A DNA stretch of 64,000 nucleotides from Actinomycetospora straminea. GTDB taxonomy: Bacteria; Actinomycetota; Actinomycetes; Mycobacteriales; Pseudonocardiaceae. The stretch lies in the NCBI RefSeq assembly GCF_028737255.1, contig NZ_JAQZAN010000014.1, positions 62,001 through 126,000 of the forward strand, given 5' to 3'. Shown one piece after another: positions 1-64,000 of the stretch (position 1 is its first letter; every line of letters begins with the position of its first letter). The notes under the pieces were generated by a model that had not been told where the DNA came from, made no database searches, and saw only the letters and a program-made list of their open reading frames with translations. A program made the translations under genes and the position numbers.

Positions 1-1
1 G

Positions 2-904
2 GCCGAGATCGTGCGCCTGGACCGGGCCCACCACCGCCCGATCGCCGGCGACAGCGACGCCGTGGACGCTCTGAAGCTGGTCGCGCGCAGCCACCAGTCG
101 CTGATCTGGGAACGCACCCGGCACCTGCAGCGGTTGCGCCAAGCGCTGCGGGAACACTTCCCCGCCGCGCTCGTCGCGCTGGCCGCGGGAGGCCTCGAGC
201 TCGCCGACCCCGACGCGTTGGAGCTGCTCGAACGCGCCGGCGACCCGGACCGCGCCGCGCGGCTGTCCCGAGCGAAGATCGCCGCCATTCTCAAGCGGGC
301 CCGCCGCCGCGAGGTCGAGGTCAAGACCGAGGCCATCCAGGCCACACTGCGGGCCCCAGCGCTGCGCCAGCCCGCGGCGATCGAGGCGGCCTACGCCACC
401 ATCGCCGCCTCCCAGATTCGGCTCATCGTCGGGCTCAACGCCCAGATCCCGGCGCTGCAGGAGGTGGTGGCGCAGGGTTTTGGCCAGCACCCGGACGCTG
501 AGATCTACCTCAGTCAGCCGGGTCTCGGGACCGTGCTGGGCGCCCGGGTGCTAGCCGAGTTCGGCGACGACCCGCACCGCTACCAAGATCACAAAGCCCG
601 CCGGAACTACGCCGGCACCTCCCCGATCACCCGCGCCTCGGGCCGCAGAACCGTCGTCCTGGCCCGTTACGCCCGCAACCGCCGCCTCGGCGACGCGGTC
701 CACCAGTGGGCGTTCTGCGCCCTGGGCGCTTCACCCGGCGCCCGGGCCTACTACGACCAGCTCCGCGCCCGCGGCGCGAACCACCACGCCGCCCTGCGCC
801 AACTCGGCAACCGCCTCGTGGGCATCCTGCACGGCTGCCTCAAGACCCACACCCGCTACGACGAGACCAACGCCTGGGCCCACCGGCAGGCCGCCGCCGC
901 TTGA
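2..904 (+). CDS. IS110-family transposase, 5' end outside window
   Basis: The reading frame is open to the left window edge, so the N-terminal start and most of the DEDD (RuvC-like) catalytic domain are missing. What remains is the coiled middle and the C-terminal Transposase_20 domain, recognisable from YLSQPGLGTVLGARVLAEF followed by YAGTSPITRASG and the conserved serine region. IS110 enzymes move their element by a recombinase-like reaction and are encoded without long terminal inverted repeats. The 3' part shows no internal stop, so the element may be intact. It lies directly upstream of the SOS-regulated HNH gene. Confidence 0.9.
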   Translation, partial: AEIVRLDRAHHRPIAGDSDAVDALKLVARSHQSLIWERTRHLQRLRQALREHFPAALVALAAGGLELADPDALELLERAGDPDRAARLSRAKIAAILKRARRREVEVKTEAIQATLRAPALRQPAAIEAAYATIAASQIRLIVGLNAQIPALQEVVAQGFGQHPDAEIYLSQPGLGTVLGARVLAEFGDDPHRYQDHKARRNYAGTSPITRASGRRTVVLARYARNRRLGDAVHQWAFCALGASPGARAYYDQLRARGANHHAALRQLGNRLVGILHGCLKTHTRYDETNAWAHRQAAAA

Positions 905-971
905 CCTCCCAACCCATGGGATGTCTGAGGTCGTCTCAGCGAAATGGGCCCGCGCTGTCGGGGTCGGCGGC
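905..971. other. Right flank of the IS110 element
   Basis: These 67 bases lie between the transposase stop and the -10 element of the next gene. They should contain the right end of the insertion sequence. A short dyad TGAG-N5-CTCA is visible near 925-937. No second open frame is supported. The exact element boundary cannot be set without an empty-site comparison. Confidence 0.35.
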
Positions 972-992
972 TAGACTCGAACACGTGTTCGA
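972..992 (+). promoter_or_regulatory. -10 element and LexA/SOS box over the HNH start codon
   Basis: TAGACT at 972-977 is a good -10 hexamer seven bases before the GTG at 985. TCGAAC-ACGT-GTTCGA at 977-992 is a perfect 16-bp palindrome matching the actinobacterial LexA (SOS) box consensus TCGAAC-N4-GTTCGA. It covers the inferred transcription start and the first codons, so LexA binding would block initiation. Regulation by LexA is inference from the motif; 13E12-repeat HNH genes of M. tuberculosis are known to carry LexA boxes. Confidence 0.8.
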
Positions 993-2721
993 AGGATTCG
1001 TCGACGAGACGGTCGGCCCCCGTGTGGTGGGTCTGGACGACGTCGCCCCGGGGGCCGAGCTGGCCGATCAGCTCCTGGCCGCCGAGCTCCTGGCGCCGTG
1101 CGCCGAGGCGGGCGACCACTCGCCGGCCGGCGAGCTGGCCTGGCAGGTCGCGTCCGCGGAGGGTCTGGCACGGCTCGAGGGCTGGGCGCGGATGACCGCG
1201 TGGGTCCAGGCGCAGGAGATGATCTCGATCGAGGCGCTGGTCTCCCGCGCGGTCGACCGGGCGGAGCAGCGCCCACCGGGCACACTGCTCGATGACGTGG
1301 TGGGCGGCGTGAGCGCCGAGGTCGACTCGGTGGTCGCCGAGCTGGCGCTGGTCTGGCAGGTCGCCCAACGCACCGCCGCTCGGCGGGTCGACGAGGCGGT
1401 CAGCCTTGTCAGCGGCCTGCCGCTGTTCGTCGAGGCGATGCTCGACGGGCGCCTGGGGCTCGCCCACGTCCGCGCGGTCGGCGGGGTCCTGCTCGACCTC
1501 GACCCCGGGCTGCGCGAGCGCCTCTGCCGCGACCTGCTCGAGGGCACGTCGGCCGGCCGGCCGCTCGCCCGCACCCCCGCCCAGCTCGCGGGGTCCGCCC
1601 GGCGGGCCGCGGTGCGCCTCGACCCCTCGAGCGCCCGCCGGCGCGAGCGCGCGGCGGTGCGGGAGCGCGGGGTCCACCTCGGCGCGGAGGACCACGGCAT
1701 GGCGACGGTCACCGCCTACCTCCCGGCCGCCGAGGCGCTGCTGCTCTACCGCACCCTCGACGCCCACGCGCGCCGCGCCGACCCGGTGGACCCCGAGCCC
1801 GCGAGCGTCGAGGACGGCGACCGCACCCCCGACGCCCGGCGCGCCGACGCCCTCTGCGACCTCGTGGCCCTGGGCGCCCTCGCGGCCGCCGGCGCCGTGC
1901 CGGCGGGTCCCGACGGCCCGGAGGGCGAGCGTCGTGACGGTCTCGACGACGAGGTCCGGGCCCGCGACGCCGCCGACGCCTCCGGGGACCCCGCCGCTCA
2001 CGGCTCCGGTGCCGGCTCGCCAGAGCCGACAGAGCCGACAGACGCCGGCGGTCGACCACGAGCCGCGGCCGATGCGCCGACCGCTCGCTCGTCGGCGACA
2101 CCGACCCGCGCGCCGACCCGTCGGCCGCGCGACGTCCAGATTCGGGTCGTCGTCCCGGCCGACACGCTCCTCGGTCTCGACGACCGTCCCGGCGAGCTGG
2201 TCGGCTACGGCCCGATCACCGCGGACACGGCGCGAGCCCTCGCGGCCGAGGGCGACGCGACGTGGCGGCGGGTCCTCACCGACCCGGCGACCGGCGCGGT
2301 CCTCGACGTCGGCCACCAGCGCTATCGACCACCGGCGGCGATGGCCGAGCACGTGCGCAACCGCGACCTGACCTGCACCTTCCCCGGCTGCCGCGTGCCG
2401 GCGCAGGCGTGCGACCTCGACCACCTCGTCCCCTACGGACCCGACGAGGGCGACGGGCGCACCGCTGCCGACAACCTCGGTCCCGAGTGCCGGCACCACC
2501 ACCGCATCAAGCACCTGCCCGGGTGGGCCGTGGCGCGGGGTCCGGACGGCTCGGTCCTCTGGACCACGCCGACGGGCCGCCGCTACCGCACCGTGCGCCC
2601 GGTGCTCCTGCCGGCGACGGCGGACGTGCACGCGTCGGTCACCCCGGGCCCGCCGGACGATCCCCTCGGACACGCGCGCCGCGAGCCGATCGGAGGCCAC
2701 CACGATGATCCGCCGACGTGA
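985..2721 (+). CDS. DUF222 / HNH endonuclease domain protein (13E12-repeat type)
   Basis: The protein has an N-terminal DUF222 region (roughly residues 20-300), a low-complexity Asp/Pro/Ala-rich linker, and a C-terminal HNH nuclease domain. The latter shows CTFPGC, then LDHLVPY, then the CRHHHRIKH metal-binding motif near residues 460-520. This architecture is typical of the 13E12-repeat family that is abundant in actinobacteria; its biological role is not established. The open frame extends far upstream, but GTG 985 is chosen because a -10 hexamer lies seven bases before it and the conserved sequence starts just after. It is probably a leaderless, DNA-damage-inducible gene. Confidence 0.85.
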   Translation: MFEGFVDETVGPRVVGLDDVAPGAELADQLLAAELLAPCAEAGDHSPAGELAWQVASAEGLARLEGWARMTAWVQAQEMISIEALVSRAVDRAEQRPPGTLLDDVVGGVSAEVDSVVAELALVWQVAQRTAARRVDEAVSLVSGLPLFVEAMLDGRLGLAHVRAVGGVLLDLDPGLRERLCRDLLEGTSAGRPLARTPAQLAGSARRAAVRLDPSSARRRERAAVRERGVHLGAEDHGMATVTAYLPAAEALLLYRTLDAHARRADPVDPEPASVEDGDRTPDARRADALCDLVALGALAAAGAVPAGPDGPEGERRDGLDDEVRARDAADASGDPAAHGSGAGSPEPTEPTDAGGRPRAAADAPTARSSATPTRAPTRRPRDVQIRVVVPADTLLGLDDRPGELVGYGPITADTARALAAEGDATWRRVLTDPATGAVLDVGHQRYRPPAAMAEHVRNRDLTCTFPGCRVPAQACDLDHLVPYGPDEGDGRTAADNLGPECRHHHRIKHLPGWAVARGPDGSVLWTTPTGRRYRTVRPVLLPATADVHASVTPGPPDDPLGHARREPIGGHHDDPPT

Positions 2722-2743
2722 GGCCACGCCCGCGGCGCACTCG

Positions 2744-3478
2744 TCAGAACAGCGTGTCGTGCTGCGGCGTGCGCTCCCGGCGCGCGTGCCGTGGCCGGCG
2801 GGACGCGGGTGGAGCAGCGGGCTGGGTCGCGGGCGGAGCGGCGGGCTGGGTCGCGGGCGAACCGGCCGGGACCGGGGGCGCGGCGGGCATCGGGGTGGGA
2901 CTGGTCGCGAGGGTCGGGTCCACGCGGATCCAGTCGCCACCCGACTCGCCGGAGCGGTAGGGCGTGCCGCGGCGCTTGGCGATCACGCCGGACAGGTGCT
3001 GCGCGACCACGCCGGACAGCAGGGCGGGGCCGTCGTCGTACGCCGGGCTGATCTGGATGCGGGTGGTGCGCGAGAGGTCCAGGCGCGTCAGCACGGCCCG
3101 GCGCTCCTCGAGCGGGCGCGGGTCGAGCGGCACCCCGTAGAGGCGCATGACGTCGTAGACCATGAACACGGCCGGCCGCTCGCGCGCCAGCGCCCGGGCG
3201 CGGCCGGCGTCGGCGACCCGCAGGCGCTCGCCCAGCGCGTCGGCGGACGGGCTGCCGCCGTCGAGCATCACGGCCTCGCCGTCGAGCAGGCCGTCGGCGA
3301 CGGCGTCGACGAGGCCGCCGAACTCGGGGAAGCGGTCGGTGACGTCCTCGCCGTCGGCGGTGCGGAGCGTCAGCTCGCCCTGGTCGACGTCGGCGAGCAG
3401 GCGGACACCCGCCCAGTCGACCTCGTAGCTCCACGCACCGTCGACCGGCAGGTCGCCGGGGACGGGGAGCATCGGACG
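2744..3478 (-). CDS. LigD-like ATP-dependent DNA ligase domain, catalytic residues lost
   Basis: The protein resembles the adenylation domain of LigD-type ligases: VRPMLPVPGDLP at the start, then motif positions of the nucleotidyltransferase fold in order. Motif I, normally EVKWDGxR, reads EVDWAGVR, so the lysine that carries AMP is Asp. Motif IV reads SGVIAKRRGTPY instead of EGVIAKR, and motif V WIRVD lacks its lysine. No OB-fold follows, only a Pro/Ala-rich basic tail. It is divergent from Ku across a 164-base gap. It is probably not a working ligase and may be a Ku-associated accessory protein. Start GTG 3478 or ATG 3472; the frame extends to 3592 but the extra residues are not conserved-looking. 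Confidence 0.7.
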   Translation of the reverse strand, partial: RPMLPVPGDLPVDGAWSYEVDWAGVRLLADVDQGELTLRTADGEDVTDRFPEFGGLVDAVADGLLDGEAVMLDGGSPSADALGERLRVADAGRARALARERPAVFMVYDVMRLYGVPLDPRPLEERRAVLTRLDLSRTTRIQISPAYDDGPALLSGVVAQHLSGVIAKRRGTPYRSGESGGDWIRVDPTLATSPTPMPAAPPVPAGSPATQPAAPPATQPAAPPASRRPRHARRERTPQHDTLF

Positions 3479-3642
3479 CACCGGACCATCGTGCCCCCGC
3501 CCTCCGACAACGCCGCGGACCGGGGTCGGCGCGTCGTCGGCAGCGTTGACTGGGACAGATGGTGCTCCTGCGGCATGCTGGGGCCGACGCACGGTGACGG
3601 TCGACGACCCGCGACGACCCGCCTGTCCGCCGAGAGGGGCCG

Positions 3643-4671
3643 ATGATGCGCGCGATCTGGAACGGCGCGGTGTCGTTCGGGCTCGTGAACGTGCCGGTGC
3701 GGCTGTACGCCGCGACCACGAACCACGACATCCGTTTCCACCAGGTGCACGAGCGCGACGGCGGCCGCATCCGCCAGAAGCGCACGTGCTCGGTCTGCGG
3801 CGAGGAGGTGCAGTACTCCGAGATCGCCAAGGGCTACGAGACCGACGACGGCCAGCTGATCATGCTCGACGACGACGACCTCGCGACGCTGCCCGTCGCC
3901 AGCGGCCACGAGATCGACGTCGTGCAGTTCGTGCCGTCCGACCAGATCGACGCGCTGCTGCTCGACAAGAGCTACTACCTCGAGCCGGAGAACAAGGCCG
4001 TCAAGCCCTACGCGCTGCTGCGCGAGGCGCTGCGCGAGACCGATCGCATGGCCGTGGTCAAGGTGGCGCTGCGCCAGCGGGAGACGCTGGCGCTCCTGCG
4101 CGTGCGCGACGAGGCGATCGTGCTGCAGACGATGCTATGGTCCGACGAGGTCCGCGAGCCGGAGTTCGAGACGCTGCGCACCGAGGTCGACCTGCGCCCG
4201 CAGGAGATGCAGATGGCGTCCTCGCTGGTCGAGAGCCTCTCCGGCGACTTCGACTCCGACCAGTTCGAGGACGACTACCGCCAGGCGATGGTCGACCTCA
4301 TCGAGTACAAGCGCGAGCACGGCGGCGGGCGTCCGGCGCCCGAGCCGGCGGTGGCCGACGAGGGCGACGACATGACCGACCTGCTCACCGCCCTGCGGCG
4401 CAGCGTCGAGGCGGCCGGCGGCAAGGCCCCGGCCGAGGAGCCCGCGGCGGCGAGCGCCGACTCCGGGTCCGAGGAGGCCGCGGCCGAGGAGAAGCCGAAG
4501 CGCTCCCGCTCGCGGACCAAGAAGACCGAGGAGAAGACGGAGGAGAAGGCCGAGGAGGCCACCGCGGAGGCGCCGAAGAAGTCGACCCGGCGCTCGCCCT
4601 CGAAGAAGAAGTCCGAGGACGGCGACGAGGAGACCGCGCCGGCGAAGGGCCGTCGCACCAAGAGCGCCTGA
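3643..4671 (+). CDS. ku: Ku protein, non-homologous end joining
   Basis: A homodimeric bacterial Ku that threads onto DNA double-strand ends and recruits LigD. The core runs from MRAIWNGAVSFGLVNVPVRLY to about residue 250, with the characteristic FHQVHERDGGRI and CSVCGEEV segments. The C-terminal ~85 residues are an acidic then lysine-rich extension (many KK, KKK and SRSRTKK motifs), like the DNA-binding tails of some actinobacterial Ku proteins. A GAGAGGGG ribosome site precedes ATG 3643; ATG 3646 is an equally possible start. The divergent neighbour is a ligase-like domain protein, which supports a repair locus. A complete LigD is not in the window. Confidence 0.95.
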   Translation: MMRAIWNGAVSFGLVNVPVRLYAATTNHDIRFHQVHERDGGRIRQKRTCSVCGEEVQYSEIAKGYETDDGQLIMLDDDDLATLPVASGHEIDVVQFVPSDQIDALLLDKSYYLEPENKAVKPYALLREALRETDRMAVVKVALRQRETLALLRVRDEAIVLQTMLWSDEVREPEFETLRTEVDLRPQEMQMASSLVESLSGDFDSDQFEDDYRQAMVDLIEYKREHGGGRPAPEPAVADEGDDMTDLLTALRRSVEAAGGKAPAEEPAAASADSGSEEAAAEEKPKRSRSRTKKTEEKTEEKAEEATAEAPKKSTRRSPSKKKSEDGDEETAPAKGRRTKSA

Positions 4672-4736
4672 CGACAGCGCCAGCACCGGCCGCACCGACG
4701 GTCGATCGCCACGCCGGCGTTCGTCGGCCTGGTGCG

Positions 4737-4961
4737 TCAGTTCGTGAGCGCGTCCTGGTCGGGCACGTCGTAGCCCTGGTCCTCGATGGCGTCGACGAGC
4801 GCGCGGACGGTGACGGCCTCGTCGTGATCGACGCGCACGCTGCGGGCGTCGACGTCGACCTCGACGGCCTGCACGCCCTCGAGCGGGCCGACCGCGCCCT
4901 CGATCGCCTGCTTGCAGTGCCCGCAGTGGATCTCGGGCACGGACAGGGTGGTGCTGGTCAT
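4737..4961 (-). CDS. copZ: Copper chaperone / heavy-metal-associated (HMA) domain protein
   Basis: A 74-residue single HMA domain of ferredoxin-like fold. The metal site is the CxxC of EIHCGHCKQAI near residues 13-16, and the conserved ALVDAIEDQGYDV C-terminus is present. Such proteins bind Cu(I) and pass it to P-type ATPases or to the CsoR regulator. ATG 4961 has a purine-rich GGAGG about seven bases upstream. A CsoR-like palindrome lies about 80 bases upstream, which fits copper induction. No copper ATPase is next to it. The symbol copZ is by family resemblance. Confidence 0.85.
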   Translation of the reverse strand: MTSTTLSVPEIHCGHCKQAIEGAVGPLEGVQAVEVDVDARSVRVDHDEAVTVRALVDAIEDQGYDVPDQDALTN

Positions 4962-5041
4962 CGGCGGGCCTCCGTTTCGTCGCGGCGGGGCCGGGGGAGC
5001 CCCTCGCGTCCAGCGCACCGTCCCGTACGGGGAGCGGGTGC

Positions 5042-5058
5042 ATACCCCCCGAGGGTAC
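5042..5058. promoter_or_regulatory. CsoR-like operator between copZ and the DJ-1 gene
   Basis: ATACCCCCCGAGGGTAC is an inverted repeat (TACCC...GGGTA) around a C/G-rich centre, closely resembling the copper-responsive CsoR operator form (ATACCCCxxxGGGGTAT). It lies 81 bases upstream of the copper chaperone start and 28 bases upstream of the divergent DJ-1/PfpI start, so it could serve either or both. No csoR gene is in the window. Confidence 0.5.
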
Positions 5059-5085
5059 CGACGACGCGAGGAGGCGCCGCGCGCG

Positions 5086-5676
5086 ATGGCCGATGAGTCG
5101 AAGCCGCTGCAGGGGAAGACCGTCATGTTCCTCTGCGCCAAGGAGGGCACCGAGCAGGTCGAGCTGACCGAGCCGTGGAAGGCGGTCGAGGAGGCCGGCG
5201 GCACGCCCCTGCTGGTGTCGGAGACGCCGGGGTCCATCCAGGCCTTCAACCACCTCGACAAGGGAGACCGCTTCGACGTCGACGCGGTGATCACCCAGGT
5301 CAAGATCGAGAACTACGACGCCCTGGTGCTGCCGGGCGGGGTCGCGAACCCCGACCTGCTGCGCACCATCCCGGACGTCGTCCAGGTCGTCGGGCAGTTC
5401 TTCGCGAACCGCAAGCCCGTGGCCGCGATCTGCCACGCGCCCTGGACGCTCATCGAGGCCGACGTCGTCAGCGGGCGGCGCATGACCTCGTTCCCGAGCA
5501 TCGCCACCGACCTGCGCAACGCCGGCGCGGAGTGGGTCGACGAGGAGGTCGTCGTCGACGACGGCCTCGTCACGAGCCGCAATCCCGACGATCTGCCGGC
5601 GTTCTGCCGCACGCTGGTCGAGGAGTTCGCCAACGCCCCGACCCCGGCCCACGCGCTCTCGGCCGACCAGGCCTGA
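5086..5676 (+). CDS. DJ-1/PfpI family protein (type 1 glutamine-amidotransferase-like)
   Basis: A 196-residue DJ-1/PfpI fold protein. The nucleophile-elbow cysteine is in AAICHAPWTL near residue 115, preceded by the YDALVLPGG strand and followed by TSFPSIATDL, all typical of the YhbO/PfpI stress-protein branch. These proteins are associated with stress and glyoxal-damage repair. The start ATG 5086 follows a strong GAGGAGG site; the frame extends further upstream but through the CsoR-like operator, so the longer form is unlikely. Divergent from the copper chaperone. Confidence 0.88.
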   Translation: MADESKPLQGKTVMFLCAKEGTEQVELTEPWKAVEEAGGTPLLVSETPGSIQAFNHLDKGDRFDVDAVITQVKIENYDALVLPGGVANPDLLRTIPDVVQVVGQFFANRKPVAAICHAPWTLIEADVVSGRRMTSFPSIATDLRNAGAEWVDEEVVVDDGLVTSRNPDDLPAFCRTLVEEFANAPTPAHALSADQA

Positions 5677-5720
5677 GCGAGGACGACACCGCACGTCAGA
5701 GCACGTCAGACCACGACCCC

Positions 5721-5753
5721 GACGCCGACCGGCCCCCGAAGCCGGTCGGCGTC
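5721..5753. terminator. Bidirectional hairpin terminator
   Basis: A perfect 13-bp stem, GACGCCGACCGGC pairing with GCCGGTCGGCGTC, closes a 7-base loop. It sits between the convergent DJ-1 and LCP genes, so it likely ends both transcripts. There is no strong U tract, as is usual in actinomycetes. Confidence 0.75.
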
Positions 5754-5774
5754 GTCGCTTTCGGGCTCGTGCAC

Positions 5775-7184
5775 TCAGCCCCCGCTGATGAGGTCCTGCG
5801 GGATGTCCTCGTCCTCCCGGATGGCGTCGAAGAACTGCGCGGACTTCTGCCGGTTCCACACGACGCCGCCGGAGACGCTGCTGGACAGGTCCACGGGCAC
5901 GGTCGTCGTCACCCCGCTGCCGCCGGAGAGCGAGCGCATCGCGAAGCCGAGGCTCGCGAGGTTCCAGACGTGCGTGCTGTCGTCGACCGTCAGCGTCCCG
6001 ATCGCCGAGTTCGCGAACGGGATGATCCGGAACGGGTTGAGCAGCACCGTCGGGCTCGACGCCTCCGAGATCAGCGCGGAGAGGAACTTGCGCTGGTTCT
6101 GGATGCGCTGCAGGTCGGCGTTGGGGAACGCGCGGGTGCGCACGAAGCCGAGGGCGTTCGGGCCGTCCAGCTCCTGGCAGCCGGCGGGGAGGTCGATGCC
6201 CGCCTTGGGGTCGTCGATGGCGTCGTCGAGGCACATCTCGACGCCCCCGATCGCGTCGACCATGCCGGCGAAGCCCTCGAACCCGATCTCCGCGTAGTGG
6301 TCGATCTCGATGTCGGCGTTCGCCTCGACGGTCTGCACGAGCAGCTCCGGCCCGCCGATCCCGTACGCGGAGTTCAGCCGGCCGCGGCCGTGGCCCGGGA
6401 TGGAGAGGATCGAGTCCCGCGGCAGGCTCGTCAGCGACGTCTGGCCGCCGAAGCCGCCGACGTGCACGAGCATCATCGTGTCGGTCCGGCTGCCGTCGAC
6501 CTCGCCAGTGGAGAGCTGCTGCGCGGCGGTGTCGTCGAGGCCGGCGCGGCTGTCCGAGCCGATGATGAGCCAGTTGGTGCCCGAGCTCGGCGAGCCCTCG
6601 TACTCCGGCAGGGCCTCGATCCGGGTCATGCGCGCGTCGAGGTAGATCGCGAACCCGACGACGAGCAGCAGCAGCACGGCGAGGACCGCGCCGATGCGCT
6701 TCGGCCAGCTCAGCCGCGAGAACCGCCCGCCACCCCGACCGCCGCCGCCCCCGCCCGAGCGGGACCACGCCGGCCGCTCCGGCATGCGCTCGCGCCAGGA
6801 CGGCCGCGGCTCGCGCTCGCGGGCGGCGCGGGCGACGTCCGGATCGAAGCCGACCTGCGGGTCACGGCTCCAGTCCGGGGTGCCGACACGGGTGGCCTGC
6901 TGGCGCGGGCCGCCGGGCGGGGCCGCGGGTGTGGCGCCGCCGCGGCGTCCTCCGCGGTTGCGCCCGGGCATCGAGAAGCCGCCGGGCCGCGGGGGCGGAC
7001 CCTGGGGCGGCTGGCCCGGGGGCGGTCCGGCGGGACGGCCGGCCGGGCGTCCGCGGGGTCCGGGCGGCGGGCCGCCGGGGCCGCCAGCAGGGCCGCCAGG
7101 GCCTCCGCCCACGCCACCTCCCGCGCCGCCGCCGGGTCCTGAGGGGGGTCGTCCCCGGCCGGGGGGTCCGCCGGGTCGGTTCAT
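5775..7184 (-). CDS. LytR-CpsA-Psr (LCP) family cell-wall glycopolymer ligase
   Basis: LCP proteins transfer polymers such as arabinogalactan from lipid carriers to peptidoglycan. Residues 1-160 are Gly/Pro/Arg-rich and probably disordered in the cytoplasm. One membrane helix follows (RIGAVLAVLLLLVVGFAIYL, about 165-185). The extracellular LCP domain then shows NWLIIGSDSRAGL, LTSLPRDSIL, GRLNSAYGIGG and the FVRTR...RIQNQRKFL arginine motif. ATG 7184 has GAGGTGAG upstream. The frame continues to 7367 but that extension lacks a ribosome site. The gene is monocistronic-looking, ending at a hairpin. Confidence 0.92.
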   Translation of the reverse strand: MNRPGGPPGRGRPPSGPGGGAGGGVGGGPGGPAGGPGGPPPGPRGRPAGRPAGPPPGQPPQGPPPRPGGFSMPGRNRGGRRGGATPAAPPGGPRQQATRVGTPDWSRDPQVGFDPDVARAAREREPRPSWRERMPERPAWSRSGGGGGGRGGGRFSRLSWPKRIGAVLAVLLLLVVGFAIYLDARMTRIEALPEYEGSPSSGTNWLIIGSDSRAGLDDTAAQQLSTGEVDGSRTDTMMLVHVGGFGGQTSLTSLPRDSILSIPGHGRGRLNSAYGIGGPELLVQTVEANADIEIDHYAEIGFEGFAGMVDAIGGVEMCLDDAIDDPKAGIDLPAGCQELDGPNALGFVRTRAFPNADLQRIQNQRKFLSALISEASSPTVLLNPFRIIPFANSAIGTLTVDDSTHVWNLASLGFAMRSLSGGSGVTTTVPVDLSSSVSGGVVWNRQKSAQFFDAIREDEDIPQDLISGG

Positions 7185-7449
7185 CGCCGTCTCACCTCGC
7201 GCCTCGCGTCGGCCCGGCGCCGGTGGGGCGCCCGGCCGGCTCTCGGGTCCCGGCCACGGGGGCCGCCGTCGCCGTGATCGCCCGAGGATACGCAGGCCAC
7301 GGCACCGCGGACCGACCCCCGCTCGACGGGCGCGCGTCCCGCGACGGTCGGGCGGTCGGCGCGGCACGGCGGGAGGAGCGGTGGGAGGAGCCCCGGGAGA
7401 GCGGTGGGAGATCGCCGCCGGCCGTCACCCGGACGGCCCAGAGATCCGC

Positions 7450-8148
7450 TCAGCCCTCGCGGCGGGCAGCGCGGTCGATGACGGCGAGGACGAGGTCGGT
7501 GACGGTCGGGGCGAGCTCGCCGAGGCGGTCGCCGCGGCCGTCCTCGACGGCGTCGAGCACGAGCTCGTTGATGCCGCCGACGAGCGCCACGGCGGTGGGG
7601 CGCGGCAGGCCGTCGACGCCGGCGAGCTCCGGGACGTCCGGCCCCGGTCGCCCCGGTCCCGTCGACGCCCAGCGCGCGGCGCCGAGGGCGACGAGGGCGG
7701 AGAGCTGGTCGGCGAAGCGGTTGAGCACCTCGCGCCGCACCCGCCAGCCGCGCGGGCCCAGGCCGCTGATCTCCGTGAGCAGCGTGCGGGTCAGCGCCGG
7801 CTGCTCGGCGAGCGCGGTGAGGTAGGCGCGCGTGCCCGCCGTCACCTCGTCGGCGAGCGAGGGCGGCGGCGTGCCCGGGTCGGCCTCCACCGCGGGTGCG
7901 ACGGCCTCGGCGATGCGGGTCAGCGGGCCCTCGGCGGCGGCGACGTAGGCGGCGAGGAAGCAGTCCTCGCGGTCGGCGAAGTGCTGGTAGAAGGTCCGCT
8001 TCGACACGCGGGCGGCCGCGACGACGTCGGCGACGGTGACCGCGGCGTACCCCCGGTCGGCGACCAGCGCGATCATCGCCTGCACGAGACGATCACGGTG
8101 GGCGGACCCCGGCGGGCTCGCGGTGTGATCAGCGGCAGGAACGGACAC
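7450..8148 (-). CDS. TetR-family transcriptional regulator
   Basis: The N-terminal helix-turn-helix is clear: ALVADRGYAAVTVADVVAAARVSKRTFYQHFADREDCF (written here only by its ends, AAVTVADV and SKRTFYQHF). The C-terminal ligand domain is about 170 residues and unassigned. GTG 8148 is chosen because it opens the conserved region; a much longer open frame upstream is an antisense shadow of the monooxygenase. Two 16-bp palindromes lie between this gene and the divergent monooxygenase, so it probably represses both itself and that operon. Confidence 0.88.
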   Translation of the reverse strand: MSVPAADHTASPPGSAHRDRLVQAMIALVADRGYAAVTVADVVAAARVSKRTFYQHFADREDCFLAAYVAAAEGPLTRIAEAVAPAVEADPGTPPPSLADEVTAGTRAYLTALAEQPALTRTLLTEISGLGPRGWRVRREVLNRFADQLSALVALGAARWASTGPGRPGPDVPELAGVDGLPRPTAVALVGGINELVLDAVEDGRGDRLGELAPTVTDLVLAVIDRAARREG

Positions 8149-8156
8149 TGGACAAC

Positions 8157-8205
8157 GGTACCACCGCGTACCACACTGGCCGCCGTCCTGGTACGGTCGC
8201 GTACC
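8157..8205. promoter_or_regulatory. Two tandem TetR operators (GGTAC-N6-GTACC)
   Basis: The palindrome GGTAC-N6-GTACC occurs twice, at 8157-8172 and 8190-8205. The centres are 33 bp apart, about three helical turns, so two dimers could bind on the same face. The sites lie in the 99-base gap between the TetR gene and the monooxygenase and would cover both promoters. Confidence 0.7.
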
Positions 8206-8247
8206 AACTGTCGCGCGGGCGACCGGCCCACGCCACGAGGAGGACCC

Positions 8248-9774
8248 ATGAGCACGGTGACGCAGACCGAGCGTCCGGCCGACCCGGGGCACGGCGGCGA
8301 GCCCGTCGCGCACCTCGCGGTGGCCATCGTCGGGAACGGCTTCTCGGGCCTGGGCACGGCGATCCGGCTGCGCCAGGCGGGCGAGGACAACTTCCTGATC
8401 TTCGAGCGCCACGACGACGTCGGCGGCACCTGGCGCGACAACTCCTACCCCGGCTGCGCCTGCGACGTCCCGAGCCACCTCTACTCGTTCTCGTTCGCGC
8501 CGAACCCCGACTGGAGTCGCTCGTTCTCCGCCCAACCGGAGATCCATGCCTACCTGCAGCGCGTGTCGGCGGAGTACGGGATCGACCGCTTCACCCGCAA
8601 CCGGCACGAGGTGCTCGACGCGTCGTGGGACGAGGGCGCGCAGCACTGGGTCGTCACCACCAGCCAGGGCGTCTGGACCGCCGACGTGCTCGTGCTCGGC
8701 TCGGGCGCGCTGTCCGACCCCTCGTTCCCCGACGTCCCGGGGCTCGACAGCTTCGAGGGGCCGGTCTTCCACTCGGCCACCTGGCGCCACGACCTCGACC
8801 TGACCGGACGCCGCGTCGCCGTCATCGGCACCGGCGCCTCGGCGATCCAGTTCGTGCCGGAGATCGCGCCGACGGTCGGCAACCTCACGGTCTTCCAGCG
8901 CACGCCGCCGTGGATCATGCCGCGCGGCGACCGGGCGATCACGAGGCTCGAGAAGCTGCTCTTCCGTTACGTGCCGGCCACCCAGCGGGTGGTCCGCGAG
9001 GCCATCTACTGGGCGCGCGAGACGTTCGTGTTCGGGTTCAAGGACCCGAAGCGCATGGCGAAGGCCGCGAAGATCGCCGAGGCGCACATGCGCCGCCAGG
9101 TCCGCGACCCGGAGCTGCGCGAGAAGATCACGCCGAGCTACTCGATGGGCTGCAAGCGCATCCTGATGTCCAACGACTACCTGCCCGCGCTGGACCGGGA
9201 CAACGTCGAGGTCGTCACCGAGAAGATCGTGGAGATCCAGCCCCACGCCGTCGTCACCGCGGACGGCACCGAGCACGAGGTCGACACGATCATCGCCGGC
9301 ACCGGCTTCGCCATCGGCGACCTGCCGATCAGCCACCGCGTCCACGGCCGGGACGGCCGCACGATGGCCGACCACTGGAACGGCTCGCCGTTCGCCCACA
9401 ACGGCACGATGATCGCGGGCTTCCCGAACGCGTTCACCCTGCTCGGCCCGAACACCGGGCTGGGGCACAACTCGGTCGTGTTCATGATCGAGTCCCAGAT
9501 CGCGCTGGTCATGGACACGCTGCGCCACATGCGCACCCACGGCGTCGGCGCCGTCGAGCCGACGCCCGCCGCGCAGGAGGCGTTCGTCGCCGAGATGCAG
9601 CGCAAGACCGAGGGCACCGTCTGGGTCGATGGCGGCTGCTCGAGCTGGTACCTCGACAAGAACGGCAAGAACTCCGCCCTCTGGCCGACCTTCACGATGC
9701 CCTTCCGGCGGCGGGTGCGGCGCTTCCGGCCCGAGGAGCACACGATCACCCCGCTCGCCGCCACCCGTCACTGA
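8248..9774 (+). CDS. Flavin-dependent monooxygenase, Baeyer-Villiger type
   Basis: A 508-residue FAD/NADPH enzyme expected to insert oxygen next to ketones or hydroxylate lipophilic substrates. The FAD site is VAIVGNGFSGLGTA; the Baeyer-Villiger fingerprint FxGxxxHxxxW is present as FEGPVFHSATWRHD near residue 170; the NADPH site is VAVIGTGASAIQ. The substrate is unknown. ATG 8248 follows CGAGGAGGA. The SDR starts 26 bases after its stop, and the two probably form one TetR-controlled transcript. The P450 follows with its own promoter. Confidence 0.9.
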   Translation: MSTVTQTERPADPGHGGEPVAHLAVAIVGNGFSGLGTAIRLRQAGEDNFLIFERHDDVGGTWRDNSYPGCACDVPSHLYSFSFAPNPDWSRSFSAQPEIHAYLQRVSAEYGIDRFTRNRHEVLDASWDEGAQHWVVTTSQGVWTADVLVLGSGALSDPSFPDVPGLDSFEGPVFHSATWRHDLDLTGRRVAVIGTGASAIQFVPEIAPTVGNLTVFQRTPPWIMPRGDRAITRLEKLLFRYVPATQRVVREAIYWARETFVFGFKDPKRMAKAAKIAEAHMRRQVRDPELREKITPSYSMGCKRILMSNDYLPALDRDNVEVVTEKIVEIQPHAVVTADGTEHEVDTIIAGTGFAIGDLPISHRVHGRDGRTMADHWNGSPFAHNGTMIAGFPNAFTLLGPNTGLGHNSVVFMIESQIALVMDTLRHMRTHGVGAVEPTPAAQEAFVAEMQRKTEGTVWVDGGCSSWYLDKNGKNSALWPTFTMPFRRRVRRFRPEEHTITPLAATRH

Positions 9775-9799
9775 GCCCCGACCACCCGAGGAGACACCC

Positions 9800-10702
9800 G
9801 TGGCCCCCCACAACCCGACCGGCGCCGCCCTGCGGGACAAGGTCCTGTTCATCACGGGCGCCGCCCGCGGCATCGGCGAGGAGACCGCGCGGCGCGCCGC
9901 CGCGCTCGGCGCGCACGTCGCCGCGGTGGGCATGGAGCCCGAGCGCCTGGAGAAGCTGGTCACCGAGCTCGGTCCCGGTCACACGTGGGCCGAGTGCGAC
10001 GTCACCGACCAGGAGTCGCTCGACGCGGCGGTCGCGCAGACCGTCGCCGAGCTCGGCGGCATCGACGTCGTCGTGGCCAACGCCGGCATCGCCAACCACG
10101 GCACCGTCGCGACGAGCCCCGCCGACGTCATCGCGCGCGTCATGGAGGTCAACCTCATCGGCGTCTCGCGGACCGTGTCGGCCACCGTCGCCGAGGTCGA
10201 GAAGCGCCGCGGCTACGTCCTGCTCGTGTCGTCGCTCGCCGCCTTCACCGCGCTGCCCGGCATGGCCGCCTACTGCGGCGCGAAGGCCGGCGTCGAGAAC
10301 TACGGCAACGCGCTGCGCTTCGAGCTCGCCCACCGCGGCATCGGCGTCGGCACCGCGCACATGGGCTGGATCGACACCGACCTCGTCCGCGACGTCAAGG
10401 CCGACTCGTCGACGTTCGAGGACACCCTGAAGAAGCTGCCCTACCCGCTGGGCGCCCTGACGTCGGTCGAGGACTGCGCGGACGCGTTCCTCGAGGGCAT
10501 CGCCAAGCGCAAGCGCCGCATCTTCGTGCCGAAGGCCGTCGCGCTCGTCGCCGCGATGCGTCCGCTGACGTTCTCGTCTCTCGGCGACCTGCCCGTCCTC
10601 GCGCAGGCCAAGACGATGGTGCCCCGTCTGGAGGAGCAGTTCCGGAAGACCGGATGCACCTTCGGTGCGACGAGCGCCGGGATGGGCAAGCCGCGACGGT
10701 GA
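9800..10702 (+). CDS. Short-chain dehydrogenase/reductase (SDR)
   Basis: A classical SDR of 300 residues with the TGAARGIG cofactor loop at the N-terminus, VANAG, the catalytic serine in LLVSSLAAF, and YCGAK (Tyr and Lys of the catalytic tetrad). It has a C-terminal extension beyond the usual 250 residues, similar to membrane-associated SDRs. GTG 9800 follows CGAGGAG. Its position behind the Baeyer-Villiger monooxygenase suggests alcohol/ketone interconversion in the same degradative route. Confidence 0.9.
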   Translation: MAPHNPTGAALRDKVLFITGAARGIGEETARRAAALGAHVAAVGMEPERLEKLVTELGPGHTWAECDVTDQESLDAAVAQTVAELGGIDVVVANAGIANHGTVATSPADVIARVMEVNLIGVSRTVSATVAEVEKRRGYVLLVSSLAAFTALPGMAAYCGAKAGVENYGNALRFELAHRGIGVGTAHMGWIDTDLVRDVKADSSTFEDTLKKLPYPLGALTSVEDCADAFLEGIAKRKRRIFVPKAVALVAAMRPLTFSSLGDLPVLAQAKTMVPRLEEQFRKTGCTFGATSAGMGKPRR

Positions 10703-10731
10703 CCGGCACGGCGGGACCCCCGCGGCGCGCG

Positions 10732-10737
10732 TAGCGT
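10732..10737 (+). promoter_or_regulatory. Candidate -10 element for the P450 gene
   Basis: TAGCGT lies 45 bases before the P450 GTG in a 74-base gap after the SDR. It matches the -10 hexamer seen before several other genes here. A ribosome site (AAAGAGGG) follows, so this transcript would carry a short leader. A -35 is not obvious. Confidence 0.45.
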
Positions 10738-10776
10738 CGCCGCTGAACCACCACTCAGCGAAAGAGGGTCCCGCTC

Positions 10777-11988
10777 GTGACCGACCTCGCCACCGGCCCG
10801 GTCTTCACCGACGACTACTGGCGCGAGCCGTTCGCCGTCCTCGCCGAGGTCCGCGAGCACGCGCCGGTCCGGGAGGTCGAGCTGCCCGAGGGCGGGAGCA
10901 CGTGGCTGGTCACGCGCTACGCGGACGCCCGCTCGGTGATGGCCGACCCGCGCTTCGTCAAGGACTTCCGCAACTCGTTGCCGGAGGAGCAGCGGGCGAA
11001 CGTGCCCGGGATCCCGGCCCCGGGCGGGCTGATGATGCTGCTCAACGACCCGCCGGTGCACACCCGGCTGCGCAAGCTCGTCGTCAAGGCGTTCACGGTG
11101 CGCCGGGTGGCCGCGCTGCGCCCGCGGATCGAGACGACCGCGGCGGCGCTGCTCGAGGGCATGCCCGGCGACGCGCCGGTCGACCTCGTCGCCGACTACG
11201 CGGTGCCGCTGCCCATGGCGGTCATCTGCGAGCTGCTCGGCGTGCCGGTGGACGACCGCGACGCGTTCGGGGCCTGGTCGAACACGATGATCGACGAGGG
11301 TCCCGACGAGGGGAAGCAACAGGCGAGCGCGAGCCTCGCCGCCTACCTGGGCGAGCTCATCGAGCGCAAGCGCGCCGAGCCCGACGACGCGCTGATCTCC
11401 GCGCTGATCGAGGTCTCGGAGGAGGGCGACGCCCTGACCACCGACGAGATCGTCGCCATGGGCATGATCCTGCTGATCGCCGGCCACGAGACGACGGCGA
11501 CGCTGATCACCACCGCGGTCGAGGCGATGCTGCGCGACCCCGCGCTGCGCGACCGCCTCGCGGCCGCCGAGCCCGAGGCGCTGCGCGCGGCGATCGAGGA
11601 GTTCCTGCGCTGGGGCTCGCCGATCGCCCACGCGCCCCTGCGCTTCGCCGCCGAGGACGTCGACCTCGACGGCGTCGTCATCCCGCGCGGCGCGCTGGTG
11701 ACGGTGTCGCTGGCCGCGGCCAACCACGACCCGGCGCGGTTCGAGCACCCCGACGACTACGACGAGCTGCGCGACACCACCGGGCACCTCGCCTTCGGCC
11801 ACGGCCTGCACTTCTGCCTCGGCGCCTCGCTCGCGCGGCTCGAGGCCGAGGTGGCGCTGCGGTCGCTGCTCGACCGGTTCCCCGGGTTCGTCGCGGGCAC
11901 GGAGCTGCCGGTGGAGCGCCGGCGCAGCGTGCTCGTCAACGCCTGGGCCCGGCTGCCCGTGCTGCTGGCGCCGGGGGACGACGGCTGA
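10777..11988 (+). CDS. Cytochrome P450
   Basis: A soluble bacterial class I P450 of 403 residues. The I-helix oxygen-activation motif is IAGHETTAT near residue 235, the ExxR is in EALRAAIEEFLRW, and the haem-thiolate loop is FGHGLHFCLGASLAR near residue 345. The substrate cannot be predicted. GTG 10777 has AAAGAGGG upstream. It follows the TetR-controlled BVMO-SDR pair and may act in the same pathway, but it appears to have its own promoter. No ferredoxin gene adjoins it. Confidence 0.92.
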   Translation: MTDLATGPVFTDDYWREPFAVLAEVREHAPVREVELPEGGSTWLVTRYADARSVMADPRFVKDFRNSLPEEQRANVPGIPAPGGLMMLLNDPPVHTRLRKLVVKAFTVRRVAALRPRIETTAAALLEGMPGDAPVDLVADYAVPLPMAVICELLGVPVDDRDAFGAWSNTMIDEGPDEGKQQASASLAAYLGELIERKRAEPDDALISALIEVSEEGDALTTDEIVAMGMILLIAGHETTATLITTAVEAMLRDPALRDRLAAAEPEALRAAIEEFLRWGSPIAHAPLRFAAEDVDLDGVVIPRGALVTVSLAAANHDPARFEHPDDYDELRDTTGHLAFGHGLHFCLGASLARLEAEVALRSLLDRFPGFVAGTELPVERRRSVLVNAWARLPVLLAPGDDG

Positions 11989-12019
11989 CCCGGGGCCGGT
12001 CTGTGACACCCTGCGGAGC

Positions 12020-13165
12020 GTGACGACGCCGGACGCCCGATGGACCCTCGCGGTCGATCACGGGACGTCCTCGACGGTGGGCGCCTGGGCCGACGTCGAC
12101 CCGCGCGACGGCTGGGTGCGCGTCGGCCCGGTGAGCGTCGACGGCTTCCCGAGCATGCCCTCGGCGGTCCTCTCGCGCCCCGACGGCGCCGTGCTCGCCG
12201 GGCGCCCCGCCCTCGAGGCGGGCGCGGTCGACCCGTCGGCGGCGCTGCTGCGCACCCGCCCGCACCTGGCCGCGAGCACCGGGGGCCCGCCGGAGCTGCT
12301 GACCCGCTGGCCGCGGCCCACCACGGCGGTGGACGTCGCGACCGCGCTGATCGCGAAGGTGGTGCGGGCCGAGGCCGCGCGCCGCGGGACGCTGCCCTCG
12401 GCGGTCGTGCTGCTGCACCCGGCGTCGTGGACGGCGGCTGCGCGCGAGGCCCTGCGCGCCGCGGGCCTCGCCGCGCTCGGGGCGATCCCGTACACGTCCC
12501 CCGACCAGCTCGAGCTGCTCGACTCCCCGCGCGCCGCCGCCCACCGGCTCGGCGGGCAGGGCCGGCTGCTCGTCGTCGACGTCGGCGGCGCGGCGACCGA
12601 GCTCGCCGTCGTCGACCGCGCGGGCGACGGGACCGCCTCGGTGGCCGCGGTCCGCACGGTCAACGTCGGCGCCGAGGTGCTCGACGACGCCCTGGCCCAG
12701 CTCGTGCTCGACCGCGCCTCGCCGGCGCTCGCCGCGCGCGTCCGGTTCGGCGGCGACCTCGAGGCCCACCGCGCCTGGTACCGGCTGCGCGCCGGCGTCC
12801 GCGAGGGCAAGGAGACGCTCGCCGCGCAGGGGTCGGTGAGCGTGGCGCTGCCGGTGCTGCCACCCGAGAGCCCGGTGCCGGGCGCCGTCGGGCTCACCCA
12901 CGCCGACCTCGGCGCCATGCTCGCGCCCGGCCTGGAGGAGATCGCCCAGGGCATCACCGGGCTCGTCGGCACGCTGACCGGGCCGCGACCGGCCATGCTG
13001 GTGCGGGGCGGGCTCACCGAGATGCCGCGGGTGCGGGAGTGGCTCGCCGAGCGCACCGGGTTCGGGCTGGCCCACGGCGGGGACCCGGGCGCGGTGTCGG
13101 CGTTCGGCCCGGCGTCGGGGGCGGCCGCCTGGGCCGCGGAGCGCCTCGGGCTGGGACGCCCCTAG
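12020..13165 (+). CDS. Hsp70-family (actin-like ATPase fold) protein
   Basis: The protein starts with the Hsp70 phosphate-1 loop form LAVDHGTSSTVGAW and contains LLVVDVGGAATELAVVD, the second phosphate loop, near residue 185. It is 381 residues long, so the DnaK substrate-binding domain is absent. Such short Hsp70-like proteins are common in actinobacteria and their role is unknown. The start GTG 12020 lies 31 bases after the P450 stop. The next gene begins 24 bases downstream. Confidence 0.75.
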   Translation: MTTPDARWTLAVDHGTSSTVGAWADVDPRDGWVRVGPVSVDGFPSMPSAVLSRPDGAVLAGRPALEAGAVDPSAALLRTRPHLAASTGGPPELLTRWPRPTTAVDVATALIAKVVRAEAARRGTLPSAVVLLHPASWTAAAREALRAAGLAALGAIPYTSPDQLELLDSPRAAAHRLGGQGRLLVVDVGGAATELAVVDRAGDGTASVAAVRTVNVGAEVLDDALAQLVLDRASPALAARVRFGGDLEAHRAWYRLRAGVREGKETLAAQGSVSVALPVLPPESPVPGAVGLTHADLGAMLAPGLEEIAQGITGLVGTLTGPRPAMLVRGGLTEMPRVREWLAERTGFGLAHGGDPGAVSAFGPASGAAAWAAERLGLGRP

Positions 13166-13189
13166 AGGGGAGCGCCGGAGGGAGGGACC

Positions 13190-14026
13190 GTGGAGGGTGA
13201 CGCCGTCCACCGGTGCGCCGCCCGCCTCGACGCCCTGTCCGGCGCCACGGTCGTCCGCAGCGACTTCCGGACGCCGTCGCTCGCCACCGTCGACCTCGCC
13301 GGGCGCGTGCTCGCCGCGACCCGCGCCCACGGCAAGCACCTGCTCACCCGCTTCGCGGGCGACCTGACCCTGCACAGCCACCTGCGGATGAGCGGCTCGT
13401 GGACGGTGGTGCGCAAGCACGGCACGCACGGCCGCCCGCTGCTGCCCCGGCGCCTCGCCGTGCGCGCGGTCCTGACCCTCGACACCGGCGTCTCGCTCGT
13501 CGGGGTCGACGTGCCGGTGCTCGAGCTGCTGCGCACCCGCGACGAGCACCGCGTCGTCGGGCACCTCGGCCCGGACGTCCTCGCCGGCGCCCCGACCGCG
13601 ACGCAGGCCGCCTTCGACGAGGAGACCGCGCTCGCGCGCCTGGCCCGCGACCCCGACCGGCCGATCGTCGAGGCCCTGCTCGACCAGCGCGGGGTGTCCG
13701 GGCTGGGCAACCTCTGGGCCGTCGAGGTGTGCTTCCTGCGCGGGCTGTGGCCGTGGACGCCGGTGCGCGACGTCGACCTGGAGCCCCTGCTCGCGCTGGC
13801 CCGGCGGATGATCCGGCGCAGCCTCGACCACGGCACCGGCATGACGACCACCGGCGTGACGCGGCGCGGCGAGAACCACTGGGTCACCGGCCGGTCCAAC
13901 CGGCCCTGCCGGCGCTGCGGCACGCTCGTGCGTTTCCGCCCCGCCGCCGGGTCGGGGGCGCCGTACACCCGCGAGGTGTGGTGGTGCCCGTCGTGTCAGC
14001 CGGCGCCGGCCGGGGCACACACCTGA
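13190..14026 (+). CDS. Fpg/Nei-family DNA glycosylase homologue lacking the N-terminal proline
   Basis: The fold is clear: GKHLL carries the hairpin lysine, LHSHLRMSGSW follows, and the helix-two-turn-helix is GVSGLGNLWAVEV. A four-cysteine zinc finger (CRRCG ... WWCPSCQ) closes the chain. In this family the catalytic nucleophile is Pro directly after Met, as in MPEGD. Here the first codons read GTG-GAG-GGT-GAC, giving VEGDAVHR with no proline, and no upstream in-frame start would restore it. Base-excision activity by the usual Schiff-base route is therefore doubtful. GTG 13190 follows GGAGGGAGGG. Confidence 0.8.
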   Translation: MEGDAVHRCAARLDALSGATVVRSDFRTPSLATVDLAGRVLAATRAHGKHLLTRFAGDLTLHSHLRMSGSWTVVRKHGTHGRPLLPRRLAVRAVLTLDTGVSLVGVDVPVLELLRTRDEHRVVGHLGPDVLAGAPTATQAAFDEETALARLARDPDRPIVEALLDQRGVSGLGNLWAVEVCFLRGLWPWTPVRDVDLEPLLALARRMIRRSLDHGTGMTTTGVTRRGENHWVTGRSNRPCRRCGTLVRFRPAAGSGAPYTREVWWCPSCQPAPAGAHT

Positions 14027-14074
14027 GCGATCACCCCGAGCACTCCCGACCACCGAGAAGCCCCAGGGAGCACC

Positions 14075-14521
14075 ATGGCCGTCGCCGCCGACATCGAGCG
14101 CGCCACCGACTCGCGCACCGACTGGGTCCGCGAGCACGTGCAGCGGTACGTCGGCTCGGGCGGGGCCGAGGGCCACGAGTGGCGCGGGCTGCCGACGCTC
14201 GTGCTCGCCACGACCGGCCGCAGCACCGGCGAGCCACGGCGCACCGCGCTGATCTACGGCACGAGCGGTGAGGACCTGGTCGTCGTCGCCTCGCAGGGCG
14301 GCGCACCGGAGGACCCGCAGTGGTACCGCAACCTGCAGGCCGACCCGCAGGCCGGCGTGCTCGTCGGCACCCGCCGGCTGACCGCGCGCGCCCGCACCGC
14401 GTCCGCCGACGAGCGCGGGCCGCTGTGGGAGCGGATGGTCGCCATCTACCCGACGTACGAGGACTACGCGGCGAGGACCGACCGCGAGATCCCGATCGTG
14501 CTGCTCACCCCGGAGGACTGA
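14075..14521 (+). CDS. F420-dependent nitroreductase-family (Ddn-like) protein
   Basis: A 148-residue split-barrel protein of the deazaflavin (F420)-dependent Ddn family. The signature is LPTLVLATTGRSTGEPRRTALIY followed by VVVASQGGAPEDPQWYRNLQADP (quoted by the short motifs TTGRSTGEPR and WYRNLQADP). Members reduce quinones or nitro compounds with F420H2. ATG 14075 has CAGGGAG upstream. It lies head-to-tail with the next gene (7 bases apart). Confidence 0.85.
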   Translation: MAVAADIERATDSRTDWVREHVQRYVGSGGAEGHEWRGLPTLVLATTGRSTGEPRRTALIYGTSGEDLVVVASQGGAPEDPQWYRNLQADPQAGVLVGTRRLTARARTASADERGPLWERMVAIYPTYEDYAARTDREIPIVLLTPED

Positions 14522-14528
14522 CGGGCCC

Positions 14529-15323
14529 GTGACCCGGCTGGCCACCTTCAACCTCCTGCACGGGCGCTCGCCGGCCGACGGCGTCGTCAGCCCCGAGCGG
14601 CTCCACGACGCCGTCAAGGGCCTCGACGCCGACGTGCTCGCCCTGCAGGAGGTCGACCACGCGCAGCCCCGCTCCGGGCTGGTCGACCAGACCGCACTCG
14701 CCGCCGAGGCCCTCGGGGCCCGCGACGCGCGCTTCGTCCCGGCGGTGGTCGGGACGCCGGGCGAGTCGTGGCGGGCCGCGGCCGCGGACGAGGTCCTCGG
14801 CGTCGCGCCCACGTACGGCGTCGGGCTGGTCAGCCGTTACCCCGTCGCGCACTGGCGCCGCATCCCGCTCGGGACCACGCCCGCGACGCTGCCGCTGCTC
14901 GTCGACGCGCGGCGCCTGGCGTTCATCCCCGACGAGCCGCGCCTCGCGCTGGCCGCGGTGCTCGCCCCGCCCGCCCCGGTGGGCACGGTCGTCGCCACCC
15001 ACCTGTCCTTCGCGCCGGGCTTCAACATCGCCCAGCTCACGCGGCTGGCGCGGGCGGTGCGGGACCTGCCCGGCCCGGTCGTGCTCCTCGGCGACCTCAA
15101 CATGCCCGGTCCCGTGCCCGGCGCGGTGCTGCGGGGCTGGCACTCCCTGGCCCGGACGCCGACGTTCCCGTCCGAGCGGCCGGTCATCCAGTTCGACCAC
15201 GTCCTGGCCCGCGCGGGCACCCCGCCGGCGGTGGTGGACGCGCAGGCGGTCGAGACGCCGGTGTCCGACCACCGCGCGCTGGTGGTCGAGCTCGCTATCC
15301 CAGGTCCGCGACCGGCCCGATGA
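14529..15323 (+). CDS. Endonuclease/exonuclease/phosphatase (EEP) family hydrolase
   Basis: A 264-residue EEP-fold metal-dependent phosphodiesterase. It shows the N-terminal ATFNLLHGR, the ALQEVDHAQP glutamate motif, GLVSRYPV, VVATHLSF, VVLLGDLNMP (Asp-Asn pair) and the C-terminal SDHRALVVEL catalytic histidine. Members cleave nucleic acids, phosphoinositides or sphingomyelin; the substrate is not predictable. GTG 14529 lies 7 bases after the previous stop. Its 3' end overlaps the convergent cobalamin methyltransferase gene by 29 bases. Confidence 0.85.
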   Translation: MTRLATFNLLHGRSPADGVVSPERLHDAVKGLDADVLALQEVDHAQPRSGLVDQTALAAEALGARDARFVPAVVGTPGESWRAAAADEVLGVAPTYGVGLVSRYPVAHWRRIPLGTTPATLPLLVDARRLAFIPDEPRLALAAVLAPPAPVGTVVATHLSFAPGFNIAQLTRLARAVRDLPGPVVLLGDLNMPGPVPGAVLRGWHSLARTPTFPSERPVIQFDHVLARAGTPPAVVDAQAVETPVSDHRALVVELAIPGPRPAR

Positions 15324-16506
15324 CGATGACGGCCGGCGGGCGCAGGCCGGCGTCGGCGATGGCGTCGGGGAGCTTGCCCAGCGTCGCCCGCGTGGTGACC
15401 TCGCCCGGCAGCCCGCCCTCCTGCACGGCGAGGGCCGGGGTCTCGGGGTCGCGGCCCGCGGTCACCAGCGCCTCGGTGATCGCGCCGATGTTCTCCACGG
15501 CCATGAGCAGCACGATCGTGCCGCGCAGGCGCCCGAGCGCGTCCCAGTCGACGAGCGACTGGGCGTGGCCGGGCGGCAGGTGCCCGGAGACGACGGTGAA
15601 CTCGTGGGTCACGCCGCGGTGGGTGACGGGCACCCCGGCCAGCGCCGGCACGGCGATCGCGCTGGTGATGCCGGGGACGACCTCGACCTCGACGCCCGCC
15701 GCGGTGCACGCCTGGATCTCCTCCAGGCCGCGACCGAAGACGAACGGGTCGCCGCCCTTGAGCCGCACGACCCGCCGGCCCGCGAGGGCCTCTTCGACGA
15801 GCACCTGGTTGATCGTGTCCTGGCTCATGTACCGCCCGCGGGGCAGCTTCGAGGCGTCGATGACGGTGACGTCCGGGGGCAGCTCGTCGAGCAGCGGCTG
15901 CGGGGCGAGCCGGTCGGTGACGACGACGTCGGCCTGGGCCAGCGCCTGCCGGCCGCGCACCGTGATGAGCCCCGGGTCGCCCGGCCCGCCGCCGACGAGC
16001 GTGACGCCGGGGCGCACGGCGCGGTGGCGGCGGTCGAGCAGGGTGCCGCTGCGCAGGGCCTCGACGGCGCCGTCGCGGACGCCGGTGGCCCGGCGGGGGT
16101 CGCCGCCGCCGTGGACGGCGACGGTGATGTCGTCGTAGCGCCCGACCGCCGGGGTCACCGCCGTGCCGGCCTCGGCGATGTCGGCCCGCACGCAGAACAC
16201 CCGCAGGCGCTCGGCCTCCGCGGCGACCGCGGCGTTGACCTCGGTGTCGTCGGTGGCCGCCACGGCGTACCAGGCCTCGGCGAGGTCGCCCTCGGCGTAG
16301 GGGCGGGCGTGCCAGGTGATCTCGCGGGAGTCGGCGAGGGCCGAGAGCGCGGTGGTCAGCGTCGGGCTCACGACGACCGTGTCCGCGCCGACCTCGTGCA
16401 GCCCGGCCACCCGGCGCTGCGCCACCGACCCGCCGCCGACGACGACGACCCGCCGGCCCTGCAGGTGCAGGCCCACCGGGTACACGCGGGCGGTCGCCTC
16501 GCTCAC
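15295..16506 (-). CDS. cobA: Siroheme synthase-like: precorrin-2 dehydrogenase domain + uroporphyrinogen-III C-methyltransferase
   Basis: The N-terminal ~150 residues form an NAD-binding precorrin-2 dehydrogenase/ferrochelatase-like domain (VVVVGGGSVAQRRVAGL). From about residue 165 a complete SAM-dependent uroporphyrinogen-III methyltransferase follows (VTLVGGGPGDPGLITVRG, LKGGDPFVFGRG, VVPGITSA). The product precorrin-2 feeds siroheme and cobalamin. GTG 16506 overlaps the upstream BluB-CobT stop by four bases (GTGA), so translation is coupled. It is the last gene of the riboswitch-controlled group. cysG would be an equally good name. Confidence 0.92.
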   Translation of the reverse strand: MSEATARVYPVGLHLQGRRVVVVGGGSVAQRRVAGLHEVGADTVVVSPTLTTALSALADSREITWHARPYAEGDLAEAWYAVAATDDTEVNAAVAAEAERLRVFCVRADIAEAGTAVTPAVGRYDDITVAVHGGGDPRRATGVRDGAVEALRSGTLLDRRHRAVRPGVTLVGGGPGDPGLITVRGRQALAQADVVVTDRLAPQPLLDELPPDVTVIDASKLPRGRYMSQDTINQVLVEEALAGRRVVRLKGGDPFVFGRGLEEIQACTAAGVEVEVVPGITSAIAVPALAGVPVTHRGVTHEFTVVSGHLPPGHAQSLVDWDALGRLRGTIVLLMAVENIGAITEALVTAGRDPETPALAVQEGGLPGEVTTRATLGKLPDAIADAGLRPPAVIVIGPVADLG

Positions 16507-18257
16507 GGTGTCTCTCCCTCCATGTCCTTCCCGGTGTCCTTCTCGGTCACCCCCGCCGCGTCGAACGTCGCCACGTCGGCGAGCGCCCGCGCGGCCGCCG
16601 TGACCACCGGCACCGCCAGCAGGGCCCCGGTGCCCTCGCCGACCCGGAGGCCGAGGTCCAGCGCGGGCGCGAGGCCCAGGTGCTCGAGGGCCAGGGTATG
16701 GGCCGGTTCCACCGAGCGGTGCCCCGCGATCCAGGCGTGTGACGCGGTCGCGGCCAGCGCGGCCGCCACGAGCGCCGCCGCGCCCGACACCACGCCGTCG
16801 AGCACCACGGGCGTGCGCAGGGCCGCCGCGCCCAGCAGGAACCCGACCAGCCCCGCGTGCTCCAGCCCGCCCACGGCGGCGAGGGCGGTCAGGGGGTCGG
16901 CCGGGTCGGGATCGTGGCGCGCCAGGGCCTCGGCGACGACGGCGGTCTTGCGGGCGTGGGTGGCGTCGTCGATGCCGGTGCCGCGGCCGGTCACCTGCTC
17001 CGCCGTGGCCCCGGTGAACGCGGCCACGAGCGCCGCCGAGGCGGTGGTGTTGGCGATGCCCATGTCGCCGGTCACGAGCAGGCGGTTGCCGGCGGTGACG
17101 AGGTCCCGCGCGGCCTCGATCCCCGCGCGCACCGCGGCGCGGACCTCGTCGGGCGTCATCGCCGGCTCGGCGGTCATGTCCCGGGTGCCGTGGCGGACCT
17201 TGCGCGGCAGCAGGCCCGGCGCGGGCTCGAGGTCCGCGGCGACGCCGACGTCGACGACCTGGACCTCGGCGCCCACCGTCGCCGCGAACGCGTTCACCGC
17301 GGCCCCGCCGGCGAGGAAGTTCGCGACCATCTGCGCGGTGACCTCCTGCGGCCACGGCGTCACCCCGCGGGCGTGCACGCCGTGGTCGCCGGCGAACACC
17401 GCGACCACGGCCGGCTCCGGCAACGGTGGCGGGCAGGACCCGGCGAGCCCGGCGAGGCGAACCCCGATCTCCGCGACCCCGCCGAGCGCGCCGGGCGGCA
17501 CGGTCATGCGGGTCAGGTGCTCGCGCGCGGCGGTCTCGCCGGGCGCGACGTCCAGGTCGGCGAGGGCGGCGAGCGTCTCGTCCAGCGGGTCGGTCACGTG
17601 GTGCCCCCAGTGGTCGTGGTGCACGGCCCACGCCAGCGGCCGGCGGTGGGCCCAGCCGGCGGTGGCGAGCTCGGGTTGGTCGGCGAAGGCCTCGACGTGC
17701 CCGACGCACAGGTAGGCGACGACCTCGAGGTGCTGCGGCATCCCGGCCCGGCGCCCCAGCAGCGCCGCCATCTCGCGCTCGTCGAAGAAGCTCACCCAGC
17801 CGACACCGAGCTCCTCGGCGCGGGCGGCGAGCCACAGGTTCTGCACCGCGCCGGCCACCGAGTGCGCGGCCATCCGCGGCTGCGTGTGCCGGCCCAGCAC
17901 GTGCCGCCCGCCGCGGGTCGGGTCACAGGTGACGACGACGCCCAGCGGCGCCTCGCGGATCGCCTCCACCCGCAGGCCGGCGAACCTCCGCGCCCGCGCG
18001 GCGGGGAGGCTCGCCGCGAACGCCTCGCGCTGGTGGCGGGCGAGGTCGGCGAGCTCGGCGCGCAGCTCCGGCGAGCGCAGCACGAGGAAGTCCCAGGGCT
18101 GGGAGAACCCGACGCTCGGCGCGGCGTGGGCGGCGGTGAGCACGCGGTGCAGGCGCTCCTCGTCGACGGGCGTGTCGACGAAGCCGGTGCGGACGTCGCG
18201 GCGGGCCCGCAGGACGCGGTGCAGGGCGTCGCGGTCGCCGGGCTGCAGGGCGCTCAC
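16503..18257 (-). CDS. cobT: BluB-CobT fusion: DMB synthase + nicotinate-nucleotide:DMB phosphoribosyltransferase
   Basis: Residues 1-220 are a BluB-type nitroreductase-fold enzyme (RRDVRTGF, AAPSVGFSQPWDF, LGVGWVSFF), which makes 5,6-dimethylbenzimidazole by breaking down FMN. From about residue 230 a full CobT follows (VVAVFAGDHGVHARGVTPWP, TGDMGIANTT, and the catalytic glutamate in LRVGEGTGA near the end), which attaches DMB to ribose phosphate. One chain therefore makes and activates the lower ligand of B12. The GTG 18257 start overlaps the upstream stop as GTGA, and the stop overlaps the next start likewise. Confidence 0.92.
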   Translation of the reverse strand: MSALQPGDRDALHRVLRARRDVRTGFVDTPVDEERLHRVLTAAHAAPSVGFSQPWDFLVLRSPELRAELADLARHQREAFAASLPAARARRFAGLRVEAIREAPLGVVVTCDPTRGGRHVLGRHTQPRMAAHSVAGAVQNLWLAARAEELGVGWVSFFDEREMAALLGRRAGMPQHLEVVAYLCVGHVEAFADQPELATAGWAHRRPLAWAVHHDHWGHHVTDPLDETLAALADLDVAPGETAAREHLTRMTVPPGALGGVAEIGVRLAGLAGSCPPPLPEPAVVAVFAGDHGVHARGVTPWPQEVTAQMVANFLAGGAAVNAFAATVGAEVQVVDVGVAADLEPAPGLLPRKVRHGTRDMTAEPAMTPDEVRAAVRAGIEAARDLVTAGNRLLVTGDMGIANTTASAALVAAFTGATAEQVTGRGTGIDDATHARKTAVVAEALARHDPDPADPLTALAAVGGLEHAGLVGFLLGAAALRTPVVLDGVVSGAAALVAAALAATASHAWIAGHRSVEPAHTLALEHLGLAPALDLGLRVGEGTGALLAVPVVTAAARALADVATFDAAGVTEKDTGKDMEGETP

Positions 18258-19300
18258 AGGACGTCCCCGAGCTCGGCCACGAGGCGGTCGGTGGTCGCGC
18301 GGTCCCGCACCGCGATGCGGACGTGCTCGGCGTCGAGGCCCGGGAACGTGTCGCCGCGCCGGACCGCCAGCCCGCGCCCGCGCAGGAGCGCGCGGACGTC
18401 GGTGCGCCCCGGGGTGCGGACGAGCACGAAGCTGGCCGCCGGCGTCGCGCGGACCTGCAGGCCGGGCAGGCGGCCCAGCGCCGTCACCAGGTGCTCCCGG
18501 TCCGCGGCCAGGTCGCGCGCGGCGTCGTCGGCCTCGGCCCGGGCGGCGGGCGTGCTGCAGGCCGCGAGGGCGACGAGCGCGGGCGTCGACACCGACCACG
18601 GCGGGGCCACCGCGCGCAGCCCGGCGGCGAGCCCGGCGGGCGCGAGCGCGTAGCCGACGCGCAGACCGGCGAGGCCCCAGGTCTTGGTCAGGCTGCGCAG
18701 CACGACCAGGCCGGGCAGATCGCGGCGCGCGGCCAGCGAGTCGGGCTCGCCGGGCGCGGTGTCGATGAACGCCTCGTCGACCACGAGCGTGCGCCCCGGC
18801 CGGGCGAGCGTGGCGAGGACGTCGGCGGGGTGGCGCACCGACGTGGGGTTGGTGGGGTTGCCGACGACCACGAGGTCGGCGTCGTCGGGGACCGCGACCG
18901 GGTCGAGGACGAAGTCGTCGCGCAGCACCACCCGGTCCACGGCGTGCCCGGCGGCGCGCAGGGCCGCCTCGGGCTCGGTGAACTGGGGGTGCACGACGAC
19001 GGCGTGACGCGGGCGCAGGGCCCGGGCGAGCAGCACGAACGCCTCGGCGCCGCCCGCGGTCGGCACCACCTCGGCGGCGGGCCGGTCGTGGCGGGCGGCC
19101 ACGGCCGCGGCCGCCGCGCGGGGGTCCGGGTAGGCGGCGAGGTCCGCGAGGCTCGCGACGAGCTGCTCGTGCAGCCACGCCGGCGGGGTGCCCGCGCGGA
19201 CGTTGACGGCGAGGTCGACGAGACCGGGGCCGACCTCCGCGTCGCCGTGGTGGTGGAGGTCGTGGGCGTCGGTCCGACCGCCCTGCTCGGTCGCCGTCAC
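18254..19300 (-). CDS. cobC: CobC/CobD-like PLP-dependent aminotransferase (cobalamin synthesis)
   Basis: A 348-residue fold-type I PLP enzyme. VPTAGGAEAFVLL, VVGNPTNPTSVRHP and the PLP lysine in RSLTKTWGLAGLRVGY are visible. Members of this branch (Rv2231c/CobC type, L-threonine-O-3-phosphate decarboxylase-like) supply the aminopropanol arm of cobalamin. GTG 19300 overlaps the upstream stop codon by four bases. It is the second gene behind the cobalamin riboswitch. A plain histidinol-phosphate aminotransferase role is unlikely given this context. Confidence 0.88.
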   Translation of the reverse strand: MTATEQGGRTDAHDLHHHGDAEVGPGLVDLAVNVRAGTPPAWLHEQLVASLADLAAYPDPRAAAAAVAARHDRPAAEVVPTAGGAEAFVLLARALRPRHAVVVHPQFTEPEAALRAAGHAVDRVVLRDDFVLDPVAVPDDADLVVVGNPTNPTSVRHPADVLATLARPGRTLVVDEAFIDTAPGEPDSLAARRDLPGLVVLRSLTKTWGLAGLRVGYALAPAGLAAGLRAVAPPWSVSTPALVALAACSTPAARAEADDAARDLAADREHLVTALGRLPGLQVRATPAASFVLVRTPGRTDVRALLRGRGLAVRRGDTFPGLDAEHVRIAVRDRATTDRLVAELGDVL

Positions 19301-19620
19301 CGTCGGGCGCGTGCGGCCCGGAGGAGCACCGTCTCGGCCTCGGGGACGGACGCGGCGAGCACCGAGGTCACCGCCGACGGCGCGGCGCCCTCGTCCCAGC
19401 CCGCGCCGCGCATGCGCTCGACGAGCTCGCGGGCCAGGGCGTCGACGCGCGCGGCCGCCTCGACGCGGTCACGGACCGGACCGTCGCCCAGCAGGTCGAG
19501 CGGGACGCCGGCGGCGCCGGCGAGGACCCGGCGCAGCTCGCCGAGGACCCGGTCCTCGCGGCGTCGGGTGCGGGTCACCGGGGGGTGCGTCCGCGCGTGC
19601 GGGGTCACGGGAGCGTGCAT
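19297..19620 (-). CDS. Unknown 107-residue protein, first gene of the riboswitch-controlled cobalamin operon
   Basis: I do not recognise this protein. It has a basic N-terminus (HAPVTPHARTHPPVTRTRRR) and then an Ala/Arg/Leu-rich helical region ending in SVPEAETVLLRAARARR. No membrane segment or metal motif is seen. ATG 19620 is the first start after the riboswitch; a GAGGAAGG stretch lies about 13 bases before it and could be the sequestered ribosome site. Its stop overlaps the cobC start as GTGA, so it is translated into the pathway genes and is probably a real, cobalamin-linked gene. It could be a small regulatory or leader protein. Confidence 0.6.
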   Translation of the reverse strand: MHAPVTPHARTHPPVTRTRRREDRVLGELRRVLAGAAGVPLDLLGDGPVRDRVEAAARVDALARELVERMRGAGWDEGAAPSAVTSVLAASVPEAETVLLRAARARR

Positions 19621-19669
19621 CGAGAGTCGCCGGCCTTCCTCGGGTTCCTCGCCCGATGTCTTCCTGGAG

Positions 19670-19832
19670 TGCCCTGCGACGGCCGGAGTCTCCTGGCTCC
19701 CGGATCGACGCTCGCCCCGGCCTTCCCGCCGGTGTGCCCGGCCGTGGCCTCGCGTGGGGTCTGCTCCCCGGTGACAGTGGCGGGACCGCGCCGGATTCAC
19801 ACCGGCTTCCTCCGCGTCCGTCGATCGGCAAC
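19670..19832 (-). promoter_or_regulatory. Cobalamin (B12) riboswitch
   Basis: On the minus strand the aptamer core reads GGAAGCCGGTGTGAATCC, then GCGGTCCCGCCACTGT, then a GGGAAGGC stretch and finally the B12-box-like GGGAGCCAGGAGACTC. These are the conserved blocks, in the right order, of the AdoCbl riboswitch. It lies 50 bases upstream of the 107-residue gene and should repress this operon when cobalamin is abundant. Boundaries are approximate. Confidence 0.92.
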
Positions 19833-19930
19833 GGGACCACGCGCGGGTTCGGCGCGTCAACGCTCCTGGGCGCCGCGGGAGAGTGGCGTGCCGGACACCC
19901 CGCGCCGTGGACCCGCCCGGGCTCAGCCGT

Positions 19931-20557
19931 TCAGCGCAGCAGGCCCTGGCGGAAGCCGCGCGCGACGGCGTCCGCGCGGTCGCCCGCCCCGAGCTTGCGG
20001 AACAACCGCCGGGCGTGGGTCTTCACCGTGTCCTCGGCGAGGACGAGCTCCGCGGCGATCTCGGCGTTGGACAGGCCCTCGGTCATCCCGAGCAGGACGT
20101 CCATCTCGCGCTCGGAGAGCTCGGTGGTCCGCGGCCGCGCGCCGGGCAGGACCGAGGGGTCGGCGAGCTCGCCGGCGCGCAGGAAGCCGCGGGCGCCGAG
20201 GCGCAGGGCCCAGGCCGCCCGCTCGTCCTCGGCGACGCCGGCCGGGTCGGGCGCGGGGCGGTCGCCGAGCGGGTCCATGGCGCCCACGGGCGGCTCGCCC
20301 ACGACCAGCACCGGCGTCTCGGGCGTGTGCCGGCGGACCTGGCGCACGGCCTCCATCCAGGCGCTGCCGTCGTCGGCGCCGACGAGCACGACGTCGGGTG
20401 CGCGGTCGTCAGCGGCGGCGACCGGGGTCCGTGTGAGGCGGACGACCAGGTCGGGGACGTTGTCGACGCACGGGAGGTCGTCGAAGACGGAGGAGAGATG
20501 GCCCACCAGGCGTTCCCGGGCGGGCGTCGCTCCGGCGAAGACCAGACACGATCCCAT
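19931..20557 (-). CDS. LuxR-type transcriptional regulator with degenerate receiver domain
   Basis: The C-terminal 60 residues are a clear GerE/LuxR helix-turn-helix (ELSEREMDVLLGMTEGLSN through AEDTVKTHARRLFRKLGA). The N-terminal part resembles a response-regulator receiver (VVLVGADDG, VLVVGEPPVG) but the usual acidic cluster and phospho-aspartate are not evident, so it may be an atypical regulator that is not phosphorylated. ATG 20557 is preferred over the upstream ATG 20590 because GGTGAGGAGCG precedes it. It lies 29 bases downstream of the asparaginase stop and may be cotranscribed. Confidence 0.82.
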   Translation of the reverse strand: MGSCLVFAGATPARERLVGHLSSVFDDLPCVDNVPDLVVRLTRTPVAAADDRAPDVVLVGADDGSAWMEAVRQVRRHTPETPVLVVGEPPVGAMDPLGDRPAPDPAGVAEDERAAWALRLGARGFLRAGELADPSVLPGARPRTTELSEREMDVLLGMTEGLSNAEIAAELVLAEDTVKTHARRLFRKLGAGDRADAVARGFRQGLLR

Positions 20558-20586
20558 TGACGCGCTCCTCACCCCGATGAGTGCGC

Positions 20587-21630
20587 TCACAATCGCACAC
20601 GGTGAGCACCGATCGGGTGACCCCCTCCTCGCACGTGTGGCGCGGCCAGCGTCCGCAGCTCCTCCGGGTGGTCGAGTCCGCGGCGTCCGAGCACCTCCAG
20701 CAGCACCGGACCGACCGCCCGCGCCCCGCCGTCGAGGACCTTGAGGGCGAGCGCCGCGCCGTCGGGCAGCACCGCGAGCAGCACGCCCTCGGCGCCGACC
20801 TTCGACAGCGACCCGGGCAGCAGGGTCATGAGGACGGTGTCGAGACGGTCGGTGCCGGCGACGAGGTCGGGGTGGCGGCGCATCGCCGCGGCGACCCGGT
20901 GCTCGGCGGTCCCGGGCGCGGCCCGGTGCAGCGCGCGGCCCAGGCGCGCCACGGCGACGAGGTCGGTGGCGAAGGCCGGCGCGCCGCAGCCGTCGACGGT
21001 GACGGCCCGGACCGGGCCCGCCAGCCGCTCGAGGGCGTCGCGGACGTGGCGCTGGACGGGGTGGTCGGGAGCGAGGTAGCCGGCGCGGTCCCAGCCGCGC
21101 GCGACGCAGGCCGCGAGCATCGCCGCGTGCTTGCCCGAGCAGTTCATGGCGAGGCGCTCGGGGTCGCGGGTGCCCCAGGCGTGGTCGGCGGCGAGGCCCA
21201 GGGGACGCGCGGGCGGGCAGCCCAGGTCGTCGGCGGCGAGCCCGAAGCGCGCGAGCAGGCCGGCGGCGACCGCGAGGTGCTCGGGCTCGCCGGAGTGCGA
21301 GCCGGCGGCCAGCGCGAGCTCGGTGTCGTCGAGCAGGTCGTCGCGCTCCGCGCCGGCCTCCAGGCAGGCCACCGCCTGCGCTGGCTTGTGCGCCGAGCGC
21401 GCGAGCACCGGGGCATGAACGTCCCCGGCGGACGTCCCGACCGTGCCGTCGGGCTCGAGCACGACCAGCGCGACCCGGTGCTCGGACTCGACCACCGGGC
21501 CGCGGGTGACCTCGACGGTCCAGGGCGGGGTCTCGGGCGGGATCTCAGACCAACCGCTCGGCCAACGTGCGGGCGTGCCCGGCGCGCTCCTCGACGTGCT
21601 CGACGCGCGGGTCGCCGAGCTCGCCCGCAT
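20587..21630 (-). CDS. Asparaginase II-family protein
   Basis: A member of the asparaginase_II family (not the classical type I/II L-asparaginases). The N-terminus VEVTRGPVVESEHR, the HKPAQAVACLE segment, the LAMNCSGKHAAML motif and the VDGCGAP motif are all family hallmarks. Asparagine hydrolysis is the usual assignment. The start is awkward: the only standard start that keeps the conserved N-terminus is ATG 21630, which implies an 86-base overlap with the upstream cyclodeaminase gene. Otherwise a non-standard codon (for example ATC 21543) would be needed. About 35 N-terminal residues of the long form do not look conserved. Confidence 0.82.
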   Translation of the reverse strand: MRASSATRASSTSRSAPGTPARWPSGWSEIPPETPPWTVEVTRGPVVESEHRVALVVLEPDGTVGTSAGDVHAPVLARSAHKPAQAVACLEAGAERDDLLDDTELALAAGSHSGEPEHLAVAAGLLARFGLAADDLGCPPARPLGLAADHAWGTRDPERLAMNCSGKHAAMLAACVARGWDRAGYLAPDHPVQRHVRDALERLAGPVRAVTVDGCGAPAFATDLVAVARLGRALHRAAPGTAEHRVAAAMRRHPDLVAGTDRLDTVLMTLLPGSLSKVGAEGVLLAVLPDGAALALKVLDGGARAVGPVLLEVLGRRGLDHPEELRTLAAPHVRGGGHPIGAHRVRL

Positions 21631-22084
21631 CGGCGATGTTCGCGCCGACCAGGGCCGCGGCGGACTCGGCGGCCGCGGCGGCGAGGAAGGCGGCGGTGAC
21701 CGCGTCGCCGGTCAGCGCGTCGGGTCCGGTCTCGGCGAGCAGGGCCGCCAGCTCCGCGACCCGCACGGCGAGCCCGACGACGTCGGCGGGCACCTGCACG
21801 ATGGCCTCCGCCGCGGCCGGCCCGCCGCCGGGCTTGCGGCGTTCCTCGAGGAAGCCGGCGAAGGCCTCGACGTCGTCGTCGGCGAGGCGCAGGGCCCGCG
21901 CGCGCAGGGCGTCCAGTTCCTCGACGGCCTCGCGGTCGGCGGCGCCCTTGGCGACCTTGGTGGCGAGGCCAGCAGCCAGCGCGGCCGTGATCGCGGCCGT
22001 CGACCCGGCCGCCGGCCCCGGCCCGGCGCCCGCGAGCACCTCCCCCAGCCGCGCGACCGGCAGCTCCCCCAGCGGCCGGCTCAC
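21545..22084 (-). CDS. Cyclodeaminase/cyclohydrolase family protein (FTCD-C like)
   Basis: A 179-residue all-helical protein of the formiminotransferase-cyclodeaminase C-terminal family. The signature is GAGPGPAAGSTAAITAALAAGL near the N-terminus, followed by the DDDVEAFAGF aspartate-rich segment. Members act as methenyl-tetrahydrofolate cyclohydrolases or formimino-THF cyclodeaminases. Its neighbour upstream on the same strand is formate-tetrahydrofolate ligase, so it probably handles the next one-carbon step. GTG 22084 follows GGAGG. Confidence 0.85.
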   Translation of the reverse strand: MSRPLGELPVARLGEVLAGAGPGPAAGSTAAITAALAAGLATKVAKGAADREAVEELDALRARALRLADDDVEAFAGFLEERRKPGGGPAAAEAIVQVPADVVGLAVRVAELAALLAETGPDALTGDAVTAAFLAAAAAESAAALVGANIADAGELGDPRVEHVEERAGHARTLAERLV

Positions 22085-22103
22085 GGGTGCGCCTCCGGCG
22101 CTC

Positions 22104-22143
22104 GTGAGCAGAAAGAAGGGCTACCGCCCTTCTTTCTGCTCAC
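22104..22143. terminator. Perfect 18-bp hairpin between formate-THF ligase and cyclodeaminase genes
   Basis: GTGAGCAGAAAGAAGGGC pairs perfectly with GCCCTTCTTTCTGCTCAC around a TACC tetraloop. It lies after the formate-THF ligase stop on the minus strand, so it probably ends or attenuates that transcript before the cyclodeaminase gene. Its AGAAAGAA core is strikingly AT-rich for this genome. Confidence 0.75.
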
Positions 22144-22158
22144 CTGGGCGGAGCCCAC

Positions 22159-23856
22159 CTAGAACAGCCCCACGATGGTGCCGTCGGGCTTGACGTCGAT
22201 GTGGTGGGCGGCCGGGTTCTTGCCCAGGCCCGGCATCGTCCGCATGTCGCCGCAGATCGGGTAGATGAACCCGGCCCCGACCGACGCGCGGACCTCGCGC
22301 ACCGGCATCCGCCAGCCCGTCGGGGCGCCGAGGAGCTTGGGGTCCGACGAGATCGACAGGTGGGTCTTGGCGACGCAGATCGGCAGCCCGCCGAACCCGT
22401 TGCGCTCGTAGAGGTCGATCGAGGTGTTGGCGGCCGGGGCGTAGTCGACGCCGTCGGCGCCGTAGACCTTGGTCGCGATCGTCTCGATCTTCTCCCGCAG
22501 CGTGGCGTCGTCGGGGTAGAGCAGCTGGAAGTGGCTCTCCTCCTGGGCGGCCTCGGCGACGGCCTCGGCGAGCTCGGCGGCGCCCCGCCCGCCGTCGGCG
22601 AAGTGGGTCGAGACCGCGGCCCGCGCGCCCATCGACTCGGCGATCTCGCGGATCGCGGCGTGCTCGGAGGGGTGGTCGGTCGGGAAGGCGTTGATGCAGA
22701 CCACCGGCGAGACGCCGTGCAGGCGCATGTTCTCGATCTGCTTGCGCAGGTTCGCCGCGCCGGCGTGCACCTCCTCGGGGTTCTCCTCGAGCAGCGCCGG
22801 CGGCAGGTCCTTGCCCGCCACGATCCTGTGGTTGCCGCTGTGCACCTTGAGGGCCCGCACGGTGGCGACGACGACCGCGGCGTCGGGCGACATGCCCGAG
22901 GTCCGGCACTTGATGTTGAAGAAGCGCTCGGCGCCCATGTCGGCGCCGAAGCCGGCCTCGGTGACGAGGAAGTCGCCGCAGTGGATGCCGATGCGGTCGG
23001 CGACGATCGAGGAGTTGCCGGTGGCGATGTTGCCGAACGGGCCCGCGTGCACCAGGACCGGCGTGTTCTCCAGCGTCTGCATGAGGTTGGGCTTGAGCGC
23101 GTCGCGCATGAGCGCGGCCATCGCCCCGGCGCCGTTGATGTCCTCGGCGGTCACCGCGTCGCCGTCGGGGGTGTAGCCGACGACGATGCGCCCGAGGCGC
23201 TCGCGCAGCTCGGCGAGGTCGTTCGACAGCGCGAGGACGGCCATCACCTCGGACGCCGAGGTGATGTCGAAGCCCGACTCCCGCGGCACGCCGTCCATGC
23301 GCCCACCGAGCCCGGTGACGATGTTGCGCAGCGCCCGGTCGTTGACGTCGAGCACGCGGCGCCAGGTGACGCGGTACGGGTCCAGGCCGGCGGCGTTGCC
23401 CTGGTAGAGGTGGTTGTCCAGCACCGCGGAGAGCATGTTGTGCGCACTGGTGACGGCGTGGAAGTCGCCGGTGAGGTGAAGGTTGAACTTCTCCATCGGC
23501 ACCACCTGCGAGTAGCCGCCGCCCGCGGCCCCGCCCTTGATGCCGAACGTCGGCCCCATGCTCGGCTGGCGGATCGCGACGACGCCGCGCTTGCCGATGT
23601 GCGAGAACGCCTGGCCGAGCCCGACCGTGGTGGTCGTCTTGCCCTCGCCCAGCGGGGTCGGGGTGATCGCGGTCACGACGACGTACTTCGCGCGCGGCCG
23701 GTCGGCCATCGCCTCGATCGCGTCGAGCTCGATCTTCGCGACGTCGGTGCCGTGGCGCTCCAGGAACTCGGGCGGCAGGTCCATCTGCCGGGCCACGTCG
23801 TCCATGGGCTGCAGCGTCGCGGCCTGCGCGATCTCGAGGTCCGACGGGATGCTCAC
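22159..23856 (-). CDS. fhs: Formate-tetrahydrofolate ligase
   Basis: Makes 10-formyl-THF from formate, THF and ATP. The 565-residue protein has the full family length. The P-loop is TPLGEGKTTTTVGLGQA; RQPSMGPTFGIKGGAAGGGYSQ is split here as RQPSMGPTFG and GGAAGGGYSQ; EAGFGADMGAERF and the C-terminal GLGKNPAA are present. GTG 23856 follows GGAGGA. The frame could start further upstream but without a ribosome site. Together with the downstream cyclodeaminase it forms a one-carbon folate unit. Confidence 0.96.
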   Translation of the reverse strand: MSIPSDLEIAQAATLQPMDDVARQMDLPPEFLERHGTDVAKIELDAIEAMADRPRAKYVVVTAITPTPLGEGKTTTTVGLGQAFSHIGKRGVVAIRQPSMGPTFGIKGGAAGGGYSQVVPMEKFNLHLTGDFHAVTSAHNMLSAVLDNHLYQGNAAGLDPYRVTWRRVLDVNDRALRNIVTGLGGRMDGVPRESGFDITSASEVMAVLALSNDLAELRERLGRIVVGYTPDGDAVTAEDINGAGAMAALMRDALKPNLMQTLENTPVLVHAGPFGNIATGNSSIVADRIGIHCGDFLVTEAGFGADMGAERFFNIKCRTSGMSPDAAVVVATVRALKVHSGNHRIVAGKDLPPALLEENPEEVHAGAANLRKQIENMRLHGVSPVVCINAFPTDHPSEHAAIREIAESMGARAAVSTHFADGGRGAAELAEAVAEAAQEESHFQLLYPDDATLREKIETIATKVYGADGVDYAPAANTSIDLYERNGFGGLPICVAKTHLSISSDPKLLGAPTGWRMPVREVRASVGAGFIYPICGDMRTMPGLGKNPAAHHIDVKPDGTIVGLF

Positions 23857-24103
23857 GCGAGTCCTCCAGGTGTCGCCGACTACTCCAGCCACCCCGGCTC
23901 CGGCACCGCCGCCGGGGGCTCCGCAGGGAGGCACGCTGGCAGAACGGCGGCGATCTGTCAGCCCGAGCTGTCACGGTCGGGGTGCCAGACCGGCGTTCCA
24001 CGTGCTGACGATCCGACACAGCACGCCGATAGGGTCAGGAAAGCCACCCGCTCGCCGCGACGGGATCTCCCCGCGCGGGGGCGAGATCGGCGAGGATGGA
24101 CCC

Positions 24104-24925
24104 GTGGTGGGGCGGGCGGGGCGGGTGGGGAGACGCGTGCTGCTCGCCGTCGCGCTCCTCCTCGGCACCCTGCTGGCCGCGGCCCCCGGCGCCGATGCCG
24201 CCGACGCCGCCGCGGCCGCCCCGACCGACTGCCCGCCGGTCGTGCTCTACGCCGTGCCCGGCACCAACGAGACGTCCGAGGCCGCCGACCCCGCCCGGTC
24301 GGTCGGCCTGCTCGCCCGCCTCACCGACCCGCTCGCCGCGCGCTGGGGCGACGGGCTCTCGGTGCGCTACGTGCCCTACCCCGCCTCGCTCGATCGGCCG
24401 TTCTACCTGGTCAGCGCGGCCCGCGGCGCCGAGCGCCTCGCCCGGGACGCCGGAGACGTCGCCGCCCGCTGCCCGGAGACCACGATCATGCTCGTCGGGT
24501 TCAGCCAGGGCGGCGACGTGGTGTCCGACGTCGTCCACCGCGCCGCCAACGGCACCGTCGGGTTGGCCGCCGATCGCATCGCCGGCGCGATCATGCTCGG
24601 CAGTCCGCGGCGCGACCCCGCCGCGCCGAACCTCCTCGACACCCCCGGCCGCGGCGTGCTCGGGCCCCGCCCGACCCGCGAGCTCGCCGTCTACGACGGC
24701 CGGGTCTACGAGGTGTGCGCGCCCGGCGACCCGATCTGCGCCACCGAGGACCTCGACATCCGCACCTTCCGCGAGGGCTGGGCGTCCGGCGCGCACCGCT
24801 CCTACCCGACGGTCCCGGTCGGCCCGGCCGGCGTCGCGCTGTTCCCCGTGCTCGAGCGGGCCGTCGACACCGTGGTGGCACGCGCCACGCGCTCCCCGGT
24901 CGCCGTCGCGGTCGCCCAGGGCTGA
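24104..24925 (+). CDS. Secreted cutinase-family esterase
   Basis: A 273-residue protein with a Sec signal peptide (RRVLLAVALLLGTLLAAAPGADA) and a cutinase-like alpha/beta hydrolase domain. The N-terminal CPPVVLYAVPGTNE, the nucleophile elbow GFSQGGDV (Gly-Phe-Ser-Gln-Gly), the VCAPGDPIC disulphide-plus-aspartate loop and the catalytic histidine in AHRSYP are in order. Actinobacterial cutinase-like proteins hydrolyse esters, lipids or polyesters outside the cell. GTG 24104 follows GAGGATGGA; GTG 24107 is also possible. Confidence 0.88.
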   Translation: MVGRAGRVGRRVLLAVALLLGTLLAAAPGADAADAAAAAPTDCPPVVLYAVPGTNETSEAADPARSVGLLARLTDPLAARWGDGLSVRYVPYPASLDRPFYLVSAARGAERLARDAGDVAARCPETTIMLVGFSQGGDVVSDVVHRAANGTVGLAADRIAGAIMLGSPRRDPAAPNLLDTPGRGVLGPRPTRELAVYDGRVYEVCAPGDPICATEDLDIRTFREGWASGAHRSYPTVPVGPAGVALFPVLERAVDTVVARATRSPVAVAVAQG

Positions 24926-24950
24926 GCATCGGTGCGTGGGCCTCGGGACC

Positions 24951-25898
24951 GTGGGTGAGCTGCTGAGCCGGATCCTGCCGGTCTTCGGGGTGATCGCGGT
25001 CGGTGCCGTGGCGGGGCGCTCCGAGCGCTTCGGCGAGCGCACCGCGGCCGTGCTCAACGACCTCGTCTACTGGATCGCGCTGCCGGCCCTCATCTTCACC
25101 TCGGTGGCCGAGGCCGACCTGTCCGCCGGCGTCCCCGGGACCGCGCTGATCGCGTCGGTGGCCGTCGTGGTCCTGGCCTTCGTCCTCGGCTGGGCCGTCG
25201 CCCGCCTGGTCCGCCGGCCGACGCGCGAGGCGCACGCCGCCGGGCTGGTCGCGAGCTGGGGCAACGTCGGCTACCTCGGGATCCCGTTGACCGTCGCCGT
25301 CCTCGGTCCCGCGACGGCCTTCGCCGCCTCGCTGACCTCGACCGTCCACACCGCGCTGGCGATCTCCGCGTTCCTCGTCGCGGTGACGCTGGACGGGCGG
25401 GGCCGCGGCGAGGAGGGCGCGGTCGCGCTCCCGGCGCTGCTCGCGTGCCGGGTGCTCGGCAACCCCGTCGTGCTCGCGATCGGGGTCGGCACCGCCGTCG
25501 CGCTGGTCGGGCTGCGACTGCCCGCACCCGTGGCGTCGACGCTCGGCCTGCTCGGCGACCTCGCGGCACCGGGTGGCCTGTTCGCGCTCGGCATCCTGCT
25601 GCGCGGCGCGGTCGGGGCCCTGCGGGACCCGGGCGCGCCGTGGGTGCCGATCGGCGCGGCGGTGGTGGTCAAGCTCGTCGTCATGCCGGCCCTCGCCCTC
25701 GGGGCCGTGGCGGTGCTGGACATCCCCGCGCCGTGGGCGGCGGTGCTGGTGCTCCTGTGCGCGCTGCCGGACGCGGCGACGGTGTTCGTGCTCACCGCGC
25801 AGTACGGCACGTGGTACCGCGAGAGCACCGCGGTGGTCGTGCTCACCACGGTGCTCTCGCTGCTCACGCTGCCGCTGGTCGTGCTGGTGCTGCCGTGA
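24951..25898 (+). CDS. AEC-family (auxin efflux carrier-like) membrane transporter
   Basis: About ten hydrophobic segments in 315 residues, with the typical AEC start ELLSRILPVFGVIAVGAVAGR, the crossover motif SWGNVGYLGIPLTVAVLG and the C-terminal repeat LPDAATVFVLTAQYG. The family includes malate permease and other organic-anion transporters; the substrate is not predictable. GTG 24951 is chosen; GTG 24936 is in frame upstream. The gene begins 25 bases after the cutinase stop. Confidence 0.88.
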   Translation: MGELLSRILPVFGVIAVGAVAGRSERFGERTAAVLNDLVYWIALPALIFTSVAEADLSAGVPGTALIASVAVVVLAFVLGWAVARLVRRPTREAHAAGLVASWGNVGYLGIPLTVAVLGPATAFAASLTSTVHTALAISAFLVAVTLDGRGRGEEGAVALPALLACRVLGNPVVLAIGVGTAVALVGLRLPAPVASTLGLLGDLAAPGGLFALGILLRGAVGALRDPGAPWVPIGAAVVVKLVVMPALALGAVAVLDIPAPWAAVLVLLCALPDAATVFVLTAQYGTWYRESTAVVVLTTVLSLLTLPLVVLVLP

Positions 25899-25903
25899 CG
25901 GGC

Positions 25904-26137
25904 TCAGTCGCCCTGGCGGAACGCGGCCCGGCGCTGCTCGTGGGTGCGCGCCAGCGCCATGCGCTGCACCCGCGAGCGCTGGTCGCCGCTGGCCGTGCCC
26001 TCGGCCACCGCCCGCTCGGCGGCGGCCATCGCACGGTCGGTCGCCGCCTCGTCGGCGTCGCGCGGGGTCGGCGCGACCCAGCCGCGGTGGGCGTCCTCGG
26101 GCTCGGCGCGCCCACGCTGCTCATCACTGCGGATCAT
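25904..26137 (-). CDS. Small charged hypothetical protein
   Basis: A 77-residue hydrophilic protein, rich in Arg, Ala and Glu (MIRSDEQRGRAEPED ... ALARTHEQRRAAFRQGD). No domain is recognised. ATG 26137 is well supported by GGAGGG placed seven bases upstream. It converges on the AEC transporter with only five bases between the stop codons. It is divergent from the MobA-like gene. Confidence 0.6.
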   Translation of the reverse strand: MIRSDEQRGRAEPEDAHRGWVAPTPRDADEAATDRAMAAAERAVAEGTASGDQRSRVQRMALARTHEQRRAAFRQGD

Positions 26138-26232
26138 GGTGCTGCCCTCCGATCGCACGTCGTCGTGACGGTCCTGGCGTTCCCGGGCCCCGAAGCACTG
26201 AACCGGTCACGTAGCTCACTCGGAGCAACGCG

Positions 26233-26853
26233 GTGACGGCCGGCGTCGTGCTCGCGGGCGGCCGCTCGCGGCGGATGGGCACCGACAAGGCCGCGCTGAC
26301 CAGCGGCGGGAGGACCCTGCTCGCCCACGTCCTCGCGGTGCTCGCCGAGGCCGTCGACGGGCCGCTCGTCGTGGTCGGGGCCGCGGACACGCCGCGGACG
26401 GTGCCCGAGGAGGCCGCGCGCGCCATCGTCGTGTACGACCCGGTGCCCGACCGCGGCCCCCTGCAGGGCCTCGCGACCGGCCTGCGCGCCGTCCGCGCCG
26501 ACCCCACCGCGTTCGTCGCCGCCGTCGACCTCCCGCACCTGCACGCCGACCTCGTGCGCGCCGTGGTGACACACCGGGTGCCGACGGTCGAGGTGGCGCT
26601 CCCCGTCCTCGACGGGCACCCGCAGCACCTGCTCGCCGCCTACGCCACCGACCTCGCCGACCGCGCCGACGACCTCCTCGCCCGCGGCGAGCGCAGCGTC
26701 GGCGCGCTCGTCGCCGCGAGCCGGGTCCGCGAGCTCGACGCCGCGACGCTGCTCACCGACCCGCGCCTCGCCGCCCGCGACCCCGACCTGCGCGGTGCCC
26801 GCGGCGTCAACACCCCCGAGGAGTGGGCGCGCTCGCGCCACGAGGAGCCCTGA
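26233..26853 (+). CDS. mobA: MobA-like molybdenum cofactor guanylyltransferase
   Basis: A 206-residue nucleotidyltransferase. The signature loop LAGGRSRRMGTDKA at the N-terminus binds the nucleotide, and VYDPVPDRGPLQGLATGL plus AAVDLPHL (metal-binding Asp) follow, as in MobA. The final part ends GVNTPEEW, also typical (the usual form is NVNTPED). It attaches GMP to molybdopterin for DMSO-reductase-type enzymes, none of which is in the window. GTG 26233 follows GGAGCAACGCG. Confidence 0.88.
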   Translation: MTAGVVLAGGRSRRMGTDKAALTSGGRTLLAHVLAVLAEAVDGPLVVVGAADTPRTVPEEAARAIVVYDPVPDRGPLQGLATGLRAVRADPTAFVAAVDLPHLHADLVRAVVTHRVPTVEVALPVLDGHPQHLLAAYATDLADRADDLLARGERSVGALVAASRVRELDAATLLTDPRLAARDPDLRGARGVNTPEEWARSRHEEP

Positions 26854-26859
26854 CCGCCC

Positions 26860-26865
26860 TACGCT
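26860..26865 (+). promoter_or_regulatory. -10 element for a leaderless FMN/F420-binding protein gene
   Basis: TACGCT lies seven bases before GTG 26873, the spacing expected for transcription starting at the start codon. No ribosome site separates them. Confidence 0.5.
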
Positions 26866-26872
26866 CGCGCGG

Positions 26873-27298
26873 GTGGCCGACCTCCGTGACCCCGCCGTCC
26901 GCGCCTTCCTCACCGAGGGCACCCGCACCGGCAAGGTCGGGTACGTCGCGCGGGACGGCCGCCCGCTCGTGGCGCCGGTCTGGTTCCTCGTCGAGGACGA
27001 CACGATCGTCTTCACCACCGGCGCCGACACGGCCAAGGGCCGGGCGTTCGCCCGCGACCCGCGCATCGTGCTCTGCGTCGACCTCGAGGAGCCGCCGTTC
27101 GGGTTCGTGCAGGTCCAGGGTTCGGTGACGCTCTCGGAGGATCCCGACGAGCTGCGCCGCACCGCCACGGCGCTCGGCGGGCGCTACATGGGCGCCGACC
27201 GCGCCGAGGAGTTCGGCGCCCGCAACGGCGTGCCCGGCGAGCTCGTCGTGCGCCTGCATCCGTCGAAGGTCGTGGCCACGATGGACATGACGGCGTGA
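26873..27298 (+). CDS. Pyridoxamine-5'-phosphate-oxidase-fold (FMN/F420-binding) protein
   Basis: A 141-residue split-barrel flavin- or F420-binding protein. The GKVGYVARDGRPLVAPVWFLVEDD strand pattern (short form RDGRPLVAPVWF) and AKGRAFARDPRIVLCVDLE are typical of F420-dependent or PPOX-class actinobacterial proteins. GTG 26873 appears leaderless. Its stop overlaps the next gene's start as GTGA, so the cupin gene is translationally coupled. Confidence 0.82.
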   Translation: MADLRDPAVRAFLTEGTRTGKVGYVARDGRPLVAPVWFLVEDDTIVFTTGADTAKGRAFARDPRIVLCVDLEEPPFGFVQVQGSVTLSEDPDELRRTATALGGRYMGADRAEEFGARNGVPGELVVRLHPSKVVATMDMTA

Positions 27299-27759
27299 GC
27301 GGGGAGGCAGGGGGGACCGGGGAGACACCGCCGCCCCTCGCCCGGGCCCTCGACCTCGCGCCCCACCCCGAGGGCGGCTGGTTCCGCCGCACCTGGACCG
27401 CCGCGCCCACCCTGCGGCCCGACGGCTACCCCGGGCCCCGCGCGAGCGCCACGGCCATCCACTACGTCCTCGCGCCCGGCGAGGAGTCGCGCTGGCACCG
27501 CGTGCGCTCCGACGAGCTGTGGTGCTGGCACCGCGGGCCCGCGCTCTCGCTGTGGCTCGGGGGCGACGGCGAGCACCCCGTCGAGGCCACGCCGATCCTC
27601 CTCGGCGACCGCGTCGAGGACGGTCAGACGCCGCAGGCGCTCGTGCCCGGCGGGGTGTGGCAGCGCGCCGCCCCGGCCGCCGGCGCCGCCTTCGAGGTGC
27701 TCGTGACCTGCGTCGTCAGCCCGGGTTTCGACGACGCCGACTTCACCCTGCTGCGCTAG
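27295..27759 (+). CDS. Cupin-fold protein, DUF985 family
   Basis: A 154-residue DUF985 cupin. The diagnostic N-terminus LDLAPHPEGGWFRRTW, the ATAIHYVLAPGEESRWHRVRSDELW core (short form WHRVRSDELW) and the GVWQRAAP turn are present. Function is unknown in the family; epimerase-like roles have been suggested. GTG 27295 is the first base of a GTGA overlap with the preceding stop. Its own TAG overlaps the convergent PBP stop by four bases (CTAG). Confidence 0.82.
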   Translation: MSGEAGGTGETPPPLARALDLAPHPEGGWFRRTWTAAPTLRPDGYPGPRASATAIHYVLAPGEESRWHRVRSDELWCWHRGPALSLWLGGDGEHPVEATPILLGDRVEDGQTPQALVPGGVWQRAAPAAGAAFEVLVTCVVSPGFDDADFTLLR

Positions 27760-30700
27760 CCGCCCCCGGGATCGGCGCCCTCGGCCGGCGCCGCGCCGTC
27801 GCCGCCCGCGGGGGCCTCGGCGGCCGCCGGGTCCTCGCCGGGCTGCTGGCCCTCGGCGGGCGGGACCTCGGCCGGCTGCTCCTCGGCGGGCTCCGCGGGC
27901 GGCGCCGTCGTCGAGGTGGGCGCGGCGGACGAGCTCGGCGCCGACGAGCTCGACGGCGACGGCGACGCCGTGTCCCCCTGGCCCGCGGTGTCGCCGGGGT
28001 CGGTGCCCGCGACCGGGGTGAACGCGCCGAACGACTGCTTCGGCGTGTCCTCGAGGGCGTCGTCCATGAACGTCTTCCAGATCTCGCTGGGCAGCCCGTG
28101 GCCGTAGACCGGGCGGCCGTCGCTGGTCTTGATCGGGGTGTTGTCGTCGGTGCCGACCCAGACGACGGTCGACGCCGACGGCGTGTAGCCGGCGAACCAG
28201 GCGTCGTTGTTCTGGCTCTCGACGTGCGACTGGACCGTGCCGGTCTTGCCCGCCGACTGCCGCCCGCCCTGCAGGGACACCCCGTCGTACTCCGGGACGT
28301 CGCGCATGGCCTCGGTGACGTTGCGCGCCACGCGCGGGTCGATGCGCTGCTCGCCCTGGGTGGTGGCGTCGTCGTAGAGGACCTCGCCGCTGGCCGTCGT
28401 CACGCGCTGGACGAGGTGCGGACGGTGGTAGATGCCCTCGTTGGAGAACGTCGCGTAGGCCGAGGCCAGGTCGACCGCGGTGGTCTCCTGGTTGCCGAGC
28501 GCGATCCCGCTGTTCGGGTCGTCCATCGGCTGCGTGATACCGGCCTGCCGGGCGGCCGCCGCCACGGCCTGCGGCCCGACCCGGTTGCCCAGGGCGGTGA
28601 AGATGACGTTGTTCGACAGCGTCATGGCGCGCTTGAGGCTGCAGTTCGCGCAGTCGGCGCCGTCGACGTTGCGCACGGTCCGGCCGGGGATCGCCCGCCC
28701 GTCGAACTCGGTGGAGATGCCGATCGGCGGGTCCTGCTGCAGCGCCGCGAGCAGCACGAACGGCTTGAACGTCGAGCCCGCCTGCTTCTCGACCTTCGCG
28801 TAGTCCAGGCCCGATCCGTTCGGCCCGCCGTAGTAGGCGAGGATGCCGCCGGTCCGCGGGTCGATCGACACGGTCGCGGTCCGCAGGTTCTCCGGCTGGC
28901 CCTGCATCTGGCGACGGTTGGCCTCGACGGCCTCGCGCTGGGCCTCCGGCTGGATCGTCGTCCGGATGTGCAGGCCCTGGGTGACCAGCGCGTCCTGGTC
29001 GATCCCCAGCGTCCGCAGCTCGTCGCGCACGGCGCTGTAGATGTGGCCGCGGTCGTCGTCGGGGACGCCGCCGGTGACGCGGCGCGGCGGGATGGTCGGC
29101 GGGAACTGCGCGGTGGCGCGGTCCGGAGGGGCCAGCCAGCCCTGGGCGACCATGCCGTCCATGACGTAGTTCCAGCGGCGCAGGGCGTCGTCGGGGTTCT
29201 GGGCGGGGTCCCACTTCGACGGGGCCTGGATGACGCCCGCGAGCAGCGCTCCCTCGGCGGGCGAGAGCGTCTCGACCGGCCGGCCGAAGTACGCCTGCGA
29301 CGCGGCCTGGATGCCGTAGGAGCCGCGGCCGAAGTAGATGCTGTTGAGGTAGTCGGCGAGGATCTCGTCCTTGGAGCGCTCCTGCGAGATCTTCAAGGAG
29401 ATGATGAGCTCCTTGTACTTGCGCACCAGCGAGTACTCGTCGCCCACCATCGCGTTCTTGACGTACTGCTGCGTGATCGTCGAGCCGCCGCCCGACCCGC
29501 CGGTGAGGTTCTTCCACACGGCGCGGCCGAAGCCGGTGACGTCGAAGCCGCTGTTCGAGTAGAACGAGCGGTCCTCGGCCGACAGCACCGCCGAGCGCAC
29601 GGGCGGGGGCACCTGCTCGAGACCGACCTTCTGCCGGTTGCCCTGCTCCCCCGGCGCGATGCGCGCGAGCACCGTGCCATCGGCGAACGAGACCGTGTTG
29701 AGCTGGCTCTCGACCGCGTCGTCGGCGTTCGGGACCGGGATGAACAGCCAGCCGACCACCAGCGAGAGCACCGGCGCCGCGACCATCGCCGCGATGCCCG
29801 CGTAGGCGGTGCGGCGCATCCGTCGCCAGCGCAGCGCGGCCGGGGCGAGGGTGTCGGGGTGCGGACCGTCCAGGTAGAGCACCACCCGGGCGCGGACCTG
29901 CCGCCCGAACGCCACCAGCCGCTCCCCGCCGGGCAGGCCGACGATCCGCGCGGCCAGGACGCCGAGCACGGCGGCGACGGCCACGGCGACCCGCCCGCGC
30001 GGCACCCGCGGGGTCTCGGACGCGGCGGTCGTGCGGCCGGGCGAGCGGTGGGCGGTGGTGCTGCGGGTGCCGGGCCGGCCGGTCCCGCCGCGCGAGCGGG
30101 TGGCGGTGCGCGCGGCGGCGCCGCGACGGGCGGCGGCGCGGGCGGTGCCGGTGGCGGTGCCGGTGGCGGTGGCGGTCCGCGGGGGGCGGGCGGCGCGGGT
30201 GGTGCCGGCGTCGTCGGCGTCGTCGCCGTCCTCGCCGTCGGTGTCCTCGACGTCGTCGAGCTCGTCGGGCTCCCGCGGCTCGCCGCGGCGCCGGTCCGGC
30301 GGCAGCGGGCCGGAGCCCGGACCGCGGGGCGCGGGCGCGTCGACGGCGGGCATCGTCGCGGTGGCCTTCGGCGAGCGGCGCGCCGGGGCGGCCGCGGCGT
30401 CGCGCTCGGCGGCGGGCGCGGGGGTGAGGGTCGCCGGCTCGGGCTCGGCGGGGTGCCGTGGGGGCGGGGTGCCGGTGGGGGCCGCTGTGTGGGTGGCGGT
30501 GCGGGTGGCGGTGCCCGTGGCGCTCGCCGCGGGGCCGGCGGCGGGGCCGGGCGGACGGCCGGGGCCCGGGGTGGCGGCACCGGTGGGCGCGGGAGCGCCG
30601 TGCGAGGGCCCGCCGGGGTGCGAGCCGGGCGCCGCGGGACCCGGACGGCCGGGGGCCGGCGCCGTGCCCGACGACGGACCGCCGGGCGCCGCGGGCGCAC

Positions 30701-31700
30701 CGGCGGGTGCCGCGGGGCCGGGCGCACCGCCGGGGCGCGCGGCGGGGCCGGGCTGTCCCGGCGCGCCCTGCGCTCCGGGCCGGCCGGGAGCGCCGGGGCG
30801 TGCCGCAGGCCCGGGCGGCGGCGTCGGGCGCGCCGCGGGCGGCGGGGTCGGGCGTGCCGCGGGCGGCGGCGTCGGGTGCCCGGCCGGTGGGCGCGGGGCG
30901 CCCGTGCGTATGGGCCCGCCGGGAGCACCCGACGTCCCGGGTCCGGGACCACCCGGCACACCGGTCGTCGCCGGCGCCCCGGTCGCCGGCATCCCGGTCA
31001 CCGACGCGGTGCGCCCGGCGGGCGCGGGCGGCGGCGGTGCGGTGGGCGACGCGAGCGGGCCGCCCGGGCCCTGGGCCGGGCGGGCGGGCGGCGGGGTCGC
31101 GCTCCCCCCGCGCTCCCGCACCCCGGCGCCGGCCGACGGCGCCGCGGAGCCGGGCCGACCCGCGGGCGGCGCGGCGGGGGCGGGACCCGCGGACCCGGAC
31201 GCCGCCGGCGCACCGGGACCACCACGACGGCCGGCGCCGGCGAGGGCCGGGCCGGCGGGCGACCGGCCCTCGCCACGGGCGGCGTCGGGCCGCGCCGACT
31301 CGGCCCGCCCGGCGTCGGGACGAGTGGGCGCCGGACGGTCGGCCGCGGAGGCGTCGGGGCGCGGCGGGGCGGCGGTGGCGGTGGCGGTCGCCGTGCCGGC
31401 ACTGCCGGCGGCTCGCAGGCTCGTCGAGCCCGTCGCGGAGTGCGAGCGGAAGGACCCGGTGGAGAACGCGGAGGGGAAGCCGACCGGCGGCGACACGGGC
31501 GCGGGCGAGGCCGCGATGCGCGCGCTGACGTAGTCGCCGTAGTCGCTGTCGAGGTGCCGCCGGTCGAGCCGGCCGCTGTGGGCGCCGGCATGCGCGCCCC
31601 GGCTCTCGGCCGGGGCCGGGGTGCCCCGGTCATCCTCGTCGGGGGTGTCGACGTCGGCTGCGCGGCGCCGTCCCGACGAGCGAGCGTGAGTGCCCGCCAC
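27756..31700 (-). CDS. Bifunctional class A penicillin-binding protein with very long disordered N-terminus
   Basis: Residues 1 to about 630 are Pro/Ala/Gly/Thr-rich low complexity, presumably cytoplasmic. One membrane helix follows (MVAAPVLSLVVGWLF, about 640). The glycosyltransferase GT51 domain (AEDRSFYSNSGFDV, GGSTITQQYVKN, about 690-860) and then the transpeptidase domain (active-site STFKP about 975, SNN about 1030, KTGT about 1150) are complete. A Ser/Glu/Pro-rich tail ends the chain. The enzyme polymerises and cross-links peptidoglycan. GTG 31700 is chosen because GGAGGTGG lies nine bases upstream; GTG 31733 is possible. Confidence 0.92.
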   Translation of the reverse strand: MAGTHARSSGRRRAADVDTPDEDDRGTPAPAESRGAHAGAHSGRLDRRHLDSDYGDYVSARIAASPAPVSPPVGFPSAFSTGSFRSHSATGSTSLRAAGSAGTATATATAAPPRPDASAADRPAPTRPDAGRAESARPDAARGEGRSPAGPALAGAGRRGGPGAPAASGSAGPAPAAPPAGRPGSAAPSAGAGVRERGGSATPPPARPAQGPGGPLASPTAPPPPAPAGRTASVTGMPATGAPATTGVPGGPGPGTSGAPGGPIRTGAPRPPAGHPTPPPAARPTPPPAARPTPPPGPAARPGAPGRPGAQGAPGQPGPAARPGGAPGPAAPAGAPAAPGGPSSGTAPAPGRPGPAAPGSHPGGPSHGAPAPTGAATPGPGRPPGPAAGPAASATGTATRTATHTAAPTGTPPPRHPAEPEPATLTPAPAAERDAAAAPARRSPKATATMPAVDAPAPRGPGSGPLPPDRRRGEPREPDELDDVEDTDGEDGDDADDAGTTRAARPPRTATATGTATGTARAAARRGAAARTATRSRGGTGRPGTRSTTAHRSPGRTTAASETPRVPRGRVAVAVAAVLGVLAARIVGLPGGERLVAFGRQVRARVVLYLDGPHPDTLAPAALRWRRMRRTAYAGIAAMVAAPVLSLVVGWLFIPVPNADDAVESQLNTVSFADGTVLARIAPGEQGNRQKVGLEQVPPPVRSAVLSAEDRSFYSNSGFDVTGFGRAVWKNLTGGSGGGSTITQQYVKNAMVGDEYSLVRKYKELIISLKISQERSKDEILADYLNSIYFGRGSYGIQAASQAYFGRPVETLSPAEGALLAGVIQAPSKWDPAQNPDDALRRWNYVMDGMVAQGWLAPPDRATAQFPPTIPPRRVTGGVPDDDRGHIYSAVRDELRTLGIDQDALVTQGLHIRTTIQPEAQREAVEANRRQMQGQPENLRTATVSIDPRTGGILAYYGGPNGSGLDYAKVEKQAGSTFKPFVLLAALQQDPPIGISTEFDGRAIPGRTVRNVDGADCANCSLKRAMTLSNNVIFTALGNRVGPQAVAAAARQAGITQPMDDPNSGIALGNQETTAVDLASAYATFSNEGIYHRPHLVQRVTTASGEVLYDDATTQGEQRIDPRVARNVTEAMRDVPEYDGVSLQGGRQSAGKTGTVQSHVESQNNDAWFAGYTPSASTVVWVGTDDNTPIKTSDGRPVYGHGLPSEIWKTFMDDALEDTPKQSFGAFTPVAGTDPGDTAGQGDTASPSPSSSSAPSSSAAPTSTTAPPAEPAEEQPAEVPPAEGQQPGEDPAAAEAPAGGDGAAPAEGADPGGG

Positions 31701-32057
31701 CGAGCAACCACCTCCCGTGTCGCCCGTAGTCACAGCCCGTGGTCACGGTCGCGCCGGAGCGTCGACGCGGCCGTCGGATCCGGCGCATCACGTCCGGACC
31801 CGCACGCAGGCAACGCGCCTTCGGCGCCGACGTCGCGGCTCTACCGGGGCAGCGTCCATGACCGGCCAGCTCGATGCGGTGAGTGGTGGCCCGGTGTCAC
31901 TCCGTCGTGGAGACGGTCCGCTGGCCTCGGATCACCGCGCTCAGTGGCGAGTCTCGTCACCCAGCGCATCCGAGAGGCCCCTCACCGACGCTAACGACTC
32001 GGCTCTCACGACCGATGACGGGACCGAACACCGCACCGGCGAGAGGACACCCGACGC
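31701..32057. other. Divergent intergenic region between PBP and a small protein gene
   Basis: This 357-base stretch holds the promoters of the two divergent genes. I see the PBP ribosome site (GGAGGTGG on the minus strand) next to 31700 and no convincing gene, RNA or long repeat. Possible -10 elements such as CTAACG near 31994 are weak. Confidence 0.5.
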
Positions 32058-32381
32058 ATGGACCCCGCTCAGGACCCGTGGGTCCCCGCGCCGCGCGACG
32101 GCGACCGCGAGGAGGACTGGTGGTCGGTGCCCACGGTCCCGTTCCCGCGCCTGGCCCCGCCGGTCGAGCAGCTGTCCGACCCGTTCGCGGCCTCCGTCGA
32201 GCGTCCGGCCGCCGTGGCCGAGCCCGTGCCCGCGCCCTCGACCGCCCTCGTCGTGCGCGACGAGGTCGCGCCGGGCGCCCTGCGCTCGATCGCCCGGGCC
32301 GCCGCCCGCGCCTGGCACGTGGCCGTCGACGGCGTCCGCGCCGCGATCGCGGCGATCGCCGCCGCGCCGGCCCACCGCTGA
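32058..32381 (+). CDS. Hypothetical protein, 107 residues
   Basis: Not recognised. The N-terminal half is acidic and Pro-rich (DPAQDPWVPAPRDGDREEDWW). The C-terminal half is Ala-rich and amphipathic (SIARAAARAWHVAVDGVRAAIAAIAA) and could associate with a membrane surface or a partner helix. It is divergent from the large PBP and converges on an SDR gene, with 12 bases between stops. Open-frame quality and codon use fit a real gene. Confidence 0.5.
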   Translation: MDPAQDPWVPAPRDGDREEDWWSVPTVPFPRLAPPVEQLSDPFAASVERPAAVAEPVPAPSTALVVRDEVAPGALRSIARAAARAWHVAVDGVRAAIAAIAAAPAHR

Positions 32382-32393
32382 CGCCCGGGCGCC

Positions 32394-33152
32394 CTACAGC
32401 TGCACCCCGCGCGTCAGCGCCCCGTCGACGACGAGGTTGGTCCCGCTGATGAACGTCGCCGCCGGGCTCGCGAGGAACACCACCGCCCGCGCGACCTCCT
32501 CCGGACGCGCCATCCGCCCGGTGGGGTTGAGGCCGAGCGCCTGCGCGAACAGGTCCGGGTCGTTCTCCTCGATCGACTCCCAGACCCCGCCGGCGAAGTA
32601 GACGTTGCCGGGCGAGACGGTGTTGGCGCGCACGCGGCCGGCGAGCTGGTGGGCGAGCCCCTGCGTGTAGTGCACGAGCGCACCCTTGAACGTCCCGTAC
32701 GGCCCCGCCGCGAAGTCGATCTCGCGACCGGAGACGCTCGAGATGGTCACGATCGCGCCGGCGTCGCTCTCCTCGAGGGCGGGCAACGCCGCGTCGACGA
32801 GCCGGACGGTGCCGAGCATGTCGGTGGCGAAGGTCGCCGCCCAGTTCTCCTCGGTGGACGGGATGGCGAGCGCCGAGACGTTCGCGACCACGACGTCGAT
32901 GCCGCCGTGCTCGGTGGCCGCGGAGCGCACCCAGGTGGCGAGGGCGTCGCCGTCGGTGATGTCGACCGGCGTGCCGTGCACGTCGTGCCCGGCGCCGCGC
33001 ATCTCCTCCTCGGCCTTGCGGACGCCGTCGGCGTCGCGGGCGCAGAAGGCCACCGTGGCGCCCTCGGCGGCCAGACCCTCGACGATCGCCCGCCCGATGC
33101 CGCGGCTGCCGCCGGTGACGAGCGCGGTGCGGCCGGTCAGCTGCAGGTCCAT
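32394..33152 (-). CDS. Short-chain dehydrogenase/reductase (3-oxoacyl-reductase-like)
   Basis: A 252-residue classical SDR: GGSRGIGRAI cofactor loop, VANVSA in place of the usual NNAG, catalytic serine in TISSVSG, YGTFK (Tyr/Lys), and the C-terminal ISGTNLVVDGALTRG that is usual for FabG-like enzymes. ATG 33152 follows a run of 14-bp repeats that occupy its upstream region. The acetamidase gene lies just upstream on the same strand and they may be cotranscribed. Substrate unknown. Confidence 0.88.
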   Translation of the reverse strand: MDLQLTGRTALVTGGSRGIGRAIVEGLAAEGATVAFCARDADGVRKAEEEMRGAGHDVHGTPVDITDGDALATWVRSAATEHGGIDVVVANVSALAIPSTEENWAATFATDMLGTVRLVDAALPALEESDAGAIVTISSVSGREIDFAAGPYGTFKGALVHYTQGLAHQLAGRVRANTVSPGNVYFAGGVWESIEENDPDLFAQALGLNPTGRMARPEEVARAVVFLASPAATFISGTNLVVDGALTRGVQL

Positions 33153-33159
33153 GGCGAAC

Positions 33160-33228
33160 TCCCTGTCGGATCAAGGACTGTCGGTGGAGGAGTGTCGGTC
33201 GAGGACTGTCGGGGTCGTGGACTGTCAG
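33160..33228. repeat. Iterated 10-bp motif at ~14-bp spacing upstream of the SDR gene
   Basis: On the minus strand CCGACAGTCC or a one- or two-base variant occurs at 33219-33228, 33203-33212, 33189-33198, 33175-33184, with a decayed fifth copy at 33160-33169. Spacings are 16, 14, 14 and 15 bases. The first copy contains the acetamidase stop codon. It may be an array of regulator half-sites or a slippage-derived repeat. Confidence 0.7.
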
Positions 33229-34235
33229 GTCGCGGAGGTGGCGCGCGAGCGCAGCTCGGCGTGCAGCCCGTCGTACGGGCGCAGTCCGGGCACGAGCGCC
33301 TTGGACACCTTCGTCACCGCGCTGTAGTTCGTGTCGACGACGTTGGCCAGCGGCGCCAGCGACGTCTGGGTGAGCAGCTGGTAGGCGTCGAGCCGGTCGA
33401 GGCCGAGCAGCTCGCTCAGCCACGAGATCATCTCGACCTGGCTGATCCGCCACGCGTCCTCGAGCGGCCGCGACGACCCGACGACGAGGATCTCGTCGTC
33501 GTTCTCCAGCCGCGGCCACGCCGGCGCCGGTCCGGCCGTCGCCTTGATCAGGTCGACGATCAGCGTGACGTCCATGGCGCCCTCGACGGCGGTGCCGCAG
33601 GACTCGCCCTCGCCCTGGCGGTAGTGCCCGTCGCCGACCGAGAAGATCGCGCCGGGCTCGTTCACCGGGAGGTAGCAGGTTGCGCCCGCGCGCATCTCCG
33701 GGGTGTCCATGTTCCCGCCGAAGGCGTCGGGCGTCAGCGACGACCGGACCTCGCGGTTGGCCGGCGCCACGCCGACCGTGCCGAGCATCGGCGCGAGCGG
33801 GAGGTCGATCGCGAGGTCGCTGCGGCGCGCCGAGAACGTGACGGTGCGCCGCGCCCGGTCGAGCTCGTAGATCCAGGTGCGCTCCTCGAGCGGCTCGTGG
33901 AGCAGCGCCGTGCGGTCGGTGGCGGTGAGGCCGCCGAAGAACGGCACGAGCGTCGAGGCACCCCAGTCGCGGGCCGGGGTGAGGTCGACGAGGTGCAGCA
34001 CGAGCGTGTCGCCCGGCTCGGCGCCGCGGACCGCGAAGGGGCCGGTCTGCGGGTTGAGGAAGCGGGGGTCGAGCGAGGCGCTGGCGAGGTCGTCGACCGA
34101 CCGGATGCGCCCGCCGAAGGCGTCGTCGCACCACAGCCGCATCACCGAGCCGGGCTCGACCTCGCGGACCGGTGCGGCCCCGCCGAAGGTCCAGGCGTAC
34201 TGCGACGGCTCCGGCCGGAACTCGATCACGTCCAC
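33225..34235 (-). CDS. Acetamidase/formamidase family protein
   Basis: A 336-residue FmdA/AmdA-family amidase, which hydrolyses short amides to ammonia and carboxylate. The family features visible are the N-terminal PGSVMRLWCDDAFGG, the FAVRGAEPGDTLVLHLVDLTP loop (short form GAEPGDTLVLHL) and SVGDGHYRQGEGESCGTAVEG near residue 205 (short form GDGHYRQGEGE). GTG 34235 begins the conserved sequence. It precedes the SDR on the same strand across the repeat array. Confidence 0.85.
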   Translation of the reverse strand: MDVIEFRPEPSQYAWTFGGAAPVREVEPGSVMRLWCDDAFGGRIRSVDDLASASLDPRFLNPQTGPFAVRGAEPGDTLVLHLVDLTPARDWGASTLVPFFGGLTATDRTALLHEPLEERTWIYELDRARRTVTFSARRSDLAIDLPLAPMLGTVGVAPANREVRSSLTPDAFGGNMDTPEMRAGATCYLPVNEPGAIFSVGDGHYRQGEGESCGTAVEGAMDVTLIVDLIKATAGPAPAWPRLENDDEILVVGSSRPLEDAWRISQVEMISWLSELLGLDRLDAYQLLTQTSLAPLANVVDTNYSAVTKVSKALVPGLRPYDGLHAELRSRATSAT

Positions 34236-34245
34236 GGCCGGGAGC

Positions 34246-34761
34246 CTAGTAGCGGTCGGTGCCGGTGAGGGCGTGCTCGAGCTGGTCGGCGATCCGGGTC
34301 ACCAGCCGGAACGGCGCGTCGAACTCGGCGAACGACAGGTCCTCGAGCGGCGTGGCGTGGCGGAACACCGCGACCCCGCCCACCGCGGCCGCGCCGCCGA
34401 CCACGGCGTCCTCGGCGAGCTCCAGCAGGCGCCGGGCGTCGATCTCGTCGAGGCGCCCGATCGGCGACTCGATCTGCAGCCAGTCGTGCCCGTCGACCAC
34501 GCCCTTGTGGTGCACGTAGACGAGCTGCGTGCGGTCCTCGGACGTGGGGAGCCGGAACGTCAGGCTGTGCTTGTCCTGCGCCATCACCTCGTAGCGCACC
34601 CGGACCCACAGCACCAGGTCGTCCCAGGAGGCCACCGACCACTCACCGTCCTCACGCGGGCCCGACGGCCCGTTGTCGGGTCGGCCCGGGCGGCGCACCG
34701 GGCGGAGCGACCGCACCGTAGCAGCGCGTCGGGAGCGCTCCGGCTCGCCGCGCTCGCTCAT
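34246..34761 (-). CDS. Hypothetical protein coupled to a Ser/Thr kinase
   Basis: A 171-residue protein with a basic N-terminus (RRAATVRSLRPVRRPGRP) and a mixed alpha/beta domain from about residue 40 (WDDLVLWVRVRYEVMAQD ... YVHHKGVVDGHDWLQIESPIG). The domain looks like the YbjN/type III secretion chaperone-like fold, but I give that only as a guess. ATG 34761 overlaps the kinase stop as ATGA and has GGAGGGG upstream, so the two proteins are made together. It may be a kinase partner or substrate; the N-terminal RRAAT resembles a kinase-target context. Confidence 0.6.
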   Translation of the reverse strand: MSERGEPERSRRAATVRSLRPVRRPGRPDNGPSGPREDGEWSVASWDDLVLWVRVRYEVMAQDKHSLTFRLPTSEDRTQLVYVHHKGVVDGHDWLQIESPIGRLDEIDARRLLELAEDAVVGGAAAVGGVAVFRHATPLEDLSFAEFDAPFRLVTRIADQLEHALTGTDRY

Positions 34762-36545
34762 CGGACCCCTCCGCCGACCAGCCGGTCCCAGCCCGCCGCG
34801 CCGACCGCCGCGGTGGCCCCGCTGCGGTCGAGCAGGCGCAGCAGGGCGGCGCCGTCGCGGGGACGGTCGCCGACCTCCTGGGCCGTGGCGCGGCGCAGCA
34901 CCGGCACCAGACGGGGCGAGAGACGGTGCACCGCGGCGAACGCCTCGGGGCCCGGCCCGTCGAGGATCCGGCGCGCGATGTCGAGGATGTTGTCGCCGTC
35001 GAAGAGGTGGTCGCCGCGGGCGGCGAAGACCACGCAGCACGCCCATGCCCAGACGTCGGTGGCGGGCACCGCGCCGTTGCCCGTGACCTGCTCGGGCGCC
35101 ATGTATCCGGGCGTGCCGACCATGTTCCCGGCCGGCGTGTGGTGGGTCTGCCCGACGACGCGGGCGATGCCGAAGTCGACCACCTTGGGGCCGGCCGAGG
35201 TCAGCAGGACGTTGCCCGGCTTGAGGTCGCGGTGGGTGATGCCGTCGGCGTGCAGGGCGGCGAGCGCGCGGGCGAGCGCGATCGCGGTGCGCGTGAGCAT
35301 CTCGCCGTCGGTGACCGCGCCCGAGGCCGCCACGAACGCGTGCAGCGACGGGCCGTCGAGGCGCTCCATGACGATGTAGGGCATCGAGCCGTCGAAGCCG
35401 ACGCTGTAGACGCGCGCCGTGTAGTCGCCGGTGACCTTCTGCAGCGTCTGGCCCTCGCGCAGGAAGCGGGTGCGGGCGTCGACGTCGTCGAGCAGGTGGG
35501 GCGCCAGCACCTTGATCGCGACGCTGCCGTGCGTGCCGGCGCGGTGCCCGAGGTAGACCGTGCCCATGCCGCCGGAGCCGAGGCGGCCGGTCAGCGCGTA
35601 CTCGCCGACCGAGCGCGGGTCGTGCGGCGTCAGCGGCTGTTCGGGCGCCGCGAGGTCGACCAGGCGCGTCGACGGCCCGACCACCGGCGGGGGCGGCACC
35701 GGCACGCGCGGCGGCATCGAGCGCGGCGGGCCCGACGGGGCGGGCGCGGGCGACGGCGAGGGCAGCGCCGGGGCGTCCTCGCCGCGCGGGCGGCGAGCGC
35801 GCAGCAGGCGGCGCTCCTTGACCGCGGGCAGGCGCGCGGCCCGCAGCGCCTCCGGGACGACCGGCGCCTCGCGGCAGGCCGACGGACGCCCGATCCGCGT
35901 CACGATCTGGTGGCTGAGCAGGAAGAGCGCCGCGCCGAGCGCGACCCCCGGGACCGCGAGGGACCCGCCGGTGAGCACGAGCGCGAGGCCCAGGAGCAGG
36001 CCGAGCAGCAGCGTGGCCGTGCCCCGGCTGGTCGGCCACGGGCGCGTCACCGGCATCGCTCGGCGGCGCTCGACGTCCAGCCCGCCCACGTACAGCCCGG
36101 CCGTGGCGAGGCTCAGCAGCGCGAGCACGACGATCCCGGTGACCGTGATCGTCGGGCCGGCGCTCGTCGGGGCCGGCAGCCCGGCGTCCTCGAGGCGCGC
36201 GATGAGACCGCGGACCACGGTGCGGCGGCCGGCGGCGAGCTGGTCGGCGACGAGGGAGACCACGAGCGCGCCCACCACCGCCGTCGCGGCGGCGGTCAGG
36301 ACCGTCAGCCCGAGCGCGCGGGGCAGGGGCAGGTCGGCGGCGCGGTGCAGGTGGCGGCGGGCGCGGCGTCGCTCGGCGCCGGACAGGCGCGCGACGCGGT
36401 CGGTGACGACGCGGTCGACGAGCATCGCGGTGCGCCGCTGGCGGGCGGCCCGCCGGTGCAGCGGCGCCATCGCCAGGGCCGTCAGCACGCCGGCGACGAC
36501 CACGACGAGGACGGGCAGCCCCGGGCCCAGCTCCGCCAGCCCCAC
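34758..36545 (-). CDS. Ser/Thr protein kinase with N-terminal multi-span membrane region
   Basis: A PknB-type (Hanks) kinase domain occupies about residues 312-595: the glycine loop LGSGGMGTVYLGHR, the lysine in VAIKVLAPH, HRDLKPGN, DFGIARVV and GTPGYMAPEQ. Unusually, it follows four or five hydrophobic segments (residues 10-30, 75-100, 135-160, 175-225) and a Pro-rich linker, instead of preceding a single membrane helix as in PknA/PknB. GTG 36545 is supported by GAGGAGGG. Its stop overlaps the next gene as ATGA. An extracellular sensor domain is not present, so the membrane region itself may sense. Confidence 0.88.
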   Translation of the reverse strand: MGLAELGPGLPVLVVVVAGVLTALAMAPLHRRAARQRRTAMLVDRVVTDRVARLSGAERRRARRHLHRAADLPLPRALGLTVLTAAATAVVGALVVSLVADQLAAGRRTVVRGLIARLEDAGLPAPTSAGPTITVTGIVVLALLSLATAGLYVGGLDVERRRAMPVTRPWPTSRGTATLLLGLLLGLALVLTGGSLAVPGVALGAALFLLSHQIVTRIGRPSACREAPVVPEALRAARLPAVKERRLLRARRPRGEDAPALPSPSPAPAPSGPPRSMPPRVPVPPPPVVGPSTRLVDLAAPEQPLTPHDPRSVGEYALTGRLGSGGMGTVYLGHRAGTHGSVAIKVLAPHLLDDVDARTRFLREGQTLQKVTGDYTARVYSVGFDGSMPYIVMERLDGPSLHAFVAASGAVTDGEMLTRTAIALARALAALHADGITHRDLKPGNVLLTSAGPKVVDFGIARVVGQTHHTPAGNMVGTPGYMAPEQVTGNGAVPATDVWAWACCVVFAARGDHLFDGDNILDIARRILDGPGPEAFAAVHRLSPRLVPVLRRATAQEVGDRPRDGAALLRLLDRSGATAAVGAAGWDRLVGGGVR

Positions 36546-36618
36546 CTGTCGCCCTCCTCGTCCCGTCGGCGCCGTCGCGTTCCGGCGCCCCTCCTGGTGA
36601 CCGTACCGGGGTGCCCCG

Positions 36619-37269
36619 TCAGTCCCGGGTGCGTCGTCCCGGCGCGCCTTCACCCTCACGCGTCACGGTGGTTCTCCTTCGTCCCGGGCGCCACCGTGGC
36701 TTCCGCGGGTGCCGCAGCACGACGTCGCCGAGGCTGTGCCGCCCGCGCACGACGACGTGCGGGACGCCCTGCTCGCGCTTGTGGTGGATGTCGTCGCGGA
36801 CCTTCCCGGCCGAGATCCGCAGGTCGTCGACGTCCGCGGTCGCGTGGTCGGGCAGCACGAGCAGCGGCGAGCACATGCCCGTCGCGAGCTCGACCGCGAC
36901 CACGGGCGTGGTGAACTCGGCGCCCGTGAAGTCCAGCGTCACGCCCCCGACCCAGCTGTGGACCCGCACGAGCGGCGGCACCCGCCAGTAGCCGCGACGG
37001 GAGATCGCGCCGCCGACGCCGGCGCGCAGGTCCAGGACGTCGACCGAGCGGGAGGCGCGCAGCTCCGCGCCGGGCAGGTCGTCGAGCAGGCCCTCGAGGT
37101 CGCCCCGCACGCGCGCGGCGAGGGCGGCGGCGGCCCGGTCGCTGTACTCGCCCGGCGTGATCTGCCCGGCCACCATCGCCCGCGCGAGGAACTGCTGCAC
37201 CTGCTCGCGCTCCACGTCCGAGACGCGCAGCGCGGCCGGATCCCCCGGCTCCGGGTTCGCGGACGTCAC
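36619..37269 (-). CDS. DUF1707 (SHOCT-like) protein
   Basis: A 216-residue protein. Residues 10-60 are the DUF1707 domain (LRVSDVEREQVQQFLARAMVAGQI then YSDRAAAALAAR, short forms RVSDVERE and GEYSDRAAAA), a small helical domain common in actinobacteria. A beta-rich central domain follows (VHSWVGGVTLDFTGAEF, VVLPDHATADVDDLRIS), and the C-terminus is strongly basic. There is no membrane helix. GTG 37269 has a near-perfect -10 (TATCAT) six bases upstream, so it is probably leaderless. It is divergent from the DUF3048 lipoprotein. Confidence 0.82.
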   Translation of the reverse strand: MTSANPEPGDPAALRVSDVEREQVQQFLARAMVAGQITPGEYSDRAAAALAARVRGDLEGLLDDLPGAELRASRSVDVLDLRAGVGGAISRRGYWRVPPLVRVHSWVGGVTLDFTGAEFTTPVVAVELATGMCSPLLVLPDHATADVDDLRISAGKVRDDIHHKREQGVPHVVVRGRHSLGDVVLRHPRKPRWRPGRRRTTVTREGEGAPGRRTRD

Positions 37270-37275
37270 AGCGTG

Positions 37276-37281
37276 ATGATA
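37276..37281 (-). promoter_or_regulatory. -10 element of the leaderless DUF1707 gene
   Basis: TATCAT on the minus strand ends six bases before GTG 37269. It is a near-consensus -10 in otherwise GC-rich sequence and places the transcription start at the start codon. Confidence 0.6.
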
Positions 37282-37333
37282 GGGCGCCGCCGGGCCGGAT
37301 CCCCGGGGTCGCGAGCGGGTAGGGGGTGGGCGG

Positions 37334-38284
37334 GTGCCGCGGGGCCGGCGGGTGGTGGTCCGGGTCGTGCTCGTCGTGGTCGTGCTCGCCGGGCTGGTCG
37401 CGGGGTGCGCGGGCGCCGGGGGACGGCCGTCCCCGCTGACCGGCGTGTCCGCGCCCGCGGGCGCGCCGGTGCTGGCGGTGAAGGTCGACAACTCGCCGGC
37501 CGGGCGGCCCTGGACCGGCGTCGAGGACGCGGACGTCGTCTACGTCGAGCCGGTCGAGGGCGGCACCACGCGCCTGCTCGCGGTCTTCTCGTCGCGGATG
37601 CCGGCGTCGGTGGGACCGGTGCGCAGCGCGCGGGAGTCCGACGTGACCGTGCTCGCCGCCTACGGACGCCCGGCGCTCGCCTTCTCCGGGTCGGCGCCCG
37701 AGCTCGCCGGCACGCTCGCCGGCGCCTCGCTCCTGCCGCTGACCCCCGCCACGGCGGGCGACGCCTTCCGCCGCGACGCCGGGCGGCGTGCGCCGGTCAA
37801 CCTCTACGCCGACCCGGCCGCCCTGCTCTCCGCCGCCGGCGACGCCTCGCCCCCGCGCGACATCGGCTTCCGCTTCGGCGCGCTGCCCTCCGGCGGCGAG
37901 GTGGTGCGGCAGCGCGAGGTCACCTTCGGCTCCGCCGTGCTCGGCCTGACGTGGGACGCGGTCCGCGGGCGCTGGCTCGTCGAGCCCGGTGGCGGTGACC
38001 CCGCCGTCCCCGCGACCGGCGGCGAGCCGATCGGCGCGGCCACCGTCCTCGTCCAGCGGGTGACGACGCGCCCGTCGGCGATCCGCGACGCGGCGGGCGC
38101 CGTCTCCCCCTACGCGGTGACCACCGGCGAGGGCGACGCCGAGGTGCTGCGCGACGGCCGCGTGTTCCCCGCCCGCTGGTCCCGGCCCGCGCCCACCGAC
38201 CCCACCGTCGTCGTCGGCCCCGACCGCCAGCCGGTCGCGTTCGCCCCGGGACCGGTCTGGGTCCTGCTCGTGCCGAGCGGTTGA
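37334..38284 (+). CDS. DUF3048-family lipoprotein
   Basis: A 316-residue exported protein with a lipoprotein signal: RVVLVVVVLAGLVAGC, with the lipobox cysteine near residue 25. The mature part is DUF3048 (LAVKVDNSPAGRPWTGVEDADVVYVEPVEGGTTR, short form KVDNSPAGRPWTGV; MPASVGPVRSARESDV). This family, like YerB of Bacillus, is linked to the cell envelope but has no settled function. GTG 37334 is chosen; AGGGGG lies upstream. CsbD follows 30 bases downstream. Confidence 0.85.
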   Translation: MPRGRRVVVRVVLVVVVLAGLVAGCAGAGGRPSPLTGVSAPAGAPVLAVKVDNSPAGRPWTGVEDADVVYVEPVEGGTTRLLAVFSSRMPASVGPVRSARESDVTVLAAYGRPALAFSGSAPELAGTLAGASLLPLTPATAGDAFRRDAGRRAPVNLYADPAALLSAAGDASPPRDIGFRFGALPSGGEVVRQREVTFGSAVLGLTWDAVRGRWLVEPGGGDPAVPATGGEPIGAATVLVQRVTTRPSAIRDAAGAVSPYAVTTGEGDAEVLRDGRVFPARWSRPAPTDPTVVVGPDRQPVAFAPGPVWVLLVPSG

Positions 38285-38314
38285 CGGCGGGGGCGGATCG
38301 GGTACACCCGCGGC

Positions 38315-38488
38315 ATGGCTGCCGACGACAAGATCGACAACAAGTCCGACAAGCTCAAGGGCAAGGTCAAGGAGGCTGCCGGCACCGCCCAGGGCGACGA
38401 GGAGCTGCGCCACGAGGGCAAGGCCGACCAGACCAAGGGCGACATCAAGCAGGCCGGCGAGAAGATCAAGGACGCCTTCAAGAAGTAG
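38315..38488 (+). CDS. CsbD-like stress-response protein
   Basis: A 57-residue very hydrophilic Lys/Asp/Glu-rich protein: MAADDKIDNKSDKLKGKVKE, then AAGTAQGDEELRHEGKADQT, then KGDIKQAGEKIKDAFKK. The KLKGKVKEAAG motif and the repeated helical pattern are the CsbD family signature; these proteins are general-stress induced. ATG 38315 has TACACC at 38303-38308 six bases upstream, suggesting a leaderless transcript. A perfect hairpin follows its stop. Confidence 0.88.
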   Translation: MAADDKIDNKSDKLKGKVKEAAGTAQGDEELRHEGKADQTKGDIKQAGEKIKDAFKK

Positions 38489-38503
38489 CGTCCGCGTCGC
38501 GCT

Positions 38504-38537
38504 GACGGCCCCGGGGACCGCGGTCCCCGGGGCCGTC
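38504..38537 (+). terminator. Perfect 17-bp palindromic hairpin after csbD
   Basis: GACGGCCCCGGGGACCG is followed at once by its exact complement CGGTCCCCGGGGCCGTC. It is 15 bases after the CsbD stop and before the convergent small gene. The loop must use central bases. It can act in both directions. Confidence 0.75.
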
Positions 38538-38555
38538 GTGCGTCAGGAGCCGCGT

Positions 38556-38801
38556 TCAGTAGCCGCGCGACTCGCGGCGGCCGGCGAAGGCGTAGACCGG
38601 CGTCCCGTCGTCGTCCCGCTGCGCGAGGCGGTGCACCGCGAAGACGTTGATGCCGGGGATCGAGCCCCCGAAGATGTCGCTGACCTTCTGGCGCGGGCCC
38701 TCCTCGACGAGCACCAGGAACTCCTCGGGCAGCGAGGCGCCCTCGGCGATCGTCAGGTCGTGGTCGCCCCGGCAGGGACCGTCGGCGAGTCGGATGCGCA
38801 C
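38556..38801 (-). CDS. Hypothetical 81-residue protein
   Basis: Not recognised. The sequence runs RIRLADGPCRGDHDLTIAEG, then LPEEFLVLVEEGPRQKVSDI, then VYAFAGRRESRGY. It is a compact, mixed-charge protein without membrane segments. GTG 38801 is chosen because GGGAGGG lies a few bases upstream; the frame is open to 39014 but the added residues look like shadow sequence. It converges on the CsbD terminator. Confidence 0.55.
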   Translation of the reverse strand: MRIRLADGPCRGDHDLTIAEGASLPEEFLVLVEEGPRQKVSDIFGGSIPGINVFAVHRLAQRDDDGTPVYAFAGRRESRGY

Positions 38802-38884
38802 CGACCCTCCCCTCGTCGTGATCGGCTGACCCGCGACATGGTGGCACGCCGCTCCCGACGGGACCGGATCGTCCGGGCCCGCCC

Positions 38885-38910
38885 TTTGCAGCTGTACTTG
38901 CACATGCAAG
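38885..38910. promoter_or_regulatory. Candidate operator: TTTGCA half-site plus CTTGCA-N2-TGCAAG dyad
   Basis: CTTGCA-CA-TGCAAG at 38897-38910 is a 14-bp inverted repeat, and a third half-site TTTGCA lies at 38885-38890, one helical turn upstream. It is in the divergent gap between two small hypothetical genes. AT content is high for this genome. The regulator is unknown. Confidence 0.4.
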
Positions 38911-39097
38911 GATGATCGCCGCCGGTCATGCCCCCCGTGATCGGCACGGACCCGGTCGGTGTCCCCCCGCCGGCCGGGTCCCCCCTCCACCCCGTCGGGC
39001 GAGCCCGGTGTCACGCCCGCCGCGGGCCGTCCGGGGATTGGGGCGGCGCCGCAGCGGACACCCTCTTCGGGATCCCGAGCGACGATGAGAGCGACGC

Positions 39098-39436
39098 GTG
39101 CACAAGGACGAGGCGGCGGCCAGGCTCGCGCGACAGGCGTCGGATGCGCTCGCCGAGATGCTGGAGCACACGCGCGCCCACCCCGCCGACGCCGACCGCT
39201 TCGACTGGTCCAGCGACGCCCTCGACGAGCTCGCCCGCGCCGTCCTGACCATCGGCGAGATCGCCGACCGCGTCACCGCCCGCTCGCTCGTCGACCGCGA
39301 CGATCCCGACGGTGTCGTCGACGCCGCCCGCGAGCTCGCCACGGTCATCGTCCGGCGCCGCAACTCCCTGCTCGCCGAGAACGCCGCCGCCCGCCTGCGC
39401 CGCTCGCGCATGGTGCCGGTGCGCCGGGCGGGCTGA
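39098..39436 (+). CDS. Hypothetical 112-residue helical protein
   Basis: Not recognised. The protein is Ala/Arg/Asp-rich and predicted mostly helical (HKDEAAARLARQASDALAEM ... IVRRRNSLLAENAAARLRRS). No membrane segment is seen. GTG 39098 follows GAGAGCGAC, a weak ribosome site. It is about 300 bases from the divergent gene, across a gap that holds the CTTGCA dyad and nothing else I can name. Confidence 0.55.
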   Translation: MHKDEAAARLARQASDALAEMLEHTRAHPADADRFDWSSDALDELARAVLTIGEIADRVTARSLVDRDDPDGVVDAARELATVIVRRRNSLLAENAAARLRRSRMVPVRRAG

Positions 39437-39438
39437 CC

Positions 39439-39786
39439 TCACCCTGCGGCGCCGCCCCCGAACCCGATCTCGTTGCCGTCGGGGTCGCGGAACACGACCT
39501 TGCGCACGCCGCCCGGGTAGTCCTCCTGCCGGTCCGGCGCCAGGCCCCGCTCGGCGGCGCCGGCGACGGTGGCGTCGAGGTCCTCGGGGAAGATCGTCAC
39601 CTCGCCGTGCCCGGCGTGGTCCCCGTGCTGCTTGAGGTAGAGCCAGCGGTGCTCGCCGAGCTCCCACACCGCCTCGGTGTCCGACGGGAGGAACGACGGC
39701 TCGCGGCCGAGCAGGCGCTCGTACCAGGACCGCGAGGACCCGTAGTCGCGGGCGAAGAGGCCCGCGAAGAGGTCGGGGCCGGTCAC
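39439..39786 (-). CDS. VOC (glyoxalase/bleomycin-resistance) superfamily protein
   Basis: A 115-residue single VOC module pair: the N-terminal FAGLFARDYGSSRSWYERLLGREP, the EHRWLYLKQH strand and the C-terminal GGVRKVVFRDPDGNEIGFGG metal-ligand strand. No substrate can be assigned. It converges with the 112-residue gene (two bases between stops) and lies downstream of the MerR gene on the same strand. Confidence 0.85.
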   Translation of the reverse strand: MTGPDLFAGLFARDYGSSRSWYERLLGREPSFLPSDTEAVWELGEHRWLYLKQHGDHAGHGEVTIFPEDLDATVAGAAERGLAPDRQEDYPGGVRKVVFRDPDGNEIGFGGGAAG

Positions 39787-39921
39787 GGCGCGCTCCCGGG
39801 GCCGGCGTCGCGGTCGAGGACGAGGTCCGCCATCGGTTGCTCCGTCCTACTCATCGGTCCTGTTCCAGGATCGCAAGGCGGCGGCGCCGTGTCCAGGGAG
39901 CGAGGCCGGGTCGGCGGCGGA

Positions 39922-40716
39922 TCAGGTGACGCGGAAGACCGGCCAGCCGATCTCGGTGCGCCACGCCGCGGGGTCGCTGGCCTCGCGCGGGCCGACGAGG
40001 TAGCGCTCCCGCACCGGCCCGGCCACCGCCATCGCGTTCTCCACCACCCACGTCCCGAGCTCGCCGTAGGTGACCTCGGCGCCGTCGTGCTCGCCGACGT
40101 GCGTGGCGACGGCCAGTTCGGCGGCCGGCAGGGTCACCGGGTGCACCCGGCCGGTGCGCGGTGGCGCGGCGGTCGGCAGGTAGACGAGCGCGTGACCACG
40201 CTCCTGCTCGAACAGGGCGTTGTCGTAGCTGCCGCCCGCGGGCCCGGTCACGGCGTCGCCGACGGCCGCCTCCAGCTCGGCCATCGCGCCGGTGAACCAG
40301 GTCGGCATGTCACCGTGCCCGATCACGGCCTCGACCGCCGCGACCGTGCGGGCGGGCTCCGCCCGCAGCTCGACGTCGATCGGCGCGGGGTCGGGCCGGA
40401 GCAGGCGGCGCAGCGAGACGACCGCGGTCCGGGTGCGGTCGAGCTCGTCCTCGAGGCGTTGCAGGTGATCGGCGACCAGGGTCGCCCGGACCTCGGGGTC
40501 GGAGGTGCGCACGATCCGCTGCACGTCGTTCAGGGGGACGTCGAGCTCGCGGAGCCGGTGGATGACCTGCGCGGTCGGGATCTGGTCGACGCGGTAGTAG
40601 CGGTACCCGGTGCTCTGGTCCACCACGGCGGGCTCCAGCAGGGCCGCATCGTGGTACCGGCGCAGGGTGCGGACACTGAGCTGGGTCAGCCGCGAGAACT
40701 CCCCGATGGTCAACAC
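39922..40716 (-). CDS. MerR-family regulator with GyrI-like effector domain
   Basis: The N-terminal MerR winged helix is clear (LTIGEFSRLTQLSVRTLRRYHDAALLEP, short form SVRTLRRYHDAALL). A coiled linker and then a C-terminal GyrI/BmrR-type ligand domain of about 150 residues follow, so it likely senses a small hydrophobic compound. GTG 40716 is leaderless-looking: GAGGAT lies five bases before it on the minus strand. A dyad lies in the spacer of that promoter, as expected for MerR control. The divergent SnoaL-like gene is the obvious second target. Confidence 0.85.
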   Translation of the reverse strand: MLTIGEFSRLTQLSVRTLRRYHDAALLEPAVVDQSTGYRYYRVDQIPTAQVIHRLRELDVPLNDVQRIVRTSDPEVRATLVADHLQRLEDELDRTRTAVVSLRRLLRPDPAPIDVELRAEPARTVAAVEAVIGHGDMPTWFTGAMAELEAAVGDAVTGPAGGSYDNALFEQERGHALVYLPTAAPPRTGRVHPVTLPAAELAVATHVGEHDGAEVTYGELGTWVVENAMAVAGPVRERYLVGPREASDPAAWRTEIGWPVFRVT

Positions 40717-40721
40717 GTCAG

Positions 40722-40753
40722 CATCCTCGACCCTCTCCCCGGGGGAGGGTCCA
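40722..40753 (-). promoter_or_regulatory. MerR-type promoter with operator dyad in the spacer
   Basis: On the minus strand TGGACC (40748-40753) and GAGGAT (40722-40727) could serve as -35 and -10 with a long 20-bp spacer. The spacer is filled by the dyad ACCCTCTCCCC / GGGGGAGGGT (40730-40750). Overlong spacers with a central dyad are characteristic of MerR-regulated promoters. A TTGACC at 40758-40763 may be the -35 of the divergent gene. Confidence 0.5.
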
Positions 40754-40794
40754 CGACTTGACCCTCCCGCGTCGCGAGCCCGCACGGTGGACGC

Positions 40795-41157
40795 ATGACA
40801 CAGCACACCGACCTCCCGTCCGACACCCTCCCGGCCACCGTGCGCGACTTCCTCGCCGCCCACGTCGTCCGCGACGCCGACACCGCCTCGTCGTTCCTCA
40901 CCGAGGACGCGGTGGTCGTCGACCAGGGCGAGACCGTCCGCGGCCGGGAGCAGGCCCACGCCTTCCTGCGCGACGCCGGGTCCGAGTTCGAGTACACGAC
41001 CGAGCAGATCGGCGCCCGCCGCATCGACGACGCCCACGCGGTGGCCACCCTGCGGCTCGAGGGCACCTTCCCGGGCGGCGTCGCCGAGCTCGACTACCGG
41101 TTCACGTTGCGGGACGACTTCATCGCCGAGCTCGTCATCGCCAACCACGAGGACTGA
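40795..41157 (+). CDS. SnoaL/NTF2-like protein
   Basis: A 120-residue cone-shaped NTF2/SnoaL-fold protein (VRDFLAAHVVRDADTASSFL, EDAVVVDQGETVRGREQAHAF, then FTLRDDFIAELVIANHED). The pattern of a short helical start and a curved sheet is typical of polyketide-cyclase-like small proteins and stress-linked ketosteroid-isomerase relatives. Function is open. It is divergent from the MerR gene with a shared regulatory gap of 78 bases. Confidence 0.8.
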   Translation: MTQHTDLPSDTLPATVRDFLAAHVVRDADTASSFLTEDAVVVDQGETVRGREQAHAFLRDAGSEFEYTTEQIGARRIDDAHAVATLRLEGTFPGGVAELDYRFTLRDDFIAELVIANHED

Positions 41158-41270
41158 TCGTCGGGGCGAACGCGTCGCGATCGCCTCGACGATCGGCGGG
41201 CGCCGGATGCCGATCCCGCGCGTCCCGGGTGCACGCGGTGCACGCCGGGCGGAGGTGCAGGTCGCTCGGA

Positions 41271-41310
41271 GACCGGAACGCCGGGCCTCGCTCGTCCCGG
41301 CGTTCCGGTC
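41271..41310. terminator. Bidirectional 15-bp hairpin
   Basis: GACCGGAACGCCGGG pairs perfectly with CCCGGCGTTCCGGTC across a 10-base loop. It lies between the convergent SnoaL-like and serine hydrolase genes and its right arm reaches the latter's stop codon. Confidence 0.8.
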
Positions 41311-42571
41311 ACGCGGCGTAGAGCTCCCCGATGACGACCTTGGCCAGTTCGGTCGCGGGGGCGCGTCCGTCGACGGTCGGCGCATCGGTGGCCCACACGA
41401 CGACGGTGATGTCGCGGCCGGGGTCGTGGCCCATGAACGAGTTGTAGCCGGGCAGCTCGCCGGTGTGCCCGTAGAGCGGGCCGTAACGAGCCAGGCCCAT
41501 GCCGTAGCCCGAGGTCGCGGCCGTGTCCGCGGGGTCGACCGGGCGGACGCTCTCCAGGCGCTGGGCCTGGAGCTCCGGGGGCAGCAGGCCGCCGCCGGCC
41601 AGGGCGCGGACGAAGCGCACGAGGTCGTCGACGGTGGAGATCGCGGAACCCGCTGTCCACCCCCACGAGGGGTTGGCCGCGGTGACGTCGGTGGGTGCGA
41701 GCTGTCCGGAGCGAGCCCTCGCCTGGACGTCGTCCGGCAGGACCGAGGACTCGATGGTCTCGACGTTCGTGCCGTAGGTGTACCCGTGGGCGAACGGCGC
41801 GGGGATCGTGGCGTCGGCCGGGAGGGGCAACGAGGTCCCGCTCATGCCGAGCGGCGTGAACAGCCGGTCGCGGAACTCCTCCGACGCGGACCGTCCGCTC
41901 AGCTGCTCGATGACCAGCCCGAGCAGCACGATGTTGGTGTTCGAGTAGTTGAAGCCCTGGCCGGGCGGATAGAGCGGCGGCCGCGCGAAGCCCATCGCCA
42001 GCAGTTCTTCCGGGCGGTACACCCGGCCCGGGTCCGCGTCCTGGGCCTGGTTGAGCTCGAGCGCCTCCGTGTAGTTGTACAACCCGCTGCGCATCTCCAG
42101 CAGCTGCCGGATCGTGATCGCGCCACCGTTGGGCACCTCCGGCCGGTAGCGCGCGATCGGGTCGTCGAGCCCGAGGCGGCCCTCGGCCACGAGCTGGAGG
42201 ATCACCGTCCCCGTCATCGGCTTGGTGTTGCTGCCGACGCGCACGTGGTCGGTCGGGGAGACGGGGTCGGCGGCGCCGTACGTGCGGCTGCCGTAGGTCA
42301 TCGTCCAGTCGCCCTGCGGGGTCCGCACCGTGATCACGGAACCGGTCACCAGCATCTCGCGCGCCAGCGCCTCCAGCTGCGGACGCAGTGCCGTGGCGTA
42401 CGCGGGCTCGGGGCCGGCGGGTGCACCGGACGGAGGGGCGGCCACGGCCGCCGGGGCGGCGCCCGCGGCCGGGGCGGGGCCCGCCGGCGCTGCGGAGGCC
42501 CCGCAACCGGCAGCCAGCAGAGCGGTGCACACCCCCAGAGCAGCCGTCGCGCGCAGGGTGGTGAGGGTCAT
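41309..42571 (-). CDS. Class-C beta-lactamase-like serine hydrolase, lipoprotein
   Basis: A 420-residue exported enzyme. The signal MTLTTLRATAALG ends in the lipobox LLAAGC. The serine-beta-lactamase/DD-peptidase fold shows the SxxK motif as VGSNTKPMT, the YxN motif in NYSNTN, and the HxG motif in GHTGELPG. Possible activities are D-alanyl-D-alanine carboxypeptidase, esterase or beta-lactamase. The signal peptide and about 200 bases of upstream DNA are near-copies of those of the M23 gene next door, including the GACC-N2-GGTC promoter. ATG 42571 is preceded by GGAG. Confidence 0.88.
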   Translation of the reverse strand: MTLTTLRATAALGVCTALLAAGCGASAAPAGPAPAAGAAPAAVAAPPSGAPAGPEPAYATALRPQLEALAREMLVTGSVITVRTPQGDWTMTYGSRTYGAADPVSPTDHVRVGSNTKPMTGTVILQLVAEGRLGLDDPIARYRPEVPNGGAITIRQLLEMRSGLYNYTEALELNQAQDADPGRVYRPEELLAMGFARPPLYPPGQGFNYSNTNIVLLGLVIEQLSGRSASEEFRDRLFTPLGMSGTSLPLPADATIPAPFAHGYTYGTNVETIESSVLPDDVQARARSGQLAPTDVTAANPSWGWTAGSAISTVDDLVRFVRALAGGGLLPPELQAQRLESVRPVDPADTAATSGYGMGLARYGPLYGHTGELPGYNSFMGHDPGRDITVVVWATDAPTVDGRAPATELAKVVIGELYAA

Positions 42572-42619
42572 CGTCGAGGCTCCAGGGGCTCGGGGTGCGC
42601 GAGCGGCACCGGCCCGTCG

Positions 42620-42664
42620 AGGCTCCGCTCGGGCGCCGGACCGGGACAAGCGACCCAGGTCGCC
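42620..42664 (-). promoter_or_regulatory. GACC-N2-GGTC box and promoter of the serine hydrolase (copy A)
   Basis: On the minus strand GCGACCTGGGTCGCTTGTC joins the palindrome GACCTGGGTC to a CTTGTC -35 (42645-42650). GAGCCT (42620-42625) follows after 19 bases as the -10. The start codon is about 49 bases further on. Confidence 0.6.
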
Positions 42665-42762
42665 TCTCCCCGCGCGAGGCGACAGCCCGCGCCTGTCCCG
42701 GGCGGTCCTCGGTCGACGGCTGGACGGGTGCGGCCGGTCCGGGGCGGGTGGGGCGAGGGTGG

Positions 42763-44046
42763 TCACGGCCCGAAACGGACGACGTCCCGGTCCAGCGGCA
42801 GCTCGTTCGTGCGCGCCGACGCCGGGTTCGCCGGCCGGAACGGCAGCGCACCGGTGGGCTGCAGCCCCAGGTTGTCGTCCCACAGCCGCACCGGGACGTG
42901 CCCGAGCAGGGTGAAGGAGTCGAACGCGTACGGCCTGCTGTCGGCCGGGAAGTAGGTCGGCGTCGTCAGGATCTGGAAGTGCAGGTGCGGGGTGGTGGAG
43001 ATCCCGCTGCTGCCGATCAGCCCCAGCTGTTGGCCACGCGTCACCCGGTCACCGACCCGGACCGCCACCGATCCCGGATCCATGTGCGCGTACAGCACAT
43101 GGACCCCGTCGGAGACCTGCACGATGACGTGGTTGCCGACGGTCTCCCCGACGGTGGCCAGGTTCGTCGGGTTGGGGACCTCCGCGCTGTTGGCGAGCCC
43201 GTCCTGGGCGGCGACCACGGTGCCCGCCGTGGCCGAGAGGATGGGCTGGCGGTAGGACAGGTAGCTGTCGAGTCGCGACGGGTCGCCGACCCATGTCCGT
43301 TGCTGGTCGTCGAGCTTGTAGAAGTCGATGGCGTACCGGTTCGGGACCTCCAGCACCCCGTTGACCGGTTCCATGCCGCGGCGGTGGTGCGTGTCGTCGG
43401 CGCAGCAGCCCTCACTCATGTACCAGGTCCCCGCCGGCACCGGTGCACCCACGACGATCGGCCCCGCGGTGGCCGGATTCGTGCGGCCGAGCCGCATCCG
43501 GATCGGGGCGGGTGGTGCGCCGGGGGCCAGGACGGCGCCGCTCACGACGTGCTCGATCGTCGCCGGCACCGCGTTGCGCTGCGGGAAGACGACATCGACC
43601 CAGGCGACGTACGTCGTGGTCGGCGCGATGGTCACCGAGGTGTTGCCGGGACCCGGTTGGCTGACCCCTTCGGCCCCTTCGGCCTCGGCGCCGACCTGGA
43701 GCGGCGTGAGGTCGACCCTTCCCGTGGTGCCCGGCACCAGCGCCGAGGTGGCGGCGTCGTGCAGTTCGACCCCGTCCACGCGCACGGGGGCGGGGGCCAC
43801 GTTGGTCAGGACGAGTTCGTAGGTCAGGTGCACCTTGCCGTCGGTCATCGCGACGGGCTCCGGCGTCGTGACGAACGAGGCCGACAGTTGGGTGACCTTC
43901 GCTCCCCTGTCGATGCCGCTCGCGAACGCGCCCGTCGGCGTGGCCTGCGCGGGAGCGGGTGTCGACGGGGCGGCCGCGCAGCCGGCGGCGAGCAGGGCGG
44001 TGCACAGTCCCAGGGCGGCCGTCGCCCGCAGCGTCGTGAGGGTCAT
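42763..44046 (-). CDS. M23-family (LytM) peptidase lipoprotein
   Basis: A 427-residue exported protein with the signal MTLTTLRATAALG and lipobox LLAAGC. The middle (about 40-170) is a beta-sandwich-like region. The C-terminal M23 domain contains NRYAIDF, LYAHMDPGSVAV and the HxH of TPHLHFQI near residue 355. The usual first zinc ligand appears within HHRRGMEPVNG, so cleavage of peptidoglycan cross-bridges is plausible but should be checked. ATG 44046. The promoter carries the GACC-N2-GGTC box and diverges from the sensor-kinase promoter. Confidence 0.86.
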   Translation of the reverse strand: MTLTTLRATAALGLCTALLAAGCAAAPSTPAPAQATPTGAFASGIDRGAKVTQLSASFVTTPEPVAMTDGKVHLTYELVLTNVAPAPVRVDGVELHDAATSALVPGTTGRVDLTPLQVGAEAEGAEGVSQPGPGNTSVTIAPTTTYVAWVDVVFPQRNAVPATIEHVVSGAVLAPGAPPAPIRMRLGRTNPATAGPIVVGAPVPAGTWYMSEGCCADDTHHRRGMEPVNGVLEVPNRYAIDFYKLDDQQRTWVGDPSRLDSYLSYRQPILSATAGTVVAAQDGLANSAEVPNPTNLATVGETVGNHVIVQVSDGVHVLYAHMDPGSVAVRVGDRVTRGQQLGLIGSSGISTTPHLHFQILTTPTYFPADSRPYAFDSFTLLGHVPVRLWDDNLGLQPTGALPFRPANPASARTNELPLDRDVVRFGP

Positions 44047-44101
44047 CGGACGGGGCTCCAGACGCTCCGCGGCTCGGGCCCGAGCGGCGCCGGCCCCGTC
44101 G

Positions 44102-44145
44102 AGGCTCCGCCCGGCCCCGGGACCGGACAAGCGACCCAGGTCGTG
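44102..44145 (-). promoter_or_regulatory. GACC-N2-GGTC box and promoter of the M23 gene (copy B)
   Basis: On the minus strand ACGACCTGGGTCGCTTGTC contains GACCTGGGTC followed after one base by the -35 CTTGTC (44126-44131). GAGCCT (44102-44107) follows at 18 bases as the -10. The leader to ATG 44046 is about 50 bases. Confidence 0.6.
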
Positions 44146-44218
44146 TCCTGACCTGGTCGACGGCCCGCTGGGCCGGGTCGGCGCTGACGGAACGTCTGGA
44201 CGGGTGCGGCCGTCGGGA

Positions 44219-44262
44219 GGCGACCGAGGTCTCTTGGACCAGCGCGCCGGTGCTGCGAGGCT
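44219..44262 (+). promoter_or_regulatory. GACC-N2-GGTC box and promoter of the sensor kinase (copy C)
   Basis: GCGACCGAGGTCTCTTGGAC contains GACCGAGGTC (palindrome GACC-N2-GGTC), then one base, then the -35 CTTGGA (44233-44238). GAGGCT at 44257-44262 is the -10 after an 18-base spacer and ends six bases before GTG 44269, so the kinase mRNA appears leaderless. Confidence 0.6.
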
Positions 44263-44268
44263 GCCGTC

Positions 44269-46023
44269 GTGGACGGTCCGGCACGGGGGCGAGCTCCGCT
44301 GCGCGCCGCCCTCGCCCTGGTCGGCGTGCTGGTGGTGGTGCTGGGCTTCCTCGAGGTGGCCCTGGCGCTCGACGCGCCGGACACGGCGTGGTCGGCGGCG
44401 GCCTTCGTCGTGGTCGGCGTCCTCTACGCGGGGTGCGGGCTGGTGGCCTGGTCCCGCCGCCCGAGCAACCGGATGGGCCTGCTCATCGTGCTCGGCGGGG
44501 TGGCGATCATGGCTGCGGCCCTCGCCTCGACGGCGGACCCGGTGCTGGTCGCGCTGGGCACGGTCGTGGCCACCCTGCCCTTCGCCTCCGTGGTGCACCT
44601 GGTGCACGCGTTCCCCTCGGGCCGGCTCCGGAGCGTCCCGTCCCGGGTGCTCGTCGTGGCCTGTTATCTGGTGTCCCTCGTGCTGCAGGTGCCGCTGTGG
44701 GCGTTCTCCGCAGCACCTCCGCCCGGGGACCTGCTCCTCGTCGCCGATCGCCCGGATCTCGCCGCGCTCGGTGCCGCGGTCCAGTCGGCCGCGGGCGCGT
44801 CGGTACTGCTCGCCACGGCGGTCCTCCTCGCGGGCCGGCTGCGGCGGGCGACACCGGCTCAGCGGCGCGTGCTCGTCCCGCTCTACGCCTACGGGGTCCT
44901 CGCGGTGCCGCTGCTGCCCGTGCTCGCGGTGGTGGTGGGACCCCTGACCGGGATGTCCCTGGAGGTGGTGGGCCTGCTGCAGCTGATCGTGGTCGCCGGG
45001 GTCCCGGTCGCGTTCACCCTGGCCGTGCTGCGTGGTGGGTTCGCCCGGACCGCCGAGCTGGAGGAGCTGGGCGCCTGGCTCGCCGCCGACGAGGTCGGCC
45101 GCCCGGAGCTCACGGCCGCTCTGGCCCGCACCCTCGGCGACGACACCGTGCAGCTGGTGTTCCGCGTGCACGGGTCCGGCGACCACGCGGACCACGTCGA
45201 CGCCGAGGGACGACCGGTCGTGGTGCCGCCCGTCGGCCACGGGCGGGCCGCGGCGGAGGTCGAGCTCGCGGGCCGGCCGGTCGGCGCGGTGCTCTACAAC
45301 GCGCTCGTCGCCGACCCCGACGACGTCCGCAGCGCCGCGCAGGTGGTGGCCATCGCCGTCGACCACGAGCGCCTGACCGCCGAGCTGCGGGCCAGCCGCA
45401 CGGCGCTCGACGAGTCCCGCGCACGCATCGTCGCCGCCGGGGACCGCGAGCGGCGCCGGATCGCGCAGGATCTCCACGACGGCCTGCAGGTGCGGCTGGT
45501 GGTGCTCGCGATGGAGGCCCAGATGGTGGCCGGCGAGGCCGGGGCGTGTCCCGCCGTCGCCGAGGCCGCCTCGGGCCTGCGCCGCGGGATCGATGAAGCC
45601 GCCGCGGAGCTCCGCGCCCTCGTGCACGCGGTCATGCCGGCCGCGCTCGTGCAGCGCGGGCTCGCCGCGGCCACCGAGGACCTCGTGGACCGGGTGGCGT
45701 TGCCGGTGCACCTGGAGTCGTCGGTCGTCGACGGCGTGCTGCCCGCCGTGGTCGAGAGCACCGCGTACTTCGTCGTGGCCGAGGCGCTCGCCAACGCCCT
45801 CAAGCACGCCGATGCGACCCGTCTCTGCGTGCGGCTGGTCGCCGACGTCGACGAGCTGACCGTGGAGGTCCGCGACGACGGGGTGGGTGGGGTCGTGCTG
45901 GGGGCGGGGACGGGGCTGCGGGGGCTCGCCGACCGGGTCGACGCCGCGGGGGGCGCCCTGCACGTCGAGAGCCCGCCCGGCGGGGGCACGCGGATCCGGG
46001 CGGTGCTGCCGTGCGCATCGTGA
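44269..46023 (+). CDS. NarL-type sensor histidine kinase with multi-span membrane domain
   Basis: A 584-residue kinase. About seven or eight hydrophobic segments fill residues 10-260, without a large extracellular loop. A GAF-like linker follows (about 270-370). The HisKA_3 dimerisation helix carries the phospho-histidine in DRERRRIAQDLHDGLQVRLV near residue 403. The HATPase domain has the N box AEALANALKHA and the G boxes VRDDGVGG and GTGLRGLADR. Such membrane domains often sense lipid, cell-wall or membrane stress. GTG 44269 looks leaderless. The response regulator overlaps it by 13 bases. Confidence 0.92.
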   Translation: MDGPARGRAPLRAALALVGVLVVVLGFLEVALALDAPDTAWSAAAFVVVGVLYAGCGLVAWSRRPSNRMGLLIVLGGVAIMAAALASTADPVLVALGTVVATLPFASVVHLVHAFPSGRLRSVPSRVLVVACYLVSLVLQVPLWAFSAAPPPGDLLLVADRPDLAALGAAVQSAAGASVLLATAVLLAGRLRRATPAQRRVLVPLYAYGVLAVPLLPVLAVVVGPLTGMSLEVVGLLQLIVVAGVPVAFTLAVLRGGFARTAELEELGAWLAADEVGRPELTAALARTLGDDTVQLVFRVHGSGDHADHVDAEGRPVVVPPVGHGRAAAEVELAGRPVGAVLYNALVADPDDVRSAAQVVAIAVDHERLTAELRASRTALDESRARIVAAGDRERRRIAQDLHDGLQVRLVVLAMEAQMVAGEAGACPAVAEAASGLRRGIDEAAAELRALVHAVMPAALVQRGLAAATEDLVDRVALPVHLESSVVDGVLPAVVESTAYFVVAEALANALKHADATRLCVRLVADVDELTVEVRDDGVGGVVLGAGTGLRGLADRVDAAGGALHVESPPGGGTRIRAVLPCAS

Positions 46024-46658
46024 TCGGCGAGGACGAGGCGCTCCTCCGGCGCGGCCTGGCCCACGTGCTCGAGCACGCGGGGCACGACGTGGTGGGCACC
46101 GCCGCGGACGGCACCGAACTGCTGCGCCACACCGAGGAACGCGGGCCCGACCTCGTCATCACCGACATCCGTATGCCTCCCACGCACACCGACGAGGGCC
46201 TGGTCGCCGCCCTGTCCATCCACCGCGACCACCCGGAGGTCGCGATCGTGGTGCTCTCCCAGCACGTGCAGCGACGTGCCGCCGTCGAGCTCCTGGACGT
46301 GCGGCCGACCCGGATCGGCTACCTGCTCAAGCAGCGCATCGCCGACATCGAGACGTTCTGCGACGACCTCGAGCGCGTGCGCGCCGGCGGCACCGTGCTC
46401 GACCCCGAGATCGTCGAGCTGATGCTCAACCGGGCCCGGCGCGACGACCGGGCTCTCGGCCGGCTCACCGCGCGCCAGCTCGAGGTGCTGACCCTGATGG
46501 CCGAGGGCCGGACGAACGCCGCGATCGCCCGCGCACTGACCATCACGGAGAAGGCCGTCGTCGGGCACGCCTCGCACATCTACGACCAGCTCGGCCTCGC
46601 GCCCGACGGCGACGACCACCGCCGCGTCCTCGCCGTGCTCCGCTACCTCCGCCGCTGA
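46011..46658 (+). CDS. NarL/FixJ-type response regulator
   Basis: A 215-residue response regulator. The receiver has the acidic pair in IVIGEDEALLRRGL, the phospho-aspartate in DLVITDIRMP near residue 51, and the lysine in GYLLKQRIAD. The LuxR-type DNA-binding domain is LTARQLEVLTLMAEGRTNAAI through EKAVVGHASHIYDQLGL. GTG 46011 overlaps the kinase stop, so the two are coupled. It is the natural candidate for binding the GACC-N2-GGTC boxes of the four neighbouring promoters; that is inference. Confidence 0.93.
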   Translation: MRIVIGEDEALLRRGLAHVLEHAGHDVVGTAADGTELLRHTEERGPDLVITDIRMPPTHTDEGLVAALSIHRDHPEVAIVVLSQHVQRRAAVELLDVRPTRIGYLLKQRIADIETFCDDLERVRAGGTVLDPEIVELMLNRARRDDRALGRLTARQLEVLTLMAEGRTNAAIARALTITEKAVVGHASHIYDQLGLAPDGDDHRRVLAVLRYLRR

Positions 46659-46716
46659 GCCGTCCCTCTCGAGCAGCTGGCGGACCGTGGGTCGCGGCGT
46701 CGTGCGGGCGTCGAGA

Positions 46717-46760
46717 GGGGACCTGGGTCCCTTGGGCCACCGGCCCGTGATCGTCACGCT
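46717..46760 (+). promoter_or_regulatory. GACC-N2-GGTC box and promoter of the second serine hydrolase (copy D)
   Basis: GGGGACCTGGGTCCCTTGGG contains GACCTGGGTC, one base, then the -35 CTTGGG (46731-46736). CACGCT at 46755-46760 follows after exactly 18 bases as the -10, the same geometry as the kinase promoter. From CTTGG to the next GTG is 36 bases in both. Confidence 0.6.
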
Positions 46761-46823
46761 GCTGCCGTGGACGAAGCGGCGGCCGGGACGATCGCGGCTG
46801 CGCTCCGGTGTCGAGGGGGAATC

Positions 46824-48005
46824 GTGGGTCGTGCGCTGTTGCTGCCCGTCGCGCTCGTGCTCGCCGTGGCGCTGATCGCCTGCTCGGGGGGCTCGGCATC
46901 CGCACCGTCGCCGGCGGCCGCTGCCACCTCCCCGGTGCCCTCGATCGGCACGTCCACCCTGCCCGCCGACGTGGTGGCGCAGATCGACCGCGCCGCCGGG
47001 GCCTCGCTGCGCGACGGCGTCACCGGCGCCATCGTCAGCGTCGTCGACCCGGCGCGCGGGACGCTGATCAAGGCGTACGGCACCGCCGACACGGCGGGCA
47101 CGCCGATGACCCCCGACCTGCACTACCGCATCGCCAGCGTCAGCAAGACCTTCACCGCCGACGCCGTCCTGGAACTCGCTGGGCAGGGGCGGCTCGACCT
47201 GGACGCGCCGCTGTCGGACTTCGTGCCCGACGTGCCCAACGCGAGCACCATCCGCATCCGCGACCTGCTGGCCATGCGCGGCGGCGTCTTCGACTTCACC
47301 GCCGACCCCGGGTTCCTCGCCCGCTACACCGCCGACCCGACGCTGCCGGGCTGGACACCCCAGGACGTCGTGGGCATCGTCCGCGCGAACGCCGCCCAGG
47401 CCAAGCCGCCGAACACGGCCACGGTGTACTCGAACTCGGAGTTCGTCCTGCTCGGGCTGGTGCTCGAACGGGTCACCGGTCAGAGCGCCCAGCAGTACCT
47501 GACCGGGCTCATCGGGCGCTTCGGGCTGTCGCAGACCAGCTATCCGACGACGGACGCGTTGCCCTCCCCGTCCAGCCGCGGGTACATCGCGACCGGGGAC
47601 CCGCAGACCCCGCCGCCCTACCGGGACGGCACGACGTCCAACCCGCAGGTGCCGTTCACCGCGGGCGCCCTGATCTCCACCGTGCCCGACCTCACCCGCT
47701 ACGCCCCGATGCTGGCCGGCGGTCAGGGGCTGTCCCCGTCGGTCGCGGCCCAGCGCCAGACGTGGGGCCCGCTGACCACCTCCGGGCCGCGCGCGCAGTA
47801 CGGGCTGGGCATCCTGCAGCTCGGGGACTGGGTCGGCCACAACGGCTCGATCTTCGGCTACAGCGATGCGATGTTCCACCTGCCGTCGCAGCGCGCCACC
47901 GTCGTCTTCATGGTCAACGCCGGCGACGGCGAGGCGGTGCCGGCGCAGGCGCTGTGGGGCGAGGTGGCCAGGTTGCTCTACCCCCAGAGCATCCCGACCT
48001 GGTGA
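46824..48005 (+). CDS. Class-C beta-lactamase-like serine hydrolase, lipoprotein
   Basis: A 393-residue exported enzyme with signal GRALLLPVALVLAVALIAC, the cysteine being a lipobox candidate. The catalytic motifs are SxxK in RIASVSKTFT, YxN in VYSNSEF, and HxG in VGHNGSIFGY. It is distantly related to the serine hydrolase at 41.3-42.6 kb and probably also acts on D-Ala peptides or esters. GTG 46824 is preferred because GAGGGGGA precedes it; GTG 46767 is the alternative if the mRNA is leaderless like the kinase. It follows the response regulator but has its own box-bearing promoter. Confidence 0.87.
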   Translation: MGRALLLPVALVLAVALIACSGGSASAPSPAAAATSPVPSIGTSTLPADVVAQIDRAAGASLRDGVTGAIVSVVDPARGTLIKAYGTADTAGTPMTPDLHYRIASVSKTFTADAVLELAGQGRLDLDAPLSDFVPDVPNASTIRIRDLLAMRGGVFDFTADPGFLARYTADPTLPGWTPQDVVGIVRANAAQAKPPNTATVYSNSEFVLLGLVLERVTGQSAQQYLTGLIGRFGLSQTSYPTTDALPSPSSRGYIATGDPQTPPPYRDGTTSNPQVPFTAGALISTVPDLTRYAPMLAGGQGLSPSVAAQRQTWGPLTTSGPRAQYGLGILQLGDWVGHNGSIFGYSDAMFHLPSQRATVVFMVNAGDGEAVPAQALWGEVARLLYPQSIPTW

Positions 48006-48142
48006 CCAGCGGTAGGAGTTCGCCTTCCGCAACGATCGTCGACCTTCGCGAGGACCGCGTGCCGTCGTCCGTCGGAGGCCGATGATCATGGCCTCTGGCC
48101 CGAGGGCGTCTCTGCGACTGTGGCGGCTTCGAAGGACCCCGA

Positions 48143-48203
48143 GGAGCGGGCGGTGGGGCTCGACCCCCCGATCACCCGCGGTCTACCGCTGAATAGAAGA
48201 CGA
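48143..48203 (-). pseudogene. Possible decayed tRNA-Gly remnant
   Basis: On the minus strand ATTCAGCGGTAGAC resembles a tRNA D arm, and further on GGGGGGTCGAGCCCC plus CGCCCGCTCC resemble a T arm and the 3' acceptor end of actinobacterial tRNA-Gly. The anticodon arm is essentially missing and the 5' acceptor strand does not pair. It lies just beside two intact tRNA genes. The reading is tentative. Confidence 0.35.
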
Positions 48204-48210
48204 TCATGAA

Positions 48211-48243
48211 CAGAGGGGCCGCAGCGTTGCTGCGACCCCTCTG
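48211..48243 (-). terminator. Hairpin terminator downstream of tRNA-Arg
   Basis: CAGAGGGG...CGCAGC pairs with GCTGCG...CCCCTCTG around a three-base loop with a single C-A mismatch. It lies 18 bases after the 3' end of tRNA-Arg on the minus strand and is followed by TTCAT. Confidence 0.75.
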
Positions 48244-48260
48244 AGCTGCCTCGACCGGCG

Positions 48261-48333
48261 CGCGCCCGAAGGGATTCGAACCCCTAACCTTCTGATCCGT
48301 AGTCAGATGCTCTATCCGTTGAGCTACGGGCGC
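48261..48333 (-). tRNA. tRNA-Arg (anticodon ACG)
   Basis: The minus strand folds as a 73-base tRNA: acceptor GCGCCCG/CGGGCGC, D arm AGCTCAACGGATAGAGC, anticodon loop CTACGGA giving ACG, and T arm AGGGGTTCGAATCCCTT. CCA is not encoded. The ACG anticodon (wobble A to inosine) reads CGN arginine codons. Confidence 0.95.
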
Positions 48334-48377
48334 ATGTCTGTGGTTGTGACGCCTCGATCCTGTCCGGACCGCAGCCG

Positions 48378-48467
48378 CGGAGGCTCCGGGATTTGAACCC
48401 GGGAGGGAGCCGAACTCCCAACCGCATTAGCAGTGCGGCGCCATAGACCAGACTAGGCGAAGCCTCC
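48378..48467 (-). tRNA. tRNA-Ser (anticodon GCT)
   Basis: A 90-base class II tRNA on the minus strand. The acceptor GGAGGCT/AGCCTCC, the anticodon loop with GCT (ACTGCTAAT), the long variable arm typical of serine tRNAs and the T arm CCGGGTTCAAATCCCGG are present. It reads AGC/AGU codons. It is 44 bases upstream of tRNA-Arg and probably cotranscribed. Confidence 0.95.
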
Positions 48468-48631
48468 CGAGGTCCCCCTGGGGCCTCCGTGCGGAAACAG
48501 TACACACCGCCCTCCACCGGGTTGCCCGCCACCCCCCGCTCGCTCGACACGTCGACGTGACGTGGTCGTGTCCGCGCGTGCGGCTACGGGCCGCGGGTAG
48601 CCCAGCGGACCCGCTGTGAGGAGGACCCGCC

Positions 48632-49663
48632 GTGAAGGCGACCCTGATCTACGGAGCCGGCGACATCCGTGTCGAGGAGGTGCCGGACCCGACGCTGCAG
48701 AACCCGACCGACGCGATCGTGCGCATCACGCACTCGTGCATCTGCGGCAGCGACCTGTGGCCCTACAAGAGCCGCGAGCAGACCGAGCAGGGCGACCGCA
48801 TCGGCCACGAGTTCATCGGTGTGGTCGAGGAGACCGGCTCGGACGTGGGCCGCGTCCGGAAGGGCGACCTGGTCGTCGCGCCGTTCTACTACGCCGACGG
48901 CACCTGCGAGTACTGCCGGGCCGGTCTGACCAGCGCCTGCCCGAACGGCAACGCCTGGGGCGCCGAGACCGACGGCGGCCAGGGCGAGGCGGCCCGCGTG
49001 CCGTACGCCGACGCGTCGCTGATGACGGTGGACGTCCCGCACGACTCGGCGCTGATGCCGAGCCTGCTGACGCTCTCCGACGTCTTCGGCACGGGCCACC
49101 ACGCCGCGGTGTCGGCGAGGGTCGAGCCCGGGAAGGACGTCGCGGTGATCGGCGACGGTGCCGTCGGGCTGCTCGCCGTGCTGGCCGCGAAGCGCCTCGG
49201 CGCCGAGCGGATCGTCCTCATGGGCCGGCACAAGGACCGCACCGACCTCGGACGCGAGTTCGGCGCCACCGACGTCGTCGCCGAGCGCGGCGAGGAGGGC
49301 GAGCAGAAGGTCCGGGACGTCCTCGGCACCGACGGCGTGCACTCGGCGATCGAGGCCGTGGGCTACGAGCAGTCGCTGACCTCGGCGATCAACCTCACCA
49401 AGCCCGGGGGCCATGTCGGCATCGTCGGCGTGCCGCAGAGCGGCGAGCTGCCGAACCTGGCGCAGAAGTTCATGAAGAACGTGACCGTCGCCGGCGGCAT
49501 CGCCCCGACCCAGGCGAACATGGCCGAGCTGCTGCCCGACGTCCTCGACGGGCAGATCGAGCCGGGCAAGGTCTTCGACCGCACCATCCCGCTCGACGAG
49601 ACCCCGGACGGCTACCGGGCGATGAACGACCGCGGGGCGCTCAAGGTGCTCGTCCGGCCCTGA
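48632..49663 (+). CDS. Zinc-dependent alcohol dehydrogenase (MDR family)
   Basis: A 343-residue medium-chain dehydrogenase. The catalytic zinc site is CICGSDLWPYK plus GHEFIG; the structural zinc region is CEYCRAGLTSACPNG, which shows three rather than four closely spaced cysteines (C-x2-C-x7-C); the NAD(P) site is VAVIGDGAVGLLA. The EFIGVVEE and NAWGAETDGGQGEAARVPYAD (short form GGQGEAARVPYA) segments match the IMP-dehydrogenase-like alcohol dehydrogenases of actinobacteria. GTG 48632 follows GAGGAGG. Confidence 0.9.
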   Translation: MKATLIYGAGDIRVEEVPDPTLQNPTDAIVRITHSCICGSDLWPYKSREQTEQGDRIGHEFIGVVEETGSDVGRVRKGDLVVAPFYYADGTCEYCRAGLTSACPNGNAWGAETDGGQGEAARVPYADASLMTVDVPHDSALMPSLLTLSDVFGTGHHAAVSARVEPGKDVAVIGDGAVGLLAVLAAKRLGAERIVLMGRHKDRTDLGREFGATDVVAERGEEGEQKVRDVLGTDGVHSAIEAVGYEQSLTSAINLTKPGGHVGIVGVPQSGELPNLAQKFMKNVTVAGGIAPTQANMAELLPDVLDGQIEPGKVFDRTIPLDETPDGYRAMNDRGALKVLVRP

Positions 49664-49674
49664 CCCCCCCTGGA

Positions 49675-49721
49675 GCGAGGGACGCCCTCGCTGCCTCCCA
49701 CGCAGCGACGGCGTCCCTCGC
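49675..49721. terminator. Long extragenic palindrome (20-bp stem), AGCGAGGG family
   Basis: GCGAGGGACGCC-C-TCGCTGC pairs with GCAGCGA-C-GGCGTCCCTCGC around CTCCCAC, a 20-bp stem with one C-C mismatch. It separates the convergent dehydrogenase and SDR genes. Its sequence is closely related to the palindrome at 60573-60621. Confidence 0.75.
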
Positions 49722-49727
49722 CCGGGC

Positions 49728-50525
49728 TCAGGCCACGCGGGTGTAGGTGATCCCGCCGTCGACGTCGATCGAGCCGCCGTGCAGGAACGCGCCCTCGTCG
49801 GTGACCGCGAAGCGCACCGCGTAGGCGACGTCGACGGGACGAACAGGGCGCCCGGCGACCGTCGCCTTCGTCATGGCCTCGAGCACGTCGGCGGAGTCGG
49901 CGTTGCCGGGCGTCGCGGTCGCACCCGGGGCGACGGTGTTGACCCGCACCCCGCGCGGCCCGTACTCGGCGGACCACGTGCGCGTCATCTGCTCGACGGC
50001 GGCCTTGCTGGCGGTGTACGCGGCGCCCATCGGGATACCAACGCGGGACATCCACGACCCGATGTTGACGATCGCGCCCTCGCCACGCGCCGCCATGGAC
50101 GGGGCGATCGCGGCGACGAGCAGGTGGGGCGCGCGGACGTTGGTGGCGAGGACCGCGTCGAGGTCGGTGTCGCCGAGCGCGTCGGTCGGGCCGACCGGGT
50201 AGACGCCGGCGTTGTTGACCAGCACGTCGACCCGGCCGCCGAGCAGCGACGTCGCCTCGGCGGCGAACGCGCGGACGCCGTCGGCGGGACCCGCGAGGTC
50301 GACGGTGAGCGCGTGCGCCCGGCCGCCGTGGGCGGCGATCGCGTCGACGACCCGCGCCGCGCGGGCGGCGTCGCGCCCGGTGACGAGGACCTCGGCGCCC
50401 GAGGCGGCGAGCACGCGGGCGACGGCTTCGCCGATGCCGCTGGTGGCCCCCGTGACGAGGGCGGTGCGGCCGGCGAGCCGGTGGTCGGTGGGGAGGGAAC
50501 GGAGCACGTCATCGTTGGACTGCAC
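49728..50525 (-). CDS. Short-chain dehydrogenase/reductase under TetR control
   Basis: A 265-residue classical SDR: TGATSGIGEAVARVL, VNNAGVYPVG, catalytic serine in NIGSWMS, YTASK, and SIDVDGGITYTRVA at the end. It is expected to oxidise an alcohol or reduce a ketone with NAD(P). GTG 50525 starts the conserved region. It is divergent from a TetR gene; the operator palindrome TGGACC-N4-GGTCCA lies 20 bases upstream and a third half-site (GGTCCA, 50526-50531) touches the start codon. Confidence 0.9.
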   Translation of the reverse strand: MQSNDDVLRSLPTDHRLAGRTALVTGATSGIGEAVARVLAASGAEVLVTGRDAARAARVVDAIAAHGGRAHALTVDLAGPADGVRAFAAEATSLLGGRVDVLVNNAGVYPVGPTDALGDTDLDAVLATNVRAPHLLVAAIAPSMAARGEGAIVNIGSWMSRVGIPMGAAYTASKAAVEQMTRTWSAEYGPRGVRVNTVAPGATATPGNADSADVLEAMTKATVAGRPVRPVDVAYAVRFAVTDEGAFLHGGSIDVDGGITYTRVA

Positions 50526-50575
50526 GGTCCATTCGTAGCACGCTTTGGACCGCGTGGTCCATCTCGGCGTAGGAT
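50526..50575. promoter_or_regulatory. TetR operator and promoter between SDR and TetR genes
   Basis: TGGACC-GCGT-GGTCCA at 50546-50561 is a perfect 16-bp palindrome overlapping the likely -35 (TTGGAC, 50545-50550). TAGGAT at 50570-50575 is a -10 seven bases before the TetR GTG. An extra GGTCCA half-site lies at 50526-50531 beside the SDR start. Binding would silence both genes. Confidence 0.75.
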
Positions 50576-50582
50576 CGACCCC

Positions 50583-51203
50583 GTGGCCACGACGGAGAAG
50601 GGGCGGCGGACCCGCCAGCGGATCATCGAGGCGACCGGCGAGCAGATCCTCGCGGCGGGCATCGGCGGCACGACGCTCGAGACCGTCCGCGCGGCCACGC
50701 TGACCAGCAAGAGCCAGCTGTTCCACTACTTCCCCGGCGGCAAGACCGAGCTCGTGCGCGAGGTCGCCGTGTGGGAGGGCGAGCAGCTGCTGGCCGCGCA
50801 GGAGCCGGAGATCCACGATCTCGGCTCCTGGGGATCGTGGCGGCGGTGGCGCGACGGGCTCGTCGACTACTACCTGGGGCAGGGGCGCTGGGCCTGTCCC
50901 ATCGGGTCGCTCGCCACCGAGGCCGCGGCCGCCGACCCCGACACCGCCTCGCTGATCACGACGTCGATGACGGCGTGGAAGGACGCGCTGGCGGCCGGGG
51001 TGCGGCGGATGCAGGAGGCCGGGGAGGTCGACCCGGACGCCGACGCGGACCTCCTCGCCACCGGGATGGTCGCCGCGCTCCAGGGCGGCATCGTGCTCAG
51101 CCAGCCCGAGCGGTCCGGCCGCCCGCTCGAGGCCGTCCTCGACCAGATCCTCGACCCGCTGTTGGTCCGGGCCACGGCGCGAGCGGGGAGTTCGCGCGCG
51201 TAG
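50583..51203 (+). CDS. TetR-family transcriptional regulator
   Basis: A 206-residue regulator. The helix-turn-helix is AAGIGGTTLETVRAATLTSKSQLFHYFPGGK (short forms TTLETVRAA and SQLFHYFPGGK), and the C-terminus resembles the TetR_C_6 group. GTG 50583 is leaderless-looking, seven bases after TAGGAT. Divergent from the SDR that it probably represses. Confidence 0.9.
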   Translation: MATTEKGRRTRQRIIEATGEQILAAGIGGTTLETVRAATLTSKSQLFHYFPGGKTELVREVAVWEGEQLLAAQEPEIHDLGSWGSWRRWRDGLVDYYLGQGRWACPIGSLATEAAAADPDTASLITTSMTAWKDALAAGVRRMQEAGEVDPDADADLLATGMVAALQGGIVLSQPERSGRPLEAVLDQILDPLLVRATARAGSSRA

Positions 51204-51210
51204 AGGCCGC

Positions 51211-51230
51211 GAGCAGCGCGTTCGCTGCTC
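51211..51230. terminator. Short hairpin between convergent TetR and MprF-like genes
   Basis: GAGCAGCG-CGTT-CGCTGCTC, an 8-bp perfect stem with a tetraloop, lies seven bases after the TetR stop. Confidence 0.6.
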
Positions 51231-51253
51231 ACGGGACCACCTGCCACGCGGTG

Positions 51254-53005
51254 TCAGGTACGGCGCAGCAGCCGCAGCAGGGCCGGCGGGCGCCCGCCGT
51301 AGCCCTCGGCCTCGAAGGCGGCGACGGCGATGCGGGGCAGGTCGCGCACCGCGTCGAAGACCAGGAACCGCGGCACCCAGGCGGGCCCGAAGCGGGCGTT
51401 GAACCGGTAGAGCGTCTCGATCTGCCACCACCGCGACGCGGTGCGCAGGAGCCGCGCCCACAGCCGCGCCACCGGCCCGGCGCCGATCTTCTCCCCGCGT
51501 TCGAGCGCCGAGCGGAAGACGGCGAAGTTCAGCGACACCCGGTCGACGCCGAGGCCCCGGCAGGCGCCGAGGAGCTCGGCGATGAGCAGCTCGTTGAGCC
51601 CGTTCTCGGGCACCGTCGGGTCGCGGATCATGATGTCGAGCGAGAGCCCCTCGGTCCCCCAGGGCACGAACTGCAGCACGCCGCGCACCTCGCCCTCGGC
51701 GGTCGCGACGACGAGCACGGCCTCGGGGTCGGCGTCGCCGTCGGCCACCCGCGAGAGCGCCATCGAGAAGCCGCGCTCGGCCGGCCCGCCCCGCCAGCGG
51801 GCGACGAGGTCGCGCAGCGCCGCCAGCTCGTCGGCGGGCACGTCGCGCAGGCGGCGCACGGTGGTCTCGTAGCCCGCGCGCCTGATCCGGGACACGGCCT
51901 GGCGGACGGTGCGCATCGACCGTCCCTGCAGCGAGAACGTGGCGACGTCGACGACGGCCTCGTCCCCGAGCTCCAGCGCGTCGAGCCCGCCCTCGCGCAG
52001 CCACACCCGCGCGCCGGCCTCCGAGCAGCCGAGCACCGCGGGCACCCAGCCGTAGCGCCGGCACGTCGCGAGGAACTCGGTGATCGCGCCGGGCCAGGCC
52101 TCGAGGTCGCCGAGCGGGTCGCCCGACGCCAGCGCCACCCCGGCCACCACCCGGTACGCGACGGCCGCCTTGCCCGTCGGCGAGAACACCACCGACTTGT
52201 CCCGGCGCAGCGCGAAGTAGCCCAGCGAGTCGGCGCGGCCGTGGCGGGCGAGCAGCTCGCGGATGCGTGCCCCGTCCTCCTCGCTCAGCGCCGGGCGCGG
52301 CTCGACGGAGCGCAGCAGGAAGTAGCCGCCGAGCACCACCGCGGCGACGCCGAACGTCAGCCCGAGCACGGCGGTGAGGTCGTCGAACCACCCCGCCGCG
52401 AACCGCACGGGCCCGCTGACCCCGACCAGCGACAGCCCCGCGTGCGCGAGCCGGTCCTCCAGGGTCGGCGGCCCGACCAGCAGGGACGGGCGGACCAGGA
52501 GCAGCAGCAGGACGGTGGCGAAGCCGCCGACGAGCATCTGCACCACGACCCGCACCGCGGCGAGCGGGCCGACCGGGTCGGGCAGGGCGGTGAACTCGCG
52601 GCGGGTCAGCAGCAGGCCGACGAGCAGCACCGCGACCACGACCGTCGGCACCAGGGCGTGCCGCCCGACGACGTGCGACGCGATGAGCAGCACGCACGCC
52701 GCGACGGCGAGCTGCCACGCCCGGCGCTTGCGCCGCCGCAGGCCCGTGGCCAGCATCATCAGCCCGATGCCGAGGGTCGCGACGACGACGGTGCCGACGA
52801 GCGTGGCCTCCGGGGGCAGCCCGAACCAGGTGGCCGGCTGCAGGCGCTTGCGCAGCAGGGGCGTCAGGATCGACAGGACCGTGAGCAGGCCGGCGACGCG
52901 GGCGGCCCAGGTGACCACCCGCGCGACGCGACGCCCGCGGAACCGGGCGAAGCGGCCCTCGACGGCGGCCGTCGTGGGGCGATCGGCCCGCACACCCGAC
53001 GTCAT
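51254..53005 (-). CDS. MprF/LysX-C-like membrane protein (DUF2156, phosphatidylglycerol lysyltransferase-like)
   Basis: A 583-residue protein: six or seven hydrophobic segments in residues 30-240, then a cytosolic two-GNAT-like DUF2156 domain (SVVFSPTGKAAVAYRVVAGVALASGDPLG, short form YRVVAGVALASGDPLG; FSLQGRSMRTVRQAVSR; VLQFVPWG; VSLNFAVFRSALERGE; FNARFGPAWVPRFLVF). In MprF/LysX this domain moves an amino acid from aminoacyl-tRNA to membrane phosphatidylglycerol, giving resistance to cationic peptides. No lysyl-tRNA synthetase domain is fused. ATG 53005 follows GGAGGG. Confidence 0.88.
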   Translation of the reverse strand: MTSGVRADRPTTAAVEGRFARFRGRRVARVVTWAARVAGLLTVLSILTPLLRKRLQPATWFGLPPEATLVGTVVVATLGIGLMMLATGLRRRKRRAWQLAVAACVLLIASHVVGRHALVPTVVVAVLLVGLLLTRREFTALPDPVGPLAAVRVVVQMLVGGFATVLLLLLVRPSLLVGPPTLEDRLAHAGLSLVGVSGPVRFAAGWFDDLTAVLGLTFGVAAVVLGGYFLLRSVEPRPALSEEDGARIRELLARHGRADSLGYFALRRDKSVVFSPTGKAAVAYRVVAGVALASGDPLGDLEAWPGAITEFLATCRRYGWVPAVLGCSEAGARVWLREGGLDALELGDEAVVDVATFSLQGRSMRTVRQAVSRIRRAGYETTVRRLRDVPADELAALRDLVARWRGGPAERGFSMALSRVADGDADPEAVLVVATAEGEVRGVLQFVPWGTEGLSLDIMIRDPTVPENGLNELLIAELLGACRGLGVDRVSLNFAVFRSALERGEKIGAGPVARLWARLLRTASRWWQIETLYRFNARFGPAWVPRFLVFDAVRDLPRIAVAAFEAEGYGGRPPALLRLLRRT

Positions 53006-53050
53006 GTGCCCTCCGGTCGGGGTGAGCGGTGACCCGCCCACCAGCGCGCA

Positions 53051-53803
53051 CTAGCGCAGGTGCGCATCCAACCAGTTCAGGACGCGGCTGCGCGCCTCCA
53101 TCTTGGTCGCCTCCTCCGAGTTCCCCTCGTCCAGGGGATCCGGCTGCACGGCGGCCTGCTCGTCGGCGTCGAAGCGGTGCTCCCGCGACGGGTAGACGAC
53201 GACGTCGACGACGCGGCCCGAGGCGTGGGCGGCCTCGCGCAGCCGGTCGACCTCGGTGGGGTCGACCGGGTCGCCGCGCTCGCCGTAGAGCCCGAGCCAC
53301 GGGCAGGTCAGCTCGCCGACGACGTCGAGCAGCGCCGGCAGCCCCGCCGACAGGGGCTTCGCGACACCGGCCGCGGACACCGTGATGACCGCACCCAGCG
53401 AGCGCTGCGCGGCGACGACGAGCGCGGCGGTGGCGCCGAGGTCGAACCCGAGGACGGCCATGCGGTCGGAGGGGACGCCGCGGCCGGCGAGCACGCCGAA
53501 GGCGGCGTCGGAGTCCGCGAGGACCGACTCGCCGGTGATCGCGGCGGCGGCGCGGTCGACGGCCTCGGCGTCGCCGGTCTGCTCGTCGATGCCGGGGTCG
53601 TCGCGGTGGTAGAGGTGCGGGGCGACGGCGAGCCAGCCCTCCCCCGCGAGCGCCTCGACGATGGCCTGCGTGCGCGACGTGACGCCCCGCGACTCGTGCA
53701 GCACGACGACACCGCCGCGCACCGCACCGTCCGGCTCCCCGATCGTCACCCGCAGCTGCGTCTCGTCGACCAGCGGGATGGTCTCGGTGTGCAAGCCCGT
53801 CAT
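53051..53803 (-). CDS. Dienelactone-hydrolase-family protein with Asp at the nucleophile position
   Basis: A 250-residue alpha/beta hydrolase of the dienelactone hydrolase family (GGVVVLHESRGVTSRTQAI, APHLYHRDDP). The nucleophile elbow, normally GxCxG, reads VLGFDLGATAA, so the catalytic cysteine is Asp. The later Asp (YGERGDPVDP) and His (PSREHRFDADEQ) of the triad are kept. Asp nucleophiles occur in haloalkane dehalogenases and epoxide hydrolases, so a changed chemistry or loss of activity are both possible. Start 53803 is ATG. Confidence 0.82.
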   Translation of the reverse strand: MTGLHTETIPLVDETQLRVTIGEPDGAVRGGVVVLHESRGVTSRTQAIVEALAGEGWLAVAPHLYHRDDPGIDEQTGDAEAVDRAAAAITGESVLADSDAAFGVLAGRGVPSDRMAVLGFDLGATAALVVAAQRSLGAVITVSAAGVAKPLSAGLPALLDVVGELTCPWLGLYGERGDPVDPTEVDRLREAAHASGRVVDVVVYPSREHRFDADEQAAVQPDPLDEGNSEEATKMEARSRVLNWLDAHLR

Positions 53804-53892
53804 GCGTTCAGCCTTCCACGTCGGCGGCCCGTCGGCCCGGGCGCCCGGTCGATCACCGCGGGCCGGACGGACGACGTCGACCGGCGTTTACC

Positions 53893-54954
53893 GTGGTGAC
53901 CGTGCCCGTGCGCCTCCGAGACGACCTCGCCGCCCTGCCCACCTACGTCGCCGGTCGCACCGTGCCGGGGGCGGTCAAGCTCGCGAGCAACGAGATGCCG
54001 CTGCCGCCGCTGCCCGCGGTGCGCGCGGCGATCGAGCGCGCGGCCGAGGCCGGCAACCGCTATCCCGACATCGCCGTCACGACACTGACCGCGCGCCTGG
54101 CCGAGCACCACGGCGTCGACCCGGCGCGGATCGCGGTCGGCTGCGGGTCGGTGGCGCTGTGCGGCCAGCTCGTCCAGGCGATGTGCGCGCCCGGGGACGA
54201 GGTCGTGTTCGCGTGGCGGTCGTTCGAGGCCTACCCGATCGTCTCGCTCACCGGGCACGCGCAGGCCGTGACGGTGCCGCTGACCCCGGGCCACGTCCAC
54301 GACCTCGACGCCATGGCCGACGCGATCACCCCGCGCACGCGCATCGTCTTCGTCTGCAACCCGAACAACCCGACCGGCACGGCCGTCGACGAGACCGCGC
54401 TGCGGGCCTTCCTCGCCCGCGTCCCGTCCGACGTGCTCGTGGTGCTCGACGAGGCCTACCGCGAGTTCGTCGCCGACCCCGCCGTCCCCGACGGCCTCGC
54501 GCTCGCCGCCGAGCACGACAACATCTGCGTGCTGCGGACCTTCTCGAAGGCCCACCGCCTCGCCGGCCTGCGCGTCGGCTACGCGGTCGGCCCGGCCGAG
54601 CTCGCGGCCGCGCTGCGCGGGGTCTCGGTGCCCTTCGCCGTGTCCGCGCCCGCGCAGGCCGCGGCACTCGCCGCGCTCGACCACCTCGACGAGCTGCTCG
54701 CCGACTGCGCCGGGGCGGTCGCCGAGGTGGCGCGGATGACCGAGGTGCTGCGCTCGCAGGGGTACGAGGTGCCGCCCTCGCAGGCCAACTTCGTCTGGCT
54801 GCCGCTGCGCGACCGCGCGCTGGCGTTCGCCGAGCACGCGCTGGAGAACAAGGTCGTCGTGCGGGCGTTCGACGGCTTCGGGGTGCGGGTCAGCGCGGGG
54901 ACGGCCGAGGAGGTCGACCTGTTCCTCGCCGCGGCGGGCTCGTTCGGCGGCTGA
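53893..54954 (+). CDS. Histidinol-phosphate/aromatic aminotransferase (HisC-like)
   Basis: A 353-residue fold-type I aminotransferase: LASNEMPLPP, YPDIAVTTLT, FVCNPNNPTGT, VLDEAYREFV and the PLP-binding lysine in LRTFSKAHRLAGLRVGYA near residue 220. The length and motifs fit HisC or the aromatic aminotransferase Pat of actinobacteria; without his genes nearby Pat is likely. The GTG GTG start at 53893 and 53896 is ambiguous by one codon. The last 376 bases are covered on the other strand by the acyltransferase reading frame. Confidence 0.9.
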   Translation: MVTVPVRLRDDLAALPTYVAGRTVPGAVKLASNEMPLPPLPAVRAAIERAAEAGNRYPDIAVTTLTARLAEHHGVDPARIAVGCGSVALCGQLVQAMCAPGDEVVFAWRSFEAYPIVSLTGHAQAVTVPLTPGHVHDLDAMADAITPRTRIVFVCNPNNPTGTAVDETALRAFLARVPSDVLVVLDEAYREFVADPAVPDGLALAAEHDNICVLRTFSKAHRLAGLRVGYAVGPAELAAALRGVSVPFAVSAPAQAAALAALDHLDELLADCAGAVAEVARMTEVLRSQGYEVPPSQANFVWLPLRDRALAFAEHALENKVVVRAFDGFGVRVSAGTAEEVDLFLAAAGSFGG

Positions 54955-56000
54955 ACGGGCTGAGTGGGCTGAGTGGGCTGCGGGCGCCGGACCAGCCACC
55001 CGTGCGCCGGTCGCTCGACGAGGGCGGTCAGCGCCCAGCCCAGCAGGACCGCGCAGGCGACGACGAGCGCGAGGCGCCACCACGGGTGGTGGCCGGCGGT
55101 CGCCTCGAACGCCCAGGCGGCGAAGTAGCCGAGCTGCTGGTTGACGAGGTAGACGCCGTAGGAGATGCCGGCGAGCCAGGTGACGACGCGTGGCAGCGGG
55201 CCCACGCGCAGCACGCCCCAGTCGCGCCCGGCGGCCGCCGCGGCGATCCCGACCACGGCGAACCCGAGGGCGAGCACCGAGGGCAGGTCGGGCTCGTGCA
55301 GGTCCTCGGCGACGAGGCCGGCGACCACGAGCAGGACGAGGTGCGGCAGTCCCAGGCGTCCGCGCGACCACAGCCACACCGCGAGCCCGATCCCGAAGCA
55401 CTGCCACCGGAACATCACCAGGCCGTGCAGCACCCGCGTCGCGAGCCCGTCGGGTGCCGCGAGCTCCATGACCAGGACCGGGACGACGACGCCGCCCCAG
55501 GCCACGAGCGGGAGCGTCCAGCGTCGGCGCCAGAACCCGCGCCCGAGGCCCGCGGCGGCCACCGCGGCGAGCGTGAACACGCCCAGCTGCGCGGGCAGCG
55601 TCCAGTACGAGTGGTCGAGGTACGGGATCGCCGGGTCCCAGGTCTGCAGCAGCAGGAGGTTCCCGATGAGGACGTCGCCGGTGGGCCGCGGGTAGCCGAA
55701 GTCCGCGGCCCACAGGGTCGCGAGGTAGGTGACGGTCACGGCGACGACGTAGGCGGGCAGGAGGCGCGCCAGCCGGTCGACCCACCAGCGCCCCGGCGGC
55801 CGCGTCGCCAGCGTCCGACACACGAAGAACGCCGAGACGACCATGAGCGTGTTCGCGCCGGCCTCGACGGCCCAGTCGAACGGCATGGGCGGCAGCCACG
55901 GCATGACGCCGATGACCGAGTGGGTGGCGTGCTGGACGACGACGCTCGTGACGGCGGCGACGCGCACGACGTCCCAGCTCAGCTGCCGTGTCCGACCCAC
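54579..56000 (-). CDS. Acyltransferase-3 family membrane protein with tail overlapping hisC
   Basis: Ten or so membrane segments in the first 340 residues, with the N-terminal family pattern SWDVVRVAAVTSVVVQHATH (catalytic His), and the later ISYGVYLVNQQLGYF. The family O-acetylates cell-surface sugars or other envelope molecules. After the last helix (TALVERPAHGWLVRR) the frame stays open for about 135 Ser/Thr/Ala-rich residues and ends only inside the convergent hisC-like gene. The tail may be non-conserved. GTG 56000 is chosen. Confidence 0.85.
   Translation of the reverse strand: MGRTRQLSWDVVRVAAVTSVVVQHATHSVIGVMPWLPPMPFDWAVEAGANTLMVVSAFFVCRTLATRPPGRWWVDRLARLLPAYVVAVTVTYLATLWAADFGYPRPTGDVLIGNLLLLQTWDPAIPYLDHSYWTLPAQLGVFTLAAVAAAGLGRGFWRRRWTLPLVAWGGVVVPVLVMELAAPDGLATRVLHGLVMFRWQCFGIGLAVWLWSRGRLGLPHLVLLVVAGLVAEDLHEPDLPSVLALGFAVVGIAAAAAGRDWGVLRVGPLPRVVTWLAGISYGVYLVNQQLGYFAAWAFEATAGHHPWWRLALVVACAVLLGWALTALVERPAHGWLVRRPQPTQPTQPVQPPNEPAAARNRSTSSAVPALTRTPKPSNARTTTLFSSACSANASARSRSGSQTKLACEGGTSYPCERSTSVIRATSATAPAQSASSSSRWSSAASAAACAGADTAKGTETPRSAAASSAGPTA
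54950..54982. repeat. Short tandem repeat, 10-bp unit
   Basis: GGGCTGA plus three variable bases (GGGCTGAACG, GGGCTGAGTG, GGGCTGAGTG, GGGCTG) is repeated about 3.5 times. It begins at the hisC-like stop codon and encodes Pro-Thr-Gln repeats in the convergent acyltransferase. Confidence 0.65.
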
Positions 56001-56063
56001 GGGGCGCGATGCTGGGAGTGGATCCTGAGAGGGTGCTGTGACGACGCCACGGTGCGGCTGAGG

Positions 56064-56780
56064 TCAGCAGGTGTCCAGCTCACGCGCCGGCACACGACGG
56101 GTGATCTCCCGCACCTTGCCCTCCCGGCGCCCCTCGAGCAGGCGCACCGCGCCCAGGCAGAACTGCACCCACAGGCCCGCCTGCACCTCGCGGCCGACGA
56201 CCAGCCGGCGGTAGAAGAGCTCGGCGGCGCGGTCGCCGGCCCGGGACCAGACCTCGATCTCGAAGTCGACGACGCCCGGCTCGACGTCGGACGCGCGGAA
56301 CTCGATCTGGCCGGCCTCGAGGTGGCCCGCGAGCGTGCCGAAGCGGAACGACCGCTCGGTGCGCAGGATCACGCGCACCGGCCCGTCCCACGGCGCGGGC
56401 ATGTAGACGCGGTACTCGTCACCGAGGAGCATCCGCCCGGGCTCGCCCCGCTCGCGCGCGAACGTCACGACGTGCGGCGGCGCGCCCGCGTCGAGGTCGC
56501 GGGAGAGGGTCTCGATCAGCTCGGCGGCGTCGTGGCGGGCGTCCACCGCCCGGACCGAGAACGTCCGGTGGAACAGCGGCCCGTGCCCGTGCGCGTAGGT
56601 CTTGGTCCGCTCGTCGACCAGCGCGAGGGGCCAGGGCGCCGGCAGGTCGGTGGCGCCGCCGCCGGTCCGTTCGCGCTCGATGATCCGCAGGGCCCGCAGG
56701 TGCCGGTTGGCCATGATCAGGGCACCCCAGCCGCGCCGGAGACGACCGAGCGGGGGGCGGCTCGAGAAGAGGCGTCGCAT
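56064..56780 (-). CDS. Hypothetical protein, possibly DUF1990-like
   Basis: A 238-residue protein of unassigned function. The C-terminal half (FGTLAGHLEAGQIEFRASDVEPGVVDFEIEVWSRAG, short form HLEAGQIEFRA and VDFEIEVWSRAGD) resembles the DUF1990 family. ATG 56780 is chosen because GGAGG lies six bases upstream; two upstream ATG codons are in frame. It is divergent from a clearer DUF1990 gene, and the pair may have arisen by duplication. Confidence 0.6.
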   Translation of the reverse strand: MRRLFSSRPPLGRLRRGWGALIMANRHLRALRIIERERTGGGATDLPAPWPLALVDERTKTYAHGHGPLFHRTFSVRAVDARHDAAELIETLSRDLDAGAPPHVVTFARERGEPGRMLLGDEYRVYMPAPWDGPVRVILRTERSFRFGTLAGHLEAGQIEFRASDVEPGVVDFEIEVWSRAGDRAAELFYRRLVVGREVQAGLWVQFCLGAVRLLEGRREGKVREITRRVPARELDTC

Positions 56781-56877
56781 GACCATCCTCCGTGGGTAGC
56801 CGACCGGCGATGACAGCATGCCCCGGGCCGTCCGGCTCCGACCCGTCAGGTACCTGCCCAGCGAGGGAGACCACCGC

Positions 56878-57555
56878 GTGAGGTTCACGGCCCACCCCGA
56901 TCCGGCGCGCGGGCTGCGCGAGATCGCCGAGTACAGGCTGAACTACGACCCGTCCGACACCGAGGGGCGCGGCTGGCACCACGACCGCGTCCGGCACCTG
57001 CTCGGCGACGAGGTGCCCGGCGAGCCGGTGGCCGACGGACCGTTCCGGCTGGCCTGCCGCCTCGTGCACGACTACGAGTTCGCCCACCCGAAGATCATGC
57101 GGGCGTACTTCCACGCCGACGCCCCGCTCGTGGGGCGGGACATGCTGCTCGAGGGCCGGTTCACGGTGCTGCGCTTCCCCATGGGGGTGCGGGTCGACGC
57201 CGAGGTGGACGAGGTCCGCGACCGGGCCGACGGCACCCGCGAGCGCTCCTGGGGCTGGAGCTACCGGACCCTCGAGCACCACCTGGAACGGGGCCGGCTG
57301 GTGTACGAGGTGATCAAGAACCTGGACACCGGCCGGGTCGAGTTCGTCATCACCGGGGTCTCCAGCCGCGCCGCCATCCCCAACCCGGTCGTCGCCCTGG
57401 GCTTCGGGGTGTTCGGGCGCTGGACGCAGACCCGGTTCTACCGCGCCGCGAGCAACCGCCTCGCCCGGCTCGTGGCCGAGGTCCACGCGGGCGCGCCGCG
57501 TCCGGAGCCCCGCCGGATCGGGCCCGGCGACGTCGTGGTGGCGCCGACGGGCTGA
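56878..57555 (+). CDS. DUF1990-family protein
   Basis: A 225-residue protein. EVDEVRDRADGTRERSWGWSYRTLEHHLERG (short form SWGWSYRTLEHHLERG) and VEFVITGVSSRAAIPNPVV match the DUF1990 family (YndJ-C-like), whose function is unknown. The frame is open to ATG 56818, but GTG 56878 follows CGAGGGAG and begins the conserved region. Divergent from the other DUF1990-like gene. Confidence 0.8.
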   Translation: MRFTAHPDPARGLREIAEYRLNYDPSDTEGRGWHHDRVRHLLGDEVPGEPVADGPFRLACRLVHDYEFAHPKIMRAYFHADAPLVGRDMLLEGRFTVLRFPMGVRVDAEVDEVRDRADGTRERSWGWSYRTLEHHLERGRLVYEVIKNLDTGRVEFVITGVSSRAAIPNPVVALGFGVFGRWTQTRFYRAASNRLARLVAEVHAGAPRPEPRRIGPGDVVVAPTG

Positions 57556-57648
57556 CCGGGTCGAGGCCGGGACCTGACCCGAAGTCGGTGGTGTGCGACC
57601 GGCCCGGCGGGGCACCCTCTCCTCACCCACGACGTGCCGAGGTGATCG

Positions 57649-57870
57649 ATGAGCGGCGACGAGGACCCGACCCCTCCGGCCGAGCCCGACGGCGAGCTGG
57701 CGCACGCCGTGGACGACGCCATGAAGAAGGAGGTCTGGCGCGCCCTCGCCCCGCAGTTCCAGCGCAACGCCTTCGAGAACCGGCGCGTCCGGCCGCCGCG
57801 CCACCGCGACGAGGTCCAGGAGATCCTCGACAGGCTGCGCGACGAGGACCCGGGCGAGGAGCGTCCCTAG
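57649..57870 (+). CDS. Small hypothetical protein, 73 residues
   Basis: A hydrophilic, acidic N-terminus (MSGDEDPTPPAEPDGEL) followed by a basic helical part (KKEVWRALAPQFQRNAFENRRVR). No family is recognised. ATG 57649 has GAGGTG upstream. It converges on a VOC gene with six bases between the stops. Confidence 0.6.
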   Translation: MSGDEDPTPPAEPDGELAHAVDDAMKKEVWRALAPQFQRNAFENRRVRPPRHRDEVQEILDRLRDEDPGEERP

Positions 57871-57876
57871 GTCACG

Positions 57877-58269
57877 TCACCAGCCGACCTGGATCAGCCA
57901 CAGGTGGCCGTCCGGGTCGGCGACGGTGCTCTGGTGGCCCCAGCCGGGGTCACCCGGCGCCACGACGACGGTGGCCCCGGCCGCGCGGGCCTGCTCGGTG
58001 AGGGCGTCGACCTCGGCCGGCGAGCCCACGATCCGGTTCAGCAGGCACTCGCTCGTCCCCCGCGGCGCGACCTCGTGGTCGGCCGTCACCCAGCCGAAGC
58101 CGCCGGTGGGGATGAGGACGAGCTCGACGTCCGCGCCGAGGCGGAACCGGAGCGGCTCGGGCACGCCGTCCTCGGCGGGCTCGCCGACGGCCTCCAGGTC
58201 GAACGCCGCGCGGTAGAAGTCGTGCGCGACCCGCCGGTCGGCGGTGGGCAGGGCGATCGCGAACGGCAC
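57877..58269 (-). CDS. VOC-family (glyoxalase-like) protein
   Basis: A 130-residue VOC protein: PFAIALPTADRRVAHDFYRAA at the start, GASVELVLIP-like strand (GADVELVLIPTGGFGW), and GHQSTVADPDGHLWLIQVGW at the end with the conserved DPDGH. Function unknown. GTG 58269 follows GAGGAGGAG. It is divergent from a second VOC gene (58339). Confidence 0.85.
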   Translation of the reverse strand: MPFAIALPTADRRVAHDFYRAAFDLEAVGEPAEDGVPEPLRFRLGADVELVLIPTGGFGWVTADHEVAPRGTSECLLNRIVGSPAEVDALTEQARAAGATVVVAPGDPGWGHQSTVADPDGHLWLIQVGW

Positions 58270-58301
58270 GGCTCTCCTCCTCGGTCGCTCGGGCGGCGTC
58301 G

Positions 58302-58332
58302 TTGACCTCGACCTCGGTCGAGCTCCTAGCGT
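58302..58332 (+). promoter_or_regulatory. Promoter of a leaderless VOC gene
   Basis: TTGACC (58302-58307) and TAGCGT (58327-58332) form a -35/-10 pair with a 19-base spacer. The -10 ends six bases before ATG 58339. Confidence 0.6.
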
Positions 58333-58338
58333 CGCGGC

Positions 58339-58803
58339 ATGGCGACGAGCACACCAGAGCGCTACCGGGCGGTGGTCATCCCGCACGTCATGGTCGACGG
58401 CGCGAGGAGGGCCATGGCCTTCTACCGCGAGGCCTTCGGCGCGGAGGAGCTGTTCACGATCGACGCCCCCGACGGCACGGTGATCCACGCCGAGATGGCG
58501 ATCGGGTCGTCGGTGTTCATGCTGGGCGACGCCGAGGCACCCTTCGCCCCGCCCGGTCCGGGTGGGAGCACCGTCGGCCTGCACGTCTACGTCCAGGACG
58601 TCGACGACCTCGCCGCCCGTGCGGCGCGGGCCGGGGCCGAGGTGCTCCAGGAGCCGACCGACATGTTCTACGGCGACCGGTCGGTCATGCTGCGCGACCC
58701 GTTCGGCCACGTGTGGGTGTTCCTCGCCCACCAGGAGGACCTGTCGACCGACGAGATCGTCGCCCGGGGACGCGCGCTCCTCGGTCAGCCGCCCGGCGCC
58801 TGA
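58339..58803 (+). CDS. VOC-family protein, PhnB-like
   Basis: A 154-residue glyoxalase-fold protein of the PhnB-like group (VVIPHVMVDGARRAMAFYREAFG, ELFTIDAPDGTVIHAEMAIG and DRSVMLRDPFGHVWVFLAHQED, with short motifs AMAFYREAFGAEE and DPFGHVWVFL). Function unknown. ATG 58339 appears leaderless. It ends five bases before the convergent tRNA-Ser gene. Confidence 0.88.
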   Translation: MATSTPERYRAVVIPHVMVDGARRAMAFYREAFGAEELFTIDAPDGTVIHAEMAIGSSVFMLGDAEAPFAPPGPGGSTVGLHVYVQDVDDLAARAARAGAEVLQEPTDMFYGDRSVMLRDPFGHVWVFLAHQEDLSTDEIVARGRALLGQPPGA

Positions 58804-58807
58804 CCTG

Positions 58808-58892
58808 CGGAAGCGGGGGGATTCGAACCCCCGGTCACTCTCGTGACGTCCGCTTTCAAGGCGGATGCAATCGGCCGCTCTGCCACGCTTCC
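58808..58892 (-). tRNA. tRNA-Ser (anticodon TGA)
   Basis: An 85-base class II tRNA on the minus strand: acceptor GGAAGCG/CGCTTCC, anticodon loop CTTGAAA giving TGA, long variable arm, T arm GGGGGTTCGAATCCCCC. It reads UCA and UCG codons. Confidence 0.95.
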
Positions 58893-58913
58893 GCGGGCCA
58901 GGGTAAGGGCCGG

Positions 58914-59381
58914 TCAGGAGTCGGCGCGCAGCTTGGTCACGACGCGCTCGAACACGTCGCCGATGACCTTGCGCTCGTGGTCGTCGAGCAGGTCGACGAA
59001 GTGCGCGCGCACGCCCTCGAGGTGGTCGGGCGCCGCGCGGCGCAGCACGTCGAAGCCGTGGTCGGTGAGGACGGCGAAGACCCCGCGGCCGTCGGAGGGA
59101 CACAGCTCGCGGCGCACGAGGTCGTCGGCCTCGAGCCGCGAGACCTGGTGGGAGAGCCGCGACTTGGACGCGACGACCTCCTCGGCGAGCAGGCTCATCC
59201 GCATCCGGTGGTCCTGCTGCTCGGAGAGGCGCACCAGGATCTCGTAGTCGGCCAGCGAGAGCCCGTGCGCGTCCGACAGCTCGCGGTTGAGCCGGCCCGC
59301 GAGGAGGGCCTGGCCCACGATGTAGTTCCGCCACGCGTGCCACTCGACGGGGTCGAGCCAGCGCGGCTCATGCTCGGCCAT
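58914..59381 (-). CDS. MarR-family transcriptional regulator
   Basis: A 155-residue winged-helix regulator. The DNA-binding part runs ADYEILVRLSEQQDHRMRMSLLAEEVVASKSRLSHQVSRLEADDLVRR (short forms SLLAEEVVASKSRLSHQ and VSRLEADDLVRRE), followed by a long dimerisation helix. ATG 59381 sits 24 bases from the GTACC-N3-GGTAC dyad that lies in the gap to the divergent quinone oxidoreductase. It probably controls that gene. Confidence 0.9.
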   Translation of the reverse strand: MAEHEPRWLDPVEWHAWRNYIVGQALLAGRLNRELSDAHGLSLADYEILVRLSEQQDHRMRMSLLAEEVVASKSRLSHQVSRLEADDLVRRELCPSDGRGVFAVLTDHGFDVLRRAAPDHLEGVRAHFVDLLDDHERKVIGDVFERVVTKLRADS

Positions 59382-59404
59382 CCCCGCAGGATAGTGCGGA
59401 ACAC

Positions 59405-59417
59405 GTACCCGTGGTAC
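59405..59417. promoter_or_regulatory. MarR-type operator candidate
   Basis: GTACC-CGT-GGTAC, a 13-bp inverted repeat, lies in the 87-base gap between the MarR and quinone oxidoreductase genes. Confidence 0.5.
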
Positions 59418-59468
59418 GGGACGCGGCGGACCGGCGCCACCCGCGCGTCGCCGCTAGCGTCGCGCCCC

Positions 59469-60479
59469 GTGTACGCGATCAGCATCCGCGAGCCCGGCGG
59501 TCCCGAGGTCCTCGAGTGGGTCGAGCACCCCGACCCGGAGCCCGGCGAGGGCGAGGTCGTCGTCGACGTCGTCGCCTCGGCCGTCAACCGCGCCGACGTC
59601 ATGCAGCGCCAGGGCAACTACCCGCCGCCGCCCGGCGCGTCGGAGATCCCGGGGCTGGAGTGCTCGGGACGGATCTCGGCCCTGGGCGCCGGGGTGACGG
59701 GGTGGTCGGTCGGCGACGAGGTCTGCGCGCTGCTGGCCGGCGGGGGCTACGCCGAGAAGGTCGCGGTCCCGGCGGTCCAGCTGCTCCCGGTGCCCGACGG
59801 CGTGTCGCTGACCGACGCCGGCGGGCTCCCCGAGGTCGCGTGCACGGTGTGGTCGAACCTCGCCATGACCGGGCACCTGCGCGAGGGTGAGACGCTCCTC
59901 GTGCACGGCGGGTCGGGCGGCATCGGCACCCACGCGATCCAGGTGGGCAAGGCCCTGGGCGCGCGGGTGATCGCCACCGCGGGCTCGCCGGAGCGGCTGC
60001 AGGCCTGCCTGGACCTCGGCGCCGACCTCGCGATCGACTACCACGACGAGCTGCCCGACGAGGTCGCGAAGGCCACCGACGACCGCGGCGTCGACGTCAT
60101 CCTCGACAACATGGGCGCCTCGATGCTGACGGCGAACCTCGCGTCGCTCGCGACCGGCGGGCGCCTCGTGATCATCGGGCTCATGGGCGGCGCGAAGACC
60201 GAGATCAACCTCGGCTCCATGCTCGGTCGGCGGCTCTCGATCAGCACCACCACCCTGCGCGGTCGGCCCGTCGAGGGCCCCGACGGCAAGGGCGTCATCG
60301 TCGCCGCCACGCGGGACGACCTCTGGCCGCTCGTGGGCCAGGGCCGCGTCCGCCCGGTGATCCACGAGTACCTCCCCGCCGCCGAGGCGTCCCGGGCGCA
60401 CGAGGCGCTCGACGCGGGCGGGGTCGTCGGCAAGCTCGTGCTCGTCGTGCAGGACGAGGACGGGGTGCTGGGCGGCTGA
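59469..60479 (+). CDS. NAD(P)H-quinone oxidoreductase (zinc-free MDR family)
   Basis: A 336-residue quinone oxidoreductase/zinc-binding-dehydrogenase-fold enzyme: NRADVMQRQGNYPPPPGA, PGLECSGRI, and the NADPH site TLLVHGGSGGIGTHAIQ. It lacks the zinc ligands of the alcohol dehydrogenases. It reduces quinones or activated alkenes. GTG 59469 is eight bases after TAGCGT (59455-59460), so probably leaderless. The position beside a class V aminotransferase matches Rv3777 of M. tuberculosis. Confidence 0.9.
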   Translation: MYAISIREPGGPEVLEWVEHPDPEPGEGEVVVDVVASAVNRADVMQRQGNYPPPPGASEIPGLECSGRISALGAGVTGWSVGDEVCALLAGGGYAEKVAVPAVQLLPVPDGVSLTDAGGLPEVACTVWSNLAMTGHLREGETLLVHGGSGGIGTHAIQVGKALGARVIATAGSPERLQACLDLGADLAIDYHDELPDEVAKATDDRGVDVILDNMGASMLTANLASLATGGRLVIIGLMGGAKTEINLGSMLGRRLSISTTTLRGRPVEGPDGKGVIVAATRDDLWPLVGQGRVRPVIHEYLPAAEASRAHEALDAGGVVGKLVLVVQDEDGVLGG

Positions 60480-60527
60480 GGCTGGACGCGCCGGTGGAGC
60501 GAAGGACTCCTCGGCGGCGCAGGACGC

Positions 60528-60546
60528 AGCGAGGGTCACCCTCGCT
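60528..60546. repeat. Small extragenic palindrome, AGCGAGGG family
   Basis: AGCGAGGGT-C-ACCCTCGCT, 9-bp arms with a single central base. It belongs with the larger palindrome just downstream and the one at 49675-49721. It may act as a terminator for the quinone oxidoreductase gene. Confidence 0.65.
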
Positions 60547-60572
60547 CCGGGCGCGTCACCGGGCCTGCGAGG

Positions 60573-60621
60573 AGCGAGGGTCGCGTTCGCTGCGTGGGAC
60601 GCAGCGGACGTGACCTTCGCT
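60573..60621. repeat. Long extragenic palindrome, AGCGAGGG family
   Basis: The arms AGCGAGGGTCGCG and its imperfect partner ACGTGACCTTCGCT enclose an inner stem TCGCTGCG/CGCAGCGG with a TGGGA loop. The design and sequence match the 20-bp stem at 49675-49721. It lies between the convergent oxidoreductase and aminotransferase genes. Confidence 0.65.
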
Positions 60622-60684
60622 GCGACACCCCGGGCACCCCGCTGCGACACCCCTGGCACCCCGCCGCGACACCCCAGGCACCCC
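60619..60684. repeat. Tandem 22-bp repeat, three copies
   Basis: Three head-to-tail 22-base units (60619-60640, 60641-60662, 60663-60684), each GCTGCGACACCCC or GCCGCGACACCCC, then one variable base, then GGCACCCC. Only two or three positions differ. It begins at the 3' edge of the long palindrome. No reading frame uses it convincingly. Confidence 0.8.
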
Positions 60685-60716
60685 GAGGCGCCCGGGCGCA
60701 CCGCGGCGTCGGGGGC

Positions 60717-61934
60717 TCAGAGGCGGGCGAGGGCGCTGACGAGCGTGTCGATCTCGGCGCGGGTGGTGTAGTGCGCGAGGCCGACGCGGACGACGCCGCC
60801 GACCTCGGCCCCGCCCAGCACCTCGAGCGCGCCGGCGTCGCCGGTGTCGGTGAGCACGCAGACGCCGTGCTCCGCGACGCGCTCGGCGACCTCGCGGGCC
60901 GTGCGCCCGGCGACGGTGAAGGCGACGACCGGGATGCGGCGCGGGGGCTCGCCGATGACCATGACGCCGGGCAGGAAGCGCAGCTCGGAGACGAGGTAGG
61001 CGGTCAGCTCGTCCTGGTGGCTGCGCACCGAGCTCATGGAGGTCAGCACGCGGTCGCGGCGGGGGCCGGCGGCGTGGTCGTCGAGGTCGGCGAGGTAGTC
61101 GATCGACGCGACGAGCCCGGCGAGCAGGGCGTACGGGGCGTCGCCGACCTCGAGGCGCTCGGGCCCCTTCGCCGACGCGTCGAGGGAGGCCGCGGGCAGG
61201 CGGTCGAGCAGGTCGGGGTTGCGGAACACCAGCGCGCCCACCGGCGGCCCGCCCCACGCCGCCGCCGAGAGCACCATGACGTCGGCGCCCATCGTGTCGA
61301 GGTCCAGCGGCAGGAACGGCGCGGCCGCGCTCGCGTCGACGACCATCAGCGGCTCGACCCCGGCGCCCCGGTGCGGCAGGGCGTGGACCTTGCGCGCGAT
61401 CGCGGCGACCTCGGTGCGCGTGCCGATCGCGGGGTCGGCCGCGGTGATGGCGACGACCCGGGTGCGCTCGCCCAGGAGCTCGTCGAACTGCCAGCTCGGC
61501 AGCTCGCAGGTCTCGACGTCGATCTCGGCGGTGCGCAGCCGCCCGCCCGCGCGCTGCGCCGCCCGCTCCCAGGGGGCCACGTTCGCGGTGTCGTCGAGGC
61601 GGGACACGACGACCTCGTCGCCGAGGTCCCAGTCGGCGCCCAGGGCGTCGGCAAGCCGCTCGAGCAGCGGGGCCGGCCCGGGACCGAGGACGACGCCCTT
61701 GGGGTCGGCGCCGACGAGGTCCGCGACCGCGCGCCGGGCGGCCTCGATGATGGCGCCGCCGCGCTGCGAGGCGGGGAACACGCCACCGGGCCGGGAGACG
61801 GGTGCACGGAGTGCCGAGGACACGGCCGTCGCCACCTGTTCGGGGACCTGCATGCCCGTCGGACCGTCCAGGTGCACCCATCCGTCACCCAGCGCAGGCA
61901 CCAGCCCGCGGACCCGAGCGACGTCGAACGTCAT
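60717..61934 (-). CDS. Class V aminotransferase-fold protein lacking the PLP lysine
   Basis: A 405-residue member of the cysteine-desulfurase-like group (VHLDGPTGMQVPEQVATAVS, LVGADPKGVVLGPG, LMVVDASAAAPFLPLDLDTMGADVMVL, short form VVDASAAAPFLPLD). Where SufS-like enzymes have the Schiff-base lysine (SAYKWxGP or SGHKxxGP), this protein reads VLSAAAWGGPPVGALVF, so the lysine is Ala. It is unlikely to be a normal PLP enzyme. Gene order (quinone oxidoreductase, this gene, Bpa, Wzm/Wzt) matches Rv3777-Rv3783, where Rv3778c is the counterpart. Confidence 0.82.
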   Translation of the reverse strand: MTFDVARVRGLVPALGDGWVHLDGPTGMQVPEQVATAVSSALRAPVSRPGGVFPASQRGGAIIEAARRAVADLVGADPKGVVLGPGPAPLLERLADALGADWDLGDEVVVSRLDDTANVAPWERAAQRAGGRLRTAEIDVETCELPSWQFDELLGERTRVVAITAADPAIGTRTEVAAIARKVHALPHRGAGVEPLMVVDASAAAPFLPLDLDTMGADVMVLSAAAWGGPPVGALVFRNPDLLDRLPAASLDASAKGPERLEVGDAPYALLAGLVASIDYLADLDDHAAGPRRDRVLTSMSSVRSHQDELTAYLVSELRFLPGVMVIGEPPRRIPVVAFTVAGRTAREVAERVAEHGVCVLTDTGDAGALEVLGGAEVGGVVRVGLAHYTTRAEIDTLVSALARL

Positions 61935-62053
61935 GCCTTCGGAGGGTACGGAGCGACACGCGGGCCGACGACGGCGGTCAGCTCAGGTGACATCAGCGGG
62001 CGGTGGGCGGGCGCCGGACGAGCGCACGGCGCCGTCGCGTGGAGGATGGAGGC

Positions 62054-62638
62054 ATGAGCGAGGCACCCGGGAACCGTCCCTCCGCGCCCACCCCCGGCGA
62101 CCAGGTCATGATCGTCGGCCCGGACGGGCAGCCGGTCGGCACCGTGCGGGTCCCCGACGACGGCCAGGAGCCCGAGGCGCAGGCCGTCGACGGCACCCCG
62201 GCGCCGGCGGAGCGCCGCGAGGACCTCTCCGAGGCCGTCGAGGAGCCCGCGAAGGTCATGCGCATCGGCATGATGATCAAGCAGCTGCTCGAGGAGGTCC
62301 GCGAGACCGACCTCGACGACGCCAGCCGCGGGCGCCTGCGCGAGATCCAGACCTCGTCGCTGCGCGAGCTCGAGTCCGCGCTCGCGCCGGAGCTGCGCGA
62401 GGAGCTCGGCCGCCTCATCGAGCCGTTCTCCGCCGAGGAGGCGCCGACGGCGGGCGAGCTGCGCATCGCCCAGGCCCAGCTCGTCGGGTGGCTCGAGGGC
62501 CTGTTCCACGGCATCCAGACCGCGCTCGTCGCCCAGCAGATGGCGGCGAAGGTGCAGCTCGAGCAGATGCGCCGCGGGCTGCCCGCCGGGTCCGGGGCGT
62601 CCGCGGGCGGCGGTCAGGCCACCGGCCAGTACCTCTGA
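62054..62638 (+). CDS. bpa: Bacterial proteasome activator Bpa/PafE
   Basis: A 194-residue helical-ring protein that opens the actinobacterial 20S proteasome without ATP. The helical core runs LSEAVEEPAKVMRIGMMIKQLLEEVRETDLD ... ELRIAQAQLVGWLEGLFHGIQTALVAQQ (short forms EPAKVMRIGMMIKQLLEE and AQLVGWLEGLFHGIQ). The C-terminal GQYL is the HbYX-type docking motif known for PafE. ATG 62054 follows GGATGGAGG. In M. tuberculosis Rv3780 (PafE) also neighbours the galactan exporter genes. Confidence 0.93.
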   Translation: MSEAPGNRPSAPTPGDQVMIVGPDGQPVGTVRVPDDGQEPEAQAVDGTPAPAERREDLSEAVEEPAKVMRIGMMIKQLLEEVRETDLDDASRGRLREIQTSSLRELESALAPELREELGRLIEPFSAEEAPTAGELRIAQAQLVGWLEGLFHGIQTALVAQQMAAKVQLEQMRRGLPAGSGASAGGGQATGQYL

Positions 62639-62716
62639 CGGGCGCCGGGGCGAGAGGCGGCACGAGAGGCGGGCCACTGCGCGAGCCGGTCCACCGGGAC
62701 CGTGCCCCCGCGCAGG

Positions 62717-62722
62717 TACGCT
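62717..62722 (+). promoter_or_regulatory. -10 element of the ABC permease gene
   Basis: TACGCT lies eight bases before GTG 62731, without a ribosome site in between. Confidence 0.5.
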
Positions 62723-62730
62723 CACGCCTC

Positions 62731-63684
62731 GTGGCCGTCCCCGCACTCGCGCGCCAGGACGCCGACGACTCGGCGCCCGTGGAGCACGCGCCGTCCCCGC
62801 GCAGCTGGGGACGCGCGTTCGCGGACATCCGGGCCGCGATCGCCCAGCGCGAGCTCTGGGGCCACCTCGGCTGGCAGGACATCAAGCAGCGCTACCGCCG
62901 CTCGGTGATCGGCCCGCTGTGGATCACGATCAGCATGGCGGTCACCGCCGCCGCGCTCGGCGGGCTCTACTCGCAGCTGTTCGGCCAGCCCATCGGCACG
63001 TTCATGCCGTACGTGACCGTCGGGTTCATGATCTGGTACTTCATCAGTGCGTGCGTGCTGGAGGGCACCGAGACCTTCATCGCCAACGAGGGCCTCATCC
63101 GGTTCCTCCCGGCGCCGCTGATGATCTACGTGTTCCGCACGGTGTGGCGCCAGATCCTCTTCTTCGCGCACAACGTCGTCGTCTACGTCGTGGTGCTCGC
63201 GATCTTCTTCCGGCAGCTCGACGAGCCCTACCGCATGGTCAACATCGTGCCGGGCACCGCGGACCTGCCCGGCGTCCTGCACCCGGGTCTGAGCTGGTGG
63301 GCGCTGCTCGCGATCCCGGCGTTCGTGCTGATCGTGATCAACGGCATGTGGGTGACGCTGCTGTTCGGCATCATCTCGGCCCGCTTCCGCGACATCCCGC
63401 CGGTGGTCGGCAGCTTCATGCAGCTGTTCTTCACGATGACGCCGATCATCTGGACCACGGACCTGCTGCGCGGCGGCGAGCCGGGCAGCATCAAGGCGAT
63501 CATCGAGCAGCTCGCGAAGCTGAACCCCTTCTACCACTTCATCGAGATCTTCCGGGCGCCGCTCGTGGGCCAGATGCAGAGCTGGACCCACTGGGCGGTC
63601 GCCGGCGGGATCACCGTCGTCGGCTGGGCGCTGGCGCTCATCGCGCTGCGCAACTACCGCTCCCGCGTCGCGTACTGGGTGTGA
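62731..63684 (+). CDS. ABC-2 type polysaccharide export permease (Wzm/RfbD-like)
   Basis: A 317-residue membrane protein with six hydrophobic segments. GWQDIKQRYRRSVIGPLWIT is the diagnostic N-terminal motif of the ABC-2 polysaccharide permeases, and YRMVN plus FRDIPPVVGSFMQLFFTMTPIIW follow. In mycobacteria the homologue (Rv3783) exports the galactan part of arabinogalactan with its ATPase. GTG 62731 may be leaderless; it overlaps the ATPase gene by four bases at its end. Confidence 0.9.
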   Translation: MAVPALARQDADDSAPVEHAPSPRSWGRAFADIRAAIAQRELWGHLGWQDIKQRYRRSVIGPLWITISMAVTAAALGGLYSQLFGQPIGTFMPYVTVGFMIWYFISACVLEGTETFIANEGLIRFLPAPLMIYVFRTVWRQILFFAHNVVVYVVVLAIFFRQLDEPYRMVNIVPGTADLPGVLHPGLSWWALLAIPAFVLIVINGMWVTLLFGIISARFRDIPPVVGSFMQLFFTMTPIIWTTDLLRGGEPGSIKAIIEQLAKLNPFYHFIEIFRAPLVGQMQSWTHWAVAGGITVVGWALALIALRNYRSRVAYWV

Positions 63685-64000
63685 GCGCCATGGTCAGCAT
63701 CGAGGTCCGCGGGGCCAGCGTCGAGTTCCCGATCTTCGACGCCAAGAACCGGTCGCTCAAGAAGTCCGTACTGGGCCGCGCGGGCGGGCGGATCAGCGCG
63801 CAGAAGGTGCCGGTGGTCGAGGCGCTGCGCGACGTCGACCTGACCCTCGGGCAGGGCGACCGCGTCGGGCTCGTCGGGCACAACGGCGCGGGCAAGTCGA
63901 CGCTGCTGCGCCTGCTCGCCGGCATCTACGAGCCGACGCGCGGGCGGGCGAGCATCCGCGGCCGCGTGGCGCCCGTCTTCGACCTCGCCGTCGGCATGGA
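63681..64000 (+). CDS. ABC transporter ATPase (Wzt/RfbE-like), 3' end beyond window
   Basis: The frame begins at GTG 63681 (GTGA overlap with the permease stop) or ATG 63690 and remains open to the window end. The first ~105 residues include the Walker A motif GLVGHNGAGKSTLLRLLAG and the preceding SLKKSVLGRAGG insertion typical of polysaccharide ABC exporters (VEALRDVDLTLGQGDRVG). The signature and Walker B motifs lie outside. It pairs with the permease as a galactan or O-antigen-type exporter. Confidence 0.9.
   Translation, partial: MSAMVSIEVRGASVEFPIFDAKNRSLKKSVLGRAGGRISAQKVPVVEALRDVDLTLGQGDRVGLVGHNGAGKSTLLRLLAGIYEPTRGRASIRGRVAPVFDLAVGM

Follow-up and report, generated by a model that had tools for sequence, protein, structure and literature searches.

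A candidate autoregulated two-component system linked to envelope lipoprotein genes by a shared palindromic promoter box in Actinomycetospora straminea

The window analyzed here, a stretch of 64,000 nucleotides from the genome of the soil bacterium Actinomycetospora straminea, contains a sensor kinase gene and a response regulator gene flanked by three genes for envelope lipoproteins, with four copies of the palindrome GACC-N2-GGTC between them (Table 1).

Table 1. Genes and palindromic boxes of the cluster, with positions counted from the first letter of the window.
Feature	Position	Strand	Description
HYD1	41309..42571	-	S12-family (PF00144) serine hydrolase lipoprotein; SNTK, YSN, HTG motifs
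Box 1	42652..42661	-	GACCTGGGTC; upstream of HYD1; followed by CTTG; putative -10 GAGCCT 42620-42625, 26 nt away
M23-family lipoprotein (PF01551)	42763..44046	-	HxH kept; His of HxxxD replaced by Arg (RYAxD)
Box 2	44133..44142	-	GACCTGGGTC; upstream of M23; putative -10 GAGCCT 44102-44107, 25 nt away; copy of box 1 region
Box 3	44222..44231	+	GACCGAGGTC; upstream of kinase; putative -10 GAGGCT 44257-44262, 25 nt away
Sensor histidine kinase	44269..46023	+	HisKA_3 (His403), HATPase_c
NarL-type response regulator	46011..46658	+	Receiver (Asp52, Lys107), LuxR/GerE helix-turn-helix, KAVVGH recognition helix
Box 4	46720..46729	+	GACCTGGGTC; upstream of HYD2; putative -10 CACGCT 46755-46760, 25 nt away
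HYD2	46767..48005	+	S12-family (PF00144) serine hydrolase lipoprotein; SVSK, YSN, HNG motifs; GTG 46824 the likelier start

The regulator gene overlaps the end of the kinase gene. The regulator scores above the cut-offs of PF00072 (60.3 bits) and PF00196 (42.4 bits) and is thus of the NarL/LuxR type, with Asp52 and Lys107 invariant in all nine sequences aligned; the kinase, above the cut-offs of PF07730 (43.8 bits) and PF02518 (41.2 bits), belongs to the HisKA_3 class of NarX, LiaS and VraS, and has about eight membrane segments in its N-terminal half and no large extracytoplasmic domain. The signal peptides of HYD1, M23 and HYD2 all have a lipobox-like end when read by eye, in agreement with the preliminary description of three lipoproteins. 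Both hydrolases exceed the PF00144 cut-off of 27 bits (HYD1, 202.1; HYD2, 161.7) and are thus S12 members, their SxxK, YxN and HxG motifs having been identified by eye. The best solved relatives of HYD1, an alkaline D-peptidase (4y7p, E 4e-46) and a D-alanyl-D-alanine carboxypeptidase (1cef, the R61 enzyme, E 1e-38), resemble it over the catalytic domain and have these three motifs in common with it. The NCBIfam class C beta-lactamase model bla_class_C gave only 48.8 bits for HYD1 and 31.3 for HYD2 against a cut-off of 415, and all class C models among the matches listed, which for HYD1 comprised the 25 top-scoring of 41 families, lay below cut-off. The M23 protein passes the PF01551 cut-off (64.8 bits) and keeps HxH in five of five aligned sequences; as RYAxD replaces the canonical HxxxD zinc motif in all five, it is a member of the fold whose catalysis is uncertain.

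The composite element GACC-N2-GGTC-N-CTTG had been proposed to occur four times in the cluster, and all four copies are exact (GACCNNGGTCNCTTG at 42647-42661 and 44128-44142 on the minus strand, and at 44222-44236 and 46720-46734 on the plus strand). These are also the only exact copies in the 6,285,992-base genome, in which the reversed control pattern does not occur, and the exact element is thus not randomly scattered elsewhere. The chance of four random matches within 4.1 kb of this genome is about 1e-9, and a chance origin of the cluster was rejected. It should be considered that only the exact element stands out: with one mismatch allowed, the genome holds 25 sites (the four window sites included) against 16 of the control, and with two mismatches the window holds 13 sites, a chance level given the 11.0 expected. 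Among 297 genomes of the family (own genome counted), 100 have any exact copy, the highest count being six, spread over several contigs (G015), and four exact copies close together were found in no other. The looser pattern GGACCYRGGTCC was about as frequent as its reversed control in most of 18 genus genomes (6 vs 6 in the own genome). It exceeded the control in the kinase-bearing G098 (13 vs 4), G243 (10 vs 3) and G118 (8 vs 4), and also in G075 (12 vs 4), which lacks the kinase, so that the palindrome alone cannot call targets. Of the one-mismatch sites in the own genome, 20 lie outside the cluster and a paralogous operon described below, and L008, L016 and L024 among them show an nAnnnT hexamer at 25-26 nt.

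The four boxes are not all independent, as the 5' regions and signal peptides of HYD1 and M23 are copies of each other (187 of 245 positions identical, 76%). This, together with the confinement of all four exact copies to one cluster, is what would be expected if the boxes were passengers of local duplication, a promoter having been copied with the gene end several times and carrying no regulatory meaning. We consider this very improbable, and as a whole explanation it is largely refuted by conservation across genera: in other genera and at unlinked sites, the palindrome precedes genes that are not homologous, and its distance to the -10 is fixed.

As to that distance, the -10 had been placed 18-19 bases behind CTTG; our reading instead puts the predicted hexamer, a weak nAnnnT, 20-21 nt past CTTG and 25 or 26 nt past the palindrome. 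With the window excluded, 23 of 58 hexamer matches over 39 spacings fall at 25 or 26 nt, and the other spacings have a mean of 0.95 matches each. CTTG follows all four window boxes; elsewhere the palindrome is also followed by CATG, TATG, CATT or CCTTC, and we thus retain CTTG as a partially conserved neighbor and reject it as an essential part of the element. An identical spacing of 36 bases from CTTG to the GTG start was also noted for the kinase and HYD2. The arithmetic is correct for 44269 and 46767, but HYD2 more likely starts at the in-frame GTG at 46824, since its orthologues align from residue 19-20 of the 46767-start protein, GAGGGGG precedes this codon and a lipoprotein signal follows it. 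The identity is therefore doubtful, and we rejected it as evidence. The predicted +1 of the kinase transcript lies at or adjoining its GTG, so that this transcript may be leaderless.

NarL-type regulators that activate transcription usually do so from a site centered near -43 next to a poor -35 hexamer, and the box, 25-26 nt upstream of the putative hexamer, is by this reading in an activator position. This layout speaks against the regulator acting through the box as a repressor that silences the hydrolases until a signal arrives. Such a reading, which shares the operator claim with our preferred one, would draw on the facts that a site adjoining the -35 could also block polymerase and that autoregulation would fit either sign; we hold it to be unlikely, though the least unlikely of the alternatives weighed here.

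Conservation of the box was evaluated at related loci. The palindrome, mostly as GACCYRGGTC, recurs in several genera in front of kinase genes, S12 (beta-lactamase-fold) hydrolases, M23 lipoproteins or a CAAX protease, and is thus kept at orthologous as well as unlinked loci. The kinase box of the window, GACCGAGGTC, departs from the YR center with a G, which counts against the preferred explanation. Among 2304 palindromes (256 half-sites with 9 gaps) scored around related kinase-regulator pairs, GACC-N2-GGTC ranked first: it was present at 13 of 22 clade loci, the window among them, vs 4 of 42 others, with a p of 4e-5 that rises to about 0.1 once the 2304 tests are corrected for. In G004, two boxes lie between divergently oriented kinase and M23 genes, as in the window, and S12 genes far from the kinase-regulator system have a box in G042 (three, one split), G098 (one) and G118 (one). 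Within the genus, the stronger S12 genes have a box only weakly more often in kinase-bearing genomes (8/45 vs 1/38 in others, p 0.03; 6/43 vs 1/38, p 0.08, minus the window). The kinase-less set consisted of 38 of the 44 genes with E values of 1e-44 or lower, the six in G250 and G258 being left out, and L283 and L331, with an exact palindrome and no fitting -10, were scored as matches. These two S12 genes have similar DNA upstream; one belongs to a genome with the kinase and the other to a genome without it. A point against is G075, which lacks a clade kinase, yet its HYD2 orthologue retains a one-mismatch box. No box was found in the 1.05 kb upstream of the M23 gene of G258 (84% identical), an incomplete genome in which no clade kinase was found.

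The box also tracks one type of recognition helix. Box and -10 together occur at 19 of 33 loci with a VV-helix regulator (18 of 32 minus the window) and at 1 of 54 others (p 2e-9), although such p-values are too small because loci share descent, and the clade loci are slightly longer in the mean (13.7 vs 11.5 kb). The helix position is Val in all 33 clade regulators, and Glu in 47, Ala in six and Gly in one of the 54 others. The 33, defined on helix columns, form one monophyletic clade (support 0.974); a looser regular-expression set of 35 regulators gave no clean clade. In the locus DNA considered, 14 of the 33 have no exact box with -10, eight of these having no exact GACCYRGGTC, and 12 of the 54 non-clade loci do have exact GACCYRGGTC, by chance or otherwise. 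At individual loci, L214 has the palindrome and no -10 at the set distance, the -10 of L217 pairs with a second, one-mismatch box, and an exact box with -10 in L086 (4728, minus strand) has no called gene behind it. Most other sites selected by the palindrome alone (L218-L220, L222-L225, L227 and L228) lack a -10 placed 25-26 nt past an exact box, and we found no reason to call these targets. The only palindrome shared in the sister loci L137-L139 was GATCA/TGATC, in two of the three. The regulators of family f6 come closest to Sinomonas (75-95% in 8 of the 11 f6 loci), and f6 is therefore more likely the family of Sinomonas than Microbacteriaceae.

The same genome carries a paralogous CAAX-protease/kinase/regulator operon (G000:C24), preceded by a box, 25 nt and TAGCGT, whose regulator is 62% identical to that of the window. 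Both regulators have the VV helix, so that either may bind the box, and cross-talk between the two pairs may occur. One could thus suppose that the boxes are operators of another regulator, this paralogous pair or a global one, with the adjacent pair only a target, and a boxed gene in G135, a genome without a clade kinase, would agree with it. However, box and -10 follow the VV clade among 87 loci, and the association holds in G042 and G098, which have a single clade kinase. We consider this account improbable, if slightly less so than local duplication; it overlaps partly with the preferred one, and the likelihoods we assign do not sum to one.

Two of the three outcomes that had been named as refuting the proposal did not come about, since the palindrome is conserved and the exact element unscattered, and the box also tracks the regulator clade. 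The proposal that the adjacent, self-regulated regulator uses the boxes as operators is thus partly supported, and binding itself we infer. The comparative evidence supports a true regulon, and we regard it as very probable that the kinase-regulator pair (44269-46658) is an autoregulated system that activates itself and envelope lipoprotein genes through GACC-N2-GGTC. The kinase would sense a signal in or at the membrane and cause phosphorylation of Asp52, and a regulator dimer would then occupy the palindrome, which is centered at about -43, directly upstream of RNA polymerase, and activate promoters with a poor -35. Its targets would be its own operon, the two S12-family lipoproteins, the M23 lipoprotein and, probably, the operon of the paralogue. 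The output would be remodelling or protection of the cell envelope, and the target set is broadly in keeping with a response to envelope or peptide-antibiotic stress.

VraSR and LiaRS of Firmicutes are similar in combining a NarL-type regulator, a HisKA_3 kinase, autoregulation and an envelope response, and in having a site at the -35 of their own promoter; chains named VraR make up the top three solved relatives of the window regulator profile. The VraR-P site (-46 to -26) overlaps the -35 of its own promoter and a further site lies at -75 to -50 (PMC6612188). The window system differs in its GACC half-site, in its kinase with about eight membrane segments, and in its VV helix as compared to KTVKTH of VraR. 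None of the five proteins scanned gave a LiaF-like match, no VraR or VraS model was among the NCBIfam matches listed, and scores stayed below the equivalog cut-offs for LiaS (66.5 of 450 bits), MadR (83.2 of 300), MctR (81.9 of 300), MctS (87.2 of 700) and MadS (40.6 of 500). The consensus of MacRS is reportedly TGAGTAC-N2-GTACTCA, a palindrome that differs in half-site from GACC-N2-GGTC. MacRS of Streptomyces coelicolor is, like the window pair, an actinobacterial NarL-type pair with lipoprotein targets, but its direct targets, membrane proteins and lipoproteins, are described as morphogenetic factors rather than hydrolases (PMC9739842).

Our literature searches listed no description of this system, and we judge the circuit to be a new, autoregulated one of the NarL-type envelope-response kind. 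On a broader scale, we see about even chances that it represents a widespread actinobacterial family of VV-helix two-component systems, paired one-to-one with GACCYRGGTC, whose changeable S12/M23 regulon is joined through capture of promoter-plus-signal-peptide cassettes and which serves an envelope-stress or peptide-antibiotic response parallel to LiaRS/VraSR. To our knowledge, no operator is known for most NarL-type pairs of actinobacteria; in this case the operator, the promoter distance, the matching recognition-helix residues and a target set can all be stated from sequence. The system thus offers a handle on the role of the secreted PF00144 hydrolases of actinobacteria, and suggests that the exchange of promoter-plus-signal-peptide segments may be a route by which unrelated secreted proteins join one regulator.

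The composite element GACC-N2-GGTC-N-CTTG heads each of the four transcription units of the locus, as the preliminary description had claimed, and it is not randomly distributed in the 6.29 Mb of the own genome, where its four exact copies all lie at this locus and the reversed control gave none. Any exact copy is found in 100 of the 297 family genomes. The box centre is GA in the kinase box vs TG in the other three. When referring to these promoters, it should be considered that the genes for HYD1 and M23 have similar 5' regions (42502-42736 and 43977-44212), 76% identical over 245 aligned positions with the signal peptides included; the window thus offers at most three independent promoters, and the evidence must come from outside it.

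Genes of the locus, with coordinates in the window
Feature	Start	End	Strand	Position
S12 serine hydrolase HYD1	41309		-	first of five genes within 41309..48005
M23 lipoprotein			-	between HYD1 and kinase
Histidine kinase			+	between M23 and NarL-type regulator
NarL-type regulator			+	overlaps histidine kinase gene
S12 serine hydrolase HYD2		48005	+	last of five genes

Related kinases were found in 16 of 18 genomes of the genus (E 1e-30), in 10 of 297 of the family (E 1e-120 or better) and 3 of 394 of the class, the own genome being included in the last two counts, and in 11 of 395 of the second family searched (f6, more likely the Sinomonas family); from the named collection, 80 loci were kept out of 122 confirmed. 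The palindrome is retained at orthologous loci of other Actinomycetospora, Pseudonocardia, Microbacterium and Sinomonas. It is exact upstream of the kinase in the Actinomycetospora genomes G118, G042, G151 and G098, while of the M23 genes neighbouring the kinase, those of genome G243 and of the second G151 locus have it exact, that of G200 with one mismatch and that of G118 with two. In G004, a genome of the same family and another genus, two boxes lie between divergent kinase and M23 genes, matching the window arrangement, and the palindrome is directly upstream of the kinase in Pseudonocardia (locus L133) and Microbacterium (L121, L146). In Sinomonas and Sinomonas-like genomes, the box is carried by an S12 hydrolase upstream of kinase and regulator (L129, L243, L245, L246, L249, L250). 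Locus L118, labelled Sporosarcina beigongshangi, equals L250 in gene layout, both contigs being 258,253 bases long; as the genome of L250, G894, is assigned to an actinobacterial family in the genome collection, the label looks wrong.

For promoter geometry, we collected every exact GACCYRGGTC site from 34 clade loci plus 5 unlinked loci, the window excluded, on both strands (70 views), and counted nAnnnT at every distance from 5 to 43 from the palindrome. Fifteen hexamers fell at distance 25 and 8 at 26, with a mean of 0.95 over the remaining 37 distances, whereas the control loci (30 views) showed no nAnnnT peak, with a maximum of 3 at any distance and 2 at 25-26. TAGCGT recurs at this -10 place. 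In the window, box and putative -10 are 26, 25, 25 and 25 nt apart, and none of the four hexamers has the initial T of a good -10. The fixed distance would place the palindrome centre near -43, an arrangement seen with activators contacting polymerase at -35. The window kinase (38 nt) and genes at L146, L121, L249, L250 and L217 have their called starts 37-39 nt after the box and may, judging by this spacing, have leaderless messages.

For the recognition helix, 100 loci were entered, of which 87 had a regulator match of at least 185 residues near a kinase; 13 were dropped, including L089 with its split regulator, and nine named loci (L118, L120, L123, L125, L127, L130-L132, L134) were excluded as duplicates of loci from the compared genomes. 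The helix reads KxVV in 33 of the 87 regulators, which form one clade (support 0.974); the second-V position in the other 54 is Glu (47), Ala (6) or Gly (1). Exact GACCYRGGTC is present at 25/33 VV loci vs 12/54 others (p 1e-6), and box plus -10 at 25-26 nt at 19/33 vs 1/54 (L186; p 2e-9), both p values being too small because of kinship, the spacing being derived partly from the same loci and the clade loci being slightly longer. Fourteen of the 33 lack an exact box with -10, eight of them any exact box. Among 2304 palindromes enumerated around the loci before the spacing was known, GACC-N2-GGTC ranked first (13/22 vs 4/42, p 4e-5, or about 0.1 after multiple-test correction). In Microlunatus (L137, L138; 4250-4680), a HYD1-like gene (55%) lies upstream of a sister-type pair with helix AVARN; by eye, the DNA upstream of this gene in the two loci reads TACCTCCATTG at the position at which GGTCCATTC or GGTCCATG is common in the VV clade, and may hold a different operator there.

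The box also occurs away from the kinase. The HYD2 orthologues of G042 (1.86 vs 3.49 Mb) and G098 (contigs 6 and 26) are far from it, and their promoters carry GACCCAGGTCCCTTG, the window composite element; that of G042 (L215, G042:C1:1863697-1864868) is split over two frames and so may be broken or mis-sequenced. Two more G042 S12 genes (L214, L217) and one G118 gene (L297) have the palindrome. Among all S12 genes with E 1e-44 or better, an exact palindrome lies within about 700 nt upstream of 8/45 in eight clade-kinase genomes, the split G042 gene added, vs 1/38 in eight kinase-less genomes, six genes of G250 and G258 not being counted (one-sided p 0.03; 6/43 and p 0.08 with the window removed), which weakly supports the link to the clade kinase. 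Two single cases serve as natural controls. In G258, an incomplete genome (59%) in which no clade kinase was found, the closest M23 orthologue (84%) has no box in 1.05 kb upstream and a different signal peptide; as this 5' end differs while HYD1 and M23 have theirs in common, capture of a promoter-plus-signal-peptide cassette seems likely. In G075, without a clade kinase, the HYD2 orthologue retains the box with one left-half base changed (GATCCAGGTC). Mature HYD1 and M23 are of different families despite their common promoter and signal peptide.

A Pfam scan of 10 proteins encoded downstream of a box with -10, the box being exact or having one mismatch, assigned PF00144 to four, identified one as a CAAX protease (Rce1-like) and another as an alpha/beta hydrolase, and found no family for the remaining four. 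The own-genome paralogous CAAX protease-kinase-regulator operon (L091, G000:C24:39000-53594) has the box, 25 nt and TAGCGT, and its regulator a recognition helix of the window type; cross-talk between the two systems is possible. The alpha/beta hydrolase (L226, G135:C4:138322), from a genome without clade kinase, follows the palindrome, 26 nt and TAACGT.

The kinase, which lacks a large outer domain, has about eight membrane segments, the ninth of its nine hydrophobic stretches lying within the ATPase region, and the solved structures closest to the regulator are chains named VraR. HYD1, first described as class-C-like, is an S12 serine hydrolase resembling D-peptidases and D-Ala-D-Ala carboxypeptidases; among the models listed, those for class C beta-lactamase scored far below the cut-off. 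In M23 (domain and RYAID motif, 42967-43338), RYAxD replaces HxxxD, as in all five proteins compared (window, L086, L090, L092, L093), so M23 may be non-catalytic or unusual, and zinc binding in this subgroup may be different or lost.

Searches of the open-access literature listed no description of the kinase-regulator-hydrolase system, subscription journals being mostly outside them. PMC6612188 covers the binding sites of VraR and the phosphorylation required to upregulate its operon, and PMC9739842 the targets of MacR. We file the system as a NarL-type autoregulated envelope-response system with its own putative operator and target set, and not as an orthologue of LiaRS, VraSR, MadRS or MacRS. 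In the probable mechanism, the kinase would sense a membrane or wall condition and the regulator would be phosphorylated at Asp52, dimerise on the palindrome and activate the promoters; the output fits either a remodelling of the envelope or protection from peptide or wall antibiotics.
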